Below, one piece after another: positions 1-39,345 of a stretch of DNA of 39,345 bases (the first letter of the stretch is position 1; each line of letters opens with the position of its first letter). Below the pieces are notes generated by a model. The model was given only the letters and a program-made list of their open reading frames with translations, was not told where the DNA came from and made no database searches. A program made the translations under genes and the position numbers. This stretch comes from an uncultured Pseudomonadota bacterium (GTDB taxonomy: Bacteria > Pseudomonadota > Alphaproteobacteria > RF32 > CAG-239): positions 1 through 39,345 of the forward strand of contig CASGEB010000017.1 of the NCBI GenBank assembly GCA_949300375.1, in the 5' to 3' direction.

Positions 1-105
1 CGGCGTCGCGTGCCGCAGGCACTGGGACAGCCGGATAAAATCGCTGAGCTGGCGAAGTGCCAAGGGGCCCGCTTGCGGGAATTTACACCCGGCAATCCAC
101 GTTAA
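1..105 (+). CDS. C-terminal end of an unidentified protein (truncated by window edge)
   Basis: The first frame is open from base 1 to a TAA at 103-105 and encodes 34 residues ending in EFTPGNPR. It has no start inside the window, so if real it is the tail of a gene lying to the left. The segment is GC-rich and Arg/Ala-rich, like coding DNA of this class, but it is too short for me to assign a family. It could equally be non-coding sequence that happens to be open. Confidence 0.3.
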   Translation, partial: RRRVPQALGQPDKIAELAKCQGARLREFTPGNPR

Positions 106-373
106 TAAATTAGCTTTATTGTTGACTTGGATCCCCGGGTCGATGCCCGGGGATGACAGAGAAAGAAAGACACCCGGGGATGACAGTAAAAAAGGCGCCC
201 GGGGATGACCAGTACGACCGGCGCGCGGCACACCCGGCGGGTGAGGCGTCAGCTTATACGCTGCTCCAGAGACCGCGGCCGAACGTCGGCAGCGATCAGT
301 TTATGCAGTGCTAAAGAGACCGCGATGCTCCGGCATTTTCTGTGAATGGCAAAGTGCTTTGAATTATGAAAAA
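106..373. repeat. Intergenic CCCGGGGATGACA repeat cluster
   Basis: This gene-free stretch holds three copies of CCCGGGGATGAC (about 145-156, 173-184 and 198-209). The first copy is the right arm of a perfect hairpin: ATCCCCGGG at 131-139 pairs with CCCGGGGAT at 145-153 around a TCGATG loop. A second short direct repeat, AGAGACCGCG, occurs near 269 and 315. GATnCCCGGG...CCCGGGnATGACA palindromes are familiar dispersed intergenic repeats in Alphaproteobacteria (recalled, not searched). I see no gene here. Confidence 0.6.
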
Positions 374-781
374 TCAGGAAAGCGTTTCGATAATGACAAA
401 CGCCTGAGCCCAGGGGAAGTCGTCTGTCATTGTGATATGCAGGCGGCAGTTTTGTCCTGCGCTGAGTTTCTTCAGATGTTCGGCGGCGTTTCCGCGCAAG
501 CGGAGTTCCGGCTTGCCGGCCGGTGTATGGGTGATGATTAAATCCGGCCAGAAAACACCTTGTCGAAAACCGGTGCCGAGCGCCTTGGAACAGGCCTCTT
601 TGGCGGCAAAGCGCCGGGCGACCGAGCAGGCAAATTCATAATCGGAAATTTTGCGCCTTTTTTCCAGTTCGGCCTTTTCTTCTTCCGAAAAGATTTTATT
701 GATAAAATGTTGTCCGAATTTTCCGATAGCGGCTTTTATACGTTCAATATTAGCCAGGTCGTTTCCGATGCCGATAATCAT
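374..781 (-). CDS. acpS: Holo-[acyl-carrier-protein] synthase
   Basis: The 135-residue product transfers the 4'-phosphopantetheine group of CoA to the serine of acyl carrier protein and so activates it for fatty acid synthesis in the cytosol. The N-terminal IGIGNDLANIERI carries the metal-binding Asp, and RFAAKEACSKALGTG (about residues 57-71) is the second family signature with the Lys-Glu pair. The length is normal for a stand-alone AcpS. It lies 27 bases after the rsh gene on the same strand, so the two are probably co-transcribed. In many Alphaproteobacteria pdxJ sits just before acpS; it is absent here. Function is assigned with high confidence from the motifs. Confidence 0.95.
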   Translation of the reverse strand: MIIGIGNDLANIERIKAAIGKFGQHFINKIFSEEEKAELEKRRKISDYEFACSVARRFAAKEACSKALGTGFRQGVFWPDLIITHTPAGKPELRLRGNAAEHLKKLSAGQNCRLHITMTDDFPWAQAFVIIETLS

Positions 782-808
782 TTTTTATTCCTTAATATAC
801 GCCGGAAG

Positions 809-2956
809 CTATTGGACGGAGCGGGAGACATAGCTTATCATTTTGCTGGCTTTCATTGCCGCAATAATATCCGTCAGGTGTTTTAAGTCTTTTACCTCAA
901 TATCAACCAATATCTCAAAATAACTAATCGTCCGATAGACAATATTCAGGTTGGCAATATTGCCGTTGTTGCGGGCAACCAGATTGGAGAGTTCCGCCAG
1001 GGCGCCGGGTTCGTTGTTGAGCATAACTTTCAGCCGTCCGATATGCGGGGCATCTGTTGCGGCGTCTCCCCAAGATACGTCAAGCCAGCGTTCCGGTTCG
1101 TCAGCATATTTTTCCAGCAGTTTACAGTCAATGGTATGAATGGCAACGCCTTTGCCGGTGGTAACAATGCCGACAATCCGGTCGCCGGGCAGCGGATGGC
1201 AGCAGCCGGCAAAATGCACAGCCATTCCCGGAATCAGACCTTTTATTTTCAGCGGTTCGCCTTTTTTCTCTTTGTTTGATTTCTTAAAGCTCGGAACTTT
1301 TAACGACTTAACCACACGGCCGAGTTTGGATTGTTTATAGCCCGGATAAACGGCTTTCATTACGTCCCAGGCCGTAACCAGACCTTCGCCGACTTTGGCA
1401 TAAACATCATCTATCGATTCAGCTTCAAAGTTTGGCAGAATATTGACCAGTCCTTTTTCTGAAAATTCCAGATTTTCGCCTTTGAATGTACGTTCCAACA
1501 ATTGCTGTCCCAAAGCGATGAACTGGTCGCGCTTATAGGTGCGGACGTAGCGCCGGATAGCGGCTTTGGCTTTGCCGGTTACGACAAAGCGCTCCCACTC
1601 GGTTGACGGATGCTGCGCTTTTGAGGTGAGAATTTCGACCTGGTCGCCGTTTTGCAGAACCGTACGCAGCGGTCGGATTTCGCCGTTGATTTTGGCTCCG
1701 ACGCAGGTGTCTCCTACCGTGGAATGGACGGCGTAGGCAAAGTCAACCGGGGTCGAGTTTATCGGCAGGCCTATTAAATCGCCTTTGGGGGTGAAGCAGA
1801 AAACCTGGTCATTATACATTTCCAATTTGGTGTTTTCCAGAAACTCTTCCGGATTGGAAGCTTGTTCCAGAATTTCCAAAAGTTCCCGTATCCAGCGGAA
1901 GTTTTTGCCGACGGCTTTTTGCCCCTGTTTGTAAGCCCAATGGGCGGCAATGCCTTTCTCGGCAATTTCATGCATTTCATGCGTTCGAATCTGAATTTCA
2001 ATCCGGGTATTTTCCGGGCCGATAACGCCGGTATGAATGGACTGATAACCATTAGGTTTTGGGGTTGAAATATAATCTTTAAAACGGCGCGGCACCATAT
2101 GGTATTTGCTGTGTACGACGCCTAAAGCCTGATAACAGGCGGCAATGTCATCAACGCAGATGCGAAAGGCCATAATGTCGGAAAGCTGCTCAAAAGAGGC
2201 GTTCTTTTGCTGCATTTTGCGCCAGATGGAATAGGGCGACTTTTCCCGCCCGGTAACCGTTGCGTTGATGCCGTTGTCTTTCATGTCTTTTTCAAGCTGG
2301 CTGATGATTTTGGGAACCAGGTTGTTTCCCTGTTCGCGCAAAAAGTTCAGGCGGGCGACAATGGAATCGTGCGCTTCTTTATGGAGTTCGGCAAAAGCGA
2401 TTTCTTCCAGTTCGGTTTTGACTTCCTGCATTCCGATACGTTCGGCCAACGGCGCATAAATATCGAGGGTTTCTTTGGCAATGCGGGCGCGCTTTTCCGG
2501 TTTTTTTAAAAAATGCAGCGTGCGCATATTATGCAGGCGGTCTGCCAGCTTGATGAGCAGAACGCGAACGTCTTCCGACATGGCCAGCAACAATTTACGG
2601 AAGTTTTCGGCTTGTTTGTTGTTAGCCGATTTTTGCTCAATCATTGCCAGTTTGGTCAGACCGTCGACTAACTGGGCAACCTGGTCGCCAAAGTTTTCGC
2701 GGATTTCTTCGACCGTGGTATCGGTGTCTTCAACCGTGTCGTGCAGCAGTCCGGCGATAATGGAGGCGGAATCGAGTTTGAATTTGGTGAGAATACCGGC
2801 GACTTCAATCGGATGGGAATAGTATGGGTCGCCAGAAGCACGGAGCTGAGCCCCGTGCTTCTTCATGGCAAAAACATAAGCTTTATTGAGAGCGTCCTCA
2901 TCGGCGTCCGGATCATATGATTTTACTAAGTCAACGAGTTCATATTGTCTCAACAT
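809..2956 (-). CDS. rsh: Bifunctional (p)ppGpp synthetase/hydrolase (RelA/SpoT, Rsh)
   Basis: The 715-residue protein should make and degrade the alarmone (p)ppGpp. The order is classical. An HD hydrolase domain has HDTVED at 72-77, so hydrolase activity is expected. A synthetase domain contains YSIWRKMQ, RFKDY, the GYQSIHT block and EIQIRT. A TGS domain begins near VFCFTPKGD, and a C-terminal ACT domain begins near IGRLKVMLNNEPGALAEL. RFKD in the synthetase domain matches the RXKD signature of bifunctional enzymes rather than the EXDD of synthetase-only RelA. Alphaproteobacteria usually have this single Rsh enzyme. The start is the first ATG; a GGGAG lies about 11 bases upstream. It sits between rpoZ and acpS, an alphaproteobacterial arrangement. 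Confidence 0.96.
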   Translation of the reverse strand: MLRQYELVDLVKSYDPDADEDALNKAYVFAMKKHGAQLRASGDPYYSHPIEVAGILTKFKLDSASIIAGLLHDTVEDTDTTVEEIRENFGDQVAQLVDGLTKLAMIEQKSANNKQAENFRKLLLAMSEDVRVLLIKLADRLHNMRTLHFLKKPEKRARIAKETLDIYAPLAERIGMQEVKTELEEIAFAELHKEAHDSIVARLNFLREQGNNLVPKIISQLEKDMKDNGINATVTGREKSPYSIWRKMQQKNASFEQLSDIMAFRICVDDIAACYQALGVVHSKYHMVPRRFKDYISTPKPNGYQSIHTGVIGPENTRIEIQIRTHEMHEIAEKGIAAHWAYKQGQKAVGKNFRWIRELLEILEQASNPEEFLENTKLEMYNDQVFCFTPKGDLIGLPINSTPVDFAYAVHSTVGDTCVGAKINGEIRPLRTVLQNGDQVEILTSKAQHPSTEWERFVVTGKAKAAIRRYVRTYKRDQFIALGQQLLERTFKGENLEFSEKGLVNILPNFEAESIDDVYAKVGEGLVTAWDVMKAVYPGYKQSKLGRVVKSLKVPSFKKSNKEKKGEPLKIKGLIPGMAVHFAGCCHPLPGDRIVGIVTTGKGVAIHTIDCKLLEKYADEPERWLDVSWGDAATDAPHIGRLKVMLNNEPGALAELSNLVARNNGNIANLNIVYRTISYFEILVDIEVKDLKHLTDIIAAMKASKMISYVSRSVQ

Positions 2957-3025
2957 CGGATGTCGGCTCCCAATAATTAAAAGTATTACAGCTTTTGATT
3001 AAAGCAGGATAATCTTAATTATTCG

Positions 3026-3517
3026 TTATTTTTCGCTGTCGTCAAAATCGTCGTCGAGGTCAGCTCCCATATCAAAAGAATCATCCAATTGGGCATCGTC
3101 GTCGTCCATACCGTCTTCGGCAGACAGATCTAAGTCGTCGTCAACATCGGAATCGCCGTTTTCATCAACAACCTGCATTGAATCGGAAACATCGCTGTCA
3201 AGCAGCAAATCGGAGAACTGTTCATCCAAATCGACCAGTTCTTTTTCGGCTGCCATAATTTCCAGCTCTTCTTCTTCCGGCTCCTCAACTTCAACATATT
3301 TTTGCAGTCCCATAACCAGAGATTTTTGCAAATCTTCGATATTGACAGTATTCTCGGCAATTTCACGCAGGGCGATTACCGGATTTTTATCATTGTCGCG
3401 CGGAAGGGTTATCGGAGAGCCGGCGCTGATGTCTTTTGCGCGTTGAGCCGCAACCATCAGGAGTTCGTAGCGGTTCGGGATTTTATCAATGCAATCTTCA
3501 ACTGTAACTCGTGCCAT
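3026..3517 (-). CDS. rpoZ: RNA polymerase omega subunit with long acidic tail
   Basis: The N-terminal 70 residues are a clear omega subunit: [20 protein letters not shown], then [11 protein letters not shown] and [11 protein letters not shown]. Omega binds the beta' subunit and aids RNA polymerase assembly; it also forms part of a ppGpp site in proteobacterial polymerases, which fits its place next to rsh. The protein is 163 residues, clearly longer than usual omega subunits. The extra part, from about residue 75, is extremely rich in Asp and Glu with almost no basic residues and is probably disordered. An AAGGTG ribosome-binding site precedes the ATG. The gene is followed after 69 bases by rsh on the same strand. 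Confidence 0.94.
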
Positions 3518-3647
3518 TTTTTTTCACCTTAATTTTATTGTAAAATACTCTAGTTTCAAGTGTATACTAAGATTGTAGACGAAATGCAATAAAAAAGTGA
3601 AATTTTTTTTATTTCGTTTTTGTAACTTAGTGAATTTCAATGATATT

Positions 3648-4901
3648 TTAATCTATTCCGTTGAGCGGGTGGAAAATCAGCACATTGTTAATCCGGTTAA
3701 AGGAATCGTTTATTTTGTCGCGATTCCGAATAAAGGCGGCCACGTCGGATAACGGTGCGTCATACATTTCTATTAATCCCTGCATCAGGGCCAGATTGGC
3801 TTCAGCCAACAAAGGAGAAAGCTGGGCGTTGGTTTTGTCCAGCAGCCCTTTGCGATAAATAGAAACAGCCGTGGCTGTTGCAGGGCTCATATTGGCAGCG
3901 CGGCGGGCTTTGACTGTCTTGTCGCAGGTATATCCCCATTCATCCAGCGTAAAACCTTGTTCGGCGGCAATGGCGGCCAGTTTTTTTTCTTCTCCGATAA
4001 TGCGGAATTTTTGAATCAGTCGTTGACAAGGATTGGCCATGTCTTTCATCAAAGGATTTACCGGAAAACCCGGATTTTGCTCTTCTTCCCACAGATTGAG
4101 CAAACTGGTAGCCTGCATAACTTTTAAAAAAGTAGAAAAATCGTTGTTTAATTTTGCAATTCCGTCAAACGTCCGGGCTACGGCAAGGGCGTCCGGCGCT
4201 GTCAGCGGGCTGTCCGGCTGCGGATTGATTGTCCTTCTGTTAAGCGGGTCTATCTTTGCCGGCAGAAGTTTTTGGGTTTTCGGAATATAGGCCCGCAAAT
4301 CGGCAAATTGGTCAAGTTTTTCATAAAATTCCCGGTTATATTGCACTTTGGACAACGGTTTGCGGTTTTGCGGAAATTCGGCCGTATAGCCGTGTCTTTG
4401 CCAGACTTCCGGCATTAAAACCCAGTAAAGCGAAGGAGATAAAAATTCAATATCTTCAATATGCTGAAGTTCCGGTGCGATTTTATCCGGAAAACGGTTC
4501 TTGGTTTCTTTGATGCCGGGGTAATTTAATATTTTGGGCGACATACCCGGAACTGTGTGCATAAACGGACCAATGTATTGGTAAGTGCTTGGCGGCATCA
4601 TTTTGATGACTTCCATTAAGGCGTCTTCCGTCGGCGTTTTTAAGCGCTTTTCTGATAATCCGTAGGATTTGATTATTTTTCTGAAAGCGGCTTTGAATCT
4701 TTTGCCGATGTTCCAGGTATAGTCGTATCCTTTGTCATAGTTTTTGTCAGCATTCAGCCGGGCTTGGAGTTCGGCAACGGGGGGATAGTTTTCATGAAGG
4801 TTGATTTCATAAAATTTTTTATATTTCCCGGCCTCGTTTGCGACAGAAAGCCCGGCTCCCGCGAGGATGAAACAGATGCTGAAAAAGACAGTTTTTTTCA
4901 T
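3648..4901 (-). CDS. Exported protein of unknown function, coupled to the DUF4139 gene
   Basis: The 417-residue product starts with a typical signal peptide (MKKTVFFSICFILAGAGLSVANE), so it is probably periplasmic or secreted. The mature part is a mixed, Pro/Leu-rich soluble sequence with two Cys, in NPCQRL and YTCDK, and no obvious transmembrane helix. I do not recognise a family. Its ATG overlaps the stop of the upstream gene by one base (TAATG), so translation is probably coupled and the two exported proteins may work together. It is followed by an AT-rich gap before rpoZ. Confidence 0.8.
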   Translation of the reverse strand: MKKTVFFSICFILAGAGLSVANEAGKYKKFYEINLHENYPPVAELQARLNADKNYDKGYDYTWNIGKRFKAAFRKIIKSYGLSEKRLKTPTEDALMEVIKMMPPSTYQYIGPFMHTVPGMSPKILNYPGIKETKNRFPDKIAPELQHIEDIEFLSPSLYWVLMPEVWQRHGYTAEFPQNRKPLSKVQYNREFYEKLDQFADLRAYIPKTQKLLPAKIDPLNRRTINPQPDSPLTAPDALAVARTFDGIAKLNNDFSTFLKVMQATSLLNLWEEEQNPGFPVNPLMKDMANPCQRLIQKFRIIGEEKKLAAIAAEQGFTLDEWGYTCDKTVKARRAANMSPATATAVSIYRKGLLDKTNAQLSPLLAEANLALMQGLIEMYDAPLSDVAAFIRNRDKINDSFNRINNVLIFHPLNGID

Positions 4902-6343
4902 TATTGTTTTGTTACCCTGATTTTAAATGTCAGTACCTGTTTTTCACCCGGTTTTATATTGAATTTCCATTCGCGGGCGCGGGAGTTCTTTTCGGTTCCG
5001 GTCATATTTTCTTCCAAAAGCTGATATTGGCTGCCGAAATTTTGGATGAAGACCATATCTGCGGCTTCCGCTTTGGCGTTTTCAAAAGTAATTTCGGCAG
5101 AAATTTCTTTGGTGTCTTTGGCAATGTTTTGGCTTTGCGTGAGCCTTCCTTTGACCCAAATATCAAAGGCTGAACCGGTGTTTAACTCGATTTTTTCACC
5201 AACAGCCGTGCGCGGAAAAGAACTTTCACCGATGAACTGAAGGTTTCCGGAAGAATCTTTTTCATACATTCTGAGCGTTCCGGCCGGCAGCGGCTCGCCC
5301 AGATTGGAGGCTTTGCCGTTAGTGATTTTGAAAATGACGGAAGGCGTTTGTTTTTCAAACTCGTCCAGACTGCTGCCGAGACCGATGTATAACGGGGAAA
5401 TCAGCCGGTATTCTTTGGTGTAGGCAACGTCCGGTTTGGTCATCAGGCTGACTTGTTTTGACTGTTTGTCTTTGATGGTTGTCTGGAACGGCAGACTGTA
5501 CATATAATAATCGCCGAGGGCTTCCGTGGCAGGAGCCGCAGCACCACTTTCGGCAACGGCTCCGTCAAAAGCCGCCGCTTTCATTATGAGTCCGGCATTG
5601 AGGCTGCGCGGCATTATCGGACGGACTTGATTGACGCTGCCGGCAATCAGCTGCACTTTTGCATCTTTATAGTCTGTTCCCGACTGGTTGTCGAGCGTAA
5701 CCCAGCCGTTGAGGTTGAGTTTGTCAGATGAACTGATTTCGGCAATATAGTCGGCTTTCCAGCTGATGCCGTTGGTCAGATAGGCAAGTTCCACATTCTG
5801 AGTACCCGACCGGGCGTTTTCAACGTCAATAATCAAGGTCGGTTTGGTTCGGAGGCCTTCGGGAATTTTTTCATAGATAATGCGTCCCGGAAAATTGGTC
5901 TCTATACCATAGGAAAATTGTAAAACAGGGGAACCCGAATTGCCGTTCAGTATGACGGCGCTGTCGAAAATATCCCGGCCGTTTTCCGGGTCGGTAACGG
6001 CGGTTTTGACTTTTTGTCCGGCAGCTGTGTTCAGCAAATTGTAGGCATTGAGCAGATTGTAGTCGTAATTTTGCTCAATTACCCGGAGATTGGAGCCTGT
6101 AAGCATTGCCGTCTCCGGTTTTATCTGGCGGGCAACCCCTTCAAAGGCGATGAGCGAACGGCCGGCCGGCAGCTTGAGGCTGCGTGTGTCTCGTACAAAG
6201 GCAAGATTGTTGTTGTAAATGCTCAAAGACATATCGGTATTTTGTTTGTCGGTGAGCAGAATTTCTTCTTCTGCGGCAAGAGCGACTCCGGAGGCAAATA
6301 ACGCGGACAGAGCTAAAAGCGAAACGGCAACAGGCTGTTTCAT
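4901..6343 (-). CDS. Exported DUF4139-type protein
   Basis: The product of 480 residues begins with a signal peptide (MKQPVAVSLLALSALFASGVALAAEEE). I chose the ATG at 6343 because AAGGAGATGG stands just before it; a start 13 codons further up would lack a clear site. The blocks SIYNNNLAFVRDTRSL near the N-terminus, LAYLTNGISWKADYIAEI and LNGWVTLDNQSGTDYKDAKVQL in the middle are typical of DUF4139 proteins, a beta-rich, probably periplasmic family without a settled biochemical role. The C-terminal third is also beta-rich and ends in a conserved-looking WKFNIKPGEKQVLTFKIRV. It overlaps the next exported gene by one base. Family assignment is from memory of the pattern. Confidence 0.85.
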   Translation of the reverse strand: MKQPVAVSLLALSALFASGVALAAEEEILLTDKQNTDMSLSIYNNNLAFVRDTRSLKLPAGRSLIAFEGVARQIKPETAMLTGSNLRVIEQNYDYNLLNAYNLLNTAAGQKVKTAVTDPENGRDIFDSAVILNGNSGSPVLQFSYGIETNFPGRIIYEKIPEGLRTKPTLIIDVENARSGTQNVELAYLTNGISWKADYIAEISSSDKLNLNGWVTLDNQSGTDYKDAKVQLIAGSVNQVRPIMPRSLNAGLIMKAAAFDGAVAESGAAAPATEALGDYYMYSLPFQTTIKDKQSKQVSLMTKPDVAYTKEYRLISPLYIGLGSSLDEFEKQTPSVIFKITNGKASNLGEPLPAGTLRMYEKDSSGNLQFIGESSFPRTAVGEKIELNTGSAFDIWVKGRLTQSQNIAKDTKEISAEITFENAKAEAADMVFIQNFGSQYQLLEENMTGTEKNSRAREWKFNIKPGEKQVLTFKIRVTKQ

Positions 6344-6497
6344 TATACCATCTCCTTTTGTTTTGTTGGTTCCGAAGCTCAATATAATCTATTTTTTTTC
6401 AAAAAAAAAGTGATAAATTGAGAATATTGCTAGACTCGGGACAAATCTTGGAATATTATTCTGCTATCAGATGATAAGTTTTTTGAGGAGAATGAAA

Positions 6498-6995
6498 ATG
6501 GCTTGGACCGAACAGATGGTTGAAGATTTGCGCGCAATGTGGAAACAGGGGCTGACAACAGCCGAAATCGGCAAACGGCTTAATGTAACAAAAAATTCGA
6601 TCGTCGGGAAAGTTCACAGACTGGGATTGTCAGGGCGTCCGTCTCCGATTAAGAAAAAAAATGAGGAAAATCCCGCAGAGGAAAACAAAGCGGTGGAAGA
6701 TGCGCCTGCTGTTTCTTCTAAAAATACGGAAAGCACACAGCTGAAAAAAGAACCGGTTAAAGTTGAAAAAACATCAATGCCGGCGGGTAGTCCGGTAATG
6801 GCGTCTTCCGCAAAAAACGAACCGGCCAAAAAAGGAATGATGTCTTTGATGGATTTGGACAATCATACCTGCCGCTGGCCGTTGGGAGATCCGAAAGACG
6901 AGAATTTTCATTTTTGCGGGCGCAAGGTTAAAATCGGCCAGACTTATTGCGAAGAACACGCCAATATTGCTTATGTAAAAGCCGTAAAAAAATAA
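6498..6995 (+). CDS. gcrA: Cell-cycle regulator GcrA
   Basis: GcrA binds sigma70-RNA polymerase and methylated GANTC promoters and controls S-phase genes in Alphaproteobacteria. The N-terminal MAWTEQMVEDLRAMWKQGL, TAEIGKRL and NSIVGKVHRLGLSGRP form the helix-turn-helix DNA-binding part. The C-terminal CRWPLGDPKDENFHFCGR and YCEEHANIAYV form the Cys/His block that contacts sigma. The middle 70 residues are a Lys/Glu/Pro/Ser-rich linker. I set the start at 6498 because GAGGAG at 6485-6490 is seven bases upstream and family members begin M-x-W-T; the ATGs at 6471 and 6492 fit less well. It precedes motA by 92 bases on the same strand. Confidence 0.96.
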   Translation: MAWTEQMVEDLRAMWKQGLTTAEIGKRLNVTKNSIVGKVHRLGLSGRPSPIKKKNEENPAEENKAVEDAPAVSSKNTESTQLKKEPVKVEKTSMPAGSPVMASSAKNEPAKKGMMSLMDLDNHTCRWPLGDPKDENFHFCGRKVKIGQTYCEEHANIAYVKAVKK

Positions 6996-7087
6996 TCGGC
7001 TGCTCCGGCGTTTGTAAAATATTAACATATTTGGGTGCATTATTAATTGAAATAGGATTTTATAAGCGTTTATAAGGATTATAAATT

Positions 7088-7897
7088 ATGTCGTTAAGCT
7101 CGGTTTTGGCGTATCTTTTTGGCGTTGTTGTTGTTATCGGGTCTATTGTATCTGCGACCGAACATCCGGAAGCATTTATTGATATTCCCAGCGTTATTAT
7201 CGTTTTTGGCGGTACAGTGGCTGCACTTTTTCTTTCCTTTGAGCCTAAAACAGCTTTTGAAGCCTTTAAGCTGCTGCTTAGCACTTTGAGGATTCATAAA
7301 GATTCCAATGCTTCGTTGAAAGATGAAGTCGGAAGAATCGTCCGCTGGGCTTATATTGTACAAAAGAACGGACTGCAAGGTTTGGAAAATGAAGTTACCG
7401 ATGATTTGCGACAGAAAGATCCTTTTCTGGCTTATGGCGCCGACCTTGTGGTAACAGGTTATACCGGTGCGGAAATCAAACAGATTTTGGAAAATATGAT
7501 GGATGCACAATTGGAAAGAGATTCCAAAGGCAGCAGCGCATTAATGAAAATGGGCGGCGACTCTCCCGCGTTCGGTATGCTGGGAACTCTTATCGGTTTG
7601 GTTATTATGCTGGGCAATATGAGTTCTGATCCGTCGGCAATCGGTCCGAGTATGGCGGTGGCTTTGATTACAACGTTTTACGGCATTATTCTGGCGCGTA
7701 TCTTTTTTATTCCGGCTGCGACCAAAGTTATTGCCCGCAACAGCGTTTCTATGTTTAAACATAATTTGCAAATGGAGGGGCTGGTCTTGCTGGCCGAGCG
7801 GAAGAGTCCCCGTTATATTCAGGATAAAATCAACTCCTTTGTGGATGTCAGCGAGCAGTTCCTGATTGATCGCGATATGAATAACTCCAGCAATTAA
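7088..7897 (+). CDS. motA: Flagellar motor stator protein MotA/PomA
   Basis: The 269-residue membrane protein forms the ion-channel stator with MotB and drives flagellar rotation. Four membrane segments are visible at about 6-23, 33-52, 158-175 and 188-210, with the long cytoplasmic loop between the second and third. The segment DSPAFGMLGTLIGLVIMLG is the conserved third helix with its proline. The layout and length resemble PomA-like stators. AAGGAT lies a few bases before the ATG. motB follows after 12 bases, so the pair is an operon. The coupling ion (H+ or Na+) cannot be decided from the sequence. Confidence 0.93.
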   Translation: MSLSSVLAYLFGVVVVIGSIVSATEHPEAFIDIPSVIIVFGGTVAALFLSFEPKTAFEAFKLLLSTLRIHKDSNASLKDEVGRIVRWAYIVQKNGLQGLENEVTDDLRQKDPFLAYGADLVVTGYTGAEIKQILENMMDAQLERDSKGSSALMKMGGDSPAFGMLGTLIGLVIMLGNMSSDPSAIGPSMAVALITTFYGIILARIFFIPAATKVIARNSVSMFKHNLQMEGLVLLAERKSPRYIQDKINSFVDVSEQFLIDRDMNNSSN

Positions 7898-7909
7898 TCC
7901 GGTGGGCAA

Positions 7910-8566
7910 ATGAAGAAAAAAGAAGAACAGAGAATTGACGAAGACTGGATGGCGACCTATGGCGATATGGTAACGCTGTTGCTGTGTTTCTTTGTTATGA
8001 TTTCTTCCGTTTCAAAAGTCGATATGGCAATGTATGAACAGATTCAGGCTGGTATGAACGAAGGATTCGGCCAAAAAGACGTAAACCGCCCGATTGAGAT
8101 GATGATGATTGAGCTTACGGATGATATTCAGTCGATGAGCCTGGGAGATGAAGTTGCTTTAGGAACGGATGCCCAAGGGGTGGTTATTGAGTTTGGCGGC
8201 GATTTACTTTTTGAACAAGGGTCGGCAGAAATTAAGCAGAATATGCTGCCGGCATTGAAACGGCTGGCGGCGACCTTAATGTCTGACCGTTATAACTCTT
8301 TTAACTTTAGTGTGGAAGGGCATACCAGCGATGAGGCTTTTTCCAGTGAAAAATATCCTTCTAACTGGGAATTGTCTGCCGCAAGGGCGGCGGCGGTCGT
8401 CAGATTTCTTGAAAGCCGTGGAATTCCCCGCGTTCGTTTGAAAGCGACAGGATTGTATGATAATGCGCCGAAGTATCCGAACCATGATCCTTATGGTGCG
8501 CCTATCCCCCAGAATATGTTGCGGAACCGCAGGGTGGTTATTCATGTAGAGCCGTCTTTTAAATAA
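7910..8566 (+). CDS. motB: Flagellar motor stator protein MotB/PomB
   Basis: The 218-residue partner of MotA has one N-terminal membrane helix. It is preceded by WMATYGDMVTLLLCFFVMI, where Asp19 is the conserved ion-carrying residue. The C-terminal half is an OmpA-like peptidoglycan-binding domain (FSVEGHTSDE, WELSAARAAAVVRFLESRG, NRRVVIHVEP) that anchors the stator to the cell wall. The linker between them is short, as in compact PomB/MotB forms. It is co-directional with motA (12-base gap) and followed after 17 bases by a membrane protein gene. Confidence 0.93.
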   Translation: MKKKEEQRIDEDWMATYGDMVTLLLCFFVMISSVSKVDMAMYEQIQAGMNEGFGQKDVNRPIEMMMIELTDDIQSMSLGDEVALGTDAQGVVIEFGGDLLFEQGSAEIKQNMLPALKRLAATLMSDRYNSFNFSVEGHTSDEAFSSEKYPSNWELSAARAAAVVRFLESRGIPRVRLKATGLYDNAPKYPNHDPYGAPIPQNMLRNRRVVIHVEPSFK

Positions 8567-8583
8567 TTGATGAGGAGCAAATA

Positions 8584-9132
8584 TTGTTGATTTGGTTAAA
8601 AAAGAATTCTCTCGTTTTGTTTGTTATTGCTGCTGTTTGGTTTTGGCTTGCCGTTGGGAGCGAATATGCTTCAGAGACCTTTGAGGGCAAAATATCCTGG
8701 GGTTTAGCCGGGAGAATTCTGGGCAGTTGGTTCTTTCCGCTGCTGCTATCGGTTTTATGGCTGAAAAAAGAAATTTTACAAAAAGTTTTGGCAAAGTTTT
8801 CATTTTATGTTTTTCTTTTTGTTTTTATTGCGGCGGCTGTTTGTTTCGGCGTTCTTTTATACGCCGGGACAATTTCTTGCGAATGGTGTGTCAGCAATGA
8901 TTGGAAACAGGCTTTTCAATTTTATTATTTGTTGGCTTTGCCGGCGTTGTGCGGCGTCGAGATTTCTTTGTCTTTAACCGTAGCTGCGCTTTTTTTCATT
9001 GTCGTCGGATTTATGAAAGATAAATATTTTGGCGTCTTTGAAGGAAAAAAGAATAAGATTTTTCTTTTAGTGCTTTTATATTTGTGGGTTACCTTTTTGC
9101 CAAATCTTGTTCAACTGGCGAATGCTATGTAA
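8584..9132 (+). CDS. Multi-pass inner-membrane protein of unknown function
   Basis: The 182-residue product is strongly hydrophobic with about five membrane segments (near 9-23, 43-60, 72-97, 110-143 and 158-178). The start is TTG at 8584, chosen because GAGGAG at 8572-8577 lies six bases upstream and no ATG is nearby; a second TTG follows immediately. It is the last gene of the motAB transcription unit and ends inside the left arm of the 9131 terminator. I do not recognise a family. A role linked to the motor is suggested only by position. Confidence 0.75.
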   Translation: MLIWLKKNSLVLFVIAAVWFWLAVGSEYASETFEGKISWGLAGRILGSWFFPLLLSVLWLKKEILQKVLAKFSFYVFLFVFIAAAVCFGVLLYAGTISCEWCVSNDWKQAFQFYYLLALPALCGVEISLSLTVAALFFIVVGFMKDKYFGVFEGKKNKIFLLVLLYLWVTFLPNLVQLANAM

Positions 9133-9160
9133 AAAAAACTGCCCGCGGGCAGTTTTTTTT
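9131..9160. terminator. Perfect 30-bp palindromic bidirectional terminator
   Basis: Eight A, then CTGCCCG, CGGGCAG and eight T form a perfect palindrome, giving a strong GC stem with a U-tract on either strand. Its first bases are part of the stop codon of the preceding gene. It should end the gcrA/motAB-side transcript. Confidence 0.92.
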
Positions 9161-9226
9161 GTGTGATGTATTTGCGGCATAAAATTTTTTGTGGTATACT
9201 GGAGGAGGGCAATCGGAGTTGGAAAT

Positions 9227-10048
9227 ATGACGACAAATATTGAGAATATGCGAGCAAGGATTGAAAAAATCAAGATGCTGAAAAAACTGTTTAATAAAGA
9301 AACAGGTTTTCCTATAGCAAAAGATGCCGAAGAGCTGCCGCCGCTGCGTAAAGGGTATGTAAGGCTGGTTCACCAGACTCATGCCGAATGTGCGGTTTCT
9401 CTGGCAGAGAACGGATTGGTTTATAACCGGATATATGCGGGGAGAACAGATTGCGGCAGCCGCTATGCAGAGATTACTTCCATGGCCGTGGCGAAGACGG
9501 AAGACGAGTTTTGGCAGAGTTTAACGAAAGAAAATGTTCGTCATAAGGGTGCGGACGTTATGGCGATTTTTGATATGCCGCAGGAAGAGTGCGGAGCACA
9601 TCAGCGCGAATTGTTGGCACAATATTTAAATGGTACGATTTCACGCGGTTATTTGGTCGGTGTTATCCCCAATTACGGAAATCAGGATATTAAACTTACG
9701 CAAGAGGAAATGGAGATTAAAAGGGCGTCTGCGCAGCAGAATCCTCTGCCTCCGGCGTATGAAACGCCGAATTGGCGTGAAAATGTGCAGCAGGCGCAGG
9801 ATAAAATGTTTGCACAGCTGGCCGAACGAGAAAACGAGGACGAGTTTGGCGGAAATTTTTCAGCGCAGGAGCAGGATAATCTGCAGGAAGAACAAAATAT
9901 TGGGCAGATTGCAGAGGCAACTTGGGATGATTTTGACGATTGGGAAACCGTGCAGGATGTTGAGGAAAAGGCAACGACATCGGCTCATCTTTTTGAAGAC
10001 GGGAATTTTATGGCTCTGTCTGCCGGCAAAAAAGGAAAATGCCGTTGA
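9227..10048 (+). CDS. Unknown cytoplasmic protein, possible ADP-ribosyltransferase-like N-terminal domain
   Basis: The 273-residue product has no signal peptide or membrane helix. I prefer the ATG at 9227 because a GGAG stands eight bases before it; an in-frame GTG at 9191 would include the ribosome-binding region. The N-terminal two-thirds looks folded. It contains GYVRLVHQTHAECAVSLAEN followed by GLVYNR, and later GYLVGVIPNYGNQD. The R-L-V-H-x-T then G-L pattern recalls the NAD-binding start of PARP-like ADP-ribosyltransferase folds, but that is only an impression. The last 90 residues are acidic and Gln-rich and probably disordered. It ends 13 bases from a convergent transglycosylase gene. 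Function is unknown. Confidence 0.8.
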   Translation: MTTNIENMRARIEKIKMLKKLFNKETGFPIAKDAEELPPLRKGYVRLVHQTHAECAVSLAENGLVYNRIYAGRTDCGSRYAEITSMAVAKTEDEFWQSLTKENVRHKGADVMAIFDMPQEECGAHQRELLAQYLNGTISRGYLVGVIPNYGNQDIKLTQEEMEIKRASAQQNPLPPAYETPNWRENVQQAQDKMFAQLAERENEDEFGGNFSAQEQDNLQEEQNIGQIAEATWDDFDDWETVQDVEEKATTSAHLFEDGNFMALSAGKKGKCR

Positions 10049-10061
10049 TACGGTTGGCATT

Positions 10062-11834
10062 TTAGTCTTGACTACGCTTTAATATGGGCCATTTCCCCTG
10101 AATGATGTCTTTCAGCGTTTGATTTTTTTCCTGTAGCCGTATTTGGTAAATCCAGTAATTGGCCATGACGCGTTCGATGTATAAGCGGGTTTCTCTTGAC
10201 GGCACCAGTTCGATGAACAACAGCGGGTCGTTATTGTCTTTGATTGTTTTCAGCCATTTGTAAAGATTTCCAGGCCCGGCATTGTAGGCAACCAGCATAT
10301 AAAACAGGTTGCCGTTGATAAAGGACTTGTCTAGCAGATATTCTATATATTGCTGTCCCAGTTCCAGGTTGTATTCGGCTTTATATAACGGACGGCAGTC
10401 CCGGCGCAGCTTTTTGTCTTTTGTGATGTGATAGGCGGTGTTGGGCAGCAGCTGGAGCAGGCCTTTGGCTCCGGCCGGACTGGAGGCATACGGGCTGAAA
10501 GAAGATTCCTGCCGGGCAACGGCCAACAGAAGCGATTTGTCCAGACGCCAGCCTTTTTCCGGTGTCCAATGCGGAATCGGATAATTAAAATAATCATAAC
10601 AGCGGTCGGCATTTTGATTGCCCAGCTGTTTTGACAGGCGCATGGCTATATTGTGGGCGCGGTATTTGTGCGCCAAAAAGAGCAATGCTTCTTTTTGAGC
10701 GTCATTAACGGGTTCCGCATTATTTGCAATTTCTTGTCCGGCCAGTTTGTATTGTTGGCAGAGAATTAGAATCAGGGCGCGTTTTACAGCCGGATTTTTT
10801 ATCAGACCGGGAAGATAATTATTGATGTCCAAATTGTTGTAATAACTGGCTGATGTCCACCGGTAATCAGGTTTGCCGCTGGTTTTGGCATTTCCCAAAA
10901 TCCCGTAAAATGTGTATTTGTATGCTGCCGCCTTTTTGTACCATTGAAGAGCTTCCTTTTTTTGTCCGCGTTTTTCCAGGCTGCGTCCGGCCCAATAGGC
11001 GCCGGCGGCAACCAGCCAGTCGTCATTTTTCATTTTTCCGAGGGTTTTGAATTTGGCTGCGGCGGTTTTGTATTGTTTCAGCCGCCAAGAGGCCAGCCCG
11101 GCAATCCAATAGCCCGTAGCATTGTCTTTTGCGCGGTTTATTGTTCGTTGCGCCCATTCCCTTGCCAGCCGGTTTTCATTGTCCAGCAGATATTTCTGAG
11201 CCAGGTTTGCGCATAAAACAGCATAATATTTGGGGGGAAGTTGTTTTTGAAATTTGCGGTTTTCCAAAGCAATCCGTGCAACTTTGGTTTTTCCTTTGTT
11301 TAAGGCTTTGGCAAATTTTCTGATTTGACGTTCCAGAAAAATCAGGCGTTGTTCCGGCATATTGTCAAAATCTTCATAATTCCAGCTGTAATATCCGAAT
11401 TTCTTTTGAAAAGCCGGCTCCGGCAATTTTGCTTTTTCTTTGATTGGCGCTTTTTTCCGGGCAAGTTTATATATTCTCGGAGCTTCGGGCAGGTCGGCAT
11501 ATTCTTTCAACCAGTTTTTTAATTCCGGATAGCTGCTGGCATAGGATTTGGAAAGGTAAATTTGCGCCTTGATATGGCCGAGAAGTAAAGGATTGTCTAT
11601 TTTTTTTATGAGCTTGCGGGCTGCCGCGATGCGGTTGTTTTCTACAGCATAGAATATTTTTTTATAGTTCTTCAGGTCTGATTTTGAAACATCTGCCGCT
11701 TTTAGAATCAAATCTGTTTCCCGGGAACTTATTTTGGGATTAATTTCTGCGGGATTTTCCTGAGATTGTGCGAAAACGGGAGCGGTAAAAAATATGCTCC
11801 AAAATATTAAAAAACAGCAGACTTTTTTTGACAT
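10062..11834 (-). CDS. slt: Soluble lytic murein transglycosylase (Slt70-like)
   Basis: The enzyme cleaves the MurNAc-GlcNAc bond of peptidoglycan in the periplasm and leaves 1,6-anhydro ends. It starts with a signal peptide (MSKKVCCFLIFWSIFFTAPVFAQS). About 400 residues of alpha-helical superhelix follow, as in Slt70. The C-terminal SLT domain has ARQESSF with the catalytic Glu at about residue 443, then AGAKGLLQLLPNTA and AYNAGPGNL. At 590 residues it has the usual Slt70 length. It follows two small exported proteins on the same strand with a four-base gap, so it is in an operon with them, and uracil-DNA glycosylase lies further upstream. Confidence 0.94.
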   Translation of the reverse strand: MSKKVCCFLIFWSIFFTAPVFAQSQENPAEINPKISSRETDLILKAADVSKSDLKNYKKIFYAVENNRIAAARKLIKKIDNPLLLGHIKAQIYLSKSYASSYPELKNWLKEYADLPEAPRIYKLARKKAPIKEKAKLPEPAFQKKFGYYSWNYEDFDNMPEQRLIFLERQIRKFAKALNKGKTKVARIALENRKFQKQLPPKYYAVLCANLAQKYLLDNENRLAREWAQRTINRAKDNATGYWIAGLASWRLKQYKTAAAKFKTLGKMKNDDWLVAAGAYWAGRSLEKRGQKKEALQWYKKAAAYKYTFYGILGNAKTSGKPDYRWTSASYYNNLDINNYLPGLIKNPAVKRALILILCQQYKLAGQEIANNAEPVNDAQKEALLFLAHKYRAHNIAMRLSKQLGNQNADRCYDYFNYPIPHWTPEKGWRLDKSLLLAVARQESSFSPYASSPAGAKGLLQLLPNTAYHITKDKKLRRDCRPLYKAEYNLELGQQYIEYLLDKSFINGNLFYMLVAYNAGPGNLYKWLKTIKDNNDPLLFIELVPSRETRLYIERVMANYWIYQIRLQEKNQTLKDIIQGKWPILKRSQD

Positions 11835-11838
11835 TCGT

Positions 11839-12357
11839 TTATCTTACCCGACTCCAGGTTAACAAGGAGGCGCATTCTTCGGAGGTCATCCCTTTGATGC
11901 GGCAGCGGTTGCTGACGATGTTTGGAACCTTGTCTATGGAGTAGCAGCCTTCGCCTAGCAGCGTGATTTCTTTGTAATGCTTGACATGAGGCGGAATGTC
12001 ATAAAAGTTTGATGAGGAACGGATTTCCGGCCATATCAGCTGGATGCTCAGTTGGGAAAGCTTGTTCTTGGTCAAAGGAAGTACCGAGAGTTTCATTGAG
12101 CAGCTGACTTTACCTGATAATGTGTGCTCTATTTTAAAATCTTCATAAAAAACTAAAATATACTGTTTTTCATCTTGAGAGGCCTGCAGGGCAGACGCTT
12201 TATCCGACGATATGACGGAATTGTATCTTATCCGGGGGGATTCTTCGGCAGCAGGAGCGGCAGTTTGAGCCGGATAAGCAAAACTCTGGGCAAAAGCACC
12301 GGTTCCGGACAATAACATACCGGACAGCAATATGAAGATTTTATATGCCGCTTTCAT
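11839..12357 (-). CDS. Small exported protein of unknown function
   Basis: The 172-residue product has a signal peptide (MKAAYKIFILLSGMLLSGTGAFAQ) followed by an Ala/Pro-rich stretch. A compact domain follows with four Cys, in KVSCSM, GEGCYS, NRCRIKG and EECASLL. The even number of cysteines suggests disulfides in the periplasm. The start is preceded on its strand by GGAGGAAC, a good ribosome-binding site. It lies 15 bases after another exported protein and four bases before the transglycosylase, so the three are probably one operon. I do not recognise the family. Confidence 0.8.
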   Translation of the reverse strand: MKAAYKIFILLSGMLLSGTGAFAQSFAYPAQTAAPAAEESPRIRYNSVISSDKASALQASQDEKQYILVFYEDFKIEHTLSGKVSCSMKLSVLPLTKNKLSQLSIQLIWPEIRSSSNFYDIPPHVKHYKEITLLGEGCYSIDKVPNIVSNRCRIKGMTSEECASLLTWSRVR

Positions 12358-12372
12358 TGTTCCTCCATGCAG

Positions 12373-13029
12373 TTATTTTAACAAAACCGCCGAAACTTTG
12401 TTGATGTTTGTTTCGATTTGGTTAAACAAAGCGTCGATTTCTCTTTTGTCTGCATCTTTCTGAGCGTTTTCCTGCGCGGCCTGATCATTTAGCGATACGG
12501 GTTTGAATTCGGTATAGTATTGCGGGTCTATTGCCGGGACAAAGCGGAATATTCCGGCACAGGAGAAATTGCTTTTTCTTTCTTGCAGTTTGCAGTTCTT
12601 GACATCAATTTCAGGATCTCTCATCAACAAAAAGCAGTTTGTTCCGTCAATTTTAGATTTAACGGTTTTCTGCCGAAAAGCCTGAAGAGTCGGAATGCTG
12701 ATGGAAGACAGAATTGTGTTTTCAGAAACCGGGGCGCGGGAAACATAGCTGCCGTAAGCTGATTGGGGATTGGCGCCGGTTATGCTGTTTTTGCTGGTTT
12801 CGTCCGTCCATTTCAGTTCTACCGTAATATCATTAATATTAATGTTGCTGCGGTTATAAATGGTGGTGTTGAATTCACAGCCGATGGTTTGATTGCTTCC
12901 GTCTTTCAGCGGGACAACGTTGTGTATTTTCAGCAAAACGGCTTCGTCCGTTTCGGCGGCGGCAGGAAAGGATGTTCCCAAGCAGAACAATCCGGTTAAT
13001 GCCAAGATAACTTTTTTATACTTAAACAT
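12373..13029 (-). CDS. Exported protein of unknown function, beta-rich
   Basis: The 218-residue product begins with a signal peptide (MFKYKKVILALTGLFCLGTSFPAAAE). The mature part starts with an immunoglobulin-like pattern (CEFNTTIYNRSNININDITVELKW), which suggests a beta-sandwich domain. It contains Cys residues in IGCEF, TNCFLL, KNCKL and FSCAG that could form disulfides. The last 40 residues are a charged helix. It heads the likely operon with the next exported protein and the lytic transglycosylase. The function is unknown; a cell-envelope role is inferred from the signal peptide and neighbours. Confidence 0.8.
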   Translation of the reverse strand: MFKYKKVILALTGLFCLGTSFPAAAETDEAVLLKIHNVVPLKDGSNQTIGCEFNTTIYNRSNININDITVELKWTDETSKNSITGANPQSAYGSYVSRAPVSENTILSSISIPTLQAFRQKTVKSKIDGTNCFLLMRDPEIDVKNCKLQERKSNFSCAGIFRFVPAIDPQYYTEFKPVSLNDQAAQENAQKDADKREIDALFNQIETNINKVSAVLLK

Positions 13030-13105
13030 ATTTTATTCCTTAATGCATTAATACTGTTTATTCCATAATAATAGAATTATTTTATTAGCCAATAAATTTT
13101 TCAAA

Positions 13106-13924
13106 CTATTGCATAGTTTTCTTCAACCGGAGAAGATCGCTCCATGCTCTGGCTTTTTGCGCGGCGTTTCGGAGCAGGTAGGCCGGGTGAAAACTAGCCA
13201 AAACCGGAATCTTTTTTCCGTCGGCTTTTTCATATTCAAGCCAACGCCCGCGCAGGCGGGAAATCGGTTCTTGATTGTCCAGCAGGGCATTTGCGGCACT
13301 GCCGCCGAGAATTAATATATATTCGGGGTCAACCAGTTCAATCTGGCGCTTTAAAAACGGGAGGCAAACGGCGATTTCGGCGCTGGTCGGCGTTCGGTTT
13401 CCGGGAGGACGCCAGGGCAGGACGTTTGTGATGAAATAGCTGCTGCGGTCCATTCCGACGGCGTTCATCATCTTGTCTAGCAAATGGCCGCTGCGGCCGA
13501 CAAACGGACGTCCGATGCGGTCTTCGTCCGCGCCGGGCGCTTCTCCGACCAAAACCAGACGGGCGTGAGGGTTTCCGTCTCCGAATACGGTATGCGAGGC
13601 CGTCAGTTTTAAAGCACAGCCGTCAAATTTTTCAACAGCGGCGCGCAATTCTTCCAACGTTTGGGCGGCGGCACAGATTTCATGGGCGTTTTGGCAGGCG
13701 CTCAATGTGGCCTGAGCAAGTTCCGTTGTTGCCTGGCGGTCAGAACTGGAAACAGGGGGTGAGGCCAAAATTACCGGAGCTTTTTTTATTGCCTGCGGTT
13801 CTTGTATGTTTTTTTTCTCGGTTAACCCGACTCCGAACGGTTCATCTCCGAGGATTTCATCAACCCCGGACATGATGTAATATTCCAATGCCGCTTTTAT
13901 ATTTAACTTTTCTTCCATACACAT
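13106..13924 (-). CDS. Uracil-DNA glycosylase, family 4-like
   Basis: The enzyme removes uracil from DNA as the first step of base-excision repair. After about 100 variable residues the catalytic domain shows HTVFGDGNPHARLVLVGEAP, GADEDRIGRPFVGRSG (the family 4 uracil-binding motif) and the second active-site motif SFHPAYLLRN. The family normally binds a 4Fe-4S cluster through four Cys. I see Cys in FDGCALK and EIAVCLPF, but the other two positions are occupied by Phe (KFDGC) and Trp (LPWRPP), so the cluster may be absent or altered. No clear ribosome-binding site is visible before the ATG at 13924; an alternative ATG lies two codons in. It is divergent from the TPR lipoprotein gene. Confidence 0.9.
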   Translation of the reverse strand: MCMEEKLNIKAALEYYIMSGVDEILGDEPFGVGLTEKKNIQEPQAIKKAPVILASPPVSSSDRQATTELAQATLSACQNAHEICAAAQTLEELRAAVEKFDGCALKLTASHTVFGDGNPHARLVLVGEAPGADEDRIGRPFVGRSGHLLDKMMNAVGMDRSSYFITNVLPWRPPGNRTPTSAEIAVCLPFLKRQIELVDPEYILILGGSAANALLDNQEPISRLRGRWLEYEKADGKKIPVLASFHPAYLLRNAAQKARAWSDLLRLKKTMQ

Positions 13925-14065
13925 ATTCTTAATAGAAAATTATTTTTTTGCAATCTTAATCATTTATTTGCACAAATTTTGTGTTATATTTAGAATTTAG
14001 TATTGTATATCTGATAAACTTATATATAAATTATAAATAAGTGTGTTTGATTAGGTGAGCGCTAT

Positions 14066-15871
14066 ATGTCTAAGTTTGTTTACTGTTGTGTTTTTTTATG
14101 CGGGATAGTATTGTTTAATTCCTGTTCCAACCGGATGGAAGTAAAGACTTCCGGCGGGCAGGCGAATTCTGTTTTTGCCAATGAAAACAAACTCGGAAAA
14201 TCTTACGGCGCTTATATTGCCGGGCGGGTTGCCCATTTGCGCAAGAATTTCAGCCAGGCTGCGGATTTTTATATGCAGGCTTTGCAGGCGGATCCGGATA
14301 ATCCCGAACTGGTCAGCAAAGTGTATTTGCTGCTGACTTCTAAAGGAAGGATTGACGAAGCGGCAAAATATGCTGAAATTTCTTTGAAAAATGGCGATGA
14401 AAACAGCTTTATTTATATGATTCTGGCAGTCAATGATATTAAAAACGGCCGTTACAACGAGGCCGAAAAACATATGAAACATTTGAACGGCCAGATTTAT
14501 AAAGGCTTTATTATACCTTTTTTGTCGGCATGGAACTCTGTCGGACGCGGCGGTGATGATGATAAAAATCTGAAAAATGCCATTGCCCGTTTGGAAGTGG
14601 TAAAAAAAGAGCCGGGGCTGCGCGCCATGTATCTGTTTCATTCCGGGATGATTTATGATTATGCCGGGCGGAATGAGAAAGCTCAGTTGTTTTATGAGAC
14701 TTTTGCTGAGCAGGAAAGCCGTGAAATGTCCTTGCGCTCTTTGCAGATTATTACCAATTTTTATTTGAGAACAGGACAGAAAGATAAGGCCGTGGCTTTG
14801 GTTTCCCGCTATCATAACGAGACTGTTCTCGCGGATATGCTGAACAATATCCGGAAAGAAATTATCTCGGCGGATCCGAAGAAAACCGAAAAAATCCTTA
14901 CTTCGGCCAATGTCGGATTGTCGGAGGCTTTGTTTAACGTGGCTTATTTTTTGCGTCAGGATCCGGCAGGTTTGGATTTGGCTCATATGATTGTCAGTAT
15001 GTCTATTTATGCAAATCCGAAATATGATTTTGCCAAGCTGTTTTTGGCCGATGTGCTGGAGAGCCGCGATATGTATGAAGAAGCCAACGAAGTTTACGGC
15101 GAAATTGATAAATCGTCGGTTGCTTATTATACCGCCCAGTTGAAAAAGGCCGGAAATTATGTTTCGATGAATGATTATAAATCAGCCGAATTGCTGCTGA
15201 AAACGCTGGTGTTGGACGGATACAGCTCTTATGGCCTGTATTTGGATTTGGGCGATGTGCTGCGCTTTAACGGTAAATACAGCGAGGCAATTGAATATTA
15301 TCGCAAAGCGGTGAAAGCCATGCCGAAGAACAGCGGACAGCGCTGGGTTCCGCTTTATGCTCTCGGAATCGCCTATGAGCAGGACAACCAATGGGATAAG
15401 GCGGAAAAAGTTTTTCTGAAGGCACTGGATATGAGCCAGAATTATTATCTGGTGCAGAATTATCTCGGATACAGCTGGATTTTGCAGGGCAAAAATGTGG
15501 AAGAGGCTTTTGGAATGATTGCCGATGCTTATCAGCAGGCTCCGACGGACGGGCATATTATTGACAGTATGGGGTGGGCTTTTTATCAGATAGGGATGTA
15601 TGACAAGGCTGCCGAATATTTGGAAAAAGCCGCGGAACTTGAACCGGCCAATGCCGTTATCAGCGACCATCTGGGAGATGCTTATTGGAATTCCGGAAGA
15701 AAAAATGAAGCATATTTTCAATGGAACCACGTTTTGACCAGCAAAGATGATACTAAAGAAGTCAACATCGCTTCCGTACGCAAAAAAATCGAACAGGGAC
15801 TGCCTTTGCATAAACCGCTGAGTTATGATAAAAAGCTGATTGAAGAAAAAATTTTGCAAATAGAGGAATAA
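14066..15871 (+). CDS. TPR-repeat protein, probable lipoprotein
   Basis: The 601-residue product starts with a hydrophobic signal ending in VLFNSCSN, a near-match to a lipobox, so Cys20 may be lipidated. The rest is built of tetratricopeptide-like helical pairs, for example AADFYMQALQADPDNPELV, YSEAIEYYRKAVKAMPKN, WDKAEKVFLKALDMSQ and YDKAAEYLEKAAELEPAN. Such proteins are scaffolds for protein-protein contact. Large TPR proteins next to uracil-DNA glycosylase and lytic transglycosylase genes occur in other Alphaproteobacteria (from memory), which suggests an envelope or wall function. AGGTGAG lies six bases before the ATG. It is divergent from the glycosylase gene across 141 bases. Confidence 0.9.
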   Translation: MSKFVYCCVFLCGIVLFNSCSNRMEVKTSGGQANSVFANENKLGKSYGAYIAGRVAHLRKNFSQAADFYMQALQADPDNPELVSKVYLLLTSKGRIDEAAKYAEISLKNGDENSFIYMILAVNDIKNGRYNEAEKHMKHLNGQIYKGFIIPFLSAWNSVGRGGDDDKNLKNAIARLEVVKKEPGLRAMYLFHSGMIYDYAGRNEKAQLFYETFAEQESREMSLRSLQIITNFYLRTGQKDKAVALVSRYHNETVLADMLNNIRKEIISADPKKTEKILTSANVGLSEALFNVAYFLRQDPAGLDLAHMIVSMSIYANPKYDFAKLFLADVLESRDMYEEANEVYGEIDKSSVAYYTAQLKKAGNYVSMNDYKSAELLLKTLVLDGYSSYGLYLDLGDVLRFNGKYSEAIEYYRKAVKAMPKNSGQRWVPLYALGIAYEQDNQWDKAEKVFLKALDMSQNYYLVQNYLGYSWILQGKNVEEAFGMIADAYQQAPTDGHIIDSMGWAFYQIGMYDKAAEYLEKAAELEPANAVISDHLGDAYWNSGRKNEAYFQWNHVLTSKDDTKEVNIASVRKKIEQGLPLHKPLSYDKKLIEEKILQIEE

Positions 15872-15915
15872 AAAAAGCTTTTGCCTGCTTGAAAATGCCG
15901 CAAACCTGCTTATAT

Positions 15916-15933
15916 CCGGATTGTTAAATCCGG
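15916..15933 (+). promoter_or_regulatory. Hairpin touching a ribosome-binding site
   Basis: CCGGATT at 15916-15922 and AATCCGG at 15927-15933 form a perfect seven-base stem with a GTTA loop. The 3' arm shares its last two G with the GGGAGGG ribosome-binding site (15932-15938) of the next gene, whose ATG is at 15943. The position would allow it to limit ribosome access; this is inference. Confidence 0.45.
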
Positions 15934-15942
15934 GAGGGCGGT

Positions 15943-16260
15943 ATGGAATTGTATTTGTTTTTGGCTTTTATCCTTTTGTATGTTTTGATGTCTTTTTTTG
16001 TTCAAAAGACCGTTCTGCATAAGATTTGGACGCTGGCTTTTATTGCGGCTTTTGCCGTTACGGCCGTGGCCATTGCCTTTTTACGCATGAACAATCAGGA
16101 TGTGATGATGGATGCCAGCGAGCTGAACTGGTATTATCTGTTGTATTTGTTTGGTTCGATGTCCGTTGTTCTCGGCGTTATCAATCTTTGGATGTATCGT
16201 ATGCCGCTTTTCCGGATATTTTTTGGCGGCAGTGAAGAGACGGATGATAAGCAAAATTAA
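15943..16260 (+). CDS. Small three-helix membrane protein of unknown function
   Basis: The 105-residue product has three hydrophobic segments (about 2-20, 26-46 and 63-84) and a short acidic, Asp-rich C-terminus (EETDDKQN). The ATG at 15943 has a strong GGGAGGG site five bases before it. It follows the TPR lipoprotein after 71 bases on the same strand and overlaps the end of a convergent gene by four bases. I do not recognise a family. Confidence 0.75.
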   Translation: MELYLFLAFILLYVLMSFFVQKTVLHKIWTLAFIAAFAVTAVAIAFLRMNNQDVMMDASELNWYYLLYLFGSMSVVLGVINLWMYRMPLFRIFFGGSEETDDKQN

Positions 16261-16955
16261 TTTTTTAAAATAACTTTGAGCTTTTTGCCGCCGATTTTGG
16301 TATAATAAGTGTTTGGGCAAAAGCAGAATAAGGGTTTGCGTAAATTCAGAAAACGCCGGATTTTTTGCACGTCGGAGCAGCAGAGTTCCAAAGTATTGTC
16401 CTGCAGGCGGAGTTTGCTTATTTCTTTAATCCGGTGGGCAAAATTGAACAATTCTTCCGTGTGTTTCCAGCTTTTGTATCCGGGCATCGGTTTTTCTATT
16501 TCTATAATTTGACCATCCCAGGGCGTTGTGTATTTTTTTTCAAATTCCTGCCGGTTTATTCCCAAAGTGAGCAGAAGATTTTCATCAACTTCGGCAAGAT
16601 TGTCGCTTGCATGCACAAGAAACCCTCCCCCGGTCCATTGTCTGTAGAGGTTTTTGTTGCGGATGGCGTTGTCGTTAATTTCGTATCCCCGGCGGGGATT
16701 GAGTTTATAAACAGGAGATTTATCCCAAACAGTTACCAACAAAAATTTTTCTCGGCCGCATTCGTAGGTTTTGCGGTAGCCGCCGCGCATATTCTTATTG
16801 TAGAAACGGGTGAAGTTGTTGGGGAACGACTCTTTCGGCCAGCATATTTCGAAAATCCGCAATACTTCATATTTCTTTTTTATGTCATCCAAAATAGATT
16901 TTTCTTTTTGCCGTGCTTTGCTCCAAAGCAGAAAAATCTGTAATTCTTTTGCCAA
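16257..16955 (-). CDS. Conserved-looking protein of unknown function next to ugd
   Basis: I place the start at a TTG at 16955 because GGAGG (16961-16965 on this strand) sits five bases before it. The open frame continues further upstream but that part looks non-coding. The resulting 232-residue protein begins MAKELQIFLLWSKARQKEKS. It is soluble and basic, with blocks such as VLRIFEICWP, FLLVTVWDKSPVY and YRQWTGGGFLVHASDN that look like a folded domain. I have a vague memory of similar sequences in surface-polysaccharide gene clusters but cannot name the family. The divergent neighbour is UDP-glucose dehydrogenase, which would fit. The last bases overlap a convergent small membrane protein gene. 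Confidence 0.75.
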   Translation of the reverse strand: MAKELQIFLLWSKARQKEKSILDDIKKKYEVLRIFEICWPKESFPNNFTRFYNKNMRGGYRKTYECGREKFLLVTVWDKSPVYKLNPRRGYEINDNAIRNKNLYRQWTGGGFLVHASDNLAEVDENLLLTLGINRQEFEKKYTTPWDGQIIEIEKPMPGYKSWKHTEELFNFAHRIKEISKLRLQDNTLELCCSDVQKIRRFLNLRKPLFCFCPNTYYTKIGGKKLKVILKN

Positions 16956-17117
16956 ATGTTCCTCCAAAACTTTATTGATTGATGTAAGGTAGATAATTAT
17001 TGTTTTGAAATCAAGCCTTTTTTCCGATGTGGTGGAAATCTGGGATATTATAATTGCTTTAACGGCTGTCGGCAGGTATAGTAGCTGCAAGTGTAATTTT
17101 ATTTGAGGAAAATAAGA

Positions 17118-18422
17118 ATGAAAGTTGCGATTATCGGTACCGGGTATGTCGGGCTTCCGACGGGTGTTGGTTTGGCCGAACTCGGAAATGAAGTTTGCTG
17201 CGTTGATAAAATTCAAGAAAAAATTTCAGCTTTGAATGCAGGTGAGCTTACTCTTTATGAAGACGGGCTGGAAGAACTGTTTAAGAAAAATATTAAAAAC
17301 GGGCGGTTGACTTTTACTACCAGTATGGCAAAAGCCGTTATCGGAGCGGATGTTGTGTTGTTGGCAGTCGGTACGCCGCCGCATCCCGAAACCAAAGAAG
17401 CAGACCTTCAATATATTTATGCAGCGGCAAAAGAACTGGCGCAGTATTTGGAGGGATATACCGTTATTGCCACCAAGTCTACTGTTCCGGTCGGCACGGG
17501 AGACGAGATTGAGGCTGTTGTCCGCGAAGTCAGCCCGCAGGCTGATTTTGACGTGATTTCTCTGCCGGAATTTTTGCGTGAAGGATTTGCCATTCACGAC
17601 TTTTTCCATCCGGACAGAATTGTTGTCGGGTCAAACAGTGAAAGAGCCTGTGAAGTTATGAAACGGCTTTATGCCCCGTTTGAGGGCAAAACAGAGTTTT
17701 TGTGGGTTAAGCGCAAGTCGTCCGAGGCTATTAAATATGCATCCAATGCCTTTTTGGCGATGAAAATTCATTATATTAACGAGATGGCGGATTTTTGTGA
17801 AAAATCAGGAGCGGATATTAATGAAGTTGCCAAAGGGATGGGCCTGGACAGCCGTATCGGAAACAAATTTCTCAATGCCGGACCGGGATATGGCGGATCT
17901 TGTTTTCCGAAAGATACCAATGCAATGGCTCAGATGGCGCGAAAATACGGTGTCCGCCTGAATCTGATTGAGACAACGATTGCAAAGAATGATGAGCGCA
18001 AAGCGGAAATGGCCGGGCGGGTGATTGCTAAAATCAAGAATAATCCCCAAGGCAAAATAGCCGTTCTCGGGCTTGCGTTTAAAGGCGGTACGGATGACTG
18101 CCGCGAATCTCCGGCAATGGATATTTTGAAAGAATTGTTGAAGTACAGCGGCAATATTACTGTTTATGATCCCAAGGCGATGAAAAACGCTGAGAAAATT
18201 TTGGGAAATCAGGTTGTATATGCCAAAGACATATATGAGGCTTGCAACGGTGCCGAGATTTTGGTTATCCTTACCGAATGGGAAGAATTTCGGTCTTTGG
18301 ATTTGCAGAGAATCCGCGGCTTGATGAAAGCACATAAGATTGTTGATTTGCGCAATATGTTAAATGCGGACGAGGTGAGAAAATCCGGTTTCGATTACTC
18401 TTGTATCGGGATGATTTCTTAA
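17118..18422 (+). CDS. ugd: UDP-glucose 6-dehydrogenase
   Basis: The enzyme oxidises UDP-glucose to UDP-glucuronate with two NAD+, supplying precursors for capsule, LPS or exopolysaccharide. The N-terminal Rossmann motif is MKVAIIGTGYVGLPTGVGLA. The central helix and SSEAIKYASNAFLAMKI precede the catalytic Cys262 in GPGYGGSCFPKDTNA, and the C-terminal domain contains AVLGLAFKGGTDDCRESPAM. The 434-residue length is normal for bacterial two-domain UDP-sugar dehydrogenases. I chose the ATG at 17118 because GAGGA stands eight bases upstream; an in-frame TTG 15 bases earlier lies inside that site. GDP-mannose dehydrogenase is a related alternative but less likely. Confidence 0.92.
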   Translation: MKVAIIGTGYVGLPTGVGLAELGNEVCCVDKIQEKISALNAGELTLYEDGLEELFKKNIKNGRLTFTTSMAKAVIGADVVLLAVGTPPHPETKEADLQYIYAAAKELAQYLEGYTVIATKSTVPVGTGDEIEAVVREVSPQADFDVISLPEFLREGFAIHDFFHPDRIVVGSNSERACEVMKRLYAPFEGKTEFLWVKRKSSEAIKYASNAFLAMKIHYINEMADFCEKSGADINEVAKGMGLDSRIGNKFLNAGPGYGGSCFPKDTNAMAQMARKYGVRLNLIETTIAKNDERKAEMAGRVIAKIKNNPQGKIAVLGLAFKGGTDDCRESPAMDILKELLKYSGNITVYDPKAMKNAEKILGNQVVYAKDIYEACNGAEILVILTEWEEFRSLDLQRIRGLMKAHKIVDLRNMLNADEVRKSGFDYSCIGMIS

Positions 18423-18470
18423 TGCGGCAGATTATATTGTATATGCTAACTTTTTGAAAAGGAGAAAGTT

Positions 18471-19214
18471 ATGAAGAACGGTATTGAATGTTGTGATAAA
18501 ACCTGCAAGCTTGTGCCGGCTTTGGTTATTGGTTTCGGGCTGATGCTGGGCGGCTTTTTTCCAGGGTATTATTATTATAAATCTAAAGCCGATATGAATA
18601 TTGTAACGGTAAAAGGTCTGGCTGAAATGAATGTTCGGGCTGATTTGGCCGTTTGGGAGATTAAATTTGTGGTAACCAATGATAATCTGCAGATGGCTCA
18701 AAAAGAACTGAGCAGCCGTTATCAGACAATAGTTGAGTTTTTGCAAAAGCAAGGGCTTAAACCGGAAGAAATTGCCGAAGGACGGATTGATACCAATGAT
18801 TTGATGACTAATCCTTATCGTGATCGCAACTTTACTTCCCGTTATATTTTGACGCAGAAGGTGTTGGTTCGTTCCAACAATGTTGATTTGGTAGAAAAAG
18901 CCGTTAATTCAACCGGAGAGTTGATTTCCAAAGGCGTTGTTTTTGACAGCCAGTCTTATGGTTCGCCGGTTTCTTATATCTTTACGAAATTGAATGACAT
19001 AAAGCCGCAAATGCTTGAAGAAGCGACTAAAAATGCGCAAGCTGCAGCGGAAGAATTTGCTAAAAGTTCCCACAGTAAGGTAGGTAAAATTCGTCGGGCC
19101 AGTCAAGGAGTATTCTCGATTTTACCAAGGGAACAGACGGCCGGTGCCATGGAAATGAATCAGATAGAGAAAAAGGTTAGGGTTGTTTCTACAATCGAAT
19201 ACTATATTAATTAA
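18471..19214 (+). CDS. SIMPL (DUF541) domain protein with N-terminal membrane anchor
   Basis: The 247-residue product has a single hydrophobic segment at about 16-36, after a short Cys-containing N-terminus. A periplasmic SIMPL domain follows: IVTVKGLAEMNVRADLAVWE, LQKQGLKPEEIAEGRI and TSRYILTQKVLVRSNNVDLV. SIMPL proteins such as E. coli YggE are periplasmic and are linked to oxidative stress protection, but the mechanism is unclear. AAGGAG lies seven bases before the ATG. It follows ugd after 48 bases and is immediately followed by the tandem palindromic repeats. Confidence 0.88.
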   Translation: MKNGIECCDKTCKLVPALVIGFGLMLGGFFPGYYYYKSKADMNIVTVKGLAEMNVRADLAVWEIKFVVTNDNLQMAQKELSSRYQTIVEFLQKQGLKPEEIAEGRIDTNDLMTNPYRDRNFTSRYILTQKVLVRSNNVDLVEKAVNSTGELISKGVVFDSQSYGSPVSYIFTKLNDIKPQMLEEATKNAQAAAEEFAKSSHSKVGKIRRASQGVFSILPREQTAGAMEMNQIEKKVRVVSTIEYYIN

Positions 19215-19215
19215 T

Positions 19216-19583
19216 GTGCTAAAGCGGCATCATGCTTGTGATTTTTTCGCTCGTGTACCTCTTTGTACGCGCCGCTCAAAAATTACGGCGCAGCATACCG
19301 CTTTATCCCATTAATTTTATTGCCGTTGCTAAAAGGTGCTAAAGCGGTATCATATTTAGGATTTTCGCTCGTGTATCTTTTTGTACAAGTCGTTTGAAAA
19401 TTACGGCGCAGCATACCGCTTTATCCCATTAATTTTATTGCCGTTGCTAAAAGGTGCTAAAGCGGTATCATATTTAGGATTTTTGCTCGTGTACCTCTTT
19501 GTACACGTCGCTCGAAAATTACGGCGCAGCATACCGCTTTATCCCATTAATTTTATTGCTGTTGCTAAAAGGTGCTAAAGCGG
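19216..19583. repeat. Three tandem palindromic repeat units (about 118-120 bp each) plus a 12-bp stub
   Basis: Units lie at 19216-19335, 19336-19453 and 19454-19571, followed by the first 12 bases of a fourth (19572-19583). Each unit starts GTGCTAAAGCGG and ends CCGTTGCTAAAAG or a close variant. Within a unit AAAGCGGTAT pairs with ATACCGCTTT. In units 2 and 3 ATTTTYG pairs with CGAAAAT, and the centre is CGTGTAC, a short loop, then GTACACG (best preserved in unit 3). The array fills the gap between two convergent genes, where terminators would be expected. The core recurs at 32.0-32.4 kb with different arms. Confidence 0.88.
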
Positions 19584-19594
19584 AAGCCGGTTGT

Positions 19595-20083
19595 TTATTT
19601 TACGTTTTTTGATTGCTCGTTGATAACGTCTTGTCCCCATTCTTCTGCCATTTCGACAAGTTTTTTATCAATGACGTTCATTCTTTTGGCGGCGGAAATT
19701 TTTGCAAAGAAAATAAACAGATTGGGAAGTTCGCAATACAAAATCAGTCCGATGCCGGCAGAACCGAGCATAATAATCAGGTTGAACACGTCGCGCACAA
19801 TATCAAAGGCGCCGTCAACCGAATAGTGATTGATGATATGCAGCAGGTAGATGAAAACGCCTGCCATATTAAAGCAGCCGATTGTAACCAGTTTAGGTGA
19901 ATTTTTAGGGTCGGTAATCAGCAAGGTGATGGTAGGCAGCAGCCCAATCAGCAAAATTATGGTAAAGGGCAGAATGATGATTGTTATTAACAGCAGGATG
20001 GTGATTAATATCCATTGTTTTGCCCTTTTGGCTGCCGGAGTGGCAGATTTTTTGCTCAGATCACTTTTCTTTTTTATTTTCAT
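19595..20083 (-). CDS. Membrane protein coupled to the pseudokinase gene
   Basis: The 162-residue product has a basic N-terminus (MKIKKKSDLSKKSATPAAKR) and hydrophobic segments at about 24-55, 66-85 and 100-125. A charged C-terminal helix is probably cytoplasmic. Its ATG shares one base with the TGA of the upstream kinase-like gene (TGATG), so I set the start at 20083 rather than five codons earlier, and I infer translational coupling. That suggests the two membrane proteins function together. The gene ends 11 bases from the tandem palindromic repeats. I do not recognise the family. Confidence 0.8.
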   Translation of the reverse strand: MKIKKKSDLSKKSATPAAKRAKQWILITILLLITIIILPFTIILLIGLLPTITLLITDPKNSPKLVTIGCFNMAGVFIYLLHIINHYSVDGAFDIVRDVFNLIIMLGSAGIGLILYCELPNLFIFFAKISAAKRMNVIDKKLVEMAEEWGQDVINEQSKNVK

Positions 20084-22104
20084 CAGTTTAATATCCAAGA
20101 TATGAGGTTAATAACAAAAGAGGCAATCATTACGAATATTGCCAGAATGACCGCAAATTTCAGGGCGAGTTCCCGTGCTTCTTCATCTTGCCGGGTTCCG
20201 CGGGTAAGTATCCGGCTTTTGGCCGAAAGCAGCATATTTATTTCCGTAACGGCGCGATTGTATTGTTTTTTGTCGTTTTCTTTGGCTTCCGGATCTTCCA
20301 GAACGCGGTGTATTTCAATCAGTTTGCCGCTTTTGGCGACTTTGATGACTTCTCTTTCCAAAAATTTCTGATATTTTAAATTGCGGTATTGTTTAATCAG
20401 CGGTTTGCAGATATTAATCATCCATTGGGCCAAATGCGGCAGTTGTGCCGGGCCGTATTTGCTTTGGATGCTGGTGTACAGCCGTAAAACGGCGCTGATC
20501 TGAATATGCTCCAATTTGGAGTTCAGGTCGATGATAATCCCGTCAATCTTTTTGCCCATTTTGCAGCGAAGATAGGCTATGATGGTCTTGTCTATCGGTA
20601 ATCCGGACGGTTTGGAAAGCGCATAGCTGTTGTCCAGCGCTTTGACAATCTGGGTCAGGGATATGGCAAGTTCATTGCCTAGCAGCGGGCTGATACAGGG
20701 CAGGTCATTGTCAAAATCGTACATAATTCTTTCAATGCCGTAACCATAGTCCTGACGGTTGATATATACCTTAAATTCACCGGCGTTGGCAGGAGAACGC
20801 GTGTTGTTTTGCTCCAGATACCAAAATTTTATCAAATCATAGCTGAAAATATCATCATAAACTTTCATATCCTGGCGATTTTTCAGCCCATAGAAAATTG
20901 CTTTAGGCGTTCCATCCGGGAAAACTGCGGCGTCGCCCAGACGAATCGGCGCCGCGGGATTGATGAGAATGCAGATTTTGCTCAGCAATATGCTGAACGG
21001 GATTTTTTCTTTATCCTGATTGATGATTTTTTCAATATGGCTATGGAGTTTTTCGTCTTCCAGCCCGCTTTTAACCCATTCCAGAAGTTTGCCGGAAGTA
21101 ACCAGTTCCTTGGCTTCAATGGGCGAACTATGCAGAGCCATGGCAACGCCGGCTGCCGTGTAGTGTTTTTCGCCGTTGATGGTTAGAGCCCGTTTGGAGT
21201 TTTCAATTCCGCTATGCGCAATAAATGTGCTGTTTTTGCCTTCCATAAAATTGTAGCATTGCAGATAGTCCCAGCGGTTTTCCGGCAGATCCGCCAGCAT
21301 ACCGCGAAACAGGGAAAGATACGATGTCGGGAGTTTGTCTTCGCTGGTCAAAGCGGTAAAAGAACCTTTTTTCAGCTTTGTGCGCAGCGCCTCCGGAGCG
21401 GACATATCCGGAAGTATGTCTTTTTGAAAGACAAGCGACAACAAGACAACGCCGGCAGCGTAAATATCATTTTTGTCGCTGCCTTCGCCCCGTCCTTCTT
21501 TCTGCGCCATCAGACTTTCAATTGTTTCATATGCGGCCGGCTGGTGAAAAGCGGGAAAAGAAGCCGCACAGTCTCCCAATACTAAATCGGTTTTATTTTC
21601 ATCTTTGAAAAAGATATTGTCAATGCGAATCGATCGATGCGTGATGCCGTGGCCTTTTAAGGCTTCAATGCCGGCAAGCAGCGATAACATGGCTTTTCTG
21701 AATTTTTCGGTATCTTTTTTCCAGGAAAAATCGCTGCTGTCAAAGGCAGAGGCTTTTGAACCTCCCGGCATTTGATAAACCAGAGCCATATTGCGCGAGT
21801 GTCCGGGCGTATAGCTGATGATGCCGTATTCAACAAGTTTCAGAACAGCCGGATGTTCCATTGATTTTAACTGCGGAAGCAGAGAAATGCGGGCAGAAGT
21901 ATCATTGCCGCAAATCAGGGCGAAGAGTCTGCGGGACTGGCTGACTTTGTCAATTACTTTATAAGCCTTTGCTCCGTTTGTATCATATTCCGGAAGCGGT
22001 TTAGTATAGTCAATTTCATAGCGCTCTTTTAGCAAAGCACTGTTGTTTTCAGAATCGTTTCCGGTATTTTCTTCTTCGGTATTTTTGTTGTTTTCTTCAG
22101 CCAT
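20083..22104 (-). CDS. Protein kinase-like (probable pseudokinase) membrane protein
   Basis: The 673-residue product has a Ser/Thr kinase-like fold in residues about 30-290. The catalytic loop reads HGITHRSIRIDNIFF: the usual HRD is HRS at 156-158, so the catalytic base is missing, while Asn163 is kept. The DFG position reads LGDCAASF with Asp178 kept, and NDIYAAGVVLLSLVF matches the F-helix. I find no convincing glycine-rich loop or VAIK lysine. These losses suggest a pseudokinase that may bind nucleotide or partners. The middle 350 residues are unassigned, and a C-terminal hydrophobic helix (about 648-672) should anchor it to the membrane with the N-terminus in the cytoplasm. It is coupled to the downstream membrane protein. 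Confidence 0.85.
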   Translation of the reverse strand: MAEENNKNTEEENTGNDSENNSALLKERYEIDYTKPLPEYDTNGAKAYKVIDKVSQSRRLFALICGNDTSARISLLPQLKSMEHPAVLKLVEYGIISYTPGHSRNMALVYQMPGGSKASAFDSSDFSWKKDTEKFRKAMLSLLAGIEALKGHGITHRSIRIDNIFFKDENKTDLVLGDCAASFPAFHQPAAYETIESLMAQKEGRGEGSDKNDIYAAGVVLLSLVFQKDILPDMSAPEALRTKLKKGSFTALTSEDKLPTSYLSLFRGMLADLPENRWDYLQCYNFMEGKNSTFIAHSGIENSKRALTINGEKHYTAAGVAMALHSSPIEAKELVTSGKLLEWVKSGLEDEKLHSHIEKIINQDKEKIPFSILLSKICILINPAAPIRLGDAAVFPDGTPKAIFYGLKNRQDMKVYDDIFSYDLIKFWYLEQNNTRSPANAGEFKVYINRQDYGYGIERIMYDFDNDLPCISPLLGNELAISLTQIVKALDNSYALSKPSGLPIDKTIIAYLRCKMGKKIDGIIIDLNSKLEHIQISAVLRLYTSIQSKYGPAQLPHLAQWMINICKPLIKQYRNLKYQKFLEREVIKVAKSGKLIEIHRVLEDPEAKENDKKQYNRAVTEINMLLSAKSRILTRGTRQDEEARELALKFAVILAIFVMIASFVINLISWILN

Positions 22105-22242
22105 TGCCTGTTCTCTTGCTTATATAAATTCATTCTAACTATAAAATAAGAATGTTAATAAACAGCAAACATTTTATTAATTGAATTTTAAAATTTACGG
22201 ATATATATTCAATAAGCGCCAAATATTATGCGGTTTATGTGA

Positions 22243-23421
22243 ATGAGTATAAAAAAATTTGATACCTCGGAGATTTTTTCTCCTGATTACCTGGAAGGTA
22301 TCAGCGAGGTTTCTCCCTTTACAAGTCAGCCGGCCAGAGCTGCCGGCAGTATTGATTTTTCTTCAAATGCCGCAGTTGATACGTCTTCTTTGGAAAGTCT
22401 GGAGCCGGAAATTCATACGGCCGAAATTCAGCAATATGTTCCTAACGGTTCGGTTGATGAACGCAATGAAGAAAATAATGATGTTCATGAAAATGCCTTT
22501 CTCAATGAGGCTGATATTCGGCTGGATGATGTTATTAAAAAAGTTTTTTCAAGTTCGGAACGGCCGGTTGTTATTGTCAGCGACGACAAGGTCGAATATG
22601 TTAATGAGACGGCGCAGAAAATTTTGGAAGCGGATGAAAAGGATATTATCGGCCAGAATTTTTTCAGTTTTGTTGATGAAAATGACTGGAACAAGCTGGC
22701 AGAGAATATCGGCGTTATGCTGACGGATGGCAAAAATGTGCGTGCGAATCTGAAATCTGCGGGCGGAAAGCTTTGTAATATCGGTCTGGAAGCTATTTAT
22801 CTGCCGGATACCAGACATTTTTCCTTTATTTTAATCGGGCAGGAACACACAGCCGCACAAGCGCAGGAAAAGGCGGCCGAAAAGCCGGCGGCGCTTAATT
22901 TGTATGATGAGGTTACCGGGCTGCCGAGTTTTTATTTGTTTGAAGACCGGGTCCAGATGGCAATCAATTATGAAAATTATAAAGATTCCCGTCTGCGCAA
23001 GAATATGGTGGCGGTTATTGCCGTTTCGATTGACAATATTTTTGTGCTCCGGCAGCAGGGAATTGCGGATTTCGTGCTGAAGAAACTGGCGTCAAAACTG
23101 GTGCTTTCCTTAAAGAAAAACTATACCGTTGCCCGCGGAATGGCTTATGAATTCTGGATTATGATGAACGATATATCCAGTATGGGAGATTTGGATTTGG
23201 AAATGCGCAAGCTGAATGCAATTTTTATGGAAGGCGTCAGCGATAATATTACTGAACATACAATTAATACCAGTATCGGTATCAGCATTTTCCCGACTAT
23301 TGCCAAGTCGGCTAAGAAGTTGTTGGAACAGACGATTAAGGCGACTAAGAAATCTCAGGAAAAAGGCGGCGGCATCTCTGTCTTTAGCGAAGAAGACGAA
23401 CCGTCTGCTTCCGAAGCTTAA
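22243..23421 (+). CDS. PAS domain plus degenerate GGDEF domain protein
   Basis: The 392-residue product has no membrane helix. After a low-complexity N-terminal 90 residues, a PAS-like sensor domain covers about 95-205 (RPVVIVSDDKVEYVNETAQK, then DIIGQNFFSFVDENDW). A GGDEF-type domain follows from LYDEVTGLPSFYLFEDRVQ. At the signature the sequence is ARGMAYEFWIMM, so the GGDEF active-site loop is replaced by GMAYEF and diguanylate cyclase activity is not expected. It may act as a sensor or scaffold. No clear ribosome-binding site precedes the ATG. It is divergent from the pseudokinase gene across 138 bases and overlaps the convergent methyltransferase gene by four bases. Confidence 0.85.
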   Translation: MSIKKFDTSEIFSPDYLEGISEVSPFTSQPARAAGSIDFSSNAAVDTSSLESLEPEIHTAEIQQYVPNGSVDERNEENNDVHENAFLNEADIRLDDVIKKVFSSSERPVVIVSDDKVEYVNETAQKILEADEKDIIGQNFFSFVDENDWNKLAENIGVMLTDGKNVRANLKSAGGKLCNIGLEAIYLPDTRHFSFILIGQEHTAAQAQEKAAEKPAALNLYDEVTGLPSFYLFEDRVQMAINYENYKDSRLRKNMVAVIAVSIDNIFVLRQQGIADFVLKKLASKLVLSLKKNYTVARGMAYEFWIMMNDISSMGDLDLEMRKLNAIFMEGVSDNITEHTINTSIGISIFPTIAKSAKKLLEQTIKATKKSQEKGGGISVFSEEDEPSASEA

Positions 23422-24155
23422 AGACTTTCAAAAAATCCCATTCCGCTGCGAAGAATTTTTTGAGCCTGCGGCGTGTAGGAGCCGTCGGTTTGGTGTATGA
23501 TGATGCCGGGACTGATTGTTGTCGGCGCGCGGCTGGCTTTGCGGGCGGAGATTATGATTCTTTTGGCGTTTTGTTCAGATTTGGAAAAAACGGGAATAAT
23601 CTGAATTGCGCCTGCTTTTTCGTATAGGGCTGTGAGGATTTCATCAACGGCTTCTGCCCGGTTGATGATATAAAAATACCCTTGAGGTTTGAGCATCCGA
23701 AGACAGAATTTTATCCAGCCGGTTAAATCGAAATCGGTAAAATTGTGAGCCGTGGCTTTTCCGGCATAAGGGGAGGGCATATCTTTTTCTGCATAAGGCG
23801 GGTTGGTGACGACATGGTCAAAACTGCCGCCGGTCAGGTTCGGAATTTTTTGGCGGATGTCACAGGTTAAAAAACGGGTGGAGAAGCCGTTGGCTTGAGC
23901 GCTGGCATTGGAAAGTTCCGCCAATTCGGATTGGATTTCGAGGCCGGTAATCCGGGGCGAGGCATCCTGCAGGCGGTGTGCCAGGCACAGAGAAACCGCT
24001 CCGGTGCCGGAACCGACGTCAAGAATGCGTTCTCCGTTTTTGGTGCTGACAACCGAAGACAGCAGAACTGCGTCGGTGGAGGCGCGGTATCCGTTCACAG
24101 GCTGAAAAATTTTTACTTTTTTATCCAATAAATAGTCGTTAGTATATTCTATCAT
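23418..24155 (-). CDS. N6-adenine methyltransferase, tRNA1(Val)-A37 type
   Basis: The 245-residue product is a class I SAM-dependent methyltransferase. ERILDVGSGTGAVSLCLAHR (about 43-62) is the SAM-binding motif I, and VVTNPPYAEKDM carries the NPPY motif at 118-121, typical of enzymes that methylate exocyclic amino groups. The start DYLLDKKVKIFQPVNGYRAS, with the Q-P-x-x-G-Y-R-x-S/T-D pattern, is characteristic of the TrmN6/YfiC family, which methylates A37 of tRNA-Val. The target here is inferred from the family. It is convergent with the PAS/GGDEF gene and divergent from the HAD hydrolase gene with 45 bases between. Confidence 0.87.
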   Translation of the reverse strand: MIEYTNDYLLDKKVKIFQPVNGYRASTDAVLLSSVVSTKNGERILDVGSGTGAVSLCLAHRLQDASPRITGLEIQSELAELSNASAQANGFSTRFLTCDIRQKIPNLTGGSFDHVVTNPPYAEKDMPSPYAGKATAHNFTDFDLTGWIKFCLRMLKPQGYFYIINRAEAVDEILTALYEKAGAIQIIPVFSKSEQNAKRIIISARKASRAPTTISPGIIIHQTDGSYTPQAQKILRSGMGFFESL

Positions 24156-24200
24156 TTCAAAGTCTCTTTTTGTGGCTATCTTAAACGGGAAAACAAAAAA

Positions 24201-25043
24201 ATGCCAGAAAATATTTTAGACCTCATTGATAAGTTTGATTTGTATGTTTTTGATATTTACGGAGTTTTGTGGAACGGGAAGAGCGTTATTCCCGGTGCGG
24301 ACAATATGTTGGAAAGATTGAAAAAAGCTGGGAAAAAGGTTTTGATTATGTCGAACGGGACGGCTCTTTCCTGCCAGATTGAAGAAAGTTACGGCAAGAG
24401 AGGCTTTATTAAAGGCGTTCATTATGACAAGGTTGTTTCTTCCGGAGATGCTTATCATACTTATGTGCTCAAAGATAAACGCAATCTGAAATTTTATCAA
24501 TTCGGGCGGCCGAGCAAGGTTTTGTTCGAGGGGAGCAGATATGTCGAGTTGCAGGAGCCGGACGAGGCTGATTTTGTGTATGCCGGCGTACCGCAGACCT
24601 TTGACGGAGAAATCTGGCGCGATTATCTGACGATTGAGCCTTTTGCGGAAGAACTTTTGCATTTGATAAAAATGAACAAAACGCTGGTTTGCGCCAATCC
24701 GGATTTGAAAGCTTTTGAAGACCAGTATGAAGAGGCTGTTATTCGGCAGGGAAGCGTGGCAAAATTTTATGCCGAACATGGCGGCGATGTGGAATATTGG
24801 GGAAAACCATACGGTAATATTTATGATTTTGCCTTGCGGGACGAGCCGCTGCCGCGAGACAGGATGCTTATGGCGGGCGATACCCTGCAAACGGATATTT
24901 TAGGCGGAAAAAATTATGGAATGAAAACGGCTCTTATCCGGCGCGGAATTTCGGAATTGAATATGCAGGAAGCCGGGATGTCCGATATTTCGGATTATGC
25001 CCGCAGTCTGGGCATTGTTCCTGATTATATTTTTGAACCGTAA
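24201..25043 (+). CDS. HAD-family hydrolase, subclass IIA (TIGR01459-like)
   Basis: The 280-residue cytoplasmic protein has HAD motif I as YVFDIYGVLWNG, with the nucleophile Asp18; the second Asp of the usual DxD is Tyr. That resembles the FDVWGV form of the alphaproteobacterial TIGR01459 family. Motif II is IMSNGTALS and motif IV is MAGDTLQTDILGGKNYGM, with the acidic metal-binding residues. A IIA-type cap domain lies between them. These proteins are predicted sugar-phosphate or nucleotide phosphatases; the substrate is unknown. The missing second Asp raises the question of whether it is a phosphatase. Confidence 0.87.
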   Translation: MPENILDLIDKFDLYVFDIYGVLWNGKSVIPGADNMLERLKKAGKKVLIMSNGTALSCQIEESYGKRGFIKGVHYDKVVSSGDAYHTYVLKDKRNLKFYQFGRPSKVLFEGSRYVELQEPDEADFVYAGVPQTFDGEIWRDYLTIEPFAEELLHLIKMNKTLVCANPDLKAFEDQYEEAVIRQGSVAKFYAEHGGDVEYWGKPYGNIYDFALRDEPLPRDRMLMAGDTLQTDILGGKNYGMKTALIRRGISELNMQEAGMSDISDYARSLGIVPDYIFEP

Positions 25044-25074
25044 TGTTTTGAACAGTTCCGTATTGTGCGAAGAG

Positions 25075-26118
25075 TTATCTTCCGGCATTTTTTACTTCCT
25101 TTATTGCTTTTTTGAGAGCTTTCCAACTTGTTTTGAAATTGTTCAGAAGTTCTTTTTCAGGTTTCTTTGGGTTATTGCTTTTTCCTTGTCTCAGATTCTG
25201 AATTTTTTCTTTAACAGATGAATTTGCGCTGTTATCTTTTTGTTTTTCTTTCGTTTGGTCTTGTTGTAATCTTTGAACAATTTTTAAGTAATCTTGTCTT
25301 GCCTCAGAGGCTGCCTGCAGGTTTTCCGGAACAGTTACGCTATAGTATTTTGTTAGTGCAATATTTATGAACTGGTTATCGTTTAACTTTATTTCCGGTA
25401 GATTAAAATTATGATTTTGCTGCCAAAATTTTTGAGTATCCTGACAGAATTCGGGATAGATATTTTCAAAATTGTTGCAGATTTCTTTGCGTAACTTATG
25501 ATAATCTTCTCCATCCATTGATGTATTAATATCGCTGATAGTTATTTTGTCCTGAAACTTTTTTGAGAAATTTGGTAAAATCGCATCGGCTTCGGCTGTT
25601 TTACCCAAAGCGTATAATGACATCAATTTTTTAGCCGTCTTATCTGTATTTCTTGCAATGCAAACGCTTTGATAATCTTGCAGCGAAAGTTGGGATAGCT
25701 CTGTTGTGCCCGGATTAAATTCGTGAGCGGCATTTTGGGCAAGCTCTGTTGTCGGAATAAATGAAAAATTGGGAATAATCCATAATTTACCATTATATTT
25801 TTCGCTCGGGTATCCTGGACTTTTTTTGAACCATTCGGCAAAGTTTGTCAGATGGGCAATTGCTTGAAAGTCTTCAGATGCTTCTTTATTGGTTATGGCA
25901 TTTTCTCCGGGTTTGCGAATATCTTCCGGGTTTAAGGTCAGAAAGTTTTCTTCATTTTCTTTGTTCTTGGGGGATATGGCTTTCTCAGCAGCCGTATTTT
26001 TTATATCGGCTGTTTGCGCCGCCGCCGGAGCCGGGGCATAGAGCGAGGCAGCGGCAATAGCGCCGACGGTAATTCCGTTGCGTAAATTTTTTATTTTATT
26101 TAATTTGGTTATAGGCAT
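25075..26118 (-). CDS. Exported protein of unknown function
   Basis: The 347-residue product has an N-terminal export signal in which a basic start (MPITKLNKIKNLRNG) precedes a hydrophobic core and APAPAAAQ. The mature protein is hydrophilic, Asn/Lys/Gln-rich and mostly helical. Three Cys (SVCIAR, KEICNNF, PEFCQDT) sit in the middle, and the C-terminus is a basic, likely coiled segment. The coding sequence is AT-rich compared with the neighbours, so it may have been acquired. AAGGAGAAA lies just before the ATG on its strand. It stands alone between the HAD gene and ctrA. I do not recognise the family. Confidence 0.78.
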   Translation of the reverse strand: MPITKLNKIKNLRNGITVGAIAAASLYAPAPAAAQTADIKNTAAEKAISPKNKENEENFLTLNPEDIRKPGENAITNKEASEDFQAIAHLTNFAEWFKKSPGYPSEKYNGKLWIIPNFSFIPTTELAQNAAHEFNPGTTELSQLSLQDYQSVCIARNTDKTAKKLMSLYALGKTAEADAILPNFSKKFQDKITISDINTSMDGEDYHKLRKEICNNFENIYPEFCQDTQKFWQQNHNFNLPEIKLNDNQFINIALTKYYSVTVPENLQAASEARQDYLKIVQRLQQDQTKEKQKDNSANSSVKEKIQNLRQGKSNNPKKPEKELLNNFKTSWKALKKAIKEVKNAGR

Positions 26119-26210
26119 GACAAATTTCTCCTTATTTATTTATATCATATACAAGTGTTGCTGTATAGTAAAAAAGTTGTCCGGGCTTTTACATAAGGAG
26201 CGGCGGGAGA

Positions 26211-26249
26211 ATCAAAAAGCCTCATCTTTAAGAAGAGAGGCTTTTTGAT
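26211..26249 (-). terminator. Intrinsic terminator of ctrA
   Basis: ATCAAAAAGCCTC at 26211-26223 pairs with GAGGCTTTTTGAT at 26237-26249 around a 13-base loop, a perfect 13-base stem ending in a T-rich run on the minus strand. It lies 15 bases past the ctrA stop. Confidence 0.88.
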
Positions 26250-26264
26250 ATGATTGTAAAAAAT

Positions 26265-26951
26265 TTATTTTTTTTCATCAGGATCGCGGAGAACATAACC
26301 ACGCCCCCAGACGGTTTCGATATAGTTCTTGCCGCCGGAAGCTTTTTCCAGTTTCTTACGAAGCTTGCAGATGAAGACATCAATAATCTTTAATTCCGGT
26401 TCGTCAATGCCGCCGTAAAGGTGGTTTAAGAACTGGTCTTTATTCAAGGTAGAGCCTTTTCTCAGCGAGAGCAGTTCCATAATGCCGTATTCCTTGCCGG
26501 TCAGGTGAAGCGTTTTGTTTCCGACCGTAACGGTCTGCGTGTCCAAATTGACCTCAACATCCCCGGTGCGGATAATGGAATTGGAATGTCCTTTGGAGCG
26601 TCTGACAACAGCCTGGATTCGTGCCAGAAGTTCTGCTTTGTCAAACGGTTTGGTCAGATAGTCGTCGGCGCCGTAGCCTAAGCCTTTGACCTTTTTGTCC
26701 GGTTCCGAGAGGCCGGACAAGATCAGCACCGGCGTGTTGACTTTGGCGGCGCGGAGACTTTTTAAGACCTCGTAACCGTTCATGTCAGGAAGCATCAAAT
26801 CCAAAATGATAATGTCATAATCATAAAGTTTGCCGATTTCCAGGCCGTCTTCGCCCAAATCGGTCGTATCGACAATCATACCTTCTTTTTTGAGCATTGT
26901 TTCAATGCTTTGAGAGATGGCATAGTCGTCTTCGACAAGTAATACTCGCAT
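26265..26951 (-). CDS. ctrA: Cell-cycle response regulator CtrA
   Basis: CtrA is the OmpR-type master regulator of the alphaproteobacterial cell cycle and of flagellar genes. The receiver domain starts [20 protein letters not shown], with phospho-acceptor Asp51 in [16 protein letters not shown] and the conserved Lys in [13 protein letters not shown]. The winged-helix output domain contains [17 protein letters not shown] and [15 protein letters not shown], nearly invariant CtrA blocks, and GRGYVLRDP. At 228 residues it has the family's length. It ends in DPDEKK and lacks the C-terminal Ala-Ala that targets Caulobacter CtrA to ClpXP, so its proteolysis may differ. A G-rich site (GGGG) lies before the ATG. 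fliI is divergent from it. Confidence 0.97.
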
Positions 26952-27001
26952 GGTGTTGCCCCTTTTATTAAAATTTATAGCGTCATAATAATCTTTATTT
27001 T

Positions 27002-27044
27002 TTAATTTGTTAACTTTTTAATAGGGGCTGTTAATAATTATTAA
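27002..27044. promoter_or_regulatory. TTAA-rich ctrA/fliI intergenic region, possible CtrA sites
   Basis: Five TTAA words occur in 43 bases (27002, 27010, 27018, 27031, 27041), two of them as TTAAC. The CtrA box is TTAA-N7-TTAA. The best pair here is TTAA-N6-TTAAC at 27031-27045, one base short, so autoregulation is plausible but not shown. The region lies between ctrA and fliI, both typical CtrA targets. Confidence 0.35.
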
Positions 27045-27150
27045 CAAAAATTATATAAATGTTGATTTATGTGAATAAAACGGAAGAATTACTAAAAAAA
27101 AACGCAAAATTGTGCCAGAATCTTTTTCAAAAAAGGGGAAGTTTTATCTG

Positions 27151-28488
27151 ATGACATTGTATGAAAATATTACCGATGCTGTCGGCAAGCTGGAAACAGA
27201 CACTTATTTCGGGCAGGTCAGCGCCGTGCAGGGGCTGTTTATCGAGGTCAGCGGCATTCGCTCGAATCTGTCAATCGGTGATAGATGCAATGTTTTTTCT
27301 ACCCATGGCGAAAAAGTTACCTGCGAGTTGGTGAGTTTTAAAAACGACAAGCTTCTGCTGATGCCTTACGGTTCGCTGGACGGTATCGGCGCCGGCTGCC
27401 GCGTTGAGGTTGAAAATGCCGCGCCGGTAATTTATCCGCATCCGGAATGGCTCGGCCGAATCATCAATGCCTTTGGCGAGGCGATAGACGGCAAAGGGCC
27501 GCTGCCTAAAGGAGACAAGCCTTATTATATTAAGTCTTCTCCGCCGCCCGCCGCTTTTCGCGACCGGGTGCAGGGAAAAGTCGATCTCGGCGTGCGGGCG
27601 GTCAATACTTTTCTGACGGTTTGCAAAGGGCAGCGTATGGGCATCTTTGCAGGTTCCGGCGTCGGAAAATCTACCCTGATGTCGATGATGGCCAAAAATA
27701 CCAGTTCGGATATTTCGGTTATCGGGCTTATCGGTGAGCGCGGACGTGAGGCAAAAGAGTTTGTGGAAGATGTTTTGGGGCCGGAAGGACTGGCAAAGTC
27801 GGTGCTGGTTCTGGCAACGTCTGATGAAAGCCCGCTCATGCGGCGGCAGGCGGCTTATACGGCGATGGCGGTTTCGGAGTATTTTCGCGATCAAAACAAA
27901 GACGTACTCTGTATGATGGATTCCATTACCCGTTTTGCGATGGCTCAGCGCGAAATTGCACTTTCAGTCGGGGAGCCTCCGGCTTCCAAAGGCTATACGC
28001 CGAGTGTGTTTGCCGAACTGCCCCGGCTGTTGGAACGGGCAGGCCCCGGATCTGGAAACGGGACGATTACCGGTCTGTTTACCGTGCTGGTGGACGGAGA
28101 TGACCACAACGAGCCGATTGCCGACGCCGTACGTTCGATTTTGGACGGGCATATTGTGCTTGACCGTTCTATTGCCGAGCGCAACAGATATCCGGCAATT
28201 AACATTCTGCGCTCCATTTCCCGTACGATGCCGGATTGCGATACGCCGGAAGAATACGCCCTGGTGGCAAAGGCCCGGAAATATATTTCATCTTATGAAG
28301 ATATGGCAGAACTTATCCGTCTCGGCGCTTATAAAAAGGGTTCCAACCGCGATGTAGACGAGGCAATATTTTATTATCCAAAGATTGAGGCCTTTTTGTC
28401 CCAAACCAAAAAAGAAAAAATTACTCTGGAACAGGGATATAAAGAACTGGCCGATATTCTGGCGACGCCTTTTGTGCCGCAGGCTTAG
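27151..28488 (+). CDS. fliI: Flagellum-specific ATPase FliI
   Basis: FliI is the hexameric cytoplasmic ATPase that helps unfold and deliver substrates to the flagellar type III export gate. Walker A is GSGVGKST at about 168-175, and Walker B is DVLCMMDSITRFAMAQREIA, followed by LSVGEPPASKGYTPSVFAEL, the family block. It is 445 residues with the start I chose: the ATG at 27151, with AGGGGAAG nine bases before it. An upstream in-frame GTG at 27112 would include this site. The N-terminal beta-barrel is complete. The F-type ATP synthase beta subunit is a paralogue but the block is FliI-like, and fliJ follows after nine bases. Confidence 0.95.
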   Translation: MTLYENITDAVGKLETDTYFGQVSAVQGLFIEVSGIRSNLSIGDRCNVFSTHGEKVTCELVSFKNDKLLLMPYGSLDGIGAGCRVEVENAAPVIYPHPEWLGRIINAFGEAIDGKGPLPKGDKPYYIKSSPPPAAFRDRVQGKVDLGVRAVNTFLTVCKGQRMGIFAGSGVGKSTLMSMMAKNTSSDISVIGLIGERGREAKEFVEDVLGPEGLAKSVLVLATSDESPLMRRQAAYTAMAVSEYFRDQNKDVLCMMDSITRFAMAQREIALSVGEPPASKGYTPSVFAELPRLLERAGPGSGNGTITGLFTVLVDGDDHNEPIADAVRSILDGHIVLDRSIAERNRYPAINILRSISRTMPDCDTPEEYALVAKARKYISSYEDMAELIRLGAYKKGSNRDVDEAIFYYPKIEAFLSQTKKEKITLEQGYKELADILATPFVPQA

Positions 28489-28497
28489 CGGGGAAAT

Positions 28498-28929
28498 ATG
28501 AAAAATTCTCTCAAGACATTGCAGCGAATCCAAAAGTTTAATATTGACGAACAGCGCAAGATACTGGTCGATTTGCAGGTGAAACAGGATCATTTGAAAA
28601 TTGAGCTTGTCCGCTTAAACCGCAGTTATGAGGAGGAAAAGGCCTTTGCCGAGCAGCATCCGGGAATCGGAGATTTCGGCGCTTATGTCAAACGCTATCT
28701 GGAAAAAAAAGAGGCGCTGGAAAACGGGATTGAAAAGCTGCAGCAGGCGATTGAAGAAGTCCGCGATAAAATCGCCGATATGTTCAAAGAGCAGAAAACT
28801 TATGAAATTGTTGACGACAACCGGCGCAAGCGCGAGATTAAGGAAGAAAACGACAAAGAGCAAAAAATGCTTGATGAAATCGGGACGAATACTTATATAA
28901 AAAAGCATGAAAATGATGCAGAAAACTGA
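28498..28929 (+). CDS. fliJ: Flagellar export chaperone FliJ
   Basis: The 143-residue protein is almost entirely an antiparallel coiled coil of charged residues, with two helices joined near HPGIGDFGAYVKRYL. That is the FliJ/YscO architecture which sits in the FliI ring like the gamma subunit of F1. It lacks sequence motifs, so the call rests on length, coiled-coil pattern and its position nine bases after fliI. GGGG lies before the ATG. It should be co-translated with fliI and help switch or activate the export apparatus. Confidence 0.9.
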   Translation: MKNSLKTLQRIQKFNIDEQRKILVDLQVKQDHLKIELVRLNRSYEEEKAFAEQHPGIGDFGAYVKRYLEKKEALENGIEKLQQAIEEVRDKIADMFKEQKTYEIVDDNRRKREIKEENDKEQKMLDEIGTNTYIKKHENDAEN

Positions 28930-28965
28930 TTTGGGTAAAATTTTTGTGGATGAAAGGAGAAGACA

Positions 28966-29535
28966 ATGTTTGATTTACCGGCTCTGCCTTATGAGATGAC
29001 CGCGCTGGAACCATATATTTCCGCAAAGACGATGGAGTTTCATTATGGCAAGCATCACAAGGCTTATGTTGACAATCTGAATAAGCTGGCCAAAGGAACC
29101 GAATTTGAGAATATGCCGTTGGAGCGGGTTGTTAAAGAAACTTATAACAAGCCGGAGTTTGCTCCGATTTTTAACAATGCGGCGCAGGCGTGGAATCATA
29201 ATTTCTTCTGGCATTCGATGGAGAAAAACGGCGGCGGCAAGCCGGAAGGCGGACTGCTGGCAAAAATTGAGCGCGATTTCGGGTCTTATGAAAAATTCCG
29301 CGAAGCGTTTAAAAATGCTGCAACTTCACAATTCGGCAGCGGCTGGGCCTGGCTGGTCGAAGATACGGACGGCAAATTGAAGGTTGTAAAAACGTCCAAT
29401 GCCGATACACCGGTTGCCCGCGGTCAGAAGCCGCTGATTACGCTTGACGTGTGGGAGCATGCTTATTATCTGGATTATCAGAACAGACGCCCGGATTTTG
29501 TTGAGGCTTTTCTTGACCATCTGGTTAAATTTTAA
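28966..29535 (+). CDS. sodB: Superoxide dismutase (Fe type)
   Basis: The enzyme converts superoxide to oxygen and hydrogen peroxide in the cytosol. The 189-residue protein has all four metal ligands: His26 (MEFHYGKHH), His78 (AWNHNFFW), Asp161 and His165 (TLDVWEHAYYLDYQNRRPDF). The AAQAWNHNFFWHSM block, with Gln two residues before Trp, points to the Fe enzyme rather than Mn. AAAGGAG lies eight bases before the ATG. It follows fliJ after 36 bases on the same strand, so it may be read from the fliIJ transcript, though it is unrelated functionally. Confidence 0.95.
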   Translation: MFDLPALPYEMTALEPYISAKTMEFHYGKHHKAYVDNLNKLAKGTEFENMPLERVVKETYNKPEFAPIFNNAAQAWNHNFFWHSMEKNGGGKPEGGLLAKIERDFGSYEKFREAFKNAATSQFGSGWAWLVEDTDGKLKVVKTSNADTPVARGQKPLITLDVWEHAYYLDYQNRRPDFVEAFLDHLVKF

Positions 29536-29606
29536 TCCTGCCGGAGAGAGAGGTTTTTGTTCCGGCAAAACGGAATCGGAAGTTTGTAAACAACGGCAAA
29601 AAAAAC

Positions 29607-29634
29607 TTGAAAAAATCGTATTTGGTGATAAATT
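29607..29634 (+). promoter_or_regulatory. Candidate gap promoter
   Basis: TTGAAA at 29607-29612 and TAAATT at 29629-29634 are separated by 16 bases, a fair sigma70-type promoter about 70 bases before the gap start. A six-base hairpin (GTGCGG at 29659 with CCGCAC at 29671) lies in the leader between promoter and ribosome-binding site. Confidence 0.45.
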
Positions 29635-29636
29635 AG

Positions 29637-30710
<1,074 letters not shown>

Positions 30711-30717
30711 TTTTAGT

Positions 30718-30795
30718 TTCCCCGCTTTTCCGGCGCGCAGGCGGTTCATTGCATATGAACAGCCGATGCCGTGGACAGGCGGGGAATTTTTTTTT
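30718..30795 (+). terminator. Structured gap-pgk spacer, terminator or attenuator
   Basis: TTCCCCGC at 30718-30725 pairs with GCGGGGAA at 30779-30786, which is followed by a run of T. Inside the loop GTTCAT (30744-30749) pairs with ATGAAC (30755-30760), and CGGC with GCCG. The fold looks like a branched terminator that could end or partly attenuate transcription into pgk. Confidence 0.6.
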
Positions 30796-30811
30796 AGAAG
30801 AGGAAATGTAT

Positions 30812-32023
30812 ATGACTGAATATAAAATGATTGAAGATTTGGGCGATTTGAACGGCAAAGTCGTTATGCTGCGCGCAGATTTGAATGTGCCGATGGATGA
30901 AAATTTTCATGTTACCAATACGGCCCGCATTGACCGTACGGTTCCAACGATTAAACTTTTGATGAATAAAGGCGCCAAAGTTGTGGTTGTCTCGCACTTT
31001 GGACGTCCGGAAGGCAAAGGCGATATGAAAAATTCGCTCAGCCATATTGTGAAAGATTTGGAAAAAGCGCTGGGCAAACATGTTGTTTTTGTTGACGACT
31101 GCATCGGCCCGAAGGTTGACGAGGCTATTAAGTCTTTGCGCGGCGACCAGATTCTTCTGCTTGAAAATCTGCGCTTTTATAATGAAGAGAAAAAAGGCGA
31201 CGAGAAATTTGCCGAAGAGTTGGTTAAGCCGGTTGACGTTTATGTTTCCGATGCTTTCTCCACCGCTCACCGCGCTCATGCCTCTATGGTGGCGGCAGCA
31301 AAACTGCGTCCGGCCGCAATGGGATTGCTGATGGCGGAAGAAGTTAATGCTTTGTCCAAAGGTTTGAACAATCCGCAGCGCCCGTTGATGGCGATTGTCG
31401 GCGGTTCCAAGGTTTCGACCAAACTCGACTTGCTGAACAATCTGGTTAAAAAAGTTGACAAGCTTGTGATTTCCGGCGGTATGGCTCATACCTTTATGAA
31501 AGCCAGCGGTATCGACACGGTTAACGAGGTTAACTCTTTGGTTCAGATGGATATGATTGAAACGGCTAAAGAGATTATGAAAACAGCCAAAGCCAATAAC
31601 TGTGAAATTATTTTGCCGTCGGATGTGGTTGTTTCTAAAGAATTTAAGGCCGATGCCGAACATAAGACAGTTGATTTGGAGCATATTCCTGCTGAAGGTT
31701 GGATTTTGATGGATGTCGGCAGCAAGACAATCGAATCTATCAATAAAAAACTGGAAGAGTGCAAAACTTTGGTTTGGAACGGCCCGCTCGGCGTATTTGA
31801 ATTGAAGCCGTTTGATACGGCAACCAATAAAGTTGCCGACCGCGCTGCGGTTTTGACACAGGAAGGCCGTCTGATGACGGTTGCCGGCGGCGGCGATACG
31901 GTTTCGGCTCTTGAAAATGCCGGCGTTGCCAATAAATTTACTTATATTTCTACGGCTGGCGGAGCCTTTCTGGAATGGATGGAAGGGAAGGAGTTGCCGG
32001 GTGTCGTAGTCCTCAAAAAGTAA
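30812..32023 (+). CDS. pgk: Phosphoglycerate kinase
   Basis: The enzyme transfers phosphate from 1,3-bisphosphoglycerate to ADP. Signatures are VVMLRADLNVPMD, VVVVSHFGRPEGKGD, LLLENLRFYNEEKKGDEKFA and the nucleotide-binding LVWNGPLGVFELKPFD and VAGGGDTVSALE. At 403 residues it matches the family. I use the second ATG of ATGTATATG, at 30812, because AGAGGA is seven bases upstream and family members begin close to this point. Upstream in-frame residues lie in the structured spacer and are unlikely to be translated. The stop codon overlaps the left arm of a palindromic element. Confidence 0.97.
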   Translation: MTEYKMIEDLGDLNGKVVMLRADLNVPMDENFHVTNTARIDRTVPTIKLLMNKGAKVVVVSHFGRPEGKGDMKNSLSHIVKDLEKALGKHVVFVDDCIGPKVDEAIKSLRGDQILLLENLRFYNEEKKGDEKFAEELVKPVDVYVSDAFSTAHRAHASMVAAAKLRPAAMGLLMAEEVNALSKGLNNPQRPLMAIVGGSKVSTKLDLLNNLVKKVDKLVISGGMAHTFMKASGIDTVNEVNSLVQMDMIETAKEIMKTAKANNCEIILPSDVVVSKEFKADAEHKTVDLEHIPAEGWILMDVGSKTIESINKKLEECKTLVWNGPLGVFELKPFDTATNKVADRAAVLTQEGRLMTVAGGGDTVSALENAGVANKFTYISTAGGAFLEWMEGKELPGVVVLKK

Positions 32024-32130
32024 AAAGTTTGCAAAGAGCTTGTCATACTTGTTCTTTTTCTTCTCGTGTAGCTAGCTGTACACGTCGTCGAAAAAAAAAC
32101 GGCGTAGCCCAAGCTCTTATCAAACTTTTT
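32022..32130. repeat. Palindromic element A overlapping the pgk stop (probable terminator)
   Basis: AAAAAGTTTG (32022-32031) and AGAGCTTG pair with CAAGCTCT and CAAACTTTTT (32121-32130). Between them lies a core (about 32042-32108) with CTCGTGTA, GCTAGCTG, TACACGTCG and CGAAAA...ACGGCGTAGC. The core resembles that of the 19.2-19.6 kb units (TCATAYTT..., TCGTGTA, TACACGTCG, ACGGCGYAGC), while the arms do not. Confidence 0.85.
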
Positions 32131-32149
32131 GGTAAAAATGTGTATAATG

Positions 32150-32240
32150 GCCGACTAATACAGATTTAGCGGGATGGAGAAATGCTCATGTACCTCTATG
32201 TACACTCCGCTTTCTCCACCCTAAAATCTTATTATTCGGC
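32150..32240. repeat. Palindromic element B
   Basis: The left arm from GCCGACTAATACAGATTTAG (32150) pairs with CTAAAATCTTATTATTCGGC (ending 32240). An inner arm GGAGAAA pairs with TTTCTCC. The centre is TGCTCATGTACCTCTATGTA then CACTCCGC, with TGTAC and GTACA pairing. It is the same core type as the other elements but shorter. Confidence 0.8.
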
Positions 32241-32272
32241 TCATTCTCCGCATTTTTATAAAATTGGGGTCA

Positions 32273-32364
32273 CCTAATACAGAAAAAAGAATTTTAGCTA
32301 AGTCATGTACCACCATGTACACTCCTGTCGCTAAAATTCTTTTTTTCTTATTATCTGACTTAGG
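32273..32364. repeat. Palindromic element C
   Basis: AGAAAAAAGAATTTTAGC (from 32281) pairs with GCTAAAATTCTTTTTTTCT (to about 32348). The outermost CCTAA near 32273 pairs with TTAGG near 32364. The centre is GTCATGTACCACCATGTACA followed by CTCCTG. It shares the CTAATACAGA left-arm start with element B. The rest of this gene-free stretch (32365-32585) shows only small hairpins, at 32446-32464 and 32556-32578. Confidence 0.8.
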
Positions 32365-32585
32365 CATCCAGGCGCGCTGCGGTTGCTAACGCTTTCCTTG
32401 CTTGCCAAGATGTTCCAAAGAGCTTGCAGACAAAAACAAGTTTCTGCCGCGTTTTTACAGCGGCTTGAAGTTTTGCCAAAATTATTTTTTATGCACAATT
32501 ATTGGTATATATTTTCTAAAAGTTATAGTCTTCTTCTAATATAAAATTTATTTTATGACAAAACTGATTTTTTTGTCAAAAAGTG

Positions 32586-32614
32586 TTGCGTTTCATTATT
32601 GGCTGTGTTATGAT
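32586..32614 (+). promoter_or_regulatory. Sigma70-type promoter of the 32650 gene
   Basis: TTGCGT at 32586-32591 and TATGAT at 32609-32614 are separated by 17 bases. Transcription would start near 32621, about 30 bases before the ATG, giving a short leader with a GAGGAA ribosome-binding site. Confidence 0.65.
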
Positions 32615-32649
32615 TAATGTAATGAACAAAAATTTGCGGAGAGGAAAAT

Positions 32650-34674
32650 ATGGTTAGGGCTATCAATTTCAAAAGCAGCAGAGACAGTGATTTTAACGCA
32701 GAGTATGATTATGCGCCGGAAGATGTAGCGGATAAAATTCCGGCTGAGCTTGGCCTGGAAAATCTTTCCGAAGATAAAAAAGCAGATTTTATGAAAGATT
32801 TTGCCCGCCTTTATACAATAAAATCCCGTGCGGATGCAATGTTTGACGCAGAAAAGGTTCATTTTGAAAAACGCAAGAATCGCAGCGGCCAAGAAGTGTT
32901 GTTTTTGATGATTGAACATATGAAACCGTCGGATTTGTCTTTGGCCATATCTAACGGGCAGGTGGTGGTACCCTCGGTGGAGAAGATGACGCCGGAGCAG
33001 TATCGGGATTTGGCAAAGTTTTGCTGGATTAATAATTTTTCAGAAGTTTCTTTTCCGGCAAATGCGGATGAGATTTTTAAACAAAAGTTTCAACAAGCTT
33101 ATGACAGTGAAGAAAATTCGGCTGTTTTAGGGTATGCAAACCGTCCGGAGGATAAAAAAGAGCAGTCCGAGCTTGAGGAAGAAATCAGAAAAGAGCGTGA
33201 AATTGCCGCTGAGACAACGAACTCTTCCTCAGAACAGCAGGAAGCGCCCCGGGAGCAGCAAAATGAAGCGGAGAAAGTTATAACGCCGGATTTGAGCAAA
33301 ATTGAAAAAAATATGAAAACTTTTATGGAAATCCGCTCAAAAAAGAAAAAAGATTCTACTTATTTCAAATCACATACCTGGGGCGGATGGCTGCATTATC
33401 GGATTTATGCTTCTCCCGAGCAGCGCGCGTCGGACGGTGTATGGGATGATAAAAGCAAATCTTTTAAATCTAATTATGAAATTGATTTGAAATTTAAAAA
33501 TGTTAAAGGAAAGTTGGAAATTCTCTATGCCGTTCCTGACGGAAAGCCAATTCCGGCAAAATATGCCGATGAAATTGTCGGAATGATGAAGGCGCAGGGT
33601 TATACAACGATTGATTTTGGCGATTTATTGGATGACGATAAAGGAACTTTCAGAAAATCCTGCGCTCAAGCAGGCCTGTTACCGACGTTTAATTTGAGCG
33701 AAAAGCATGCTCGTTCTATGTTGACAGCGGCTGCAGATAATAAGTTGGTCGGACTGTCCGCTTATAAAAAACGGATGGCTCAAAAGCTGAGAGGGCAGAT
33801 TAAGAAAAACGCAAAACCGATGGAAGCGGAAGAAAATAAGGGATTGCGTTCCGTGATTTTGGAATGTGAAGCAGAAAACGGCATTGTGTCGGAAGGAATT
33901 GTCTGGAACGGAACCGATGTGGCGCAGGCTTTGAAAATTGCACAGAACAGTCTGTCGGAAGAGGATTTGTATACTTTTAAAAGCACTTTGGCCAGAACCT
34001 TGAAAGCTCAAATGGATGCGGAAAACAGCTTTAGCAATCAGAATCCTTTGAAAAAAACTTGGGAACGTTTGGATAACGAAGTGGCTTATAAGCCTTTGGC
34101 CGAAGCTTTTGATGAAATTCAGGGTAGGATACAGGAACTTTCCGAGGGTACAACGCGTGCCAAAGCGCAGGAGGTTATTGGTGCAATGGATACTATCGTT
34201 GAACTTGCTGCTTATTTTAAAGAATTTAAAAACGGGACTCTGCGTGGGTTTGTTAATTCCGGTCATCTTAATCTGGCAAGAGAAAAAGAAGACTTTTTTA
34301 AGACCTTTGCCAGTGCCGGTTGGGAAGACAGAAAATTAAGAGACCTTAGCGCGGATGAGTTTGTACAGCTGTATGAAATAATGAAAACAGAAAATATTGG
34401 TAAGGCTGAGGAAAAATTGGAAAATGATACCAGAGGAAAATCGGGGCAAGACTTTAATACAGTTGTTGCCGACCATGTTAAAGATGCGACCAGCAGGTTG
34501 AAAAATGTGGCCAGAACCCTGAGAGAAAACGGATACCGCGACGCATCGGTGATTGACGTGGGAGCTCCGGTTTATGAACGTTCGGATGGTGCCGGTAAAA
34601 ACAAAACGCAACAACAGTCCGGTCAAACTAGGACGATTGATTATGCCCGTATGAGGCAGCGAGGAGGGCGTTAA
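32650..34674 (+). CDS. Large hydrophilic protein of unknown function
   Basis: The 674-residue product has no signal peptide or membrane segment and is Glu/Lys-rich. Residues about 1-165 look folded. A Glu/Gln-rich linker follows at about 170-215 (EEEIRKEREIAAETT, SSEQQEAPREQQN). A second region includes TYFKSHTWGGWLHYRIYASP and ADEIVGMMKAQGYTTIDFGD. The C-terminal third is helical and ends in an Arg-rich tail (RTIDYARMRQRGGR). I do not recognise a family. GAGGAA precedes the ATG and a good promoter lies just upstream. Two small genes follow on the same strand, so it leads a probable three-gene unit. Confidence 0.85.
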   Translation: MVRAINFKSSRDSDFNAEYDYAPEDVADKIPAELGLENLSEDKKADFMKDFARLYTIKSRADAMFDAEKVHFEKRKNRSGQEVLFLMIEHMKPSDLSLAISNGQVVVPSVEKMTPEQYRDLAKFCWINNFSEVSFPANADEIFKQKFQQAYDSEENSAVLGYANRPEDKKEQSELEEEIRKEREIAAETTNSSSEQQEAPREQQNEAEKVITPDLSKIEKNMKTFMEIRSKKKKDSTYFKSHTWGGWLHYRIYASPEQRASDGVWDDKSKSFKSNYEIDLKFKNVKGKLEILYAVPDGKPIPAKYADEIVGMMKAQGYTTIDFGDLLDDDKGTFRKSCAQAGLLPTFNLSEKHARSMLTAAADNKLVGLSAYKKRMAQKLRGQIKKNAKPMEAEENKGLRSVILECEAENGIVSEGIVWNGTDVAQALKIAQNSLSEEDLYTFKSTLARTLKAQMDAENSFSNQNPLKKTWERLDNEVAYKPLAEAFDEIQGRIQELSEGTTRAKAQEVIGAMDTIVELAAYFKEFKNGTLRGFVNSGHLNLAREKEDFFKTFASAGWEDRKLRDLSADEFVQLYEIMKTENIGKAEEKLENDTRGKSGQDFNTVVADHVKDATSRLKNVARTLRENGYRDASVIDVGAPVYERSDGAGKNKTQQQSGQTRTIDYARMRQRGGR

Positions 34675-34754
34675 TAAAATTTATTGTTAACAAGATGTTA
34701 ATTGTTTTGGATGTAAAAGGATTAAAGTTTATTATTCGGTAAAGGAGAAATATT

Positions 34755-34994
34755 ATGGATTTGAAAAGTAAAGTTTTGGCCGGCGGCGCTTTGTGCGGAA
34801 CGTTGGCTTTGGATGCCGAATATGCCAAAACGGCTGATAAGGTTCTGACAGCATCAAAGATTGACGAAGTTGTTGCCGGACTGGGAAAGTTTTTTGCCGG
34901 AAAGCCGGCCGGAGCTTATGATCTGGCAGCCAATGCCGAAGAAAGAACTTTTGCTCATGCTGCGGCTTTGAAAAATATGCAGAGAGGTCGCTAA
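34755..34994 (+). CDS. Small protein of unknown function
   Basis: The 79-residue product has an Ala/Gly-rich N-terminus (MDLKSKVLAGGALCGTLALD) that is mildly hydrophobic, followed by an amphipathic helical part with AGLGKFFAGKPAGAYDLAAN and a basic end (KNMQRGR). A clear AAAGGAGAAA lies before the ATG, which supports it being real. It lies 80 bases after the large unknown protein and six bases before the next gene. No family is recognised. Confidence 0.7.
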   Translation: MDLKSKVLAGGALCGTLALDAEYAKTADKVLTASKIDEVVAGLGKFFAGKPAGAYDLAANAEERTFAHAAALKNMQRGR

Positions 34995-35000
34995 GTAAAA

Positions 35001-35354
35001 ATGAAAGTGGCAGGTTATGCAACGGAAAATGCCTTTTGCATTGCAGAGGGTGAGGAAGGGGAGATTTATGTCTTTCTGACGGCAAAAAAGAATCAGCCCC
35101 AAATGCCGAAAATTATTTATGACGGCAAAGACCATGCCATTTTTTTGCGTAATCCCGAGCAGAAGATTATTTTGGATTATATTCATCCCGATGTGCGCGA
35201 TAAATTGCGAAAGGCTAAAGAAGTTGTGATTGTTGAGACGCTTTTGGAGAATATTAAAGACAGTTATATTGCACAGATGCAGATGGTGGAGCATATTCCG
35301 GTCGATTGGCAGAAAATCGGGCTGAAAAGCTGGGAAGAGGCCGCCTTGCGATAA
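35001..35354 (+). CDS. Small soluble protein of unknown function
   Basis: The 117-residue product looks like a compact alpha/beta domain (YATENAFCIAEGEEGEIYVF, PKIIYDGKDHAIFLRNPEQK, RKAKEVVIVETLLENI) with no export signal. Its start is six bases after the preceding stop, so the two are co-transcribed; the ribosome-binding site is probably the GAGAGG within the end of that gene. Function is unknown. Confidence 0.72.
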   Translation: MKVAGYATENAFCIAEGEEGEIYVFLTAKKNQPQMPKIIYDGKDHAIFLRNPEQKIILDYIHPDVRDKLRKAKEVVIVETLLENIKDSYIAQMQMVEHIPVDWQKIGLKSWEEAALR

Positions 35355-35379
35355 TTTTGCAAAATGCTTGAAAAAAAGC

Positions 35380-35408
35380 TTGCAAGTTTGCCGATTTTGC
35401 TTTATAAA
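35380..35408 (+). promoter_or_regulatory. tRNA-Glu promoter
   Basis: TTGCAA at 35380-35385 and TATAAA at 35403-35408 are 17 bases apart, about 19 bases before the tRNA. The hairpin GCCGATTT/AAATCGGC (35390-35413) overlaps the spacer and -10. Confidence 0.7.
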
Positions 35409-35426
35409 TCGGCTTTGTTATATAAC

Positions 35427-35502
35427 GGTCCTATCGTCTAGCGGTCTAGGACGTCGCCCTCTCACGGCGAAAACACGAGTTCGAGTCTCGTTAGGATCAC
35501 CA
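35427..35502 (+). tRNA. tRNA-Glu (anticodon CTC)
   Basis: The 76-base gene has a seven-base acceptor stem (GGTCCTA with TAGGATC), then discriminator A and an encoded CCA. The anticodon stem TCGCC/GGCGA encloses the loop CTCTCAC, placing anticodon CTC at 35461-35463. The T-arm loop TTCGAGT is normal. The identity elements resemble E. coli tRNA-Glu. It is followed by a terminator and then by AT-rich accessory DNA, so it is a likely integration site. Confidence 0.96.
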
Positions 35503-35506
35503 ATGC

Positions 35507-35536
35507 AAACGGCAGGTATAAAAACTGCCGTTTTTC
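35507..35536 (+). terminator. Terminator after tRNA-Glu
   Basis: AAACGGCAG (35507-35515) pairs with CTGCCGTTT (35525-35533) and is followed by a run of T. It ends the tRNA transcript. Confidence 0.88.
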
Positions 35537-36025
35537 TTTTATAAATCAATAACTTAACCGAGTTCGAATGTTTGTTTTTCGAAAATTGCATTTTGGGAGA
35601 ATTTTCCGAACTCGTTTGGCAATAATCCTTTATTTTTCAACAACTTGCCTGAGTTAGAATCTTGTTAGGTCTCGGGATTGACTTTTAGTTATGAATCGGA
35701 TTTGAAACTTGCGATGATGAAAGTTTTTGACGTTGACGACAGTTTATTCTGCTAAAATAAGCAGGATATAGCTAGGACGACCAGTTTCATCTTGACTTCC
35801 TTTTTTTCTTAAATTTTTTTGCTTAAACAGTATCTCTTCAAAAAAGGCTATTTTTTTCAACTAGCCCCTTATAACACGTGAGATAAAAAATTCACCTAGC
35901 CTTTTTCAGTAAGCCATATTTTTACAACTTATGACATAGCTAAGTCATAGGTTATCCTTACATATTTTTGGCTTTACGTTTTTTTAAATCCCGATAATAT
36001 AAGATAAATTTAGGAGGATTTTACT
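35537..36025. other. Gene-free, AT-rich tRNA-proximal region with inverted repeats
   Basis: No gene is supported here. A nested hairpin lies at 35559-35614, where CGAGTTCG pairs with CGAACTCG and GAAAATT with AATTTTC. GAGTTAGAATCTTGTTAGG at 35651-35669 resembles the T-arm and acceptor end of tRNA-Glu. AAAAAGGCTA at 35841 pairs with TAGCCTTTTT at 35897. TATGAC and GTCATA at 35930-35949 form a short dyad about 75 bases before the HTH gene and could be an operator. Confidence 0.55.
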
Positions 36026-36586
36026 ATGACTGATTTGAGAGAAAATTTTATAAGATGGTTAATAAAAGAAGGTTTATCCGAAAAAACACCGTCAGGAAAT
36101 CCAAGTACTGTTTATGATTATGTAGCCAGAATTGATGAAATATGCAAAAAAGAAAGACATATCTTTTGGGAAGAATTAGCTGGAAAACTGTTTTCCATTG
36201 CTCCTCGTTATCAAGGTAAATATAAAACAGCCTTACATAAATATAATGAGTTTTTATTTAAAACAGAACTCAGCAGAGAGATTATGAAACAAAGACATAA
36301 AGATTTATTGTATGCATATTCTAAATTGAGTGATAAAGACAAAGAAAAAATAGAGACAAGAGAATATATAACAACACGGGAACTTGCGGATATATTGGGA
36401 GTGGATGTTCGTCAGATAAAGCGTTGGCGAGAAAAACGTATAACACTACATAAAGAAGATCAAATTGAAGAAAATCCTCAAGGGGATGCAAAAATTGGTC
36501 CTAAATTTGTACAGGTTGGTGGACTGTATAGATATTATAAAGATGATTTGGAAAAATACTTCCATCGCTCAATAGAAAAAATGTAA
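36026..36586 (+). CDS. HTH protein with integrase-like N-terminal SAM domain
   Basis: The 186-residue product begins with a helical segment (FIRWLIKEGLSEKTPSGNPS, then STVYDYVARIDEICKKE, then TALHKYNEFL) that resembles the core-binding SAM-like domain of tyrosine recombinases. There is no catalytic domain. The C-terminal part contains EYITTRELADILGVDVRQIK, a MerR/excisionase-like helix-turn-helix. A strong AGGAGG stands eight bases before the ATG. Codon use is AT-rich, unlike genes before the tRNA. It probably binds DNA and may regulate the adjoining methyltransferase or act as a recombination accessory; neither is shown. It lies 292 bases before the methyltransferase. Confidence 0.75.
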   Translation: MTDLRENFIRWLIKEGLSEKTPSGNPSTVYDYVARIDEICKKERHIFWEELAGKLFSIAPRYQGKYKTALHKYNEFLFKTELSREIMKQRHKDLLYAYSKLSDKDKEKIETREYITTRELADILGVDVRQIKRWREKRITLHKEDQIEENPQGDAKIGPKFVQVGGLYRYYKDDLEKYFHRSIEKM

Positions 36587-36878
36587 AAAATAATATCCCT
36601 TATCGAATCGACATACAAATATTCCGAATCCATATTTTGATATTGCAAAAAATAATAAATTTTGACTATTTTTTGTAATCGTTTTTTGTATTTACACATC
36701 TATCTCCTAATTATTTTGTTTTTAGTGTCATCTCTTGTGATATTTTTGTCACCAATTGCCATTTTGACTATATTTTTCAATATGTTAGTGTGTTTGATGT
36801 CAGTTGATATTACTGATATGCCAAGCGAAAACCGAGTGGTTGGGAAGGCATAATGCTTTTTATTATGGAGAATAACTT
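36587..36878. other. AT-rich spacer before the methyltransferase
   Basis: A short hydrophobic open frame runs through part of this stretch (36662-36853, TTG start) but has no ribosome-binding site and a T-rich composition. I see no convincing gene. GGAG at about 36867-36870 serves the methyltransferase start. Confidence 0.4.
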
Positions 36879-38228
36879 ATGGCACAAGAAAATTTAAAAA
36901 TCGCCGCTAACCAAAATGGCGAAGCGGCACAAAAGATTTCCGGAGACACAATTCAGACCGGATATGTAGAAGTAACAGAGACACGGGTTCAAAGCAGTGC
37001 ACTTGAAAAAATGCTTGACCGGGCAGAACAGCTCCAAGAGAAACAAGCTCAGAATGATAATAATGGTGACAATAACGGCGGAGACTATCCGGGGCCAGCA
37101 AATTTTGGGTGCCCTGCTGTCGTTGAGAATGCTATTGATGACAAAAACAGTCTCCCTCAAGTCTATATTGATATTAACGAAGTTGCTAAAAAAACTCACA
37201 TCTCCAAAAAAGAATTGGCGGAGCTGTGTTCTGGAAACAGCAAGTCATTATCCATACCTACTGATTTACTGGATTTAAACAAATTCATCTCGGTTAATCA
37301 GGGTTACGCTTCAACTGCCGGAGCTTTAGCAAGAAGAAAAATTCTACCGCCTGAGACCAGAACGTACTTCTTAAAACGTGCCCAAGAATACGGTTATCTC
37401 TGGCTTAAGGGAGAGGTACAGTTAGGCAATGAGATCCGTAAAATTGTAACCCGCATGGGTAAGCGTACCGACTTGGAAGTGGCGAATGACAATAAGAAAA
37501 AGCAAAGAAATACTGCCGATTTTGGTCAAGTATTGACTGAGTTACGCACAAAAAAAGAAATTTTGACTGAAGACTATGGTCTTGGGAACACACAAGCTCG
37601 GCAGCTGACTCGTTTGACAGATGAGTTGGTTGAAAAAGAATTAAAATATGCGGTTGCAAACAACGACATATTGTCCCGCAATCATGCGCTTTCCTTTCTT
37701 AATCAGCCTCCGGAATTGACTGATGAAGAAAAAGAGGCTGCTGATACTAAAAGCCCCAAAGCTAAATTCAAGTTCGAAACAATTCGTTCAACAATTCCTT
37801 TTGAACAACGTCAGAAACGCAAATTAAAGCACAAAATGCCATATTGTCACTTGTTCGCATGTGCTATGTCCGATGGATATTATCTTGAACAACATGGATT
37901 TGAATGTGTTTTGGCAAATGAAAAAGAGAGTGATATTGCCGAGTACTGTCAATTAATGTATCCCAAAGCCGAAGTTTTGGATGATGATTTCAGAAAACGG
38001 TATGGTGAGTTAGTTGAGAAATTCAAGGTAAAAAAATGCGAGTTCCTGCTTATAACAAATCCGTGCCAAATATTTTGCCCTCAAAAGCCGAAGAATTGGA
38101 GAGATGATGACAGACTGACATTAATTATTGATATTGTCCGTTTCATTAAAGAAACCAGACCTAAACATATAACATATTCTGTTGGAAAATGCCAAGGCTT
38201 TCTTTTCCTTTTCGTTGCCATTGGATGA
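36879..38228 (+). CDS. DNA cytosine-5 methyltransferase, N-terminal frame (motifs I-IV)
   Basis: The 449-residue frame has an N-terminal extension of about 320 residues: a low-complexity Asn/Gly stretch, then possible HTH-like helices (DINEVAKKTHISKKELAELC, and RTKKEILTEDYGLGNTQARQ). The methyltransferase part starts at CHLFACAMSDGYYLEQHGFE (motif I, but with its usual glycines replaced), then VLANEKESD. Motif IV is LLITNPCQIF, with the catalytic Cys at about residue 396. The frame ends 18 residues after the expected start of motif VI, reading SVGKCQGFLF instead of the Glu-Asn motif. The rest of the enzyme lies in the +1 frame. The ATG has GGAG eight bases upstream. It should methylate cytosine if the frame is restored. 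Confidence 0.8.
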   Translation: MAQENLKIAANQNGEAAQKISGDTIQTGYVEVTETRVQSSALEKMLDRAEQLQEKQAQNDNNGDNNGGDYPGPANFGCPAVVENAIDDKNSLPQVYIDINEVAKKTHISKKELAELCSGNSKSLSIPTDLLDLNKFISVNQGYASTAGALARRKILPPETRTYFLKRAQEYGYLWLKGEVQLGNEIRKIVTRMGKRTDLEVANDNKKKQRNTADFGQVLTELRTKKEILTEDYGLGNTQARQLTRLTDELVEKELKYAVANNDILSRNHALSFLNQPPELTDEEKEAADTKSPKAKFKFETIRSTIPFEQRQKRKLKHKMPYCHLFACAMSDGYYLEQHGFECVLANEKESDIAEYCQLMYPKAEVLDDDFRKRYGELVEKFKVKKCEFLLITNPCQIFCPQKPKNWRDDDRLTLIIDIVRFIKETRPKHITYSVGKCQGFLFLFVAIG

Positions 38229-38982
38229 GGAGCTTACAGAACACCCGATTGCCGAAAAATTGCAGAAAATTTTGAACGGTCGCACCATCGGAGATTATCT
38301 GCGAGATGAGTTAACCGTTGAAGATTTAGGATATCACGTAAATTTTGCTATTGAAGACAGTTGTTTCTACGGCTGTGCTCAGTCAAGAGTACGCAGTATC
38401 ATGCTTGCATCAACAGAAGGTGTCTGGAAGTGGCCATGTGCAGAAGAATTTGCAATGTCTCTATGGGAAGCTATTGGACACTTGCCTTCATTGGAAGCCG
38501 GAGAAAATAGCGGAATTCCTTATCACTATGCTAAGCCTTTACATTCTGATCCGATTAAAGCAGCTAAAATTGCTGAAGCTTTGGCTCATACTTCTACGGG
38601 AAGATGTCCTAAAGATAATGATCCAAGATATCAGCTTCCCGGCTTTGGCTTTTTTGGTGCTAAAGGTGCTCGCAAGTTTTGGGATAAACCATCTAATACT
38701 ATTGATACAGGAAATGGTGATGTTTTAGGTCTTCGCACTATTCATCCAGGTAGACTTCGTAAAGATGGTACCTATTCCGATGCTCGTCCTCTAACATTGC
38801 TTGAAGTGTTTTTGGTAAATGGACTTGAAAATTATGAAGTTCCTGACAAATTCAAGAATCGTGAGAGCTTTGTCCGTCATTTGATGGGAGAAATTTTCTT
38901 GCCCAAATTATGCGAAAGGATTTGTTTAGAAATCCCAGTTGGTGATGACGGTTGGGAGGAAATGGATACCGATTCTGAATAA
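38182..38982 (+). CDS. DNA cytosine-5 methyltransferase, C-terminal frame (motifs VI-X)
   Basis: This frame completes the preceding enzyme. Its first residues, (L/M)ENAKAFFSF, are motif VI (ENV-like) and fit directly after RPKHITYS of the upstream frame. CFYGCAQSRVRSIMLA is motif VIII (QxRxR). The target-recognition region follows (FGAKGARKFWDKPSNTIDTG), then RPLTLLEVFLVNGLENYEV as motif IX and FVRHLMGEIFLPKL as motif X. A TAA at 38170-38172 closes this frame just upstream, and no ribosome-binding site is visible, so it is not an independent gene. It is either a frameshifted pseudogene or the product of +1 frameshifting. A terminator follows at 39003. Confidence 0.8.
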   Translation: MENAKAFFSFSLPLDEELTEHPIAEKLQKILNGRTIGDYLRDELTVEDLGYHVNFAIEDSCFYGCAQSRVRSIMLASTEGVWKWPCAEEFAMSLWEAIGHLPSLEAGENSGIPYHYAKPLHSDPIKAAKIAEALAHTSTGRCPKDNDPRYQLPGFGFFGAKGARKFWDKPSNTIDTGNGDVLGLRTIHPGRLRKDGTYSDARPLTLLEVFLVNGLENYEVPDKFKNRESFVRHLMGEIFLPKLCERICLEIPVGDDGWEEMDTDSE

Positions 38983-39002
38983 TTATTAAAAATAATATTC
39001 GT

Positions 39003-39040
39003 CAACCTTTGACACCGCTATGTTAAAGGTTGGCTTTTTT
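39003..39040 (+). terminator. Terminator after the methyltransferase
   Basis: CAACCTTT (39003-39010) pairs with AAAGGTTG (39025-39032), extended by GACA with TGTT, and is followed by GGCTTTTTT. It ends the methyltransferase transcript. Confidence 0.82.
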
Positions 39041-39345
39041 ATATACATCGCAAATTTTCAAAAGTATGCAAAAAAAATATACTATTTGGAAATTTTTTTA
39101 TCAAATTTGTGCAAAAAAACAATTCTATAAAATTGTATCGTCATCAACCGGTTACCAAGATCCATCATAATCTTGTATAGCTGTTTCGGCAGTCCGGGAT
39201 ACAAGGAAGCAAGAAGCGCGGCCTTTGTTATTATTATACTTAAAATATAATGAATTAAAAATAATAAATAACAATAAAAAATATAATAAATACAATAGAT
39301 AAGATAATAATAAAGATAAATAAAAGAAATAATACATAAGAGATA
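39041..39345. other. Gene-free, very AT-rich end of window
   Basis: No gene is supported. From about 39230 the plus strand is almost only A and T with scattered G (ATAATAAA and AGATAA-like words), a low-complexity tract. The accessory region continues past the window edge. Confidence 0.5.

Follow-up and report, generated by a model that had tools for sequence, protein, structure and literature searches.

The window, the whole stretch of DNA analysed here (39,345 nucleotides), is the entire contig C17 of a metagenome-type draft assembly from an uncultured alphaproteobacterium (1.64 Mb, 98.9% complete, 57 contigs). It carries part of a genomic island, whose cargo includes a C5-cytosine DNA methyltransferase gene 1.4 kb downstream of a tRNA-Glu. 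The features of this region are as follows.

35427..35502, + strand: tRNA-Glu (CTC); the island starts at its 3' end
36026..36586, + strand: HTH_17/excisionase-like island gene, between the tRNA-Glu and the methylase
36879..38228, + strand: upstream frame of the broken C5-methyltransferase, with a ~310-aa N-terminal extension and motifs I-IV; stop TGA 38226-38228
37848..37910, + strand: motif I variant HLFACAMSDGYYLEQHGFECV, common to intact homologues
38055..38075, + strand: motif IV TNPCQIF, placed by homologue alignment (TPPCQTF in intact homologues)
38072..38982, + strand: recombinant 3' tract, diverging from L034 by 1.8% vs 12.7% upstream of the junction
38164..38177, + strand: 7-bp tandem duplication AACATAT x2, the actual lesion; close homologues have one copy
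38173..38982, + strand: downstream frame, starting HILLENAKAFF (motif VI) right after TAA 38170-38172
38990..39345, + strand: terminator and conserved non-coding segment, present downstream of several related island methylases and running to the contig end

A methyltransferase gene divided between two frames

On profile search, the N-terminal part of PF00145 was matched by the 449-aa ORF at 36879-38228 and the C-terminal part by the frame ending at 38982, which bears out the proposal of an earlier note on this DNA that a methyltransferase is divided here between two frames. The two halves scored 41.5 and 25.8 bits and an intact homologue (L035) scored 83, all above the curated cut-off of 22, which places them in the C5-methyltransferase family. 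The two stops that had been said to bracket the shift, the TAA in the downstream frame and the TGA in the upstream frame, were likewise confirmed. The off-frame tail of the upstream frame begins past H430-I431, and the downstream frame, which is 97% identical in amino acids to the intact homologues, contains motif VI, motif VIII (QSRVRS), the target-recognition region and motifs IX-X. The window DNA keeps the Pro-Cys (IV), Glu-Asn (VI) and QxRxR (VIII) motifs divided over two frames, whereas in the homologues all three lie in one continuous protein; the gene is a broken member of the family. It is the sole PF00145 gene in the whole draft genome. Alignment with M.HhaI equates the motif VI glutamate, residue 434 of the intact protein, with Glu119, a residue called essential in the title of one of the papers that PMC3404938 cites, and puts the frame break 2-3 residues ahead of this catalytic Glu. 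An AlphaFold model of the intact homologue L035 had a mean pLDDT of 38 and was set aside.

Motif I of the window, HLFACAMSDGYYL, does lack the usual glycines, as had been noted previously, yet this is common to the intact relatives. FACAMS replaces the glycine-rich FxGxG in intact close relatives too, and other members have FACFGT or FSCIGT. Judged from these sequences, the unusual motif I is a family trait and not damage, and its use as a sign of decay was ruled out by the presence of the same variant in intact relatives. Motif IV retains Cys396 but carries two changes beside this catalytic residue on the window branch, P394N and T398I, which may hint at relaxed constraint, the numbers being very small.

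The AACATAT duplication

DNA alignment showed that intact close relatives read CCTA-AACATAT-TCTGTTGGAAAATGCC where the window reads CCTA-AACATAT-AACATAT-TCTG. Past their single heptamer these relatives continue TCTG TTG GAA AAT GCC, exactly as the window does past its second copy, and the duplication is the sole indel across 2,097 aligned coding bases between the window and L034/L035. It moves the frame by +7 just ahead of the motif VI glutamate, and since +7 is equivalent to +1 modulo 3, skipping one base had appeared to repair the frame. The lesion had accordingly been described as one extra G at 38181, a description that does not survive comparison with the close homologues, every one of which points instead to the seven-base duplication. 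The continuous motif obtained by that repair, ITYSLENAKAF, has two residues found in no homologue; the ancestral region is RPKHILLENAKAFF, and its HILLENAKAFF is intact in the downstream frame.

The intact gene is one 698-aa ORF in three genomes belonging to two other genera of the same family (G054, G060, G129), and also in a fourth record, L034, with 97% amino acid identity over the C-terminal half in each case. Three of the contigs are present twice in our comparison (L005/L035, L006/L037 and L007/L036), such that seven loci represent four genomes; the heptamer is single-copy in all four of these L034-type genomes. More distant homologues (L008/L041, L009/L039, L010/L038, L040 and L011) have no insertion, and each forms a single ORF 701-716 aa long. 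Counting distinct genomes, one protein of 698-716 aa is encoded by nine of nine relatives at at least 63% identity. When 153 genomes of the order were searched for either form, one copy was found in three and two copies only in the genome of the window, and the viral contigs contained neither heptamer state, nor any copy of the methylase by protein or DNA patterns.

Disruptions were also seen elsewhere in this group of enzymes. A related methylase at L026 (genome G031, ~1998-2013) has a frameshift of its own near motif IX, which leaves a 540-aa ORF with the rest in a different frame; this is an independent disruption, in keeping with dispensable cargo of islands being lost from time to time. 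Two more family members, L016 and G016:C78:10739-11311, have an in-frame stop (TAA, TAG) in the matched stretch, which suggests occasional decay of such methylases.

Island context and recombination

A site without this island was available in a genome of the same genus (G003, L066), which is 95% identical to the window up to the tRNA end (~35508) and divergent thereafter; since the identity stops at this point, the island begins there. In the related island at L035 3052-8450 the place of the HTH/excisionase-like gene is taken by a protein of 431 aa with no assigned family. Downstream of the methylase, the relatives L035 and L026 have a gene with a REP_ORF2-G2P domain, and the window contig stops short of such a gene; these islands may be a family of integrative elements that bear a Rep gene, within this bacterial family. 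Within the segment downstream of the methylase, the non-coding stretch 39080-39341 is 87-93% conserved across several genera, also beside unlike C5-methylases (e.g. L020), and contig ends of several genomes lie within it. The conserved segment was considered as a hairpin origin and rejected, its fold not being significant (z -0.9), and an Rfam search of 35300-39345 matched the tRNA alone. The few neighbouring genes tested included no recognisable restriction enzyme, and because the search was confined to these, the label 'orphan' is provisional.

The drop in mismatches at ~38072, taken together with residues 1-300 of the window gene being closer to L038 than to L034, identifies the allele as a recombinant between island versions. 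These 300 residues form the N-terminal extension (36879-37780), which has no Pfam or NCBIfam match and is 93% identical in DNA to L038 while the core is divergent; the extension is a module that islands exchange separately from the catalytic core. The 3' half differs from L034 by 16 mismatches in ~904 bp, and from codon 430 onward there are eight synonymous and eight amino-acid-changing codons, with no other stop and no other indel. So few mismatches in a C-terminal half this similar to its relatives, free of further stops and indels, mark the duplication as young, and too young for dN/dS to reveal relaxed selection.

Origin of the broken allele

With the duplication, the intact relatives and the island context observed, we consider it probable, at roughly three chances in four, that a recent slipped-strand 7-bp duplication inactivated an island-borne C5-methyltransferase, leaving an ordinary loss-of-function allele. 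The island at the 3' end of tRNA-Glu would have borne a solitary C5-cytosine DNA methyltransferase of ~700 aa. Slippage would then have doubled AACATAT and shifted the frame in the stretch leading to motif VI, such that translation would stop 18 codons past the last ancestral residue, Ile431. The predicted truncated product would be without Glu434, motif VIII, the target-recognition region and motifs IX-X, and on the strength of these missing motifs it should be catalytically dead. A very recent mutation was one of the options raised in the earlier note and is the best supported of them, although its type is a +7 tandem duplication and not a +1 change at G38181.

It is unlikely that the second heptamer is an assembly or sequencing artefact, with a single AACATAT and an unbroken gene in the real genome. 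The metagenome-type draft in 57 contigs and the position of the lesion, ~1.2 kb from a contig end lying in inter-island repeated sequence, speak for such an error, but a perfect 7-bp duplication is atypical of base-call or homopolymer errors, and no obvious breaks are seen in the window's remaining long ORFs, several of which contain other 7-bp tandem pairs. A phase-variable methyltransferase, which slippage would turn ON at one copy and OFF at two, is less probable again and gains no positive support here. The earlier note had raised such a switch, which is formally conceivable in that the lesion amounts to a short tandem repeat within an ORF whose remainder is intact, and phase-variable mod genes do switch via slippage in repeats within the ORF (PMC8125046). 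However, the known switches are long tracts (17-19 units in modS2, PMC8125046), whereas here there are two units against one in the homologues, none of which has more; the site is deep within the catalytic core, and a second state was not seen among the genomes compared, one per species. The more specific proposal, a minimal reversible switch formed by the heptamer just ahead of the active-site glutamate of an orphan, island-borne C5-methyltransferase, is correspondingly more doubtful.

Least credible of all is a programmed +1 frameshift, or an enzyme made of two polypeptides from the two ORFs. Two-chain C5-methyltransferases are known (M.AquI and M.EcoHK31I, with motifs I-VIII on the larger chain), and split fragments of M.SssI or M.HhaI can complement each other (PMC3404938), but M.AquI is divided, and artificial splits work best, after motif VIII and not at motif VI (PMC3404938). 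Inspection by eye revealed neither a Shine-Dalgarno sequence ahead of TTG 38182 nor a recognised slippery site. When the homologues were aligned, as the earlier note had advised, the close ones proved to be continuous single ORFs and not pairs of genes; they conserve neither a frame arrangement of the programmed kind nor a split with a second start, the split being unique to the genome of the window; programmed frameshifting or a divided gene, as a conserved arrangement, is thereby ruled out.

The analysis corrects the lesion from +1 to 7 bp and places the odd motif I in a family of C5-methyltransferases that have an N-terminal extension and are carried on tRNA-associated islands. On our preferred reading, recent inactivation by duplication, the broken copy would be an ordinary case of island cargo loss; it would be a small phase switch if reads showed both repeat states.

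Among known systems, the gene resembles the M.HhaI-type C5-methyltransferases (PF00145) in its motif order I-IV-VI-VIII-IX/X, the Pro-Cys nucleophile, the Glu-Asn of motif VI, the QxRxR of motif VIII and a local match to M.HhaI itself, and differs in its N-terminal extension of ~310 aa that matches no Pfam family, in FACAMS in place of FxGxG and in the frame broken before motif VI. With phase-variable SSR methyltransferases (type III ModS) it shares frame disruption by a change in tandem-repeat length, but it is a C5 enzyme with 2 units compared with 17-19 in modS2, and its ON/OFF states were not observed. As in M.AquI and M.EcoHK31I, two ORFs together hold all the motifs, although the split here falls before motif VI, the homologues are single ORFs and there is no dedicated second start. 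The island itself, in its start at the tRNA-Glu 3' end, its HTH/excisionase-like gene and the downstream G2P-like Rep gene seen in relatives of the window, is akin to tRNA-associated islands with a Rep (ORF2/G2P-like) gene, and unlike them in that it has no recognised known integrase family and its right end lies off the contig.
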